The notes beneath the pieces were generated by a model that saw only the letters and a list, made by a program, of their open reading frames with translations, ran no database searches and was not told the origin of the DNA. 64,000 nt of DNA from Polytrichum commune (lineage: Eukaryota; Streptophyta; Polytrichopsida; Polytrichales; Polytrichaceae). Of this stretch, positions 1 through 64,000 are shown piece after piece (within the stretch, counting starts at the first letter, position 1; every line of letters begins with the position of its first letter). The position numbers and the translations under genes were made by a program. Location: positions 23,870,001-23,934,000 of the forward strand of contig OX485806.1 of assembly GCA_950295325.1 (NCBI GenBank). The letters are read 5' to 3'.

Positions 1-2045
1 CTACCTAAGTTAGCCATGGTCAATTGGGAGAATGTTCTCGAACATGCAAACTTTGTGGAACGTTGGAGATGTTTCCTATGGGCGAAGGCATTTATTCCAT
101 TGGGGGGGGGGGGGAGGGGAGGAGACACTATTCACAAAATCCACAATTCTATTAGCTAAAAGACGTGTGATAAATAGTTGTGTTTCATGTCATGAACTTT
201 GTCTCACATTAAATTCTAGTAATATCATTTTGATTGACTACGCAAATTTGTTTTCTCTATAGGTACTTCACAAAGGAGTTGCAAACTCGCAAAGCTATTT
301 CATTGCAAGTCCTTTCATCATCCTGAATTCATGGTCTGACAATATCTAGTGACATTTGTTTATTCTTGGCTTTGCAGTTGATGTTATGGACTCATGACTT
401 GTTGGTTTTTTTTTTTTGTTTATGGTTCATTAAGTGTTTGACAAACTTCCATCCCGCTAAGAAAAGGCCCTGAGATTATTGGTGGTGCCGTCATAAGAAG
501 TGGAGGAAAACCGGATGAAGAACTTAAGTTAATTGGGAGAGTCAACAAATGCAAGAAAACAAAAAACAAAACAAAACAAAAACAGATGCTACACAACCTA
601 AAGATGTGGTATCAATTGTGCATCTTGTTCCTCCACCACCATCTCCTCTTCCTCCCACTACAACCCAAATCAACAAGGGAAAACATGTTTTACATCTTGA
701 TGACATTCCTTTGACTCCGAGTCCATGCGAGTCTGGAATTGCTCCTATACCATCTGCTTCTATACTTCAATCTCAACAGGTGGCCCCCAAGTTTTCTAAT
801 ATCTCCAAATATTTAATGTTTATGGGACATGCCTCCATCTCCTATATGTTGGGAAATGGAAGGACAAAAAACCCGGTGTTGATTTTAGCTTTTGAATTTG
901 TCAATAAGGTAACTGGGCATGTCAAACCTCTATTCAAATAACTTCATCTTTTTGGAATTCTATTCATGGTTCAAAATAAGTGTTTGATAGTACTCTAATC
1001 CCGTAATTCATGTGATTTTTGTTTGTAGGTTGGTTGGGCTCGGAAATGATCATTCCTCTCACTTTATCACTTTGGGTAATATCAAACCTCCGTAGATTGA
1101 AACTTCAAATCTTCGGAGTTTGAAGCTTCAAATTACCACACATGTGGCAATCAGAGTGCATGTGATATTAAGGAGGTATGTAGTGTTAACACAAATGCAT
1201 GATAGTAGAGAATTAGTGTAACATGTGACATTATGGAATAGCACAGAGTCAACATTTCAAAAATGACAATAACTACAATGATGTTAACATGATGCATGTA
1301 AATGTGTGGTTGAATTTCTATGGTGGATTTTAGTGTCAAAACCCATGATATGTGGAAGGGAAATGTGGCAACTAGGAGGTTCAAACTGGGCACATCCATT
1401 CCCTAGGGTTTCAGGATATAGGAAGAAGTGACATTACAGGGGATGATATTACGGAGGTTAGGGTGTAGTACACTACCAGACACCATGGTCCTTCCCAACA
1501 CAAGCCCAAATAAGGAGTCACTTGGTCTTCATATCAACTTTAGAATATAAATAAGCTTCCATTACTCATTGCTTGGTATATCATTTGTAGTTGCATCCAC
1601 ACTATTTCACCCTCCATAACGAGGGTTGAGAGCATGTAAGCTTCAATCTTCCAGGTGCATGATCAGATCTTAAGCATAACACACTACAAGGTTTACAGAA
1701 CAAATAAGAATAGTCAAGTGCTGTAATTTAGCACAGCATCAATAAGAGCATGGTCATGTCAGATAATAAAGGTCTGTAGGGGTTTGCCTGAATCATGTGT
1801 ACAAATTGCCCTTGTCAAGCACTCAAAATGTACAAGAGCAATTGTAAACCATTAGGACGAAATGATAATATGTACTTGATGAAACTTAATGAACATAAAT
1901 TTCTATGAAGTACTTGTCTAAATAACAGTCAAGGCTGGTCAGAGTGAGCCGACCTCTTTCCCTGTCCAACCTAACCTCGAATCCCTAGTCAATTAACTCG
2001 TCACTGAGCTTTGCCAGATTCTGCATCTAAATCGCTAAATTGCTC
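1..2045. other. Intergenic, no recognised gene
   Basis: No gene is recognised. A G run lies near 104-116. The longest open frame (549-941, plus) starts with a Lys/Gln-rich stretch and then a Pro-rich stretch; it matches no family I know and looks like low-complexity translation. Around 1090-1120 there is a small foldback of GAARCTTCAAA type. A weak inverted pair built on a CCTCCGTA core links about 1076-1097 with 1446-1462 and may be a decayed small transposon. Confidence 0.4.
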
Positions 2046-2512
2046 TACTTTGACGGTGGCCAACTATTACATCAGTAGTCTTTGCACAAAATCTTCAAAG
2101 ACCTCCTAGTGGCTGTAATGAGAAATGGGGAGAAACCCAAAGACTGAACCTCTTTTGCAAAGAGGGTGAGACACCGAGTTCCCTGCTATTTTCTGACAGG
2201 TATTTCATTCCTGGCTGGACAGAGTCAGGACAAACTGAACTCATCGAAACCCTGCACCTATTCTCCTTACCAGCTGCCATGACCTCCAGAATGAACAACA
2301 GTGCAAATTGAGCTAAGAAATGCTCATTAAGGTTTGCTCACTCATTTGAACACAGAAACTGTCATACTTGCATGTGACATATGAATCAAAACACAGGTGT
2401 TTGATGTCCCTCCAATCTTCCACCACATGAGTAGCTCAACAGTTCACTGCTAGATAATTACCAATAAACGTTACCAAGCCAGAGATTTTCATCTACTAGA
2501 CTGGTATTGTGA

Positions 2513-5500
2513 TCAGGGGGCTGCCCAAAATGGTTTTCCGTTGGAATATGAAGTAGGAGGGGCCATTGGGGTCTCTGGACTTGACTTGACAGTATCTGGA
2601 TCAGTCTGGCCTGCTGACTCATCCTCATCTTCTTCTCCATATTCCACAAGCTTTAACCCTGTGCATCAGTGGTGGAGAAAATAGCCCACAATTCAAGTTT
2701 AGAGGAAACCCTGCTTGCTGTCATTAAAAAGGAAATGGAAATAAACACAACTAAAGAAGTACCTCGTTGTCATCATAGACATATATGTGATACAGAATTG
2801 CATACCATCTTGTTCAGATTGATTGAGAGATGATGGAGGTGACTTGGGCGGAGGTAGTGCACTCTGAGGAGCCTGCGGAGGTGGCATAAATTTTGGAGGA
2901 GGTGGAGGCATTCTATTATGCCCTGATTCAGAGGCTGCACTTCCATCCCGCTTTGAGGCGGCTCCAATACCCTGATGCAGCTGCAGCTACAGATACAGAC
3001 GTGAAAGGATTACAAAAACAAGCCTATGAGATCTTTCACATAGATCACAGATTTTTGCATCTATCATTGACCGATTGAGTTGCCACATTTGTGTTCAACA
3101 AACTGAGATGAGAGCAGAATTCTTCAAACACTGAAGAAAGTAACGTTAGCAATGTTGCAATCATACTTGTACTGCCAAACGTAAAATACTGTGAGCACAG
3201 CCAGCTAAGTAATTGCATATTTATGTCATAAATGCTGACAATCTCTGGGCAATAAACCACCAATTCAAGTCACGCTATAAACCATCACTAGACAAAGCGA
3301 ACAGTTGGAGACCGTACAGTATGTGAGCATCCTTTAAACTGGATGGAGCATACAGATTTCTCGACCAGTTATTTTAGCCCATATTTTAGAAGAGTCAGTG
3401 AAGAAGTCACATCCTCTCACCATCTCATGGCTTAAGACAAATCAAAGGCATAACAATTTAAAAAAAAAACCAACCACTTCATTGTACATAAGAATGGCAA
3501 TAGATGATGTCTTGAAGGATGCAAGCATTAATCACACTGGGTTGAGGACAACAATAAAACCCAGATCAAGGTGAAGCATCAGCAACTGAACAAAATAATG
3601 TCAGAAATAGCTGTCACAATCTCTTCCATCCACGCCATCCAATCCTAGAAACTCCTCAACATCCCTGTGAAACACAGAAAGGTGAGTCCACAATGACGGC
3701 GCAGCTTGAGTCAACCCCGATGGCAGGGGAAAGTAACCATACCTGGCACATGCACCATGCCAGATTAGTATGACTCAAGAAATAACCATTTGCAAGCTCC
3801 ATCTGCAATCAGTGGAAAAGTCCTGCCAGATACTCATCCACAAACGAATTTCATTAGATTATTCATTAACCAGAAGACTTGAACTGAGCAATGCCAACCT
3901 CATGTCAGAGATAGAGATGAGTGGAGAGAAATCCAAAAAACAAAACATTCGAAATTGCCCAAATAGCATGCGCAATGCTGTAGCAGTAGACCCTGTTGCA
4001 AGGATGTTGTGGAAGATAACAGATCAGTAGTATAGGACATGATATAGAGATGATGTTGCATTAGTCAACATCAAATCAGAGTCATGACACAATAGACCTG
4101 TATGACCATTCAAACTTTGTAGCTATATAAGCTTAAGCAACCATGTCAACAGAAGGGGATATCACAATGTTGTTCAATTAGCGTAGCTTAATTAGGATGG
4201 ATATAATTCAGACCTGAGCGATGTCCCTTCCTACTGGCTTGGCTGCAACTGGAAACTCCTGAAACTTGCGCCGCTCCTTCTGAACTGGGCCACTGGCAGG
4301 CTTCTCAAATTGCTGGTTGCTGTGTCCCTGTCGGTTAGCAGCCAACTGGGTCTCTGTACCTGGCATAGGCATCCCAGCAGATCCTGAACTTGTCCTCATA
4401 GACATTAAAGGAGGCCTCTGAAGCACTGACGCTACTTGCTGGAGAGGAGACACCTGAGGATAAACCCCACCATAACCCCCATAACCTGGTGCTGGACCTT
4501 GGCCTTGGTATGCAGAGTTTGAGTAGGGCAGTCCCCCAGGAGTTTGATAGTATGGATGAGGGTTTGACGGCCTGTAGGTTGCATCTAGAACTGGATGAAG
4601 TAATCCTGTCATGCATGAAAAGCATAGCAGAAAGTCAGTACAATGATTTATAGTGCATTCAGACTAAATGCTAAATCTGCAAAAGAGAAAAGTCCAGGAA
4701 GTGAAGTTTTAAATAGTCAAATACTTGAGAGGCAAAAAGGAGGAGCAATTATGCACATTTGATACTAGAACTTTAGAGGAAAAGAACCTTAGCCAGAAGG
4801 AGAACACAAGCAGTTAAAACCCAAACCTGTACCATGACCTGGACTTTGTGCCATAGAAGTTGCACTTCCTACTAATGATGCAGGAGAATCTGTACTAGAA
4901 GTTGTGGGACGATCTTGAACTTCATCTGGTCCTGCCTTGGCATCTGATGTGCTGATAGGATCATTGATGCTGCTCACAGCAGCACTTGAAGATCCACCTG
5001 CTAGAAGTTGTTGTGGAGGAGGGACTGCACAATAAGGCTTGAATGGAGGAGGCCTGCAGCAAATTGTACAAAAAAATGTAAGACTCAAGGAAGTCTTAAA
5101 TGACAGATGTAGGAACAAAATTTGAGATTCTCTTTGTTCTTTACAAGATTCTCCATGGTCTTACTGTATATGTCAAACCTCAAATCAAATATAGGTCAAA
5201 CTGCATTTTGTGGAATAACCTTCTCCACAATCAAGAGCACCTTTACTCCATGGAGGAGAACAATAAGGTATGCATAGATACATGAGAACATGGCACTAAA
5301 GATGAAACTCCTATCATAGTGAAAGTACACAGACAAGAGAGAAAAAGTACGCACTTTATATGCCAGAATGACAATACAAACAATATACATACAGGCCTCA
5401 TTTTATTCAGATTGTTAGTCACACAAACTATCCTCTGATGTTACTTACATGTTCGTATACGGGTCCATCAGGTTTCTAGCTGGGGCAGCAGTGGACTGCG

Positions 5501-8500
5501 GCAGAGGGCCAGAGTTTGAAGGGAGGGGCCCAGCAGACCAAGCTGGTGCACCTGATGGGTATCCCAATTGCTGAAACTGTGCTGATGAATTCTGCGCTCC
5601 CACCTGCGGGTACACACTGTTTGGTTGCTGATAAGCATAAGGGGGATGCATGCTACTCGACATATGTAAAGGGACTGGCACGTGGTTATAATTGGGTGGA
5701 GGTCCCTGTGCCACTGCTTGGTATGAAGCAGGCCTGATGCACACAATATTAACAGCAGTTAGACGTTTTAGAAGGTGGGATAATCTGAAACCAATGCCAC
5801 AACTGGCAGTTCAGGAGATGTGTAGGAACAGATCCTTAGAGCACATTTAGACCGATCCCAGATGGAGATAGACTATTCAAGGCAGTTGACAACTTGCATC
5901 ATCAATGTCCAAAAGTGGCTCACAGAATTGCAAAAGGTCACAGATTATCAAACACCATAATACAAGAATCTGTGTACTGTACACATCAAGAATGAATTGA
6001 CAAACACAGAATCTACACATCCACCACAAGATGATAGAGGGAGAGACAAGCCCTCCCCAACAGAAAACTTGGGGTACCAACTCTAAGTAATCATTCCAAA
6101 TGCACAGTCTATATACATGAGAGAAAGAGAACAACCTAAAAGAAATACTATCAGCACGTATTGTCTCCAACAAATTCTCTGTAAGTCGTCGTGCCTCGTC
6201 CAGACTTTTGTGATTGTCGCTTGATATAAGAATGTGTAGAGGCTGTTGCAGCTCTGTTCAGTTCACACCAAACCAATGTCAGACGTACCTCAATTTTCTA
6301 ACATATTAGGTATCTGGAGTACTTTTAATAAGACAATGCACAGAGGATTAAAGTAATCTGTCAAAACAGAATGGAAGATATATTGAGACATACCTTCACC
6401 TCTAGAAGGATCATGGTAACCAGAGCCCTTTCCTCGGATGACAACCTCAGCGCTCGTCTCAGTCATAATGTGATTTATGTATTGATCCTGCATATTTTGC
6501 AATCCCGAAACCCCCACCGTAGCCAGCGACACCACCACACAATCTCTCCCAAGATGTGAAGATGTCAGCTACTACTTATAACTTCACAGTAAGTGTCTAA
6601 CTTGGTGCATAAAGCAAATACAAAGACACTAAAAACTGGTAAGACAAACTTGAACCCTTAGTTCGACCTACTTAGTAAGAATCCAGAAATAGTAAACAAA
6701 GAATAAGAGCACATCAGGAGAGAAGCTATAACAGGTACAATTTGAGTATAGACAATTAAGCAGTAACAGAAGGAAGAAAAGTGAGCAGAGGATAGAGACA
6801 CACTAATCAAATACTTGAGTGAACATGGTTAAGTGGTCATTATCCAGATCAAAATTGATGAGTTCAGACAGTGAATATCATCACTTGCTTCGATGCATTA
6901 TTCTTAAATTTGACAATGTTCCAGGTACTGAAATGCCTCTCTTTTTCTCTCTAAAGAGCCATCATTGATCAAAGGACCAGACACCGATGCACCTTTCTGC
7001 TATATATTGGAGCTGTATTTCCTTAATACTCCCCTTCATTCCTCTCCATTAATTCCTAATAAAAGCTGCAAGCCTACTTATACAAGTCATGTAATTTTAG
7101 ATGGTGTACATGGAACATAGAGTTGCAAGTACACTCTAGTGAGGATATAGCAAATATTGCCAAATTTAATATCAGAAGGAGAACACAAGTGGGCATGCCA
7201 CAAGGGCAAAAGAAGATCCATACAAAAATGGTAGACAAATCACATGGCAAATCTTTACTCATAAATTGAAATTCTTCCAAATCAACTGTGAATGTCCTCA
7301 AATGCCTAGTTACTATCGAGCGAAGGGCCCCAGGGCTTACATTTGGCCCACGAATTCGCCCAACAAGATTGAATAGTGGGTCTGACTCGATGCCCACATT
7401 AACAACCACAGACAATGGCAGACCTCCCTGCCACACAAAGATACAACACACAGAATGGAAGACATCATTAAAAGTAGCAAACCTTAGAAACAAAAAGCGC
7501 CACTAACTACCTCACATTTATAACATAAGGCACTCAATTTTATTACTCTAGTGCTCTATGAACACAGCCTACTATTCCCAACTGGTAAATTTATTCAAAG
7601 GACTACACAGATGGCGAATGCTCATGTTAATTCCTGAGTAGATATCTTTGCAGGCAGAATAGCAAATTGGCAATGTAGAGTTAGATCCTAAAGCACAAAA
7701 ACTTCAAACAAAATAATGACCCCTCACCGCATTACTCTGCAGACTTCCTGTAGAAGGCAGGCCCTGTTTCATCATCTCTTCTACAATAGCCGTTGCCGCA
7801 TCAACCGCCTTAATCCGCTCTGCAGTGTCTTTTAACTGCCATGATTCTCAACCCAGGGTTAACAGATGAATTCCTCACCTGAAGGAATTTATCTCATTCT
7901 AAGACATGACTCCACATCAGTTTAGAGATCTGTCCCATTCCTTAATATTGTTCATGGACAAAACAACCAAAGGTCATCAGATCTGAGCACTAAACTATTT
8001 AGACACACAAATGATCTCACAGTTGCTCTTACCTGAACTCCAGCAGATATGTGAAGATAGAGAGGCTTCTCTGTATCTGCTGGTCCATTTGGTGGACGAA
8101 AACGACCTCTACAGCAATACAAGACAGCATATCATCAATATCCAGCACTGCGAAGGGCTACTCAGTCCCCTACTTTCTTGAGATTCCATGGTCTATATCA
8201 ATCAAAAAAAATCCAGAAACTGAACTAACCCTACATATGCCATTACATGCATCATCACATATATCGTCACAGATCAAAATTCATAATGCAAGAAATAAAT
8301 AAACCACAGAAATCCATGTGAAGGACAAACCTTGTAATGACAACAGCACCAGTTTTGGCTTGAATCTGCAGCAAAAGATATCAGGATAATACATGCAAAA
8401 AAGATGGAGTCACACACCCACTGTAGCCAATAAACTCTTTTGAACAGAAGGACTAAAGCTTCAACACAAGTACTTTCCACAGGAATTCCTAGACAACCAA

Positions 8501-11400
8501 CGCATAATATAATGCTATACATTCAATGTACCACAGAAATGCTGAGGATTGATTCCAAAACTAGTAGAATTAATGGAACCCCAGGTCCATACACAGTCCT
8601 AGTAAACCGAAAATGCCCAATGTGATATTTTGAAGGTTTCTTGAAAGAGTTGTCTGCATTTGAACATCCATATTACTAATTCTAAATGATATGCTTTGAC
8701 AAATTCCAGAAGAAACTGCTTATTTGAATTATTCAAATTAAACTGCTCTATGTACCTTGACCTTCATTGCCAATAAGAAACCTTGTACAGAGATAAACGT
8801 CTCCCAAGTAACTATATTCCTCCACAATTCATACTGTACTAAAAATTAAATTAACCCCTAACAGCTTAGGGGGTTGACCTCATGTCAGGGATGTATTATT
8901 GGGTATAATTGGAGGACCTGATTTGAAATTGGCTTCAAAAGAGAGTTAAAGATAGTAAATTTCTGATTAGATCCGTAGGAAAACCTAAAAGAAACTGGAG
9001 ACAAAAACATGCTTTCCAGTTATTTTTTAAGAGGTTTTTCATGAAGTAGTAAAATAGCAGATGAAACCTCAGCAATGATGAAGGCAGTCAGAAAACAAAC
9101 AGAGGGCATACTTCTTCTTGTGTCTGGCGTTTTGTAAGCTTGTATCTCACACCAGGATCTGCATCATTGATGACTATCTCCCGAGATATAACTTCATCGT
9201 GCACCTTGGTAGGTTGCATAAGCCCCTTGGCAACAAGATCCTGCATACCCTTATTTGCTTTTAGTTTGATGGAAAGATTCAGAACTGAAATTGCTTAAAG
9301 CTGGAGTTGCAAACAAGAAGCATATCTAAACACGCAAGACATGGGAATATCATTCAACTGAAAGCAAAAGTCTACAATGTTTTAAATGCATTGCGAACTT
9401 TCACAAGTTAGATTATAACCTGATTAATTTTTTGGACTATAGCTGCTGCTGCACTATTTGGCGCCAAAGGAGAGCCGGCGGAGAGGTGAATAGGTGCCAT
9501 AGGCAACCCCATATAATTACCCATCATAGTGAACATATTTGGCATTGCAAGACCTGCTAGAGGATTAGCTCCTCCAAACTGCATTAGCCCTGGAATGGCT
9601 GACATTGAAATGGCTGGGGCCACAACAGCAGACTCTGCAGGTTGATCCCACTTTCGCTTCTTCCTGCAATATAAACATGAAGCTTGTCTGACAAGAATGT
9701 TCATGATGTAACTCCAAACTGGCTCAAACAAGGAAGAGATCAGAACAAACAGTGTCTTAGAAACAACCTAGTAGAAACAACCTAGGAGAAGAGGTCATGT
9801 GTTTTAATTGGCCAAGGTCACCAACTATTACAACAGCTAAATGTAAATACAATGCCCTCCAAGCTCACAACGCAAAAAAAAACTCCCCTCCTGACAGGCA
9901 AGCTCACTGCTCATGTAAACATCAAAAGCTGATCATATTCAAATCCTCCAAATCAATCTTGAACGGTGCAAAGAGAACTGGAACTAAGCCCCACTGCTTG
10001 TCATACTTGTACCACTTCTCTAAATCCTCAAAAATACAGTTACCAGTGAACATGGCAGAAACCGATGCATAAGTGCAATACTTGACATTGAAGTGTCAAC
10101 TAGAAAACTTCAGACTGATCTATCACCTTTTGGTCTGCCATAAAAACTGAAGGATTTCTGTAAGAGCTTGACGGTCAATCTACACTAAATGGTACAGGAT
10201 GGTGTAATTCAACTTGCAAGTTGTTTTCTAGGGATGAAAGACGTGCAGTTCTTTACAAAAAATTGAAACCAATTACTTTTCATACTTCTTGAACCATGTC
10301 GTGTCGAGATGCAGTGCATCAGAGTTTCTAAAAGGACATGTTCTTCCTTAATTGCTGCAATTTCACAACACGTTGGCGCAATCACAATGTAACCTTCTCA
10401 TCTCCACTTTTCATTAAGACAAAAATTCTTGGCTTATAATACTTGTGTGTGTGCTATACAGGTGTTTTGTGTTGTCTAAGAATGATGATTTCAAATTTTA
10501 GGTAGTGTTTTAAGGTCAGATGTTGATTTTAGTGTTGTGTTCTCCATCTCTTGGCTTGTACGTGAGACAGGTGGTTTACAGAAGGAAAGAAACTGAGGAA
10601 AAAAATTAATTCAGCAATTACACTATAGACACTGGTGGACACCAAAGACTGCATTCTGACTTACATCTGCGAAATATCAATCCAGGTGGCAATTGTTCAT
10701 AGAATTGGACATCAAAACATTCTCCTAAATTCTATACATTCCATTCCATTTCTGAGCGAGAGATTGAGTACTTCTATTTCTTCACGCAAATATTACATGG
10801 TCCTCCTCATCAGGATCCACAATTGTGATATGCTGCACCAAAATCCTACTAAAACCTCACCGGGCACCAGGTCAATTCCTCATAACCTTGGAATCGTCTA
10901 TTTCCGTAGAAATATTTCCTTCTACCCTCATTCAAATTGCAGGAAATCTCTTCGCTGATACAAGAGGACCCCGCCAAACCCCCTTATACTAATAAATTCC
11001 ATCTTATAAACCTTCCATCGAAATCTACAAATATATGCCTACTGCCACATCACCACTATATTCCCACTAACAAATGTCAACGACCACAACCGAATGCAAC
11101 GGAGAACCCAAACCCTAATGCGACATGATTCACCCTTACCTTCAAATTCTGAGACTCTCAATCTTCCTTCCCGACATCAACTTCACTGAGAGTTGAGTGC
11201 TTCCTCTGGGTTACTATATTCTTGAATCCAGAGGTTCACACACCTTCACCACTCACAGAGACAATGAGATCGCAGACAATTTGTCATCTGCAATTTCCTG
11301 CGTAAAACCTAATTCACCAAATTCAAAAGAGAATAAGAGAGGATATGCTTTGCGCTTCTGCTGACCTCTGCCGTGTGGCCGGGGGTTGATCTTCCGCCAT
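2513..11400 (-). CDS. RIK: RIK-type KH-domain RNA-binding protein, 14 exons, 716 aa
   Basis: Complete plant RIK homologue (rough sheath2-interacting KH protein). In angiosperms RIK is a nuclear RNA-binding partner of AS1/RS2 in leaf patterning; that role is inferred here. Exons on the minus strand: 11366-11400, 9420-9663, 9112-9240, 8331-8365, 8033-8108, 7728-7835, 7341-7427, 6394-6487, 6136-6253, 5449-5733, 4827-5053, 4214-4605, 2806-2980, 2513-2658. All donors are GT, all acceptors AG, phases agree and the frame ends at TGA 2513-2515. Seen: basic KKRKWDQPAE near the N-terminus; a first KH-like half (about 104-208, KTGAVVITRGRFRPPNG); a second KH domain (about 216-308) with GRIRGPNDQYINHIM, its GXXG loop degenerate; Tyr/Gly/Pro/Gln-rich residues 310-610; a PPPPPKF run; an acidic C-terminus ending KPFWAAP. 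It is longer than my recollection of Arabidopsis RIK (about 580 aa). An in-frame ATG at 11464-11466 would add 22 residues; the inner start was chosen for its MAEDQ-type beginning. The first acceptor of exon 13 could be 9 nt downstream. Confidence 0.9.
2990..4213 (-). other. RIK intron 12 (about 1.2 kb)
   Basis: Intron between exons 12 and 13, roughly 2981-4213. No coding continuity and no convincing internal gene or repeat was seen; the short frames in it have no family match. Confidence 0.5.
9664..11365 (-). other. RIK intron 1 (about 1.7 kb)
   Basis: First and longest RIK intron, as is common in plant genes. It runs from the GT after the short 35-nt first coding exon to the AG before the KKRKWDQ exon. 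The short frames inside show no recognisable family. Confidence 0.7.
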
Positions 11401-12582
11401 GACAGGGCTCGTGATGGGTTTGGCGATGGCGATAACTTTTAGCGAGACTTCTTCGGTTTCGTGCATTCGTCTCCGAAACCCCAAAAACCCCAATCGACTC
11501 TGGTATCGACTCTGGTTTAGGTTTCCCAGATCTCAAACCAAGTGTCAATGATTGGATACACTTTTGCGGACCTCGTATAAACATAGTGGGACTTCCTCTT
11601 CGATGCACTCACTATATTGAGGCCAAAAGTATACACCATCACGGATTTAAATAGTGTGGAACTCTATACTTGAGGGAATTGTTTTGCATCAATCTTTCCA
11701 CATACATGAACTTCACTTGAGTTTTCTTTCAATAATGTAACATTGAACAAGGATTATTTTGGTGAAATGAATATTTTTAATTTGGTTGAAATTTATTTTT
11801 GGATCAAAATGAAGTATTCTTATTTTGGATGTGAGATCGCCCAAAGATGATGGGTGTGAATTAAATCTCACTTTGTTGGAAGTCTTTCTAAAACACACTA
11901 TTTTCCATCCACTAGTGACTTCCAGCATAGGCTTCCTAATCGTATAACTTGTGGCTTGGAATAAAGTGTGCACCCACATTACCATCCCAATAATTTTAGT
12001 GCTGATTTTTTTGTATGTAGTGTAGCCCATAATTAAGTAAATTAATCGATTAATGTACTTCTACCCAAACATTCTAAACCCTAACAAATACATTGAATAA
12101 TCAAAATAGTGTGCGCTGCAATAATCCTCTAGAACCCACAAAAAGACTTCTTATAATGAGATTTCATTTTGGCCACATTAATTTTCATCCCACACCAACT
12201 CTCTAGCTCAAAATTAGTGAGGACCACATTCAATTTTTCTATAAAATTGGCGTAGATGACTCTTTTAATTTATGTTACTTTTGTCCGGAAGTAATACTCT
12301 AAGTGTTGGATGGAATTCTCCAAGAAGACTTAGAGGAAGACCTAAGTCATTGCCCACATTGTCGAAGCTTAGGTGCTATCATCGCGACTCAAGTAAAGAA
12401 AGCATTACACAAGAGTATTTAACCCATAAATTCATAGTTTCTTTTGCACTCAACAAGTCCTTGTTGCGATTTGTTGGGCTTTGCAAATATTACTAGAAGT
12501 AATACTACTTTTGTGGCATCACTCTGACGTTGTCGCCACAACTCTCAAACCTCGAAAATCATACGCTAGAGCCCCGGAGGCC
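11401..12582. other. RIK 5' flank and intergenic DNA
   Basis: Upstream of RIK. A TATA-like TATTTAAAT on the minus strand near 11644-11653 could belong to its promoter, but nothing confirms this. Farther up (about 12225-12350) is a stretch sharing a TTATGTTACTT...CGGAAGT motif with about 52755-52790, so part of it is dispersed repeat. No gene was seen. Confidence 0.3.
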
Positions 12583-12585
12583 TTA

Positions 12586-13181
12586 GGGGTGCTTCACACT
12601 ATGGCCGAAGGTCAAGAGGCCATCGATTTCCACCAATCATATTGCAAGAAACCAAGAGTTCAGCTTCTCAACCCTTCACAATAAGGCCAAAGTCCAATGG
12701 CCGTCGCAATTTAAAATGCTTATTTTTTGACGAAGGTGACAGACTCTCAAAGGAAGTTTTGGTTGGATAGGAATGGAAACCCAAACTATGGTTGAGAGGC
12801 CGTCGGTTTTTTTTCATCAAAAAAAATAAAAAATCAATCATTGACAAGATATTGGCCGTTAGATTGGAGGGGTTGTTTCAGGCAAGAAATAAAGTGGGAT
12901 GCTCCTTTGAGTTTTGACTTTGGGTTTGAACTTTGGGCTTGGCCTTTGGAGGTTTCACACTATGACTGTCCAAGTTGAGAGGTTGTGGGAGTTCATGGCC
13001 AAAGGTTTGGACTTTGGGCTTGGCCTTTGGAGGCTTCACACTATGCCCTGCCAAAGGGTTCAATTCCATTATTTTATTGGCTATCTATCTATTTTCAGCC
13101 CATTCCTTTGGACTCTCGACAAAGTTTGGCCACTCAATCCCACAGCCTCTCGACTTCAACGGCCATAGTGTGAAGCGGCCT
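12586..13181. mobile_element. Harbinger-like MITE, about 596 bp
   Basis: Imperfect terminal inverted repeats: the left end reads GGGGTGCTTCACACTATGGC and the right end, reverse-complemented, AGGCCGCTTCACACTATGGC; matching continues to about 38 bp. TTA at 12583-12585 and 13182-13184 fits the 3-bp target duplication of PIF/Harbinger elements. An internal direct repeat (about 12921-12962 and 13010-13045) carries TTGGGCTTGGCCTTTGGAGG. No transposase frame is present, so it is non-autonomous. Confidence 0.7.
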
Positions 13182-14000
13182 TTAGCTCTCATTTTGCTAA
13201 CACCGTTCGGCTAGGGCACAATCAACACAACATCCACAATGACGAACATGAGGATTCGATGATTCCCGGCCAACAAACACAAGGCAACTCCGTGTGACAC
13301 AAACAATGTGACAAATTCGATTGGCAACGACGGATTCATCACCCCACACACATCTAAAATTCGATCCCTTTGAGGCTCAAGCCGGGGAAATTTTTTGTTG
13401 GGGGCAAGTTCATCAAGGAATTACGGCGGTTTCTTAATCCGTGACTCGATCGACAACCTTGGCATTCACCCTCATTATTTGGGTGTAGGGGTAACATTTC
13501 TCCATGAATTTTTGTTTGTTCATTGCCGCATTTGTAGAAGGAAACCCCCGTGCACATTTCTTCGTTCCTTTGGCTCGTTCTTTTAAGCCAAGTTGTGAAC
13601 CCGTGCAAACATCTACAAACACGACGTTGGGTTAGCATTTTCTACCTTGAAGAAACCACCCGACCACAACCAACCGAGCATTAGTGCTTAGTATGCTTTG
13701 AAGTCGGTCGGGGATGATAGTGATTCAACCTCGGATATGTGCGTTCAATTCCACATCACATGTCCGCCTCAAGTTTCCCACATGTATCACACGGAAACAT
13801 ACATTTGTCTTTAGAATATGCTTTAGTAGTATGCACCTAGTTGCCAAAGGTTTGGATGAGATCGTGGGGGCTCATCAAACAAATGTAGATGCCAAATTGC
13901 CACGGATGTTGAATAAGGGTGACTTAGGACACTTACTTTCTATGGAAAAAGAAAGAAAGAAAAGAGACCATTGTCACAGTATGCGGCGTTGACAGCCGCA
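13182..14000. other. Intergenic, possible LINE 5' part
   Basis: No recognised gene. It lies directly upstream of LINE coding relics on the same strand, so it could be a decayed 5' UTR or ORF1, but no zinc knuckle or RNA-binding motif was seen. Confidence 0.25.
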
Positions 14001-14058
14001 CCTTATCTGTTGGGTTTCATCCATCTAGATTCGGATGGATGAAACCCAATGGATAAGG
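14001..14058. repeat. Strong stem-loop, 25-bp arms
   Basis: The left arm (14001-14025) ends TTGGGTTTCATCCATC, the right arm (14034-14058) begins GATGGATGAAACCCAA, and an 8-nt loop lies between. About 23 of 25 positions pair. It could be the core of a foldback transposon or a chance product of repeat insertion. Confidence 0.75.
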
Positions 14059-14404
14059 TGATGTCGAGGTGTGTTGTTTATGTGTGACTTTGCTATGTTT
14101 ATTTAGTGTTGTTTGTTAGTGGTGGTTGGTACTCGAGTTGCAGTGACACACGATCGTTATTTACACGACACCATAATCGCAAAATTTAGATATTAATTGA
14201 CCACAAAAATACACCGACCAAGTGCAAATATTGCTTGGTGACGGAATATTACATGTACAATTGCCACAAGCTTATCATAAAATATAAATTAGGCCACCAC
14301 TAAGGTTTTTCACCGAAAAAAGAAGGAGCAAAAAATGAATCCGGCTTGAGAAATTGTTTGGCTCCAAAAGCTCATGATTGGTTGAGTCTATGAAAGCACA
14401 CCTC

Positions 14405-16440
14405 ATGACAATTAACGCGGAAGGCCTAAATGGTCACCTCACGGTGTCTAAATTAGGCGATGTTGTTATAAGCATTAGATCTAAAGTAGACATTTTATGC
14501 CTCCAAAAACATAAACTACAAGGGGACGATCTTAACATGCCATGTTTAAAGTAGTATGGCCTCAAGCATGTTCACGGTCAAGAGTTGTCTCCCCGTGCTA
14601 TTCAACCACGGACCCCACTAGAAGAGCAAGTAAAGGGGGAGTACCTATACTTATGCATCCCCACATGATGAAGTTTCATTGTTGACTCCGGATATTGTAC
14701 GGATAATAAAGGAATTTAAATTATAATGTCAAGAATCATGGGAGGTGACGTTGAAGTGATGTGTGTTTATGATTCCAATATGTCCCAAGAAATTATGGAT
14801 CTTAAGAATGAGCTCACTGCCAACGTACATGCGAATGTCGATGGATTATAGCTAGTGATTTAAGTATGGTAGAAACAAAGAAGGACAAGACTTCTACAAA
14901 CGGGAAGCTGATGAGTAGAGAATAGTTGTTACTATAGGAGAGGCTTAAGAATGCACTCCAAATTTGGGGATTTTTTCTTTGCAAACAATGGGCTCTATTG
15001 TTCACAAAAAACCTTCATGAAATTGGTTTATGTGTTTTTGCTCAATTTGATCACAACCAATCATTCTTATAACATAAAACCTTAACAAACTCCATATAAA
15101 ATAATATATCATTCATATTGATGATGTGACATTGGATCACCATCCGACTATGTCAAATTCAATTATGTGTCCCTTCTCTATGAAATGTTAAATAAAAGGC
15201 CAATGTCTACCACCTCTCAAAAGCCCATGGAGAGATGAAGAAATTTCAGGAGTGAAGACCACATGTGAAATGTTTCTTCTCCAAACTAAGGAGAATCAAA
15301 TTTTGGTATAAATTCTTTTGCAAATAGAAGACCAACGAATTTTGCCCAAATGGAGGTGACCAAATGTGCATAATTGGTTGTGGCTCAAACCCAATTCCAA
15401 GTTGCCATGAGTTCCACGACTGCTCGAAGGGAAGTATGACACGTACGAGAAGAAATAAACAAAGTGGAGGTTCACAACTCTTAAAGGAGAAGCATAAGAT
15501 CAAAAAACTAAATGAATCTAAATTGGAGACTACTTCACCAATGAATTATTTGCATATACAAGGAGAAATCACTTAATCACTTGAAGATCTAAAAAGGATG
15601 ACATATGACACAATTATCACATATAGACTTGTTTTGGAGAAAATGTGTACATATTACTATTTTAAATTATGTACGTTACACTCATATACCATAGGTTGTG
15701 AATCTTTGTTCCAATATCTTCTCCAACATATATCTAGGAAGATTTCATATGTCACTCATACAATCTTAGATAATGAGGTGTCCATGGAAGACTTCTCATC
15801 CTCTCTTAAGGTGATGACTAACAACGAAACATATGGACCGAATAGTCCCATTGCATAATGCTTCAAAGTTTGTTGGTCATTCATTAAGGAAAATTATCTC
15901 AACATCGTTCAAGTTGTTTTCCAAGTTGATAGATTCTCAAATGGTGCTACCAAATGTTTTGTTGCTCTCTTTGAAATGTGATATTTAAAAATAATTCCCC
16001 ATTTGTACACCAATTATTTTGCTCTATAAGACATCCAAGGTCTTTGCAAAAGCACTTCAACAAAGACTTCAACCAATTTTTTTTTGGAGGTGATTGATAG
16101 TGATGGATCCGTTTTTCTTCCTCTTCAAAACATTCTTGATAACATATTTCTTTCACATGAGGTGTGAAAATGGGCAAAACAATTCAAACAATCTTTTTTC
16201 TTCTTAAAATCAACTATATGAAAGCTATGATAAGATAGTTTGGGATCTCATACACAAAATGAGAATGCCTCAATTATTTGTAGATAGACTCAAACTTCTA
16301 TTTCACGATGATGGGGCCACGGTGAATCATAATAGTCAACCAATGCCTAGTTCCAATGCATCTCTCTTTTGGATGAAAAGACTCAACAAGTAATTGCTCA
16401 ATATACGGATGATACCTATTTTACAGTAAAAAAAATAACA
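14405..16440 (+). pseudogene. LINE relic A1: endonuclease and reverse transcriptase, broken
   Basis: Decayed ORF2 of a plant L1-like retrotransposon. It starts with an AP-endonuclease N-terminus (AEGLNGHLTVSKLGD, then DILCLQKHKLQG near 14490-14525), continues with endonuclease-like pieces across several frames (to about 15200), and then reverse transcriptase: LYKTSKVFAKALQQRLQP at about 16021-16075, YDKIVWDLIHKMRMP near 16230, and the catalytic box as QYTDDTYF (TAT ACG GAT GAT at 16402-16413; Tyr-Ala is usual, Tyr-Thr here). Stops and frameshifts are frequent and part of the RT is missing, so it is non-functional. Identification rests on motif recognition across frames. Confidence 0.75.
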
Positions 16441-17499
16441 ATCATATTTTGCAATATGATTCAAAAACGACACTTAGGAATGTTGGGAGCTCAATCTGAA
16501 TTTGAGTCTCCAAACGAAACTTTTTGAGCATCCAACTATCATATTATGCATGCCATGGAGGAGGATCGAACAGACACTCCATTCACGTCGGTCTCCTCCG
16601 GAGACCGAAGTTTTTCTCTCTTATGCATGCCTACAAAACGGGAGTTGAACATTGAGTCATTTTATGGACCGATTCATGTGTTGACATAGAACCCCAAGTT
16701 CCCAAAGGTGCGTTAACACATAACCACCACGGTGGTTGAAGAGTAGATTTGTCCTTAACAATTGTCTCTCTCATTGGTCAAATTTGGGACTAGAGACAAA
16801 CACTCTTTTGGATTCTAGTGGGAAGGTGGTCTCATAATAACCACATCCTACAAGTTTTTCTCTTATGCTTTGGCCTTGAAATTCTCTCCCATTATTACTA
16901 CATAGTACACACAAAAAGAATAGAGACAAAGAAAGTAAACTACAACTATCACGATTATTCCCCTATTACACATTGTATTGTAGTTGGGCAAGTAAGAATA
17001 GTTATGGTTGTGGTTGTCATCAATACACCTTCTCCTTAGTGCCTGTCAAAGCTAGGAGCAATATAAGTACACTATGACCATCAACATGCCATCAACCACT
17101 AGGACGGTAGTTGTGTGTAAATGTACCTTCGTATAAAGTCAAAATTACTTTATGACATGTAGAGCTAGCCATTTGTGGGCTATTAATGTGCGAGTGTGTC
17201 TTCTTACTTATTACCACTAAAAATATATAAATGTAGAACATATTGGGAAAGTAGTGCTAGTAATCATCATTAATGATTGTGTACGTTGAAATTTGAGACA
17301 AATATTGATTGGAACATAGAAAAAAACAAAGCTTAGGAATGCAATCTCAATTTTCTCAAAAACTTCTTGAGAAAACTTCATGCACATATTCATTTCTTAA
17401 CAAATGGCTTCTTTCATCCACAAGTGAGATTAAGGAAATTGAATTGAAAGAAAAAGAAAAAAACATTATGAGACATTATTAGGGCCTCCACGAAATGGG
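16441..17499. other. Spacer between the two LINE relics
   Basis: No coding homology recognised. It contains a short perfect palindrome (CGGTCTCCTCCGGAGACCG, about 16589-16607). It may be the 3' UTR of relic A1 or later insertions. Confidence 0.3.
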
Positions 17500-18998
17500 C
17501 ATGAACTCAATATCAAATGGACAAGGATTTCTTTGAGGGTGTCAAGGAAAAACAAATTAATACAAGTATCCAATCTATGACAAACAAGGAAGGGAAAGAC
17601 CTTGCCTTCATGGAGGCAATGGTAGAGTATGCATATAGGTTCTACAAGAAATTAGTTAAGAGTAGCCAACTCCCCAAGGAGGAATATTGGGAGAAGGTCT
17701 CTTACTTTGGTCACTACAAAAATCAATGAAGACGTTATTGAATGCCTCGCAATTATGAAATTAGAGGATGCCATGAAACTACTCCCAATGGATTTTTCAA
17801 TTAAAGAAAAACTTTGGCTAGGGTTTAGAAAACATCCTTTGAAAGTGTACAATGAGGTATGAAGGAAAGGATGTATTAGGGTAGACCTCAACAGAGGGTT
17901 ATTATCCTTATAACCTAAAAGAGGGGACAAGCCTAACCTCGAGAGTAGGAGACTTATCACATTATTGGGAGCTCTTTACAAAATCGTAGTAATGGCAAAT
18001 CATTAGATATGACCAAAAATGTTATATCAAAGGAAGAAACATTATTTATACTATTATTCAACTTTTGAAACTATATATTGGGCTTTTGAATATAATTAGT
18101 CTACACATTTGCTTCTATTCGATTTGAAAAAGCTACGATTGTGTGATACAAAGCATGATGATAAAAAGGGATCCCTTGGGCAAATTAACACTCTTTACAT
18201 TCGTCCATGGTGTACAATTGGAACCAATGGAAATCATAATGATACTTTTTGACTCACTAGATAAGGATGCCCCCTTGCATCTTTCTTTTATCTCTTTGTA
18301 GCCAACTGCATGGGCCACATGATCCAAAGAAGAAGAAGAAGAAGGTATTAAGGGCAATAATCTTCCTAACTTTACATGTACTATCATTGACAATAAATTT
18401 ACACATGACACTATTTTGTACCTTCCACGTAACAAACAAAACCTCTCCAACATCAAGCAGACTCTTGACAATTTTGCCCCTCGCATCAAGAACTCAAATA
18501 AACTGGCATGACTCCATGGATTTCCATTGGGTAACCAAGGCTCCCACAAGTTTTCATTGGGGGGTTGACAATACCTTGAATGGGTTCCAAAAGGGGAATT
18601 TACTCGATGCCTAAGATAATAATTGGATGCAATGTTATAGATGAAAAACATTTAGTTGTGGTCTTCGAACAATTCAAAAATAAACTTTCTTATTGCTGCA
18701 TCATTTACCACTTCCATGTGAGTTGAGTTCTTATTGCTAACCAAGTCCTCCTAGCCTCCTCCATATGTTATGTATTTTATTGTTGGGGCCCACACACCAA
18801 GTCTATTGACAATGCCCACATCAAAAATTATGTCTAGTAAGGTGAAAACGGAGTATAAATTCTCATGCAATGTCAATTGGGAAACCCTTATGCCTCCTAT
18901 CAAGCTCGGTGGTCTTAAGGTCATTAACATGGAAAATAAAAATTTCGTCCTTCTTGCTAGACTTAGTAGAAGTCTCATCCCTGGAATGCTCCTTGGAA

Positions 18999-19049
<51 letters not shown>

Positions 19050-20440
19050 CTTGAAACTCATAAAAGCAAAGATTGGACTGCATAAGCACATTAATGTTGA
19101 TGCAAATAAAATCAAAGGCACATGCTATGTCCTTTGGTGGGTTTTTGGGAAGGCTTGGACTAAGGTCAGGACTCATAATGAACCAATAAAATTTGAATAT
19201 ATTAAAAAACAACCTCTTTTCTCCAACTCACTCATCTTAAATTGGAAAGGGGAGATGATCGACGACCAATCATCTTGTCTTGATAAAAAAAAAAATGGGC
19301 TCAAAATATTTGTAGCATTGATGATCTTTGGGATGAAAGGAACCATGATTGGGAAGTCTTGAGGAACTCATCATTGTGATGAGCACCAAGAAAACACAAG
19401 GGGAAAAAACACACACACAAACATCATCACCAATATTGTTCCCCATCAATGGTGCCAAAGGCAATTGGGTTCAAGCATGTAAAGATGCATGTATCACCAT
19501 TTTCAAACTCAAAACCCTCGTCATTGGTACTCACTTTAAGCAAAGTAGAAATGGCCCTCAACTCCTTATAACTGCCAAGAATGTTTCCCTCATCTCTCAC
19601 CTCACTTTGGAAAGCATTAAGGTCATTACTACTAATAACTTCACAATCGACTCAACTATACCTCATAGAATTGATCATCAACGGAACCACTTCTACTCGA
19701 TGGTACATGGCCCAATAAAAAACTTCGTATGGGATCCTCATGAATGGTCTCGTGAATTATTTTGCCCAAATGAAGGAGGTGGTTTATTTAACTTTACCAC
19801 CAAATTGGGTTATGCAATCAGGTTTGACGCTAAAATCAAGGAAAGCAAAGCTCCTACCACGCTAGAAGAAATGGAATCTTGGACACAAGAAGTGCAAACA
19901 TGTCATTGATATTTTGTGGCGTGAAAGAAAGCCTAAGAAACTCCAAGTTTTCATGTGGTATCCTAGTGGGAACATACAAAAGTTTTGATATTTAGCATCG
20001 TAGAGCCCCTCACATGTTGCTCTATGGAGTGTAAAGCTCCTAAGAAAATTTGGAAGCTTTTTGGTAACATCATGCTCAACTCCAACAAACTTTGGCATTT
20101 CATGGAATTTTTTGTCTCATGCATTACCCTACGATTAGATGAGGCACCCACTACATTATCAACCACAAAAGATAAAGCACGTTTGGGATGTGCTTAGAAG
20201 TGCAGTTATTTGGCAAATTTGGTGCACTAGATGTAGGAACACGTTTGTGGACAAAAATATGATTGTTTCACAAAATTTCCACATGGCACAAAGCAACACC
20301 ATCCATGCTAGTATGGCACTCATGGATTTATTCACAAAATATGTTGGAGTTAGGAGTGCAAGAAATCAATTGGCAATTGATGCTAAATTTGATTAGTATG
20401 TGTTGCGTCAAATGGGTGTTGTGAACAACCAATCTCTCTC
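17500..20440 (+). pseudogene. LINE relic A2: reverse transcriptase and C-terminal region, broken
   Basis: Second LINE copy in the same orientation, lacking the endonuclease. In order: a linker (17517-17729) with KDFFEGVKEKQINTSIQSM; RT pieces including ESRRLITLLGALYKIV near 17940-17990, a GCPLASF box near 18260, and a degenerate catalytic box reading FTHDTILYL near 18397-18425; LLASS...GPHT and MPPIKLGGLKVIN at about 18745-18925, typical of the post-RT region of plant LINEs; then FVWDPHEW and a degenerate zinc-binding end to about 20400. An (AT)n tract splits the frame at 19001. Many stops are present. A1 and A2 both contain RT, so they are separate copies rather than one interrupted element. 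Confidence 0.75.
19001..19047. repeat. (AT)n microsatellite
   Basis: About 23 uninterrupted AT units inside the post-RT region of LINE relic A2, interrupting its reading frame. Confidence 0.98.
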
Positions 20441-22135
20441 ACCTTAAGTGGATGTTACCCCCCCCCCCCCCGCGGTGCCCTTTTTGTTACCAACTTTGTC
20501 GGTTTTTCTATACCAACACTTGACTAATGCCTTGCCCACACTGGGGCCAATCATTGCTCTTTGGTAGCAGGACGGGTCCATCTCGATAGGGAAAATTCAC
20601 CTCCTTAAAGAACGTACCGCCATCGACAAGGATTTTTCATCCTACTCACATAAACCTTAGTGGGTGTTATGTATAGTAGTTTCAGCCATTTACTTCATTT
20701 ACACTAAAGACAAAATGAATATTCTCCCACAATTGTGAGCTGGTCATTGGTCCTAGTGTGGGCATGCTATAAGGGGTGCCCTTTCCTCATTTTGGTTTTA
20801 TGAATTTTTGTGATTCTTCCCCACCAAAAAAACAAGGGATCTTGGAATGTTCTTTGGCCCAAATTCTTGCACAAGAAAAGGTCACATACTAAGATTCAAT
20901 ACGCATTACTTGACATGGTGGTGTGTCCTAAATGAAGAAAACATGGGAGGAACAAACTTTGAGTGAGAGATCATACTAGCTCATTTGACGGCTCAAGATC
21001 TAGGAATCTCTATCTAACGGTTGATTTTCATCACACCCAAACTTCCAAATGCTTTGGATCCAACGGCCCAAAGCTCCCGTGTATAAGATCAACGGCTACC
21101 GATGCACGAGCCTACCCAATCCTTGAAAGCGAGTACCATTGGACCGTCCGATGGAGAGTTAGATCGGACGACATACAAGGACTTAGGGGAACACATCAAA
21201 CGGCTTGGCTTTCACAACACTAAAGAGGCAAGCATGTTAGATGGAGTGGTGGACATTTAACTGTATTGCCGATTAGGCTTCGACTACATACTCAATGTGG
21301 GCCCTAGGTGCCGGTGAACTTGAATATTCATGTCATGACCAAGAGGGTTGGGGCCACTTATAAATAGTAGGCATCAAAATTCCTTGTGTGAATGACCTCA
21401 AGAAACCATTAAAATAGTGTTACTAACAACTGAAGTTGGATCTTGATTATTTTATGCAAACAAATTCACATGACATGTGTTGAGATTTGGATCTAGTTTT
21501 TTGCTCAACCCAACTCTCAACACAAGTCCCAAGCCTCGCCTCCAGAAAGTGTTGTCATGTAGGCATCCATGTCATATTTGGGACTCCGCGTGAACTAACC
21601 CTAAACATTTCATTTCAACATATTTAGTCTAATTTGTTTGTCCAGATTTGTTCATTGTTTCATAAAAAGAAATTGTGAGTATTCCATATCACATGGAACA
21701 AGGCCAACCGTGTTGTGTAATAGTATGACACAAACTTATGTGTGTGGGTTGTTACACAATGGACATGTACACAAGAAGTGTGCTTTACTAAATTGGTGTG
21801 TTTGAAGGATGAATGTTTTAAACAATACAATATTTCACATCAATGTTGTAGATAGAATAAACAAAACAAATAAATGTGTAAGATGAAAAATAAGTTGCGT
21901 CAATCTTCCTACGATCAAATGCATTTTTCCAGAATGAAGAGTGAAACATGTTAATTTTCTTCCTCATAGGGGAATAAATAAAATGTTTCCCTATTGAATT
22001 GATGTGTGTCAACTTTTCTAGAAAAAATGCTAGTTCTTTTTCTCTTCAATAGAATTAATGCTAGAGCATGCTCTTGATGTCCACTAAGTAGACAAATTAA
22101 CGTAGCCCAAATGGAATGATCTACAAGCAATCTTA
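20441..22135. other. Intergenic with C run and a partial MITE copy
   Basis: A C run lies at about 20458-20471. The stretch about 21430-21600 matches the interior and right side of the MITE at 30414-30787 (both have GTAGGCATCCATGTCATA) and ends GTGAACTAACCC, so it is a truncated relative with no recognised left end. No gene was seen. Confidence 0.45.
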
Positions 22136-22579
22136 TCCTCCCTTCCCACTTGACTTTAGCTAAGCCTAAAAGTTGGTTCTAAAAGCATTGCCTTCACACC
22201 GTCGACACTATTTAGTTTCGACCTAGACACGAGGCAAGAATGTAGGACCTTTAAAAGTGTCGCCTCCCACCCTTGTGATTGGTTGCTTTTTAGTCTGAGT
22301 TGTGAGGGCATGAGGAGCTTCATTAACAAAAACCGATGGTAAGATAGATGAGCAGTAAGGCATTTGGGGATGGGACAAAAATGATCCAACATTTTCATTG
22401 CTTGATAGATAGAACAATGAACATGTGTGAAAGCTACTTAACTAAAACCTACTCGAAAATCTCCAGAGCAAGTTCTTGTAGGTGCATTGGGATAGTTGGA
22501 TGCCTCTGCTATAACCAACATAATTTTACCCAATTTTTAGGGAAGACTTTGGTTATTTGATAAAGTTGGGAAGGGGGCA
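22136..22579 (+). mobile_element. Harbinger-like MITE, GCCCCCTCCCCACTT family, copy 1
   Basis: 444-bp element with ends TCCTCCCTTCCCACTTGACT and ...AAGTTGGGAAGGGGGCA, flanked by TTA at 22133-22135 and 22580-22582. It is the reverse complement of the copy at 28146-28668, about 80 bp shorter than it. No transposase frame. Confidence 0.8.
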
Positions 22580-22582
22580 TTA

Positions 22583-23693
22583 GGTAGATGGAATGACAAA
22601 TTATGCCATGTGAATAAGCATTCTACTTTCTTGAATATCTCTCAATTTAGATGTTGTGCTCATGTTTAGAGTTGATATTGTTCCTATCTTATGATAAAGC
22701 CCATGATACAACTATGTAACAACACTAAGAGCAATGGAATGCTATAAACACATGTCTCAAAACCGACAACCACCCCTTGGTAAATAGACGGCTTATGTAC
22801 ACAATCACTAATAATTGACATTTAGGTATATTTGGATAAATCACTTCTCCAAAAACAATAAGGAATATGCACATGGGAATCAAAACATCAAGTGACAATA
22901 ACAAAAGTAATAACATAACAACCGCAACTTCGAATGCTTGTATTCCATGTTTGCTAACCATCATATTTGTGTAGTTTCGTGATCTAGTACTGCACATCAT
23001 CTTGGACGGTTGAAATTGTCTAGAATTCATGCATAAATCCAAATATTCTCAAACCACAATCGGGTTTGTGTAGAATTCTACTTACCACAATGCCTTATTG
23101 ATTTCAGATCATATATTATTATCTTACAAATTACGGGGAAATCGCTTGATATTGTGATAAATTGCAAATAAAATTTTGGAATAGATAGAATGCCAATTCC
23201 CAAATTCCAAATGACTCAAACACTTGATAGCTTGTCCGTTAAAGTGGAGTCAATGTGAAGGTCCACTTCATGAACACTTCATTAATTAAATTCATGTGCT
23301 TATGTCCTACTTTAAAGAGGTGGATAATGGCACGTGAGAGTTGAATGCATGTGTGATTATGTACATATGTACCTATGTACTCATATCAATGAATTATTTG
23401 GGATTTGCATTAGAATAATGGCAGTTGCTTGCCCAAAAGATGCCGAAATTACGGTTACATTAAAAAGACGTCACGTATTGCTATGGAAAGAAAGTTTTTT
23501 CTTTTTTCAATTACATAAACAATCGTACACAAAGACTCTATATTGCGGCTATCCTCCCGGGCCATGGGAATATAAAGAGGAACATACATGCGTGAGAAAC
23601 ATCGTCCTTGAGGTGGTGGAGGAAGATGAAGACCATGCCGATCCCAACCCTTAAATAATGCAACCTTCCTTTGCTCCAAGGCCTTTAAAGGCA
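22583..23693. other. Intergenic, nothing recognised
   Basis: AT-rich DNA without a recognised gene, RNA or clear repeat. Confidence 0.4.
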
Positions 23694-23695
23694 TA

Positions 23696-24553
23696 CAGTC
23701 CACCCTCTATAAGTGTTAACAATTGGGAGTGGTAATATTGTTAACACTTATAGAAATATAGAGTTTAACAAATCAAAACATAACATGTATAAATGTAACA
23801 CAAGTAAAATATTGTTATAATACCAAATGAAGTTCCAAAATACAATTGAGGAGTCTCACTCCTCCATTTCCACTCCTCTAGGATGGAAGAAGGCATCTAT
23901 AGAGGTCTGAACTCTGAAGCCTTCCCCATCTCTATTGTCCTAGATTAAATTGAAAGACAGATGCAAACTGACTCTAAACCACAAGGACACAAACCCTATC
24001 CACAAAAAATAATACAGCACCCTCAAAATTAATTAGACAAAACTCGCCGCCGCTGCCGCGGGAGACTTGGAAGGCAGATTTCGGCCAACCATAACTCACT
24101 CGTTAGAAGTCGGAATTCGACAAAACTACTACCATTGGAATCGTCTCCTCAATAGCTTTCTAATGGTATGTGATTTTCCCTACAAGTCTGAAATTCGAAA
24201 ACAACATTCTCAGAAATTCGAACGCTGGTAGACTAGCTCAACCTGCTAGGGTAAACTGAGTTGACGAGGGAGGGACTTGCAGTCAATATCCTAAACCCTA
24301 ATCATTTCTAAATGGGGGGTATGTTACAGTATATTACATGTGCTATGTTACAATATATTGTATTGTATGGTATTATATAGTATAATAATAAGTTAACAGA
24401 TATAGAGGGCAAAATTACAAAGAGGGGAGTAGCCAATCAATTAACACTTAACACTTAACGTTATTGTAGTCTCCCCAAGTAGGGAGTAGAAAAAATGTTA
24501 ACACTTATGGAATTTTAACACTTATAGAGGTAACACTTATAGAGGGTGGACTG
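23696..24553. mobile_element. Non-autonomous pogo/Emigrant-like element, 858 bp
   Basis: Both ends start CAGTCCACCCTCTATAAGTG (a 23-bp inverted repeat), flanked by TA at 23694-23695 and 24554-24555. The CAGT...CCTCTATAA form and TA duplication match plant pogo-like elements such as Emigrant and Lemi1. TTAACACTTATAGA subterminal motifs recur at both ends. The GC-richer centre (about 24040-24300) differs in composition and may be captured or inserted sequence. No transposase was seen. Confidence 0.8.
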
Positions 24554-24591
24554 TATTACTTCCCTTTGAAAGAAACCGCATCCAAACCTAG

Positions 24592-24980
24592 TAAGGTAGG
24601 GGTGGCAATTTCCGTGCGGGTCTTAAAGTCGACCCCTATGTCGGAAGTACCTTTTTAGGTGCTTTTACCTGGGTTTACAAAAGCACCTTTCAAGGTGTTT
24701 TTACCGTTCACAGTGCTGCCAACATTTCATTGGCTGCCAGTGGTCGGTTTTAGAAATCCACCTTGTGGATATATCATGTACCCTATGTGCGAGTGTTGGT
24801 CACTTTACAAGGTTTCCTTTAAAAATTTGTAGGAAATCATAAACATGCTGGAAATTTTTGATTTTTTCATAGTTGCTCTTGCACCAACTTTGCGGAGCAC
24901 TCAAAATTTATAAAAAAATAGTTTTAGCATCCCAACTAGGCACATCTGAAATTTGGACGGAAATAGCCACCCCTACCTTA
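24592..24980. mobile_element. Foldback element, about 389 bp
   Basis: Inverted repeats TAAGGTAGGGGTGGCAATTT (24592 onward) and, on the other strand, TAAGGTAGGGGTGGCTATTT (ending at 24980). It carries a CACCTTTCAAGGTG-type inner palindrome near 24685. The family was not identified. Confidence 0.55.
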
Positions 24981-25923
24981 GGCATCAACCTCCGCCAGGT
25001 GTCCACCAAGCTCGTGGGCCGCCCACGTGGCATGCCACATGTGTTCGATTGCCACCTTGGCAATCTTCGGTAAAACGTTGGAGTGCCTTGACATTCAATC
25101 ACACTTTTTGAGCCTTCCATGGTATCCCCCCATGGCCAATTCACGGTGAGACACACTACTTATTTACCCTTTGCCTCTTAAGAAAAGGGTTAGAAACAAA
25201 TGATAAATGAAGAGCAATGTTTGTCCTCACTGTCTTGTTCCTTATTGCTTGGAGGTCATGTTGGGATGGGGGATGAATGTGATGGGAATTTATTGGACTA
25301 CAAATCTTTCGAGTTCGTGCGGTTCCTCATTTTTTCCATGTGTGTCACTTTTGATGCTATCAAGGTGGGGTTTCTGGCTAAAAAAGTGAGATTCATTCTA
25401 TCTCTTTTTTTTCTTTTTTTTTGGCACAAATTGAAAATTGAATTGCAGAGAGAACCCAAAATACAACCAACCCGGCCGAAACAATGCAGCCCGAGTGGAA
25501 ATCAAGAAATAATGCTCATCTAAGGCCTATCCTTCCAAGCAAGGACTAAGTTGCTTTGGGTCACGATAAGACCTTTGACCCCCCAAGTCAAATCAAATTT
25601 GTTAAGAATGTCATGGTAGGCCACGTCCGGGGCTTTATCCAAATCCCTAAGCGTCCGTTTCCATTCAATCCTCCCGTATCCATGCAAGGCATCCCAAATG
25701 ATTTGATGTGTTTTCTCAACGGGCCATTACAATTTATGAAAAATCAAATTATCCCATTGCCGCTAGATGATCCATGGAAGACCACTTCTTAAGAAGAACC
25801 ACATGTGACTGAACCGTTTGAGTGCTTTGCACAAAGGTTGATAAAAAAAAACATTGCAACATGGAAAAAAATCTCTCTCATGTGGAGGCCACACATGTTA
25901 AAAATGCATGTTCTAAAACCTTA
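24981..25923. other. Intergenic, nothing recognised
   Basis: Short open frames only, none recognisable. A T-rich stretch lies near 25405-25425. Confidence 0.4.
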
Positions 25924-26126
25924 ACATGTGCCTAACTTCGAGGATCTTGGGTTCAAGGTCGATCCCTCCTTTTTTCAGTTAAAACCATTTGGTTCCAACT
26001 CTAATTGGAAATAGAGGTTCAAACCTTGGAAAATCATTGTATTGGATCATAGTTGAAAGCAAATGTTTATACCCATATAAAGAGGGACCGACCTTGAAAC
26101 CAAACTCCTCAAAGTTAGGCACATGT
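25924..26126. mobile_element. Foldback MITE, 203 bp
   Basis: Inverted repeats of about 45 bp: the left begins ACATGTGCCTAACTTCGAGG, the right (reverse-complemented) ACATGTGCCTAACTTTGAGG, then TTCAAGGTCGRTCCCTC on both. No clear target duplication; family unknown. Confidence 0.65.
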
Positions 26127-27670
26127 CAAGGTTGAGATTCTTTTACCTTGGCTTACCAAACTCCATTTCACAATTGGCGTCTTTGACCGTGTGTGGCCGC
26201 CCCTTCATGGCATAAACTATATGACCTCCACTGCAAGGATTTTCTCAATAAAGAAAATATTGTTCTTTCTAAAATTGGACGACAAGACGGACGTGGCCCT
26301 CAAATTATAATCATATACACATATATGCAAATTTGACATGTGAGGATTTTAATTTTCCAAATTTAGTGTTCGTTTGCTTCCACTAGAGGTGATCAAAGTC
26401 CATCGACCGAATGTTGGGTGTCTCTCATATTGAGCTCGAGTGCTATATTTGGAACTTGCTTGCACTTCAAGGCATTGCCCAACCTGCGAAAAGACAACTT
26501 GTTTTTACAACAGGGCGACACCCACATGCAAGAAAACTTGGCTCCTCGCTGGGGTCTTATAAGTGACCTTCTTCGACGAGGACCCAATTCACCTTGGAAC
26601 GGCGTTCTCCTCCATACCGAATCAAAACCCAATGAGACGTGCGCCTATTTCTTGATGAGGTATATAAGAATCAATTGCGGATCAAGTGGGGAAGCATGGA
26701 TGATGATGGAGAGATACATGATGGCCTAGAACACTCTTCTCTTCTCCCCCGGGCAAGAGATGACCCCTCGGGTGGCTCATGGGGGCCATAAAGGCATATA
26801 CAAGCCGACCTTAGCATTAGATAGTTTCCGACATGGTGGGCGAGAGCTTCCTTGGAGTGTGAGCTGCACTAATAGAAACGGTTTCCATGCTTGGGGGATG
26901 GATATCCAAAGGATATACCGGTCGGCACACATGACCACAAATTTGATGAAGGCAAGCTTTTGCATCATGACACACTATGATTCCGTGAAGCCGGACCCAC
27001 ACCCAACTCAACACATCAATGTGGTCAACACACACGTAACTTCGACATACGCTTGTCTATTATACCCACTATATTGGAGTTCGAGGCTCACCAAATGATA
27101 ATTAGGCACCGTAAAAGTGTCCACCAAAAATAGGGGGCAACTGTTGTTCGTTGGTATATTATTTGTTGCAATTAACAAATTCTAGCTTGAGATATATATT
27201 AAGTAAGTCATGCACGTGTTGTTCGGTTACTTTTTCCTTCATTGGACACCTATATTTGGTTGGTGTGCGGTCCAGTGGGATCAAAGAACAAACAACATAG
27301 AGATACATATTGAAAAGAGATAGGGCTGCGTCGTCAAGTTTTATTACCTGCTTTACACTCAATAATGAACATGATTGGGAGGATCTATGTATTTGGTCGA
27401 GAAATCAACAAACGTGTACTTTCAATAATTATCACTAAATCAAGGGAGATCCATTTCAATACGAGCTCAGCTGATGCTTCATCGAACATTTGCTAAAGTG
27501 TTGTTGTGTAAATATAATCTTTAGAAGATGGAGAACATGAAAAACAAACCGAACAATGCCCACATACCTTGGTATACGAGGGTGTGTATGTTGCTTGAGA
27601 GTATAGGTGGCCCACCATTCAATCATGTGCGCTAGATATGTGGCCTGAAATATCAACAAGTGCATGAACT
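26127..27670. other. Intergenic, nothing recognised
   Basis: Contains open frames of about 100 codons (26418-26729 and 26760-27098, plus) with no family resemblance and no splice or promoter support. Confidence 0.35.
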
Positions 27671-27889
27671 ACACTAAATATGATATTTAGTGTCACTTGC
27701 TATTTGGAGTTACTAAATGTTGTATATTTTTATTGTATATCTCACACTTTACCAATAGATGTTAAATTGGTTGTTTGGGCATTCTAGAACATTAGTAACT
27801 GTACTTGGTAAAAAGTTACATCAATAGTAAAAAAATATAGCATTGTGTAACTCCAAATAGTAAGTGATGCTTAATATCATATTTAGTGT
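27671..27889. mobile_element. MITE, ACTAAATATGATATTTAGT family, 219 bp
   Basis: Inverted repeats of about 43 bp. Each end carries the self-palindrome ACTAAATATGATATTTAGT or a variant, followed by CACTTGCTATTTGGAGTTAC. Shorter or diverged relatives lie at 28030-28136, 35224-35385 and 37067-37272. Confidence 0.75.
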
Positions 27890-28029
27890 TCTTGTATATG
27901 CATGCTTTTCAATCATTTTCTAATTTTAGACAAGTGTCATGGTTTTCTCCACATTGTGATGCTTATTAGGACCTCAAGGTTATTCATTTCCACACTTCGA
28001 TGCCAAATTTTTTTCTTTTTTTTCCATTT

Positions 28030-28136
28030 TTGAATAGGTTGTTCGGGCTTTGTAGAACATAGTAGAATATTACAACCTTTAGTAAATAGATATAGCACTA
28101 CGTAAGTTAGTGACGCTATATATCATGAATGGTGTA
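28030..28136. repeat. Partial copy of the ACTAAATATGATATTTAGT-family MITE
   Basis: Shares the interior GGTTGTT(C/T)GGGC...TAGAACAT block and a degraded right arm with the element at 27671-27889. The left end is missing. Confidence 0.5.
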
Positions 28137-28145
28137 GAGTGCTTA

Positions 28146-28668
28146 TGCCCCCTCCCCACTTGACTTTACCAAATAACCAAAGTTTTTCCTAAAACCCGGG
28201 TAAAGCTCCCTCGGTTATAGGGGAGGCATCCAACTATCCCAATGCACCTACAAGAACTTGCTCCGGAGATTTTTGAGTAGGTTTTAGTTAAGTGGCTTTG
28301 ACACATGTTTATGGCTTTATCTACCAAGCAATGAATGTTGGATAGTTTTTTGTCCCATCCCCAAATCCCCTTATTACTCATCTATCTTACTATCGGTTTT
28401 TGTTAATGGAGCTCCTCGTGCCCTCATAGCTAAGACTAAAAAACAACCAATCACAAGGGTAGGAGGCGACACTTTTAAAGGTCCTACACTCTTGCCTCAT
28501 GTCTAGATACTGATGGGAGGGTTGGTGCTTGAGGCTCAAAACCTTCACTTTTAAACCATGCCACATCACTTGCCAACTAGGCTCGGCACTAGATAATGTC
28601 AATGGTGTGAAGGCCGTGTTTTTAGAACCAATTTTTAGACTTAGCTAAAGTCAAGTGGGGAGGGGGCA
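28146..28668 (-). mobile_element. Harbinger-like MITE, GCCCCCTCCCCACTT family, copy 2
   Basis: 523 bp with near-perfect inverted repeats TGCCCCCTCCCCACTTGACT, flanked by TTA at 28143-28145 and 28669-28671. Homologous over its length to 22136-22579 in opposite orientation, with about 80 bp of extra sequence near 28510-28600. A frame of about 70 codons (28166-28381, minus) has a counterpart in copy 1. Confidence 0.85.
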
Positions 28669-28944
28669 TTAGACTCACAAAAGACTTCGTCTCGGATGAT
28701 GAGGAACATGTAAGACTCATTGGGGAGTCGAGGTTCTCGGTATCCTTAAGCGAGCCTTAACTTATGTCATCGCTTGTATTAATTAGACGCCCGTGTTTTG
28801 AGTGATGAATGCAAAGCTTGTAGTGAATAGCAGACACTTCGTTTTAGGCTTTTTTTCCATGGTGGTCTGGCATGCTCAAGGGGCCTCCCCTCCCCTCAAA
28901 GCGGGCATGTCATTCCCTTCTTTTAGTTTACACTACCATTGTTA

Positions 28945-28973
28945 TTGTTATTATTATTATTATTATTATTATT
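28945..28973. repeat. (TTA)n microsatellite
   Basis: About nine TTA/ATT units in intergenic DNA between two MITEs. Confidence 0.95.
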
Positions 28974-29606
28974 TGGTTGCCTCCTATTTTGAAACCGCAC
29001 AACAAAATATGGGGAATATCCGAAAATATCACGTGGAATACTATCAGTCCCACATAACATTGTTATAGACCTTAATATTGTTATGTACACGAGGGATGTT
29101 CGCTTGCCATGATTTATTCTTGAGCATCTTGAACAATAAAGCATTTGGGAACGTGAGGGTGTGTGTTTATGATGTATGTGACATGGTTTTTGTTTTGTAG
29201 GACAATGCATATTAACTTTAGTCTTACCGAGTCTCTAAAGCCATTTGGATTCGTGTATATGTTGCACAATGTGGACAGGAAGCAGTGTGCACCTCACTAC
29301 GAAGCCACTTTGCCTATATACAAGCAAGAGCCAAATCTTGGTTTAACAACACATTCTAGAGTTTCATGCCGCAAAAGTAGTTTGGGGCAAATTCATTGAC
29401 ATAACTTAACAGTTCGGTCCATGACACCCATCATGAAGGTGTGGTAAAAACATGCCCTTCCCACATTTGTGTTTAATCGACTTCCAACATACAATGTCAA
29501 GGTCTATGACCCCGATTTAGGAGTCTATTTGCTTTGAAATGAAACCACCAAGGCTACACAATAGTTTCACAACTTTCTAACCCTCCCCCTCAACAGGGGA
29601 GACAGG
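28974..29606. other. Intergenic, nothing recognised
   Basis: No gene seen. A block at about 29010-29060 with GGGGAATAT...CAGTCCCAC resembles about 34795-34845, so it is probably dispersed repeat. Confidence 0.35.
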
Positions 29607-29928
29607 TACACAAAATATGATATTTAGTGTTTGATACACTAAATACGAACACATACACCAAATATCAATAACCCTATGAAAGTAAATAACTTTAAATGTA
29701 AACTCAAACACTAAATACCAACTATGGTAATATGTGGAAGTTACATGTTTGAATTTAGTGTTAGTAAGGATATGAAAAAAAGGTTATGATAAGGGAGGTG
29801 GCAGGTGGGAAGGTAGCAGCACATTTATGTCTAACATTAATTGTCAAAGAATTGAAAATTAGTGTTGAGCATGGTGGGGTGGTAACAACACTAAATATAA
29901 TCAAACACTAAATATCATATTCTGTGTA
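29607..29928. mobile_element. MITE, TACACAAAATATGATATTTA family, 322 bp
   Basis: Inverted repeats of about 28 bp: left TACACAAAATATGATATTTA, right (reverse-complemented) TACACAGAATATGATATTTA, then GTGTTTGAT. The inner part repeats CACTAAATA-type words. The ends resemble, but are not the same as, the 27671-27889 family. Confidence 0.7.
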
Positions 29929-30413
29929 GTTATCGCATATGAGCATATGTCCCATTCATCCAACATAGTGTCTTGAAATAGCATACAATCAGTGTGTTGT
30001 TATTCTAAGTTCACTTGACTCCATGATTAACTCGAAAGACCCATAATTAGTCCAGCCCAAGTCATTTGAGATGAATCAGCCACAAACCAATCAACAAAAC
30101 CATGCATGCGGGGGTTTGAGTTTTTATATGTTGGATGGATGAGAGGTATGCTCGTACGCATCCATCCTTGTAGTGTCACAAAACTTCACCCTATGACTTA
30201 TTTACTGAAATGCAAAGGCCTCGGACTCACCGTGAGATTTACAGAGCGAGTAAAGTTAGGGGGAAAAGCTTACCATTATTTACTCCAGTACTCATTCCTT
30301 AGAAAACTGAACAGACGCTGCTGCCACAAGTTTCATGCACATCCATTGGGAACACCTTTTAATGATTTTAGGACACCGACCATGGTAATAGTGTGGTCCC
30401 ACGAGGTGAATAA

Positions 30414-30787
30414 AGGCCCGTTCACATGGGGTCCCAAGTCCCAAGTCCCAAGTCCCAAGTCCCAAGTCCCAACATGGAGGCAACGTCCCATCTTTTGAGG
30501 CTCAACAAACCATTAAATTATAGTTGATTATCATTACCGTCGGGTTTTGATTATTTGTCTGTAAACGTATATACGGGGCTTGTGTTGAGAGTCGGGTCCA
30601 GGTTTTTGCTTGACCCACAAGTCCTGGGCCTCACCTCCATAAAGTGTTGCCATGTAGGCATCCATGTCATACTTGAGACTTGGGACTTGGGACCCTTGTG
30701 AAGTGGTAAGTCCCAACTTCCATGCCCTCGACGGCTAAGATTGCACAAATCGACCTCGAGTGACTTGGGATCTGTGTGAACCGGCCG
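30414..30787. mobile_element. Harbinger-like MITE with heptamer expansion, 374 bp
   Basis: Inverted repeats AGGCCCGTTCACATGGGGTC and, reverse-complemented right end, ACGGCCGGTTCACACAGATC, both followed by CCAAG. TAA flanks at 30411-30413 and 30788-30790. A GTCCCAA tandem sits just inside the left arm. A truncated relative lies at about 21430-21600. Confidence 0.75.
30431..30472. repeat. (GTCCCAA)6 minisatellite
   Basis: Six exact 7-bp units inside the left end of the MITE. The complementary word TTGGGAC recurs at about 30677-30693 in the right half, so the tandem can pair with it. Confidence 0.97.
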
Positions 30788-30885
30788 TAAAAGGCTTCTC
30801 CCACATGGTGCACAAATCTCGTTGCACTCCTTTCCTTGTTTTCTTTCCAATATAATATATGACCAATCCTATCATGAAGCAGCAT

Positions 30886-30888
<3 letters not shown>

Positions 30889-30939
<51 letters not shown>
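30889..30939. repeat. (CT)n microsatellite
   Basis: About 25 uninterrupted CT units. Confidence 0.98.
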
Positions 30940-30941
<2 letters not shown>

Positions 30942-31045
30942 CCAATGGACCCTCCTTTAAAAGTTGCCACAATTAACTTAAACTTGCAAATTCTCTCGTC
31001 CATGATGAAAGGGAGGACCAACCGCTACATTGTTTTGTCCAATTT

Positions 31046-31223
31046 GTGTGGGTTACCATTTGAAGGTAGATGTTGCTATAACATTTTACTAAAAGTATCA
31101 TGTTTTGCCTCATAACATATGTGGTTAGTATGCACACCATAGAATATGATAGGACTTAGTTGGTTTGAAAAAAGAACGTCTGTAAAAAGTTATAGCAACA
31201 TGTAACTCCAAATGGTAACCTAC
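31046..31223. mobile_element. Foldback MITE, about 178 bp
   Basis: Inverted repeats of about 36 bp: left TGTGGGTTACCATTTGAAGG then TGTTGCTATAAC; right GTTATAGCAACATGTAACTC then CAAATGGTAACCTACA. Family not identified. Confidence 0.65.
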
Positions 31224-31475
31224 ATTGATTAGACAAAATAGTATAGTTACAAATGAATCGGTTGAAATTCAAGGCTTCAGAAAAATTTCCCAATTGGTTT
31301 AGAGGAATTTAGAAAATGCGCCTCAAATTAGTAAAGAAATTAGGATTAGAATCGAAAGATGTCAACATGTAACCGGTTGGACTTGGAAACACTAGGGTCT
31401 TCACCAATTATGCCCCAACAGTCTCCCCGGACATTGCTCGTCCACCTTCACTTAACATTCACCCAACACTTTTAA

Positions 31476-31979
31476 GGGTCGCTTCACACATGAGCCAAGA
31501 GCCATGACCATGAGCTTTTGTGAGAGCCCCAAAGAAAGTGTCCAAAGGCCGTCCAACGCACCTCCAAAATCATGTAGTGTGGTCACGGACCCTCAAGTGT
31601 AGTGTGAAGTCATCATATGTAACCGGACCCTCAACTAAATGCTATTTCAATGGATTTCTATTCACGTGGTCCTCACACATGATAAAATAGAATAAACCAA
31701 CAATTACGAGCGTTCGGAGTGCCATGGTCTCCCAGTTTTGCGTTGAGCCTACCTCCAGGAGGTGGTGTTTGAAAATAATCCAAGTGACCATGAAACATGA
31801 TCCAGTCGATGCCATGTATAGATCCACATAGACTTCACATCCACTGTGCATTCACATCCTCCGTTGGTCCCTCAAGCATAGTACGAAGCGAACTTGGATT
31901 GGCTCCGCCTTTTTCCACCAATGACAGTGCTTGAAGTGTCATGGTCACGGGCTCTCAGTCTTGTGTGTGGAAGTGGCCC
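31476..31979 (-). mobile_element. Harbinger-like MITE, GGGYCRCTTCACAC family, copy 1
   Basis: 504 bp with inverted repeats of about 40 bp: GGGTCGCTTCACACATGAGC at the left and, reverse-complemented, GGGCCACTTCCACACACAAG at the right. TAA lies at 31473-31475 and 31980-31982, and the second TAA also bounds the next element. The element at 62288-62768 is a reverse-complement copy, including a shared frame of about 65 codons. No transposase. Confidence 0.85.
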
Positions 31980-31982
31980 TAA

Positions 31983-32431
31983 GGGCCACTTTACACCTAC
32001 AGGCCGGGCCAATTCGTTGTGTAAGAGGCTTGAAATCCTCACTTGTGATTGGTCAAAAGGCTAAAATTGGTCCCAACCCCTTTACACCTAGAGGCCGGGC
32101 CGATTCGGTGGTATGATGTTTTAATCAAAAAAATACATGGTATGACACGGCCCGAACTCATTGAATTGGAACACGGGCCGATTTGGTGGTATGATTTTGG
32201 TGATATGAATTTGGTGGTATGCTAGATTATGCTAAATCTGTTGGATTATACTATATTTATTGAATCGGCCTAGCTTCTTGACCCTAAGGCCTTTACATAT
32301 GGAAAAATTGACCCCCATTGTAATCTTATTATAATGTGTCGTTGAGGCCGGCCTCCAACCCAAAAGGGGTTGAAAATTCACGCAATCGACCTTAAGGGAA
32401 ATTGGCCCGGCCTCTAGGTATAAAGCGGCCC
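31983..32431. mobile_element. Harbinger-like MITE, GGGCCACTTTACACC family
   Basis: 449 bp with inverted repeats GGGCCACTTTACACCTACAG and, reverse-complemented, GGGCCGCTTTATACCTAGAG, both running on into GCCGGGCCAATT. TAA flanks at 31980-31982 and 32432-32434. An inner copy of the TTTACACCTAGAGGCCGGGC end sits near 32081-32100. It abuts the preceding MITE with one shared TAA. Confidence 0.85.
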
Positions 32432-32434
32432 TAA

Positions 32435-35223
32435 GACATATGCATGTGCGGCTTAAATTGGGTCTTGATTCGGAGGCGAGGGGACGATTAACTTTATCTT
32501 GGTTTTGTAGGTTGCAAGGGGCTAAGAGCTAGACCAGGGTAGGGATTTGTGAGGGCCCTGGCGATGAATATTCCAGTAGATTCAGGCATGCTAATAAAAT
32601 AAGTCAGATTCAAGGCATGGGTACGGACCCGAGGCATGGCATGGCATGCAATCTTAAGATTCAAGGCCCTAGGAACTCCCTCCCCTCCTTGTTACGGAGA
32701 CACACAGGTGGCACATAAGAGGTGGCTCCATAGGGCGGGTTCGTGTAGCATATCGACACATGTGTTTGGGAGTAACTTCGGGCCCTTTTTCACATGGGTG
32801 GGAAAACACGTCGGAAGGTGCGTTTTGAGGTAGCTAGACAGCCCCCCCCCCCTCCCCAGCAATCATATATAGTTGGAGGAGTGCTTTTGTCCTCGCTTGT
32901 TGTCTCTCCCGATTGGGGCGATCTAATTAAGGAGGGGCGAAGGAAAAGGCACTTTCGTGGATCCCAATGTGGAGGACGACGTCGTCGGGTTAATAAGATT
33001 ATTTATCTCCCGTGGTTTCAGCGTTCAAGATTGAAGCCCTCATATGAGTTTCATTTTGAAGGGCTCTCAAATTTCAGCCTTTCAGTTGAAGGGCTTGTTC
33101 AAAGTCAAGACATTAATCTAAGAATATAGAAATGAAATACAAAACTTATATTAAACATGTGCATGTAATTATATGGTACATGTTTGTAGTACAATGTAAA
33201 AATTAAAGAATCAACCATCTAACTCCACTTCTTGTGCTGACAGTGCCCTACGCTTGTTGGTTCTTGTGGTGGGCAGAGTATATTGAGGACTTCAAGTGAC
33301 GTCTTCATTTTCAATTTGGGGTTGCATTTTGAAGGGTTGTTTTAAGAGAGGTATATTTTGAAGGGCCAAATCGCGTTTGAAGGGCATTGAAGACTTCAAT
33401 CTTGAACATTGCGTGGTTTCGACCTTCGACTTCTCTCTCTTTCTCTCTCCCGTTGTTGCTATATCATTCACTCAATTCACGCTTCGTGCGGTAGAGAGAC
33501 GGGTGCGTTATGGCTCTCTACCACACGAGTTCGGGGTAATTTATGCCCACGTTGTGTACCCGAACTTGCAAAAGTGCCGAGTATGAGCGCGACGACGTCA
33601 CTCTGTGTTGTCCCACAAAAGTTGCATGCTACTACATTGTTTATGATATTTGTAGTCATTCACCCTATTAGAAGGCCTATGTGGGTTGACCGTTGGTCAA
33701 ACCACGCGACACTTGGCATTAGCATGCTCAACGGTATCTTACCAGCAGTACGTTGGTTGAGGTTGTTTAAGGCCTACGCCTAGCTTAAACAATGGTCAAT
33801 AAGTTGACCTTGTTGTAAACACATGACCCTTGGCCTTGGCACGCTTCAACAATGTATCCCTCACACCCGACATTTTTGCGAGTGACCCGACTTGTGTAAG
33901 AATTTCCTTGTGGTTCAAGATTTTCTCTGGTGGAGTTGGAAGCCACGTGAATCAAAACTCTAAAATTTCATACATGATATCTAAGTCGAATTATTCCATA
34001 ACTTGTTGTGGTCATTGGGACATCCGTTTTGCTATCCATTTTGGTCATTTCAAGAAGCATAATTCAAAAACAACCTTGTCTAAAACCTCGTGGTTGTGAG
34101 ATCGTGGGACCGCAAGTGACATGCCACACTTTTGTGTATAGTGCCCTATGTATAATTCCTTTCACTGTGAAAATGACAAATCCGTGGCCTACCCTATGGT
34201 GTAGCCTCCACACACTTGTTCGTACCACAAGTGTGCTGCACTGTGAACTTTGTGTGTATGCACATACTCATGTCATACCAAACCTCCACTTTATTATTCT
34301 TTTTTGAGAAACCATGCAATACACGATGATTTGTTCCAACGTACTCTTCCTTTTAAGTATAATGACCACAAACCACAATAGGTGCACGTACCTTGGCAAC
34401 TTTGTAGGGTCATAGGCTTTACATTTGTCCAAATGTCGAGTGGGGTCCAAGAGGTCAAACATTGAAAGTGGTTTATGATATGTCCAAAAAAAAGCGAGAG
34501 CATGAATTTGAAGATAGCACACAAATGCACGCTTCCTTTACCTTCTCCCCTCACATAAATTATGTTACCACTAAATATCCTTTTACGTGTCCTTATGACA
34601 TGTCACTACTGGAATCCCTAGTAATTGATAAGTATCGCATTGATTTGTAATCCAAATATGAAGATAACTTTGATATTCACAACAAGGTAAGTAGGTAACT
34701 CGTCAGTTGGGTCGAAAGTTGTTCACACTTCCGGTGGGTTCGTTATATTAGGTAACTTACATACATTCTCCAACCTATGTTAGATTGAATGTGGGGAATA
34801 TATGAGAATATTTCATAAACGTTTGTCAGTCCCACGGAACATGTCATGGATATGAATAATTCTATGCCAACGATGTGGATGGTTCCTCATTTATTTACCT
34901 ATTTAGTATGCACAAAGTTTTGTGACACCTACTTGGGGAGGGTGACAACGCATAGAAGCATTGTCTACTCCGGTGATCTCTATTTCTATCCCAAGAAGCT
35001 TGTAATTTGGGGTTAGAGGTCACGATATGCTCTGTAGGAACCCAATCCGATTGAAAGGGGCATAATTTCACCTCACACCCCATAGGGTAGGTGTTGTGGG
35101 AAAGAGGGAAGTATCGCATACGAGTGTACCTCTCATCCAATTAACAAATTGACAATCTAAGGTTGACCCCCTTTAAGGTAGTGGTTGACTCATCTCAAAT
35201 GATTTGAACTACATGGATTATTG
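32435..35223. other. Intergenic, nothing recognised
   Basis: No recognised gene. Near 33013-33040 and 33390-33417 there is an inverted pair carrying TTCAAGATTGAAG, and GAAGGGC words recur between them, suggesting a decayed foldback element. A C run lies near 32842-32852. Confidence 0.35.
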
Positions 35224-35385
35224 TAATTAGTGTTACTACTTGGAGTTACATTGTGCAAAAACATCTTACCAATGAGTTCAATCTTTACTAGCAAACGTTT
35301 AATAGGGTTCGGACATTATAGAACATTAATGACTTTGTTTGGTACAACATTACATCATCACTACATAGCTATACCATGATTTATT
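35224..35385. repeat. Diverged copy of the ACTAAATATGATATTTAGT-family MITE
   Basis: Shares the TACTTGGAGTTAC end and the GGGTTCGGACATTATAGAACATTA interior order with the element at 27671-27889. Confidence 0.5.
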
Positions 35386-37066
35386 TTAAAATAGTAATAT
35401 GCAATTAATGGGATAATCAATTTAGACTAATTGGGGGTGTTCATAGTCAACCCCGGTGGCCAATCAACTCAAAAGAATTGACCCCGGGGTGTATACTACT
35501 CCAAGATGTTTATGTCGGATGATAGAGAGGTGCTTTTGTATGTGGTATTTCCCTCTCTTTGGTGTTGGTAACCGAAATCCCAAGGACTTGGTGCCCAAGG
35601 AGATTTTTGGACATAAATCTCCAAGTGTTGAGATTCTAGTGTTTCCCAAGACCAATCAGTTATATGTTGACATCTTATGGATTTTTTTAATAAATTATGT
35701 AAATTCCTCTAAATGGACCAATAATTTCCTTGAAATCTTGAATTTACACCAATTTTTTCAAAACTCAATTGGTTCATCTGTAACTACCATAACATCAAGT
35801 AGTAATGCTAGCACGGTGCCCTTTGAGTATGCACTATATTATCTCAAAAAGAAGGGGAAAGCTTGCAAAGCAAGGGTGAACGAATGGGCAATCATTAAAA
35901 AATAGTCGTTTCAAAATTGCGTCAAAAAGGCTTCCAATGTAGGTTTCGGAAGACTTTTCAAGAAAATACAACGACCTTTTTTGACACCACTAACTTTTCT
36001 CATCGCTTTATAGTTATTTAGATTTGTATAGGTTATGAATTATCCTAGATTAGAACCTTCACTGCCACTTGGCATTCGCCTCATCCTACAAACCAACATA
36101 ATTATTTCTCAGCAATGAGAACCACTCCCCACATAAACTCAAAATAGCCTAAAAGAATCTCGAAGGTAACGCCACCTTCGCTCTCGAAAGAACATCGAAC
36201 TGGCGTGTGTGCTGATTTGATGCTCTTTTGAGCAGCCCATTATGGGTGCGTTACTCATAGCTGAACCACGCTCGAAGCCCTGAACCAGCCGGGCCGGCTC
36301 GTGGAGTGGGGGGTGCTAGACCCCAGTGTGGCCAGGTACTACATTCTCAATCAATAGTTATAGACAACTAAACTCCGAAGAGGCGCAACAACACGACGCA
36401 TTGATTGGGACGATAAGCACTATAGGTGGTTCCCCCCCTCCCCTCTCCCCTTTCATGGCAACTAACCTTTGGGTTTCCGTTTCCGAGCTAAATACGCCAT
36501 TGATGAGGAGGAAAAGGCCAGGTTAGGGGACCAGGAGCAGGGGCTGCTACAGTGCACGTATCCGGATATTGGGGCAGGCGTGAGTGTGGATAGCGCGAGA
36601 TATCCGGTCCATTAATAGAGGCGGGGGGTTAACTGACCCCCTCACCAGGGGGAAGCGTTGGGGCGTAACCGGAGGTTAGCGGGAATCTAAGCAGGAGTTA
36701 ATTAGCCGGGGATCTAACCAGGGGTGGAATCTCCCAGTAGGTTCCCTAGACTGCGGGGCCTCTAGGAAGGTGAGGGCCCTTGAAGGCAATGGGTGGCCGA
36801 CTACTGTAGTTAGCTTATTCCCGGATTCCATGCACGTATGCGTGTGGTTAGGCCATGATATCCGGACATGGATAGGTAAGACCTCCGTCAATTGGAAGAG
36901 GCGGACTTCCTAACCATAGGTTGGTTATAAACGACGTAATTAACCCGTCATAACTACCTGCCTGCCTACGAGGACCTCAACTACCTTTTGGGATCTTGCT
37001 AGAATTTAAACACCTAAAGTTGAATCCCCCTCCTCTCCCTTCCTTCCCAAAGCAACTACACATACC
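35386..37066. other. Intergenic, GC-rich patch, one 149-codon frame
   Basis: The frame 35456-35905 (plus) starts at GTG rather than ATG and matches nothing I know, so I do not call it a gene. From about 36280 the sequence becomes GC-richer, with CCGG and GGGG words. The block near 36838-36873 (GCGTGTGGTTAGGCCATGAT) has a diverged match near 37382-37417. Confidence 0.35.
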
Positions 37067-37272
37067 AACTATGTATTTAGTGTCACTTCCTATTTGGATT
37101 TACTACGCAAGGATATATCGATTTATTGTATATCTCATAACTTGCCGGACAATGCCAAATGGGTGTTTGGACATTACCGAACACTAGCGACTTTAATAGA
37201 TAAATAGTTACATGGATAGTGAAGACTTATAGCGTTGCGTAACTTTAAAGAATAGGTGATGCTAGCTAAATT
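37067..37272. repeat. Diverged copy of the ACTAAATATGATATTTAGT-family MITE
   Basis: Contains GTATTTAGTGTCACTTCCTA, the TGTTTGGACATTACCGAACA interior and a degraded right arm, colinear with 27671-27889. Confidence 0.6.
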
Positions 37273-38292
37273 GTGGGGGTTCGCATCTTTAGAGAAGTGG
37301 ATGGAAGTTAAAAGTGTCCATTTATGGCCTGTGAGCCCTCAGGTCATGTAGGGGTTAACCGTGGTTGAGGGTCACCACTGTGCGTGTGGTTTGGGTCGTG
37401 ATACCCGGAGGATGGATAGGGTGGTGTAGAAGTAACCAGAGGTTAGCGGAGGTGGGTGAAAAGGGAACCCGAGGTTAAGGTCCCAGTAATTAAGCTAGCG
37501 AGACGGCGGGCGGGGGCGGGGGCTGCCGTCTTCACAGTGATCACTCCAGCGCCTGTGTTGTAGGTCAGTGCGACGGACGTACAGCTTTTTTGGGGGCATG
37601 GTTTTGCCTCTGGTCGGAGAGAGGGGACGTGATCGGAGGCGAACTTTCCCTGCAAAATATTCTCCATCGATCGACGATCGATGAAACCTTTCGCAGAGAT
37701 ACTGCGAATCAGAGGGCCAGCTGGTGCGTTCCATTTGTGCTTAAAAGGGCAGGCGCTAGGCCACAATCGAAACCTTTCCTTTCAACCTCTGGAGCATTCA
37801 CCTCCCCTCCGCTCTGCTGCCTCTCCCCAGCCTTCTTTCCGCTTCCGGGGCCCTGTGCCCCTCTTTCTTCTCCTTCAGCTTTGGCCCAGTTTGGTTCAGA
37901 GCGGAGTTTTTCTCGGTCGGTCGTTGTGAGGTGTGAAGAACGACAAGAAGCAGCGGAGGGTGGTGAAGTGGAGTTCTGGTGGATCTAGTTGAAGTTGAAT
38001 TCACCAATAGATTACCGCTGCAGCTTGTTCCAAATCGAGCATTGTGTGTGTGTGTGTGTGTTCCGCGTCTGGACACGGTTACTGTGAAATAAGAGGAAAG
38101 TAAGAAGCAAAAGAAAACGAAGTGCAACGTCCAGCGGAGAAGAGAAGTGGAGTTCAGCAACAGGAGGTCCAGGCGTGGTTTGCGGTACTTACAGTGCAGT
38201 TTGTTTGTGTCAAGCTGTGAGCCAAATCCGAGCTCTCTCTGTGTGTGTTTCTTGCCTGAAGGGGAAAGAAATAAGCCCAAAAAAAACGCAAA
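37273..38292 (+). promoter_or_regulatory. 5' flank and leader of the serine decarboxylase gene
   Basis: GC-rich DNA immediately upstream of the start codon, with a small palindrome at about 37666-37682 (ATCGATCGACGATCGAT), a (GT)n tract (38043-38060) and pyrimidine-rich stretches typical of plant leaders. No clear TATA box was seen. An in-frame TAA at 38272-38274 bounds the coding start. The transcription start is unknown. Confidence 0.4.
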
Positions 38293-41200
38293 ATGGTGGC
38301 CACCGTGGAAGATGCAGCAACTCGATGTGTGACGTTGCCACCGTCGCCGGTGCTGAAGGCCTCCCTTAAGAGGTCCCTGCCGTCTCTAACGTCTCTTCCT
38401 GGCGCTGCCTGTCTTCCAGAGGACATCCCTCTAGACTCCCTCAAGAAAGTAGTCCCTCCGCTCGAAAATGAGCTGCAGACCACCACTGCTGCAAAGAGTA
38501 CTCGTGGTAAGGACACCAAGAAATTTCATCTCGGAAGAAACTTGCACGCTAGCTGCTTGGAAATCACGGAGCCGGACATGGACGATGAAATCACTGGCGA
38601 GAAAGATGCGTACATGGCCAGTGTTCTTGCCCGCTATCGCAAAACTTTGACTGAGAAGACGAAGTATCATCTAGGTGCGTATCCAATTTGTAACTTCGTG
38701 CCCCTACTTAACAAGTTTGTCATCAATCGCTATCCTGCTTTACGAGCTCCCCTACGAAAGTGTGAGTGCTCGGTAAAGATGGAGTTAAAAGATCGAGACG
38801 TTATTCAAAATTGAAGTATACTTTGAAAGACACGCCTTGGTCTGATCCGGTCTTCACTTTTCTGCAATCAGTCAACAAAGACGTTTTGCCTATTGGTAAC
38901 TGGTCAGAGCAGGAACACGCTGCAGGTCTCATTAGTTAGTGCAGCTTAGGACCTACCGACTTGACAAAATCCTGGACGGTCGTCTTGATGAATTTCTTTC
39001 AGTTGTCACTCTCCAAGGCATTTCTTCTTCCCACCACAGTTTCTTTCCATCCATGCGGCTGTTCATCTTACTGTGCATAGGGATCCAATATTCTTTCCTA
39101 GTTGCTGTCGTTGTGGATGAGCCGTGGGTTATATCCCGAACTTGTCCAACTGGTCATAGTCGTCGAGTTGTGGTTAGTCCACTTGGTTAGTCGCTGTGTA
39201 TCAGGAGACGAATGTATCCTCGCCAATGTTGAGAATACGTCAGTCGATTGTTGTCTCGGTCAATTCCAGCTGATTTTCAGGTGTAGGTTCTTCGAGCTTC
39301 TGAATTTAGACCATGGTAATACCTGTTGCATCTTCAAGAGCAAGCCTCATCGTGGCTTGACTGCTCGCTATCTTCATGCTTTTGTTTGCATTTTTGTGTG
39401 GTTGTCGAGTCTACTACCGCCTGAATGTGCTCCAAATGGCTGCAGGATATCCTTACAACCTGGACTTCGATTACGGAGCTCTGTCACAGCTGCAGCACTT
39501 TTCCATCAACAACTTAGGGGATCCGTTCATCGAAAGCAACTACGGCGTCCATTCCAGGCAATTTGAGGTAGGTGTGTTGGATTGGTTTGCAAGGTTGTGG
39601 GAGCTGGAGAAAGATGAATACTGGGGTTACATCACCAATTGCGGCACGGAAGGCAACCTTCATGGTATCCTCCTCGGGTAAGCGTTGATGTTCTCCACAG
39701 TAGATGTTTTCTGACACCAGTCGTTTTTGCATTCCTGGACCTGTAGTTTTCTGAATGTTATTACTGGAGAAATTGTCAATATATAGTTAGCCTTGGTTTG
39801 GAAACAAATTTCTCTGTGCGAATACTACATCTCCCAGAGGACACGTTAGGATAGTTGGGTCGTCCAACTTTGCATTCAACTCCTTACAAATATGGCTGTT
39901 TTCCTAGTTCTTCTTGATTCTAAGTAGAGCATGGTCAATCATTCCAGGAGGGAAGTTCTTCCAGATGGCATCCTCTACGCATCCAGGGATTCGCATTACT
40001 CCGTGTTCAAAGCTGCCCGCATGTATCGCATGGAGGCTGTGAAAGTGGACACTCTTTTGTCGGGGGAGATAGATTGTGCCGATTTTGAGCGCAAGCTGAC
40101 CGAGAGAAAGGACAAGCCTGCTATCTTGAACGTGAACATTGGTAACTAGCTAATCCCAAACTCTTTGAAGTGATTTTGTCTTTGTGGAATCAGGTTCGAT
40201 CGTGTGGAGTACGTTGCATATAGGATGTTGATCTGCCATTTACTGAACAGGGGTATTGGAGTAATCTTTCGTCGATTGCTGGTTTGTGTAGGCACAACAG
40301 TTAAGGGTGCCGTGGACGATTTGGACTCGATTATTAGAATTCTGGGAAAAGTGGGTTACACAGAAGACCGTTTCTACATTCACGTGGATGGTGCACTCTT
40401 CGGGCTGATGATGCCTTTCGTCAAAAAAGTAAGTTTCAATTGTCCTAATGAACAATTCTTGAGTTGTTGTTTAAGTAGTCATTTTTATAGAACATAGTCG
40501 AATTTTGAGATTTTATTCTGGAATGTCGAACACGTCGGATATGCTTTAGTAAGATGGTTTGAAATGAGATTGGTATCAGACATGTGCAGTGTAAGCTAGA
40601 TTGCCTGCTGAAGATGATTCGGTTGTGCAGAGGACCACACTCCTTCATCTTTTGATCGATATGTTTGTCCTAGAAAAGTCTGTTCGGGTGCGCAATGCCG
40701 ATCTCAAAATGTGGTGCTGCTACGTGCCATGAGGTAAACAGTTTGCGTATGGTGCATGAGACACAACTTCCATGTGGCGAAAGTAGAGAAGCACGGTGTT
40801 TACATTTCTGGTAGGTACAAGCTAGAAAGAGAACATCGTGGGACTTCTACTCGTGACTTGACAGATATCCAACCGCTGACGCCAGTTGTGCACCGGAGTA
40901 GCTGGCGATTCAAATATCTTACCAAAATCAGATGTAGAGATTTAGTCTTAGGATCCTCTCTTACATGTTCTAACCCATTATTACTACGCATTCTATCTTA
41001 TTAAAGGGTACTTGGGATCTGCGGTACATTCGAAAGAAGTCATTATCCGGAGAAGTTCACGAGGTAAGTGATCTAACACAGTTAAGGAGAGCGTCCATTC
41101 ACGTACGTCCCACAATGAAACATCCTTTTGATCTACCTCTCGTATTTTTTTATCTAATTTTCTTGTGCTTTCCATTTGTAAATACAGTCTAACTCAAGTT

Positions 41201-42301
41201 CTTCAACGTTTTGTTTCTAGCCGTTCGCTGTGTCTGGTTTTGTTGGAGGACTATGAGCAATTCTCACTAATGCTGGATTTGCCTGAACTTCTGCAGGCTC
41301 CCAAGGTGTCATTCAAAAAACCCATTGGTAGTGTAAGTGTGTCGGGTCACAAATTCGTTGGCTGCCCGGTGCCGTGTGGGGTTCAAATCACTAGAATGAA
41401 GCATATTAATGCACTCTCCCGTAATGTTGAGTACTTGGCTTCTCGTGATGCAACCATCATGGGAAGTCGCAACGGCCATGCGCCAATTTTCCTGTGGTAC
41501 ACTCTGAACCGGAAAGGGTATCATGGTTTCCAGAAAGAGGTCCAGCGGTGCCTTCGTAACGCACACTATTTAAAAGAGAAATTGCGGGAAGCCAAATTTG
41601 GTGTCCTTCTTAATGAGCTCAGCAGCACAGTGGTGTTTGAGAGGCCGAATAATGAAGAATTCATTCTCAAATGGCAGCTGGCATGTCAGGTTGGTGACTA
41701 TTTTCTTTGATGCCGAGTTGTTTTTTTTTTTGCGAATAATCTAATCTATTTTTAATACAATCACTCCAAGAAACCTCGGGGTGGTACTTCCATTTGCTTT
41801 TGTAAAGCTATATTGTAACTGCATTCAGGGTGCCGTGTATTATATTTACAGGTTTGATATTCTAGCTTGTGCTTGTTTACAAAATCTACTGTTCTACAGC
41901 CTTCATACGTACACGGAACACAACTGTGGTGACTATTTAGTGAAAATGTTACTAATTCAACTAGACAATTGTTGTAAAGTTACACCCGGTGCCTTGCGAA
42001 AATAGTGTTTCTAAATTCTTATGTTTGACCTCCTTGTTGACAGGGTAAAATTGCCCATGCGGTGGTCATGCCAAGTGTGACTGTGGGGAAACTGGACGAT
42101 TTTGTGGAGGAGCTTGTTGAGGCTCGTAAGCTCAATTTCCCAGATGGAAACGTGATTGTCCCCTGTATTGTGGAGGAGGTCGGTCCTCAGAATTGCGCCT
42201 GCTCTCTCCACCGTGGTGCAATAACTACTCCTCCCAAGGCAGAAAAACCTGTGACTGCGCCGCATCAAAATGGAAAACAGGTTATGGGACCTTTGCACTG
42301 A
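38293..42301 (+). CDS. SDC: Serine decarboxylase (group II PLP decarboxylase), 6 exons, 531 aa
   Basis: Complete plant serine decarboxylase: L-serine to ethanolamine plus CO2, feeding choline and phosphatidylethanolamine/choline synthesis. Exons: 38293-38674, 39446-39677, 39948-40141, 40292-40428, 41297-41689, 42044-42301. All GT-AG, phases agree, TGA at 42299-42301. Seen: N-terminal extension without clear motif (1-127); the conserved core starts at [46 protein letters not shown] with His221, expected to stack on [11 protein letters not shown] with Asp302, expected to hold the pyridine nitrogen; [15 protein letters not shown] with Lys334, the expected Schiff-base lysine; [11 protein letters not shown]. 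Family members as I recall are about 480 aa, so the extra length is mostly N-terminal and probably lineage-specific. The start is the first ATG after an in-frame stop at 38272. No transit peptide is obvious; cytosolic action is inferred. A broken duplicate lies 6 kb downstream. Confidence 0.92.
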
Positions 42302-45300
42302 ATCCTTCTGGATGCCAACAGCTCACGCTGCTACTGACAATTGACAAGCAAGCATTCCAATACAATCAGTTTGCTGTAATTGTCAGGGCAGATGAGGCAC
42401 TGAACGCTTCGCGGCAAGAGTGTAATTATCATCAGCCGCCTGTAGCCCCACAAGTCATAAACATGACAAAGGGTAAAAGATGATTGACGACTGCTCAGAT
42501 TCACGATTCAAGTGCTGAGCACAACCCTTACTACAACAACAACAAGATCATGATGATGAAAAGACTTGGAGTTGGTGGTCTTGAGTTCCTTCCGTAGTTT
42601 TACGATGGGTTTTATATACAGCCTCCTGGGCTCTACTGCGGAAAGATGTTTCTGGCCTATCTGTTCCGGTGTTTTGCGGGGTTCGAAAACGATATAGCTC
42701 CCAAGTTGGAGGAGCTCTCTGGAAATGGTTCCATAGTGTTGCAAAAGGTAATTCAAATTGCATACTCCGGTATAATGTTGGGTATTGGTATTGCAGGTTA
42801 TGATAGGTCTCGGGTATATCAGGTATTGATTACAGGTCTAAGATATGATAAACTGACTCTCGCTGGACTTCGATTATCCAAGTCCAGCTTACATAGAAGA
42901 ATATATTCATAAGCGTGAAGGGTTACATCTGGTATGATTGGTTTGTGACATAACTTAAAACACTTCCTGTAAAGATGAAGCTAGCTCGCTTCATTTCTTA
43001 AAAGTTAAAAGAAGGCAGCTGTCGCCATTTGCCATTGCGGACTCTCTAGTTTGATCTCGTCTGGTTTATTGAGTAAGACTCTCAAGTGCAAGTTTGGTTT
43101 GCGACTTGTGTATTCAATGTGACAGCTTGCACTCCATTCTTTCAACCTCATAACATTCTCCACGGTAGTACAAACTGGCTTGATCTGCTACATCATATAT
43201 TTCAAAAATTGCGGATTACCATGTGAGTGGGGTCCAAAGACTTTTTGTTTTCTTGTTTGTAAGGATGCAATCTTTTAGCACAAGCATAACACACAATAGA
43301 TGTTCACATTCTTGTAGAATATAACGACTGTTGGTGGTATGATGTAGATATTCTTTAAACAGACTATTGGTTTCAAAGAACTTACCCATGCATATTGAAA
43401 ATGTAAAACCGGTGATCTCTATGAAAGTGTGAGAATCTTTATGTACCCAAGCTCCTATCTAGATCAATACCACTCTAAACTATATTGATATTGTAAAGGT
43501 TCTTACATAGTATGTAGATGAAATGGTATAAAAATTAAAATACATATTGTCAACTACGCATGCCCTATTGGTATCATGAAATGTGAAAAGCGAATTGGTA
43601 TTAAAAAAGATGATCCTTTACCAACATACATTGTCAGTCAAATCATATGGGAGCCTTGTTTCATTTCGGGCCATCACCTAGGGTGTGGGGGGCCCATAGA
43701 TATGTGGCATCTAAGTAGCATCAACGAAAGAGAGCGAGGGATGATGAATAGTATGGAAGCAGGGAATAAGGCTATGAAAATCACGGAAGGACCTATGTGA
43801 TCATTTGCATGTCTTCTTGGACAATCATAAACGTGGAAACTAAATTGAAGGATGTAGCGGACAATTGAGGTTGTCGATGTAACATATTTCTTGTGTTAAC
43901 TACACTGAATATTGTATTTAGTGTTACCAAGGGGTCATCAATTCTTTTCGTCATGCTCGATACTAATTGTAAGCCACTGTGGAGTGTCACCAACACTAAA
44001 ATGTAAACCTAATATATATTGTCATTCCTTTACAATGTTGCAGTCACTGACACTTACGAAGTGATTTTTCACTTAAATGCTAAACATCCATGACAATATT
44101 TCGTTGCATAAATGTTAGGATGCATAATATACCAAATTTTGCTTCAATAATTGGCATGAGTTTCATCAAAAAATTCAATCATCCATGACAATACTTGTAA
44201 ACTTGTTCATAAGAAGTGTCATCAGAATTGTTACCACGATGTCGTAAAATACCATATGACATTAATATGTACAATATCTAGTGTAAGAGTTGCGCGTCTT
44301 CAATTTCTTTGGTTATTTTATTGCTTCTTGCAAGCCCTTTGCAAGATCTTTGGCTTTCCCTTGAAACATGTAATAGTTGCTTGGGGAAAGCGTACGACGG
44401 ACGCTCTTGTCAAGGATTTTTCAAATCTTAGAATTGTAGAGGAGTTTGCACAATGTCGTGCACTACTTTCACCACCAACTTTGTACCCTTGCCATACATC
44501 GGGCATGGATTAATCATCACATGTAACTTGTGTGGCCCTATTGATTGTGGTCATTACCAACTCCACATGCATCTTTTGTTGTTGGGATCGTTTTGGGAAT
44601 TATTTCATCGGTTACTTGTTGCAAATTTAAAAGATTGTCTTTTCAAATTTCATGAGCAAAGACATAAAATTTTGAAGTAGTTAAAGTGAAGATTCTCTTT
44701 CTCCGTTAAATGTCACATAGGCCATCTCAATTGTGTTACTTATTGAACCCATGAAGGTGTCTATTTTCTGAGCATACATACCAATCTCAACATTTTTTTG
44801 AATTAGTGTCCATTCCTAGTGTATATCTTGTCATATACTACTCAAGACATGTGTGCAATCAAGAACAATTGCTACATAAGGCCCACATACCTTAGATGAA
44901 GCTTCAAAATATGAGGCTTTGCACTCAAGTATGCAACTCCTATGTTATTGACAGGGGCAAGGGCATTAATTTTTGAATTGTAGTCCATTTGTTTGTAAAT
45001 AAAAAAATGTTTTGGTGTTTTGGTTACTCGTTGGAGTAAATGGACGACTAGTTTGAATGGTGTGTGAGTAGGTGTGGATACTTTAATTTTCACTAAAGAT
45101 AATGATAGCCTAGCCCCTCACCCCCCCCCCCCGGGTCTTGAATGAAACCACTTGCTTAGTACCACAACTTTAAAAAAATCATATCTTTAATACAAAAAAT
45201 ATAGAATTTAGTTATAGACCTCCAGAATCTGGGTGGCTTGACTCACCAACCTATATCAAAATAATATAATTTAGATCAATGTATATTATTTTCTCACTAT

Positions 45301-45985
45301 ATATGCTCGAATGTTTTAAAAAGTTACATTCTTGAATTCCTCTATAATATGACCTTGTTTCATAATGTGCCCCCTATATTTTAATATGAAAATTTCCTAG
45401 AACTCATATATCGATTACAAAAGTGCACATGATTACAACACGTAAAAAAAATGTTTTATTTTATTAATAGTGCCGATTGTGGATTACACCGATACCTAGA
45501 CAACACTTTAAAAACTTGTATAACATTCCTATATACTTCCAATAACACATGTTAATATGCATTAAAACCCTTTTTCAATAGCAAATAAGGCTTATATGAA
45601 GCAAGTCCGTTTAAATGAAACCACATGTTCATACTTAAGAATACAATTATGGGTGTTTGTACCATAGTCCAAAATGAATTGGAGAGCATTTGGCCACGAT
45701 TGAAATGTCCAAAGTCTCTAGATCGGCCAACTTGCCCTTTGGTAAATAACTTACTCCACGGATTATCCCACTCAATGCTCGTGACTATTTGGAGTCGTGG
45801 GATGCAATAACGTCTTCCTCCTCGGGAGTACTAACTTATTTTGTCGCTTTATTATCCTCACACCTCATAATTTTATTCAGTTGGCCTGAGAGGTTGGGTG
45901 GGTCCAGAATTTGTCAGAAATATTGTTTTCGAACTACACTACACTACGTGCTACACCAAAGAGATGCCCTTCGCCAGGAGATTTC
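42302..45985. other. Intergenic downstream of SDC
   Basis: The SDC 3' UTR presumably starts here, but no clear poly(A) signal was identified. The rest is AT-rich with a C run near 45121-45132. Around 43895-43995 there are CACTGAATATTGTATTTAGTG-like words resembling the MITE ends elsewhere, too degraded to delimit. Confidence 0.4.
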
Positions 45986-46036
45986 AGGCCACTTCACACA
46001 CGAGCCAAGAGCTGTGACCATGAAATTCTGAGAGCC
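45986..46036. repeat. Solo end of the GGGYCRCTTCACAC-family MITE
   Basis: AGGCCACTTCACACACGAGC followed by CAAGAGCTGTGACCATGA matches the terminal repeat of the elements at 31476-31979 and 62288-62768. No partner end was found nearby. Confidence 0.6.
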
Positions 46037-46167
46037 CAAGTCTTCATTTATTGGTATTATTATTTTTTTCTTCTCTTCTTTTGTGTTCTTCACTTTAGTC
46101 CTACTGTGTTACTGGCTCCATTGCCAGTTTAAAAGAGCTATTGCTTTTAAGGGTTTAGTGAGGTACA

Positions 46168-46279
46168 TAGTATACATAAGATTTGGGCGAACCAACCCAT
46201 ACACTCGTTCTTTGTTGGATGTTTAAACCCTTGTCTCCAAGGAACCAGTGTACGGGTTGCTTCGCCCCAACCGTATACA
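46168..46279. repeat. Small foldback, about 110 bp
   Basis: GTATACATAAGATTTGGGCG then AACCAACCC at the left pairs imperfectly with GGGTTGCTTCGCCCCAACCG then TATAC at the right. GGGTTGGTTCGCCCAAATC recurs near 61992-62010, so the end is dispersed. Confidence 0.5.
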
Positions 46280-46825
46280 TGATGGATAGTTGTTTTTTTT
46301 TTTCTCCTGTTATGTGTATATTTTGGAAGTCCATTGCACATCAAGTGTGCATTCCTTGGCAAATGCATGATGGTGGTCCTCAATTACCACCCCGTCCAAC
46401 CCCGATGTATACACATGTGGGTCCTTTGTTAATACAATTTTGAAGGCTACTGCACCCATCATGCGTTCCATTCAATTCTCATGTAACAAACTTCTCATAG
46501 GTTTATCACCAACTTTCACACTAACACTTATAAATCAAAACAATGAGTTGAAGAACTTGGTTTATTTTCTTTGTAATGTCAAATTACAAACATAGACCAA
46601 GTAGGTCTTGGTCTAAGCTCAACCACCCGACCATAGGAGAGAGACAAAAAGATCCTCTCTCCTCCCCCGAGCTTCCTCTTATGCCAAAGGCACTACTTTT
46701 ACAATCTACTTTTACATATAGTAAAAATATTCTATTCATAGCTTTATTTCTTAGTTCTACTATGAATCTTCTATCTTTGGTTCTTCTAGAACCTTCTTCC
46801 ATCTTTTATCTCAATCTCATTCTTC

Positions 46826-47185
46826 CAATTGGTACTGTCTAATTCCAATTGGATTCATCCATCCTTCCTTCTAGTTGGAATTGTCTAATTCCAACTAACT
46901 TCATCCAACCATTCTTCTAGTTGGAATTGTCTAATTCCAACTAGATCTATCTATTCATTGAGAGTTGTCTAACTCCAATGAATAGCATTTATCTTTCCAA
47001 TTTTGGAGTGGTCTAACTCCAGTGCACCTCATCGAGAGTTGTCCAACTCATGTGCGCATGTTCTCAATATGGAATGGTCTAATTCCAATGCACTAAATGC
47101 GGAGCTGTCTAACCTGTTGTCAATCTGGAGTTGTCTAACTCCAATCGATCTATCTTCAACTAGAAGTTGTCTAGCTCCCATCATC
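46826..47185. repeat. Tandem array of about ten short palindromes with GTCTA centres
   Basis: Ten units, each with a central GTCTA (once GTCCA) at 46837, 46883, 46929, 46967, 47011, 47041, 47077, 47107, 47133 and 47169, spaced 26-46 bp. The centre is flanked by complementary arms that differ between units: GGAAT/ATTCC in units 2, 3 and 7, GGAGT/ACTCC in units 5 and 9, and an almost 14-bp arm CTATTCATTG...CAATGAATAG in unit 4. Units 8 and 10 are degraded. Open frames across it only reflect the repeat. Confidence 0.85.
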
Positions 47186-48219
47186 CTCTGCTTACACACT
47201 AGCACATGTGGTTAGAATTTTTCAATTATCCATCAATATTTGTAGTTACTTTACATCTGCTCTTCGGGTTGGGCTACTTTATTGTGCACTACAAGGTGTT
47301 TGTTTGATACAGTTTTTGAGTTCCATGTTCCATAGGACAAAACGTTTGATACCTATTTAGCTAGTAGTTCAAAGTGGATTTCTTTTGGATTAAAAGGCCT
47401 ATTTCACTCATGATTTACATTTTCTACATGTGATGGCTTTATTCACCACATTAGATTCAAAAGCTTGGTTTCAATAAATTATTCCATTATATAGCCTACC
47501 GTTTGCACATGTGTATTTGTGTTTCTACATGTACTTCTCATGTACGTGGGGAGTAATTTCATAATCACCTGCATCGCTTCTAGTTGTTTTGGATGCCACT
47601 ACGTGATCCACCAATTTCTTTTTATTTATCCTTGATCTTTATGTAATTGTGTTCTCTAGTTTGCCTCCGCATTTCTTGTTGTTCTGTATATATGCTCGCA
47701 TTTTATGGAATCATGGTCATCGTGTACATGTTCATTTGTGAGTAACCAAGAATTTCATTTTTCATTTCCTTTTGTTTTGTTGAATGTTTGAAGATCTTGG
47801 GCATTCATTCCCAACATATCTTGCATAACGTTGCATCGTTGCTCCTCTATGTGACAAGCACAGTTTGCAAGCCCCCTTGTGGAGTGACCACCATCACCCC
47901 CTCCCCCTCTAGATCAGGACCTTGACTTTCAACACACCTCCACGACCTAGGAAAACATGAGATATGTTGATGGTTGTGGCCCCACCCCAAGGTGGTCTTA
48001 TGTGTAAATTCCACTTCGCCCCCTTCCGTTGTTTTTCCTTCAACAGAGGCCTAGCATTCAACTCCCCGTACTTGTACCTAACTTTCCATCTTGTGTTTTT
48101 CCATATGTTGTTGATCTTGATCCCAAGCCTATTGGTCTGCATGATTGTGAACCTCATTTGGGCTTTGCATCGTTGCGGATCCAATTTCCAGTGTCCGATG
48201 ATTGGTGTTGACACAAGAT
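47186..48219. other. Intergenic, nothing recognised
   Basis: AT-rich DNA with short frames only, none recognisable. Confidence 0.4.
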
Positions 48220-48390
48220 ACAAGGGGGGTTTACAACATTCCCTTTTGGCATAATTCCCTCTTTTGTGTGGGAAAAACGTAAGAATTCCCTTCAAAAGGA
48301 GGGAATTATGTCAAAGTGGGAATGTTCATAGTGGGAAAACCATCCCCTTTCCCATGCGGGAATTTCCCAAACGCTCCATGTGAAGGAAGT
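48220..48390. repeat. Hairpin-containing direct repeat, left copy
   Basis: About 170 bp, repeated in the same orientation at 50445-50615. Inside, 48236-48261 and 48299-48325 form an inverted pair of about 26 bp (ACATTCCC...AATTCCCTC against GAGGGAATT...GGGAATGT). Looks like a MITE-type element. It ends where the decarboxylase pseudogene begins. Confidence 0.75.
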
Positions 48391-49950
48391 TCTCCAAGAT
48401 GGAATTTTGTATGTATCTAGAGATTCACATTACTCTGTTCAAATCTAGCCGTATGTATTGCATGGAGGCTGTGAATGTGGATACACTTCTGTCACGGGAA
48501 ATAGATTGTGTTGTGGGTGTCTCATTGGACTGCATCTTGTTGCAGACATGCATTTTAATTCATAATGAGGTTTGATGGAAACAACAAAGTGTTATGTATT
48601 TCAACCATTGTACGTAAGGCTCTTTGAGATTTGCAGGCACAATTGTGAAAGGTGTTGTGGACGATCTGGATCTGATTCTCCGCACATTGTAAAATGTTGG
48701 ATATACGGAGGATCGTTTTTACATTCATGCGGATGCTGCCCTCTTTGGATTGATATTGATGATATGCCCTTTGTTAAGAGAGTAAGTGTACTTCGGATGG
48801 ATTCATTTTTATCTAGTGAAGTGCGTAGTGTGATTGATACTACACCAGTTGAGCACAGTTAAATTTGTGTGCCTCCAAGAGACATCATGTGATCTACATT
48901 TCATGGCAGACTTGACAGTGCTTAGGTTTCTATCTGGTAGCTGCGCATCGGGTTCTAGGAGGTCTGATGATTTGCATATCCGTGAAATTTGACTGTCTTG
49001 CAGTATCTCATTGAGGGGACCTAGAGTGTAAACTCCTGACACAGGTTTCATCTGGATTTGTGCAGGCTCCGAAAGTAGCCTTCAAAAAACCAATTGGTAG
49101 ATTTAAGTGTGTCAAGCCACAAATTTGTGGGTTGCCCAATGCCTTGTGGTGTGCGAATTACTAGAGTGGATGGTATATATCAATGCACTCTCACGAAATG
49201 TTGAGCACCTGGCTTCTCGAGATGCCACAATCATGAGTAGTCGTAATGGCCATGCTCCGATTTTCTTGTGGTACACCCTCAATCGTAAGGGATACCGCGG
49301 GTTCTAAAAAGAGACCCAGCGATGTCTCCATGATGCTCATTCTTTGAAAGAACGATTGCGGGAAGCCAACTTTGGTGTCCTGCTAAGCGAGCTTAGCAGC
49401 ACGGTGGCATTTGAGAGGCCTCTGGATGAAACATTCATTCTCAAATGGCAGCTAACATGTCAGGTTAGAAATCCAGTCTTCCTGTCTCCTGCATTTATAA
49501 GTTGGTGAAAGTCGCAAATTAGCCTGCTGTCATACCGTCCATGAAATTGTTAGCTGGGGTTGGTAATCTGTTGTGTGTGTGTGTCAAAAACTGGATGTCA
49601 GTTGTGGGAAACGGAAGTCAGGTAATGAGTAGGAAACATGCATATTACAAATAGGAACCCCCTATGTATACAATTTTGTAGCTACATAATGTTGTGATCA
49701 CTTTCTTCTGGAACCTGGATGATTCTAGACACCATTTCTCTTTGTTTTCGAGGGAAAACTGCACATGCAGTGATCGTGCCAAGTGTAACTGTAGAGAAAC
49801 TGGATGATTTTTGTGAACGAACTTATTCAGGCCCGGAAGAATGCTTTCCCTGCTGGAAACGTGATTGTTCCTTGCATCATCGAGGAGATTGGTGCTGCGA
49901 AGTGTGCATGCTTGCACCATCAAGGTTCAGCTACTACAAAAACGAGTAAT
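48382..49950 (+). pseudogene. Broken partial duplicate of serine decarboxylase (exons 3-6)
   Basis: Colinear with SDC exons 3 (48382-48520), 4 (48637-48784), 5 (49064-49463) and 6 (about 49751-49950). Introns are kept, so it arose by DNA duplication, not from an mRNA. Exons 1-2 are absent. Damage: a 2-nt loss in exon 3 followed by a stop; a TAA within exon 4 after ILRTL, Gly-to-Ala and other changes around the PLP aspartate (HADAA), and an insertion near its end; an indel and a TAA after RGF in exon 5; a frameshift in exon 6. The PLP-lysine site still reads SSHKFVG. It cannot make an enzyme; a transcript is possible. Confidence 0.92.
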
Positions 49951-50444
49951 TAATTAAAGAGTGAGAATTAGTCGAGCAAATATACGCTCCATCTGCTCCA
50001 AATTGAATCAGTGGAAGCTTTTTAACTTGTTTGGTGGCCTCAGGTCTTACATATGCTGTGGACAGTTTCAAGCACCATAGCATCCCCTCCCATAAACATC
50101 TCATTATGGGGTGTGGTTCGCATCAATGCCAATTGCAAGGGACAATTTTTAGCTGCTACTTGCTGCCATAAGCCCCCAATTAATACAAGAGGGTATAGAT
50201 ATAGGTTGAATTAATGTGAACAACAGCTGTGCAGATATTCACAATGTTTAGTGAACGCTGCAATTGTCACAGCAAAACAACTGAGAATAAATAGTGTAAG
50301 TGTTTTGTACTTGCTCAAAAAAATTGTTTTTGGAGGATTGGGTAGAGGTGCATCCCTCGTGTAGTTAGAATACCCCTGGAAGTACGGGAGGCTCGATTTG
50401 TTGCAGTATGGACTTTGGAGACTGACTTTGATCCCAGGAGGCCC

Positions 50445-50615
50445 ACAAGGGGGATTTACAACATTCCCTTTTGGCACAATTCCCTTTTGTGTGTGGGAAA
50501 AACTTAAGAATTCCTTTCAAAACGAGGGAATTATGTCAAAGTGCGAATGTTCATAGTGGGAAATCCATCCCTTTCCCCATGCGGGAATTTTCCAAATGCT
50601 CCTTGTGAGGGAGTT
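50445..50615. repeat. Hairpin-containing direct repeat, right copy
   Basis: Same orientation and about the same length as 48220-48390, with a hairpin at 50461-50550 and shared CCCATGCGGGAATTT and GCTCC...GTGA near its end. Together the copies bracket the SDC pseudogene. Confidence 0.75.
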
Positions 50616-53600
50616 TATAGAGCTACAACACTAATTCATGGAGGAAGGTGCAATGTCCGGGAAGAACCGGTATTTAGTGTAATGGCGGCCGGTTGGTTTT
50701 GTGAAAAGTCCAGTTGAATTGGGGAAGTGGAGGATGTGAAACTGGTGCTTTTAAAAAAAGAACGGATTTCAACTGGCAACCATGTTGAGGAGGATTTTTA
50801 CCTGGATGAATTGTGAAATAGGCGGATTTCATCTTGTTTGATTCATCTTGGGCCAGAGATCAAATGGTTTTAGGGTTTAGGTTATGTGTTCGTTGTAGGC
50901 TTGTAGTGATTTGGTGAATGGCGGACAGGCGAAGCTTTTGCTTCATTATTGCATTTCATTGTTGACGGCTAGCGTTTAGAATGTATTATGAGTGTGTCTA
51001 TGGACGATCTTCGTGGTGATCTTGATAACGTACTAATGGAAGCCATAGTTTTATGGAGGAACTCTACAAAGTTTAGATGGTTGTTTTCACATCCACAAAG
51101 ATACCTTTCAGGGCGTTTTCCTCTTGAAGGTGTAGATGATACTGCTGATTTTGACTCTAACAGTTGATCAATTTCATTTTTGTATACAGTATGCTATGTT
51201 AGGTTACTCTTTTATCATGTTGTGGCCTCAAATCTAATATGAGGTTTTAAGACCTAGGTATGATAGAACAGTAAATCCATGGCCATCAACTGGTTGATGC
51301 ATTATTTCAGGTTCAAATCCTACTCTGGATAAATTGTTGATCATTGTTGTTGGATGTTGATATCATTACATATTATTGTTGTATGTTGATATGTTCTTTG
51401 GATGTTGTTGTTGAATGGTGTATGTTGTTTGTAGATATAATTTTGCTACATTAATTGGAAAACCAGCTTACTTATCAATGCCCAAGTTTATGGCCGGTTG
51501 TCATTACAATGAAGAGGAAATTAGCCGGCACTTTAAAATATATATATATAATAGTGGCCGGTCCAAATTAATGACAACAAGTTTGCAACCGGTCAAACCC
51601 TGAAGAAAAAAAACCCGGTAGAAGTTGTGAAGGAGCCGATTTTAGCTAGTTGAGCTCAAAAATCTCCCGACCCCTGCGTATGGTAGGTGGTGTTTGATAT
51701 TATTCTTATTGTCCTAGTAGTTGGACAGAGGCAATCATTTTCTCCATCAATTTTTATCCTCTCATATCTTATGTCAAATGTTGTGAATCCAAGGGCCAGC
51801 TCTTTTTTTAAACTTGTTTGAGCACTGGTGCAAATATGTAATGTTAAATTGCTACATTATTTTCTGGGTTAAATCTGGCTATTCCTGTTGTCTATTTCAC
51901 CTGTCTTGAATGCGAACCGGACATATATTTGTAGAGCTTCGGGTGCAGGAGAGGCACATGACATGCACGAGTCAATCAGGAAGGATTTTCATGGCGAAAT
52001 GAAGCCAGCTTTACTAGAGACGTTGAGGTTGAGAAATTAAAGCACGGAGCCTTCGTTTTAGTGAAGAGTCTCTCATTCCACTTTTTCACCCAAGTCCACT
52101 TTTCATTTGAGCTTTTAACTTGAGAGCTTGGATGGTGTACCAGGCTTATAATGTTTTGTGGATGCCTGAATGAAAGTAACTTAACACTAGTGTTCATAGT
52201 TACACTCATGTGAATGGGAGCTCATTTCCCTTGCCTTGATCTTGTTTTACCAAGCTTCAAAGCAAAGGTATTTCCCTCCTTTTACAAGGTGGATTCCAAA
52301 TGTCTTGGTGAATCCCATATGGAACAGATAGATAGAAACTCCGGTCCCTATTTAAAGGGGCCGGCGTGAATGAAGTGTCCGTTCGTATTGTCAAATGACC
52401 CGATGCCCACCAGACAAGGGGAAATTTGGACAATACCCCATATGGAACATCTACGATACGCACTCAATATCTTTTGACAAGCTCTCGGTCAAAATGCTAA
52501 GCTTCTTTGTGGAGGTTGCTTACGAATGTCAAGAGTTTTAGCATGCTGTTGTTTGTCATGAATTTTATGTTGCTTAATATCCAAACCTCCCTTATAACTC
52601 ATTTTGAGCTAAATCACTTTACACTCACTCAAACTACTAGTATACTAAATAATTATATTACTATGGTCCCCAATAACTTACTAGAGCCACGTTGAATTTC
52701 TAGTAGAAAATTAGCATGGGCCTATAAAATTAATGTAGGTGATTATTTCATTTTATGTTACTTGTTCGGAAGTCTTTATGAAGACTTAGGTGGAGACATG
52801 GGGTCTTGGACCCATGTTAAATTCCATCTTGACTAGAAAATTAATGTGGCATGTGCTAATTATTCCAGGCTAATTTTCCACCCACACTAATAGGAATGTT
52901 TATTGTAGCTTGATATTGGTCAAACTCACTATAGTTTGAGAGTTTGTCAAACATAAATATCAAAGCCCTACAAATATTTTCAAGTTCAAGCTCTCAACTT
53001 TAGCTCTGCTATAAACAGAGCCTACGGTATATGGGTGTTATTTGGTTTGTTTTTCATGTTCTCCAACTTCTATTGATTAGATGTACACAATGTAGCTTGT
53101 GTAGCATTTGGAAATGTGCTCTACAACATCATCAAAAATCATATTGAAAATTGGAAATACCTTGATTTTATTGTTATCAAAATGCATGTTTGTTGAATGC
53201 GTGGATCCTTCCAATTGTGTTCACTATTGAATGTGGAGTAGTTGATAAAATTTGAAGACGTAGCGCAATCTCTTTTGAACTTAGTCCTATAGTGTTTGTT
53301 CTTTATTCTCACCTAACCATGCACCAATCAAATACATGCATCTGATTGCAAAGAGTGACTGAATAACACCCACATATCTTGAAGGGTTGAGAATGATTAC
53401 CTTGGAAGTGGCAAGAGAGAGAGAAGACATGTAAATGACAGATGCTTCACCCTTATGTATAGGCCAAAGGTGACAAAACTCACATCCAACAATTGTCATT
53501 AAGGGCAATTGAGTTTAAATGTTTCCCTACCATCTCTCCTACCGTACATGTGGTGCTATTGAGAGAACCTCCACCTCTATATATACATTCATAATTGTTG

Positions 53601-54689
53601 GATCGGCTTAGGAATTAGCTTATCATTCATTATACAATCACAAAGCATGTTGTCATTTAAGTTTCAAAAATAAAGTTGAGACCTTGCATATATTATAAGA
53701 GGGTAAAGTGAATATTTAACATAAGTCATCTCAAGTGTGTTAATTGTTGGGTTTTAGAACGGTGTCCGTATTTAGAGCTTATATGGTAGACAAACCCATT
53801 TCCAATTCCCCCCCTCCCCCCAAAACTCACTACATAGAATCTCGTAAAGCCATGTAGTTCCACACGTGTAGCCATCGTTTTCTAACATGATGGAAAAAGC
53901 CGTGAAGTTCCACACGTGTTGCCATCCCATTTGGCATGATGGGAAAAGTAAGCTAAAAGAGCATGGATGTGGGTTGGGAGAGAATCTTGCCTTTGAACAT
54001 TTACGGTAATTTCAAAACTTGGAGATGAATTGTGATTTCTTTTGTTACAGTGTGCAATAACAATTTTCATACCTTTAAAAACTCACTCTAGTATCACACT
54101 TGTACTACACTTATGTGAAATTGTTTACGGTGGATGAAAATGGGTGCTACCTTCATCCAATCTCACCGCAACACGTGGCATTTTGTTGTCCATTCTTGGC
54201 CACCAAACATAGACTTCCAATCAAACAATAGTACTGATGACACAAGGCCCACCTACCTTAGATGGATAGAATTCCAAAATTCAATTGATCGAAAAGAAGG
54301 AATCATGTATGTTGTACTACTATTGAATGCCTGATCTACTATGAGGAGATTCCAAATAATTTCTACGTGTTTGCATACTACATAGCCAGGTCCTCGCAAC
54401 AAGAGTATAGTACAAAGCAAGAGTTTGGTTGAAGTTTACGTATTGTCAGACATAGCTTGATATTTGGTCCATGCACACAGTGATATATTTCTGGGCTGAT
54501 GGGGATATGCAATGGCCACTACAGGCCCCATCTAAATGACATGTGGACACCACGCGGCAGATCTTTGCATTCACCCTCTATTGTCTCATTTTAGTTGCTC
54601 TGCTTCACTGTTTGATTTAACTTTACATGTTTCATTGTTTTTTTTTGGGGGGGGGGGTGGGTTATATTTCACTATTTCTTAATGATAAA
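50616..54689. other. Intergenic, minor repeats only
   Basis: No gene seen. Small items: a foldback with GTTGTCATTA/TAATGACAAC arms at about 51497-51580; AGATAGATAGAAACTCCGGT at about 52327-52346, shared with 61691-61710; a twofold tandem of about 46 bp with GTTCCACACGTGT at about 53850-53940; a T run followed by a G run at about 54638-54658. Confidence 0.4.
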
Positions 54690-57600
54690 AGGGTGGCTTA
54701 AACCATGGCCTTGACCCAGAGGTTAAGCCACTAATACACAATACACACACAATCTTAATCCCTATTTGACATCGAAACCGCCACCCAACTAATACAGATT
54801 GCAATTCCTTCCATCCACACACCGCCACCCTCAATCACATACGAATATCAACAAACCCAACAACCAAAACACCATCACCAAGCCCACCAGTCTACGATTG
54901 CAAGGATTGAGATAGATATTTGCACTTGCCACTCCAAGTCTCAGGATCATCGCATGCACTAAGGACTTCTCCACTCAATACGATCTCAAGCATAACTTGT
55001 TGGACAACCTGCTCGATGACTTGCATCCATGTAAACATGCATCATACTACAAAAAGCCCTTCTTGAAAGTCCCTTCCATCATATGGGAACTCCTACTTAT
55101 GAAGCCTCACAACTAGTAGCAAACCAATATTTATCCATTGAGTCCCTCATAGTCATGACCTCGACATTAGCCTCAACATCAACCCACCTTGCAACCATCC
55201 CCATACCAGTATCAACAACCCCAACAAACAATGTCCCAAAAGACTTGCACCTATAGCCACCATCCCCATAAGAGACTTTGCAATAGAACATGGCCAAGAG
55301 AGGCTCGATCAACAAGACCTATAAAGATAAATACAAAGCGGCCACACCAAGGAAACAAAGGCCCACCAACTTGGAGCAACCAACAACAACAACACATCAA
55401 ACATGCAAAAAAAACAAGTAGGTACCACCAGCCCCCTGACCCCACACCAAGATGAAGACATTGACATGCAATTGGAGGCAACCACATCTGAACACAGTGG
55501 TAGCTTGCTACAACTGTCCAAGCCGCCAACAATGAGAGAATAGTTGTTCATTAAAACACCCCCCCCCCTTCACCCTCTCCCACAAAAGCCCAAGAACATG
55601 AGACACACGCCATGTCCACATTGCTAAACATGTCCAACTCCTCCGAGCATACCACACCCCACACATTATATACACTTGAATAGTCTCCATAAGGCCCATA
55701 CCAACACAATGCAACACTACCCTCCAAAATGGACTCCATGCACGTAAGTCTTGCTATACTAAGATGATTACATAATCTCTCACCTTCATTTGATCCCCCA
55801 TTATTATTTGTCCTGTCACCCAAGCACCACCAAGCTCACTACTGCCCACGTAGGATAACGACTTGCACAAGAACTATATGACCACATAGAATTCAACATT
55901 TTACAACACCACCCCTCTACAATCATCATTCCAATGACTAATCCCATCCTATCCCATAAAACTAATAAAAGAATTCATCAAAGTTTTATAACCAACACTC
56001 AACTTCTCACATAAATCACACCAAACCATGAGCTCAACATTAATATCAACACCAATCCAACATACAAACATATACCCAAACCCCATCACATGGCTCACAT
56101 GGAATTGCGGGCACTTGAGCACAAGCCTTTAAGACGTCCACCAACTCACCATCATAAATGATATACCATCTTTATTTCTATTTAAATATGAAATATAAAA
56201 AACCCGAAGATAAACCCACGATATCGATATATTTATTTATTTATTTCATCATAGAAGATCATATACAACAACACATTAGATGCACTCACATGCATTAGGC
56301 GCCCTTACATACAATACGCCCCAACAAGAGGAGGATTTATCACTATGATACACAAATCAATCACCTTCTCCGGTAACATCACCAAAATAACAACTCCTAT
56401 CAAAAATCACCACTTTTCTACAAATTATTACATTAGCCAATAAACCTCTCACCCCCATAGTATTAATCCACTTATATACATGTCAGCACATGAAGAGGGC
56501 ATACATATAATCTTTGATATCCAACAAATAATTAAACAAACCCTAACTACCCACTCAACACACTTCTCAATCCTCATAGGGGACTTTAACCAAAACATAT
56601 TCATCATTGGATGATGTAACCAACACTCCTTGATTCAACCAACCAATGAGGATAGAGAATGGCAAATTTTTACAGCCAACCTCCAACCCGCATTAATTTT
56701 CAACACATCAACATTTTGAAGACAAGGGGGACCCAACTATAACCACACTAGCCTCATAGACGGGTTCTATAGCCTCAACTCCAACTCAATGTACCAAGTA
56801 TGTCACATCAACACGCAATTACACCTCAATTCATACCACTTCCTAGTAATCCTCCACCTCCCATTGTAGTTCCCATTTCGCATACCTCTTGCATCACCAA
56901 TCAACACAACCCCCTATTTCATATACCCCGTATTGGAAACTACTATCCAAGCTTTCTTTACTAAATTGAATGAATTGAACTTCATCAACATCCAACAACT
57001 TACCAAACTATTATAAAAACCCACTCCCCTCACCCCCAAAAAATGGACATAAGCACCAAATAAAGGCAAACTATCATAAGCTCAATAAGTGAACGTGGCA
57101 AGCAAACATGTATTGCACCTCCACCCCTCTTCCTCACCCCAAAAACGAGACCTCAAGGGATTTCCTACCCCGTAAAGTACAAAAACAATGGAAAAAACAA
57201 GTCAACACCTACCACCTCATGAAAAATGCCATCACATCCACCACATTCCCACTACCCCCTGATTGATACCTTAAATCATAAAATTAAAACATAACAAACT
57301 CTTGCAACCTAACCCCGCCACCCACCACTTCCATCCCACTGGAAATACAAAATTGGTTCGACAACATAGCTAACATAGCAAAAGTGCCAAGGCATAAGCC
57401 TGAACAATACCCACTTCACAAACCTCCCCAAATTGAAAAAAACAATAAAAATGTATAGAGCTCTTCTAAATAAAAACCAAAAATGATTCACAAAATAAAT
57501 ACAATACCCTATATAGACAAATGGTTCTCCAACACAAACATACACATAAAATGATCATATCTATTATGGGATGTCCCTTAAATTATTGATGCACAAACAA

Positions 57601-58450
57601 CACAAACCCTCAAATTTATGAACGCCAGTAACATTAAAGACCGCACACCTGAGAACACCATGCCCTCATGGCTACTCCCATGCACATGATATTTACCAAG
57701 ATGTAAATACCCAACTCGACTTAGATCCAATATATTATGCATCTTAGGGCATGCCCAGGAGAGATAGTAAGCAACCCGCCAAAAATAATGTATTATATGG
57801 TGTTTAGGGTGTTTGGGGAGCCCTCCATCTTGGGCGGGGCAACTCATCTTGAGTCAGAGCCCACCAAAGCCTAGGCATACCCCCGGTATAATTAGGAAGC
57901 AATCAATAAGACAACGACACCTATTATCTGACATGGGATAAAGTAGGATATCGGAGTATCTGATATTAAAGTAATCTCTTGGCGGGCCGGAGGAGGGTTG
58001 CCATATGAACCATTTATGGCGTTGGAAGGCCTTTACTATACCCGGGCTGGTTCTAAATTATGCCGGTACCGCCACCTAAGAACCTGGGATGCCCCATTTT
58101 TGGCATTGGCATGCCCCATGGCGAGGCTGCTGGGGACGCCCTTAGGAGCCCCACCTACAAATAAACCACCCTTCATGCCCAACCCAAACTTCAAAGTACA
58201 AATCTTTGAATTCACTTACTGCAATGATAGGTTTCCCGCATGAGCCACCAACCGAAAAGTTGATAAACACACCATTCTCCACCTACTCCTATCCCAACTA
58301 GGGTGGATAGTACTACCACCCATTATAATTATGGCAGGAATAAGGGGCACTATACACACAACAATTGTTCAACTCCTCCAACTCCTCCAACTCCTCCAAG
58401 ACCTACAAACCCCCAACTCTAAATCCATAAACTAATGGAATCTTTCTCAC
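54690..58450 (+). pseudogene. LINE relic B1, AC-rich: 5' part, endonuclease, C-terminal region
   Basis: Decayed non-LTR retrotransposon of a family different from A1/A2, strongly C+A-rich on the plus strand. The 5' part (54740-55350) is homologous to 60950-61565. Endonuclease traces: an HMELRAL/WNCGHL-type start near 56095, a VHPYT-like strand, and ILIGDFNQN at about 56571-56597, the conserved GDFN motif. Linker-like text follows to about 57560. Near 58200-58440 the frame reads IFEFTYCNDRFPA, then LLSQLGWIVLPPI...MAGIRGTIH, which I recall as the C-terminus of non-LTR elements from green algae and seedless plants. A recognisable RT catalytic box was not found. Many stops and frameshifts. Confidence 0.65.
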
Positions 58451-60329
58451 AAATTGTTGTAAGGTACCCAACACACATAATCCTAAACAAAAAGGAAATA
58501 AGAAAAGAAACAAGCCCCGGTCCCACTTAGCTAAACACACTTACTAACACTAAAACCCAACACTAGCATAGAACACATATCCTTATTACTAACGACACGG
58601 TCCACCTATGAAAATAGGCACTAAGCCACCCTCACTCTCATGTTCACGCGGACACGAGGGAGATGGTGAACAAACATCGCATATCGTGGAATAGACTTTT
58701 ATTCTTTTATTCCTTTGTTTTCTTTCTTTGTACATATCTAGATGATTGTCCGTTTGTTTACCTACATCACATACCCATCTATCTACCATGTATTCATGAG
58801 CACGGACCATCTTAAAATACAAATAAGAGGTAGGTGGAGGTAAGACAAGGACCACACTACAAATTCATTAAGGCCACCTACATTGGTTTGTCCCATCAGG
58901 TAGTGCGGGTTGTCTTTTGGATAATTTTCATGATTAGTATTATTATTATTATTATTATTACTTAATAATAAAATTTTGTCCATAGATTATTAATAGCTAG
59001 AGTGCACGTCAAGGAATAGGAAATAATGTACTTGGTAAAGATTGGTATTCTCAACTAACAAAAAGCTATAACAGAAAAATACTTCCATTTGTAACCCATA
59101 CTGATAGCATATATGTATGAATCATTGTATTTTTTTCAAAACATACCAATAATGATTCATATGGATGCCATGTGCAACACATGCCAAAAACTACTCTCTT
59201 AACATGCAGGCATGCCCCACGTTTAGGCCCAGAGGGTGCACCTTTCATTAAGAACATGTACCATGTGCATTTGCAACACACTTTGAACATCGCCTACATA
59301 CAAGTTTGTTCTTGTAAAATTAAGCAATACACATAATTATTCAATGATGAAAAATACAAGTGACAATATGTATACATAAAACACTTACATTCATGTATAG
59401 TCATCAACATAAGTATACAAATATACTTTTGAATAACAATCAATCCCTATCATACGTATTAATGCAAAACCCTAGCAATCATAAATAAAGTCATTGAAAA
59501 CTTTTTCATCCCCTAGATATAACTCATTAGCATCTTAGTCTACAACATATATCGTAGAAGCTAATGCAATTAACGTTTCTAAGTCTATCATCAAATGATT
59601 AGTAAGATCATATGTCCACTTGTTGTTGGTTCCTTTTCAATACAATATAAGCCAACCTCCATATTTGATGCACGGTCCATCAAGTCTATTGGATCCCTAT
59701 ACTTCACCTAACAATTGCCAAACTTTCTATACATCTTATAAAGTCTAGTCACACATAAACCCAAGCACAAATGTGTTGAGTGTTGAAAGCTAAATTCCAT
59801 GTAAGATACTCTTGACCAATGTGGATATGACACGTGTCATAGATAATACCAAAATGAATCATTTTGTGCTGAATCAACCAATATCCTACAATATTGAGAC
59901 CATACTTCTTTGGAAAGGATCGGTATCTTGATCAATTTGACAAACTGTGGGGAGCTCATGACACACTTTGTGAACCGTAGGGGGATATAATAAACTCCTC
60001 ATTTTTTGAAAGCATTTGATGTTTAACCCGAATAAGAATAAGATGATGATGATGAAGAAGAAAAATAGTATGGTGTGTGGAAGAATTTTAGTGCCATTCA
60101 CTTTTCATGTTCACTCCACATTTGCAACACTATGGGCGCAATATCAACAAGTGGGGAAGTATATATGCTTTACTACATCACAACATGGTTTGTTTAACCC
60201 TCGTTGTGCACACGCAACTATGCTCTCTATCCTACATAACACATCATTGTCATTTCGCACCATCTGTCTGCGATCCATCAATACACAACAATGTTTGTTC
60301 ATTCGAATCAAAACTACATGAATTTATCT
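58451..60329. other. Intergenic with (ATT)n microsatellite
   Basis: No gene recognised. About eight TAT/ATT units lie at 58938-58960. Confidence 0.4.
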
Positions 60330-61565
60330 TCCTAGCCCATATGTTGCCACAAACAAAATCTTCTATGAAGTCGTTGCATCAAACTGCATCACCAAACCTA
60401 CTACCAAACTTCTTGCCGTCAGGCGCCGACCCCATAATTTCAACCAAATCTCTACCACCAACCATCAACAAAGATCTCAACCAATACGCATTTTCTCAAA
60501 CCATAAAGAAACTCCCCAAGCTATTCAACAATATTCCTCACACTCACAACGAGGCACATTGCCCCCAATCACTCCTATACCTAACCCTAAATTACAAATC
60601 CAAACTATCTTAGTGTTCCCACATTGAACTCCAAAAAGAAAACCCAACTCTTACAACAACAACCTACACATGCCACCGCCAAGATCAGCAACACCGGCCC
60701 AAACATAACAAAAAATCCCGCATCTAAAAAAAATCATAATGACCACATCATAAAGAAAGAAAACACCAATTGATACAAACAAAACCAACCCCACAACATG
60801 GCACACTAGCCTCCTCATTCCTACCAATGCAACACCTTATACCTTTACCAAGACCACATTCTTGATTGCACACTTGCAAACTACCTTGTAACATAGCAAG
60901 GCATCCCCCAAACCTAAAAAAAAAACCAAATAGAAAACAATATCTTAGTCCATACACAATATACACACAACCTTCATCCTTACTTGGCACCAAAACCACA
61001 ACCTAGTTAATACAAATCGCCAAACCTTCCATCCACCCTAAATCACATGCAAATATCAACAAACCCAACAACCAAAACACCATCACCAAACTTGCCAATC
61101 TACAACTGCAAGGATCAAGATAGATTTTTGCAATTTCCACTCCTAGTTTCAGCATCACCGCAAACACTAGGGACTTCTCTGCTCAATACAACCTCAACCA
61201 CCACTTGTTGGACAACCTGCTTGACAACTTGCATCATACCACAATAACCCTCCCCGAAGGCCCCTCCCACCACACGGGCACTCCCACATGTGCAGTCTCG
61301 CAACTAGTAGCAATCCAATACTTATCCATTGAGCCCCTCACAATCATGACCTCAACATCAACCTCATTTTACAATATACCGAAACTTTGCCCTTCCTCAC
61401 GTACTACAACAACCCCTACTCACTTGCATTCTAATACTCTCCCACACCCACCACACCACAAATACCCACCTTCCTACAACTCCCAGCAACACTCGTCCCC
61501 ACTTGCATCACCTCCCCCACCACACCCAACCCAACACAAACAAAACATACATCAAAATCCTTAAA
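60330..61565 (+). pseudogene. LINE relic B2, 5' part only
   Basis: From about 60950 it matches the 5' part of relic B1 (both carry AATATCAACAAACCCAACAA and then CTTGTTGGACAACCTGCT). The 60330-60900 stretch has the same CA-rich composition and probably belongs to the same element but has no partner in B1. Frames such as 61205-61564 reflect CA-rich low complexity. No endonuclease or RT. Confidence 0.55.
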
Positions 61566-61599
61566 GCATGGCACATCTAGCCCTGGTGCACTATTCATT

Positions 61600-61645
61600 A
61601 CTGGGTTGTCTAACTCAATTCCTCTTGTGAAGTTGTTTAACTCCG
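61600..61645. repeat. Two-unit relic of the GTCTA palindrome family
   Basis: GGGTTGTCTAACTCAATT and GAAGTTGTTTAACTCCGATC, 27 bp apart, have the same arm-loop-arm plan as the array at 46826-47185. Confidence 0.6.
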
Positions 61646-61669
61646 ATCATCATTTACTCATATGCGAAG

Positions 61670-61670
<1 letters not shown>

Positions 61671-61700
<30 letters not shown>
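61671..61700. repeat. (AGAT)n microsatellite
   Basis: Seven to eight AGAT units followed by AAACTCCGGTCCCT. The same word follows two AGAT units near 52330, so the tract grew within a dispersed repeat. Confidence 0.95.
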
Positions 61701-61701
<1 letters not shown>

Positions 61702-62287
61702 AACTCCGGTCCCTTTTGCATATGCGAAGTACAACAAAGTATGGCTATCATTCTTTCACGATCTATGCAGAAAACTTACATAAAATGACAAACAACCGAG
61801 AAGAGCATAGTGCAAATGATATAAGCATTTTTTCCTCCTAAATTCAATGCACATCATAAGAGACCAAATTGCATAGAAACAACCATGATAGACTCCTCTA
61901 CCTATACTACTTTGCTTGAATAGAAAAAACCCGAATAAGGTCGTTTTTGACTATGCACTGTTGGAAAAGACCTAAGGGTGGTCTCTAAATGGGTTGGTTC
62001 GCCCAAATCCTCTCTAAATGGGGCCAAAATTTAACAACCAATCATATTCAACCACATATGGTGTTAGTAACTTGTCCTCCAAGTAAAGAGATTACTGATG
62101 TAAAATGACCTCTAAAATGAGGCAAACTTTCGTCTTGGCGAGATTTTCAACCTAAACTTACCACATACACAAGATAATAATAGGGCATATTACTCTTGCA
62201 ACTAAGCTTGCTTGTTAATATCAAATGACGATACAAAAGCAATTGGTGCAGTGTTTGGGCAAAACCGGTGGAGATCCTAGTAAGTTA

Positions 62288-62768
62288 GGGCCACTTCACA
62301 CAAGAGTCTGAGAGCCCGTGACCATTACACGTCAAGCACTCTCATTGGTGGAAAAGGTGAGGTCGGTCCAAGTTCACTTCACACTACGCTTGAGGGACCA
62401 AAAGAGTATGTGAATGCAAGATGGATGTAAAGTCTACATGAATTCCTACATGGCATCAAATGGAACATGTTTCATGGTCACTTGGACTATTTTCAAAAAC
62501 CACCTCTTGGAGGTAGGCCTAACACAAAACCGGGAGACCATGGCACTCCGTACACTCACAACCATTGATATATTCTATTTTGTCATGTGCGAGGACCCGC
62601 ATGAATAAAAATTCATTGAAATAGCATTTGATTGAGGGTCCGGTCACATATGACTTCACACTACACTTGAGGGTTCGTGACCACACTAGATGATTTTGAA
62701 GGTGTGTTGGGACGGCCTTGGGACACTTTCTTATGGTCACGGCTCTTGGCTCATGTGTGAAGTGGCCC
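62288..62768 (+). mobile_element. Harbinger-like MITE, GGGYCRCTTCACAC family, copy 2
   Basis: 481 bp, flanked by TTA at 62285-62287 and 62769-62771, with ends GGGCCACTTCACACAAGAGT and, reverse-complemented, GGGCCACTTCACACATGAGC. Homologous throughout to 31476-31979 in opposite orientation. The frame at 62414-62608 corresponds to the minus frame at 31642-31851 but lacks any known domain. Confidence 0.85.
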
Positions 62769-62771
62769 TTA

Positions 62772-63234
62772 GGGGCACTTTATATGAGGGCCCATTTCTA
62801 GGGCCCATTTCCAAACCCTAGTATGAGCCCAAAATGGGGGCTCACATTTGTTTTATGCTTAGAATTTAGTTGAAGTTGCATTTGACGTCATTATTGAAGC
62901 ATCAAAAAGTATAAAAAGAGTGAGGTTGGGTGTGGAATTATGTTTTAGGCCTTAGGCTTAGGCGGGATGGTTAATTAGAGGATTAGCGGCATTAGGGAGT
63001 TGGTTGAATTAAGATTGAGAGTGTGTGTGTTAAGTAAGGGGAAGGGCCTTGGGGTTTCATTGTTTGAATTAAGACCTTCCCGTGTTGGTTTAGGGGTTGA
63101 GGGTTTAGTGGATAGGATTGGGTTTATTTTTAGATGGAAGGGGTTTAAGGGGTGTGGTTTGTTTTTGACTCTCTCTCTCTCTCTCTCGGCGGCGAGGGGA
63201 AGCCGCCGCTACAGGTTCGAAGGTTGGCTTAGCT
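62772..63234. other. Intergenic, possible LTR or leader sequence
   Basis: Contains a twofold GGGCCCATTTC repeat near 62788-62812 and a (CT)n tract at about 63169-63188 followed by a GC-rich GGCGGCGAGGGG stretch. No gene identified. Confidence 0.35.
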
Positions 63235-63478
63235 CAAGCTATTCGGCAGCTAGGCAGCTGCTGAAGGTCGAATGTTGGTTAGCTTCAAGAGATTCGGCAG
63301 CTAGGCAGCTGCTGAAGGTCGAATGCTGGTTAGCTTCAAGGAGATTCGGCAGCTAGGCAGCTGCTTAAGGTTCAAATAATGTCTTAGCTTCAAGGGAATT
63401 TGGCAGCTGGGGCAGCTGCTTAAGGTTGAATGTTGGCTTAGCTTCAAGGGGATTCGGCAGCTGGGGCAGCTGCTTAAG
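63235..63478. repeat. 52-bp tandem repeat, about five units
   Basis: ATTCGGCAGC (once ATTTGGCAGC) starts units at 63241, 63292, 63345, 63398 and 63452. Each contains GCAGCTAGGCAGCTGC or GCAGCTGGGGCAGCTGC, an inner palindrome, then AAGGT...TTAGCTTCAAG. The plus frame translates to a repeating SAARQLLKVECWLASR-type peptide with no known family. Confidence 0.9.
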
Positions 63479-64000
63479 GGGTTGAGACTGAAGTTGTATA
63501 AGGGGGGGGGGACTAATAGTTTTACACTATATTATGTTATCATTTAGTTTATTAGGTTATTACGTAATATTAATTTAGATAATTAGTTTATTATCAAGTG
63601 AGGGGACCACTAGGCATTAGATAGTGGGATTAGGGGGTGAACTTGATGTGAGTGGATTATGGGGTCGCAATAGGGTGTGTTAGGATTGTGATAATAGAGA
63701 AGAGCGTTTGTCAACGCTTGTACTCATGTCATGGAATAAATCGGTGTGCCAAAGTTGATGGAAGATGTAATGGATTTTAACGACATGGGGAAGAGGGAGT
63801 TATGTGAACATGAATGTGATCCCCATGCCCTCACCCGGACTAGGACGCATAAGGGTGGGTGGTTTGGCCTCACACCTAGGCATCAACCAATGAGAGTGCT
63901 TAGATTGCCCAAACGGGCCCTAATATGGGCCCAAGGGCTTTATATTGAGAGTCGGCCCACTTCTCCTAAAGCTTACGTGGCGGGTGACATGGCAGCATTT
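63479..64000. other. Intergenic, nothing recognised
   Basis: A G run lies near 63500-63509. No gene or clear repeat up to the window end. Confidence 0.35.

Follow-up and report, generated by a model that had tools for sequence, protein, structure and literature searches.

A U3 array of imperfect palindromes in a Ty3/gypsy chromovirus LTR of Polytrichum commune: candidate regulatory boxes with partly coupled arms

According to published reports, LTRs of Sireviruses, which belong to Ty1/copia, carry high-copy, dyad-symmetric palindromic repeated motifs (RM boxes) upstream of the TATA box (PMC2829016, PMC10760457), and the palindrome clusters of these elements attract small RNAs (PMC5311732, PMC10760457). 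Tandem U3 repeats in tobacco Tnt1 and in retroviruses can take part in transcription control (PMC3601003). Here we compare with these systems an array of palindromes in a 64,000-nucleotide stretch of the P. commune genome (the window; contig OX485806.1, positions 23,870,001 to 23,934,000).

The ten units that a first-pass annotation of the sequence had placed at 46826..47185 were confirmed, with the following positions:

46826..47185, minus strand: U3 array of ten imperfect palindromes, plus-strand core TGGARTTGTCTAAYTCCA, from sequence and RNA and DNA folds
46824..46853: unit 1, loop 46837-46840, CCAATTGG-type arms, inner mismatches in the window copy
46872..46897: unit 2, perfect 11-bp arms
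46916..46945: unit 3, perfect 13-bp arms
46951..46985: unit 4, 15 pairs with a bulge (its arm had been called unlike any other)
47005..47020: core of unit 5, G:A mismatch adjoining the loop
47036..47049: unit 6, 5-bp arms, loop GTCC
47071..47086: core of unit 7, the GGAAT/ATTCC form of a 66-bp repeat that also contains unit 5
47101..47116: core of unit 8, decayed in the window copy, ~10 bases lost alongside
47126..47143: unit 9, 7-bp arms
47163..47178: core of unit 10, weak pairing in the window copy

The loops start at 46837, 46883, 46929, 46967, 47011, 47041 (GTCC), 47077, 47107, 47133 and 47169. Nine units have the centre GTCTA that had been ascribed to all ten, and the one at 47041 reads GTCCA. 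GGAAT pairs with ATTCC and GGAGT with ACTCC, as claimed, and the odd arm of almost 14 bp proved to be that of the unit at 46967, CTATTCATTG(A)GAGTT / AACTC(C)AATGAATAG, with 10 outer and 5 inner pairs and a bulge. A single fold shared by all ten units was too strong a claim, in that pairing is poor in two units of the window copy, those at 47107 and 47169; the matching unit positions are better formed in L037, one of the genome loci that we fetched (numbered with L). The G+C content at 46001-48000 of the window is 0.385.

The array lies far above chance: nine plus-strand GTCTA occur in 360 bp, compared with at most 4 per 360 bp in 100 simulated first-order Markov sequences of 64 kb. Tandem Repeats Finder called part of the array as a 46-bp repeat, as might be expected of an ordinary satellite. 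However, an origin by chance, or as a satellite array unlinked to a mobile element, is extremely improbable in view of this GTCTA count and of the occurrence of short arrays dispersed inside LTR copies whose ends are defined and whose flanks differ.

These LTR copies were found by searching the 408-Mb genome, whose contigs C1-C7 measure 42-78 Mb, with positions 46540-47260. Of 739 first-look candidates, 40 gave scored matches; apart from the window itself, these were 39 places of 88-92% identity. Thirty LTR matches were fetched as loci. In L002-L007 and L019 the ends equalled 46482 and 47255 within 1-2 bases and likeness stopped beyond, with termini reading TGTAA...GTTACA. The window copy accordingly has these features:

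46482..47255, minus strand: LTR copy of 774 bp, TG...CA on the element sense strand, ends common to the genome copies, flanks differing
46715..46720, minus strand: candidate TATA box TATATG, ~105 bp downstream of the array on the element sense strand, by sequence match only
46561..46566, minus strand: AATAAA, candidate polyadenylation signal of the LTR

Target-site duplications of 5 bp were seen in L003 (CTATG), L004 (AATAA), L005 (GGGTG) and L037 (GAAGG); L007, L019 and the window copy showed no clear one. As its flanks have neither an evident duplication nor a primer site or polypurine tract, the window copy is taken to be a solo or truncated LTR. A polypurine-tract complement, as in L037, comes after L002. 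In sense-strand LTR coordinates the array spans 71-430, the TATA-like site is at 536 and AATAAA at 690. The array is thus placed in U3 because the TATA-like site lies downstream, provided that this site is used; the 12-base motif around TATATG was present in 27 of 70 fetched loci, overlapping loci counted. A search for LTR ends confined to the window (TG..CA plus target duplication, or terminal inverted repeats) yielded chance candidates only, and the true ends came from the genome copies. A DNA transposon, considered on the basis of the TGTAA ends and a subfamily with an extended right end, was dropped once a primer site and paired LTRs were found.

L008-L030, except L019, form a second LTR group, ~94-98% alike and with a longer right end. 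Its members have ~140-225 extra bases at the start of U3, among them a variable repeat ~80-90 bases long and a terminal sequence like GTAGTTACATTACA that is duplicated. Another palindrome, TAGACCAAG-taggt-CTTGGTCTA, lies on the R-U5 side of the LTR (window 46593-46615) and is fully or almost fully preserved in part of the other copies and altered in the rest.

A pyridoxal-dependent decarboxylase gene region is present twice in tandem (39948-42203 and 48382-49912), and the LTR sits between the two copies, which share three matching pieces, 75-80% alike and on the same strand. Elsewhere in the window, stretches of ~220 bp match their own reverse complement at 68-74% (25917-26133, 27671-27889 and 31025-31246; foldback or MITE-like), one of the three recurring at 37064-37263. 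A 54-bp tandem repeat of ~5 copies at 63213-63479 has the internal palindrome TTCGGCAGCT-AGGC-AGCTGCTGAA, and GTCCCAA is repeated six times in perfect tandem at 30431-30472.

The element to which the LTR belongs was identified from full-length relatives. At 6 places the complement of the tRNA-iMet primer site adjoins TGTAACAAAC, compared with 0 for the reversed control. We fetched six regions around such sites, and two of these, L037 and L038, have paired LTRs, with identities of 95.1% over 955 aligned bases and 99.5% over 777 aligned bases, respectively; in both, the two LTRs flank the primer site and a polypurine tract. No second LTR of the same orientation was found in the other four regions. 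One of the fetched loci, L039, showed no match to the LTR over 60 bases, and the one open frame examined there matched zinc-finger models that are not retroviral. By Pfam, the open frames of L038 encode a zinc knuckle and aspartic protease, then RT, RNase H, integrase and a chromodomain. The Chromo domain model scored above the cut-off in L038 (E 2.6e-7) and below it in L037 (E 0.00087); in both elements the integrase core model rve was below the cut-off and the integrase zinc-binding model well above. Since RT precedes integrase and a chromodomain is present, the element is a Ty3/gypsy chromovirus; copia, the first guess, was ruled out by the same Pfam order and chromodomain. Thus, the array belongs to the LTR of a Ty3/gypsy chromovirus family. 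Readings as a satellite, as an isolated stem-loop family or as a chance product without relatives are not supported: the array is the U3 part of an LTR that recurs in dispersed copies with defined ends.

An RT search with the L038 query gave 140 scored matches of 2717 candidates. Among the matches listed, at least 8 have an open frame of 1539 aa and 90-91% identity to the query, and the LTR near one match with such a frame (L050) contains 11 array units. Recent activity of the family is suggested by the one element whose LTRs are 99.5% alike. L038 also holds, at 2164-2582 in its 5' internal region, an AT-rich, partly palindromic tandem array with units like ACTGTAATTATAT.

The motif is widespread in the genome, with 643 exact occurrences of GGARTTGTCTAAYTCC (reversed control, 1), and arrays with 34-, 36- and 46-bp spacing were found at other fetched loci. 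We examined L043-L070, of which 27 were picked because they contain GGARTTGTCTAAYTCC exactly, among the first 100 listed places, all on contig 1, and L050 was taken from the RT search. With the exceptions of L047 and L054, 26 of these 28 loci match the L038 LTR over >120 bases at ~62-90%, and arrays are present even where the best match to this LTR is only ~64-80%. The palindromes are element-borne and recur, with different unit numbers and spacings, in diverged LTR families of this genome.

To describe conservation, 17 loci (L040, L042 and 15 of L043-L070) were aligned to the L038 LTR. When pooled, loop positions had an identity of 0.885 and the remaining core positions one of 0.867; the R-U5 side reached 0.854, the outer U3, as far as it aligned, 0.891, the spacers 0.824 and the outer arms 0.785. 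Thus, the core is kept about as well as the remaining LTR, not far better (0.87 compared with 0.85 for R-U5). Note that the values for loop and core in the pool are biased upward, because the unit finder demands at least 12 of 16 core matches and at least 3 of 4 loop matches; pairs 7-13 lie outside the finder columns. The spacers had been described as not conserved. Across copies they are less conserved than the cores (0.82 versus 0.87) but not devoid of conservation, and the outer arms are lower still.

We next asked whether the two arms of a unit change together. In the window array alone, dealing out the right arms anew over columns 1-10 gave a modest signal (67 of 100 positions paired versus 57.4 expected, P 0.005; 57 of 90 versus 49.5, P 0.016, without the near-duplicate unit 3). 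We then pooled 63 arrays with 559 units, 349 of them distinct. L014, L031, L032 and L034-L036 were left out because they overlap L037-L042, and L033, L039 and L054 had no array of at least 2 units. Shuffling of columns in this pool indicated strong covariation at pairs 3 and 7 and none at pairs 1-2; pair 3 (A:T or G:C) was paired in 304 of 349 units, against an expected fraction of 0.50. This measure is inflated, because related units are counted and ancestry is ignored. Comparison of nearest neighbours gave a weak excess of double changes at pair 3 (9 versus 4.4) and pair 7 (6 versus 3.7), with pairs 8-11 and 5 ranging from expectation to ~2-fold and the others below. In a tree test of single pairs, pair 3 had 4 double changes versus 2.4 (P 0.21), pairs 6, 7 and 9 reached P 0.03-0.05 and the rest were not raised.

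The only clear signal came from summing over pairs on neighbour-joining trees built without the tested columns; these trees, of 34 columns each, are rough. Across 227 unit types, 41 same-branch double changes fell on pairs 3-9, a range chosen after the nearest-neighbour and per-pair results were known, compared with 18.6 expected; 20 of them led from one pair to another. Six off-register controls gave 16, 20, 20, 17, 22 and 22 versus 13.4, 15.2, 15.5, 17.0, 21.2 and 22.4, respectively, with 0-5 pair-to-pair doubles. The 20 pair-to-pair doubles in register compared with 3 in two off-register controls (P 0.004). No clear coupling was seen at pairs 10-13 (21 versus 19.5) or pairs 1-2 (2 versus 3.5 expected) with the 227 types. 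With fewer types, pairs 3-9 had 32 versus 18.5 (149 types) and 28 versus 16.6 (103 types); at 103 types one off-register control reached 16 versus 12.2, and pairs 10-13 reached 21-23 versus 18.0. The arms thus change jointly beyond independent expectation, in register only and at pairs 3-9, a result of moderate strength. The coupled change proposed in the first-pass annotation is borne out for these pairs and not for pairs 1-2 and 10-13. Most changes are one-sided: pair-breaking single changes (221 with the 227 types) are eleven times as frequent as pair-to-pair doubles, so that independent change of the arms, named beforehand as counting against the proposal, is in part what we find. Pair-to-pair doubles made up a larger share on internal branches (9 of 48) than at the tips (11 of 193; Fisher P 0.007 at 227 types and 0.057 at 149 types), which is consistent with an active lineage that retains symmetry and dead copies that lose it.

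Paired changes around a fixed loop had been attributed to selection on a stem-loop or to copying by hairpin formation. RNA hairpins formed by the transcribed U3 of the 3' LTR could serve the element's RNA or yield small RNAs for silencing by the host. The minus strand of the array does fold strongly as RNA (z -7.2; 0 of 100 shuffles as good), and in maize the regulatory regions of Sirevirus LTRs, which are rich in palindromes, are reported to be hotspots of small RNAs (PMC5311732, PMC10760457). We nevertheless regard this explanation as quite improbable. RNA pairing should be visible at pair 3 in the intermediates between A:T and G:C, and among the 643 genome-wide occurrences, A.C plus-strand intermediates (G.U in element-sense RNA) numbered 20 versus 28 of the opposite kind, small numbers that mean only an absence of support for RNA pairing (the matched total, 595 of 643, was obtained by subtraction). 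Moreover, mismatches are tolerated in the pairs adjoining the loop: 75 of 349 distinct units have C:A at pair 2, which speaks against tight hairpin pairing there. Rfam gave 0 matches at the gathering threshold in the window.

Alternatively, the symmetry may be a mutational by-product without function, in which an ancestral palindrome was duplicated in tandem and its arms were matched by hairpin-templated copying during reverse transcription or repair. The restriction of double changes to the correct register would be expected in this case, as would the strong fold of the array as single-stranded DNA (minus strand, z -10.8; 0 of 100 shuffles as good). Unit 5 of L024 even displays a clean one-step change from GGAG/CTCC to GGAA/TTCC relative to its sibling copies, with flanks still like those of unit 5. 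However, none of the 10 branches with pair-to-pair doubles in the all-column tree changed two or more pairs at once, which counts against arm copying because copying should sometimes carry a block. Pairs 1-2, which lie inside any hairpin, are uncoupled, and the array persists across diverged LTR families. We consider a functionless by-product rather unlikely. It is also doubtful, though conceivable, that the boxes are kept palindromic by a process coupling the arms at the DNA level, either hairpin copying in reverse transcription or selection on a protein-bound cruciform. Such a process would make them self-correcting regulatory palindromes, whose sequence drifts while symmetry is retained across a group of plant chromoviruses.

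The explanation that we favour, by analogy with the arrays of other elements, is that the U3 array probably consists of multi-copy, dyad-symmetric cis-regulatory boxes, a candidate enhancer or upstream activator in the LTR of the chromovirus. A dyad-symmetric binding site, TGGAR-N8-YTCCA, fits the conserved parts of the units. Host DNA-binding proteins would occupy the boxes and drive transcription from the TATA-like site downstream. The array would expand and contract through tandem duplication, with periods of 46, 66, 36 and 34 bp; the half-sites of each box would be held matched while the element is active, and each copy would decay freely once inserted. Two points speak against regulatory boxes: the array exceeds the R-U5 side in conservation by very little, and binding of a protein dimer alone needs no joint change of half-sites at pair 3.

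In its primer site, polypurine tract, gene order and chromodomain, the element resembles plant Ty3/gypsy chromoviruses; among the matches listed, no palindromic U3 array in a plant chromovirus is described in titles or the beginnings of abstracts. Like the Tnt1 and retroviral arrays, the present array consists of tandem repeats in U3, but those arrays are in Ty1/copia elements or retroviruses. The closest likeness is to the RM boxes of Sireviruses, for example CACCGGACTGTCCGGTG, which are likewise a repeated dyad-symmetric motif in the LTR upstream of a TATA box, here a candidate one. In contrast to Sireviruses, the host element is a Ty3/gypsy chromovirus and not Ty1/copia. For Sireviruses mostly a CGG-CCG core and CpG islands are described, whereas the core here is TGGAR(TTGTCTAA)YTCCA, without CGG-CCG. 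Coupled arm variation is a feature of the present array, in which alone coupling was examined; it is the only part of our results that goes beyond the routine, and its strength is moderate. One genome thus offers numerous copies, some with matched arms and some with mismatched ones, in which to examine whether symmetry is maintained by protein binding, small-RNA conflict or copying errors. If the boxes are indeed regulatory, palindromic U3 arrays would not be confined to the Ty1/copia Sireviruses but would occur, with an unrelated motif, in a Ty3/gypsy chromovirus as well. This would suggest a repeated origin of such arrays in plant LTR promoters.
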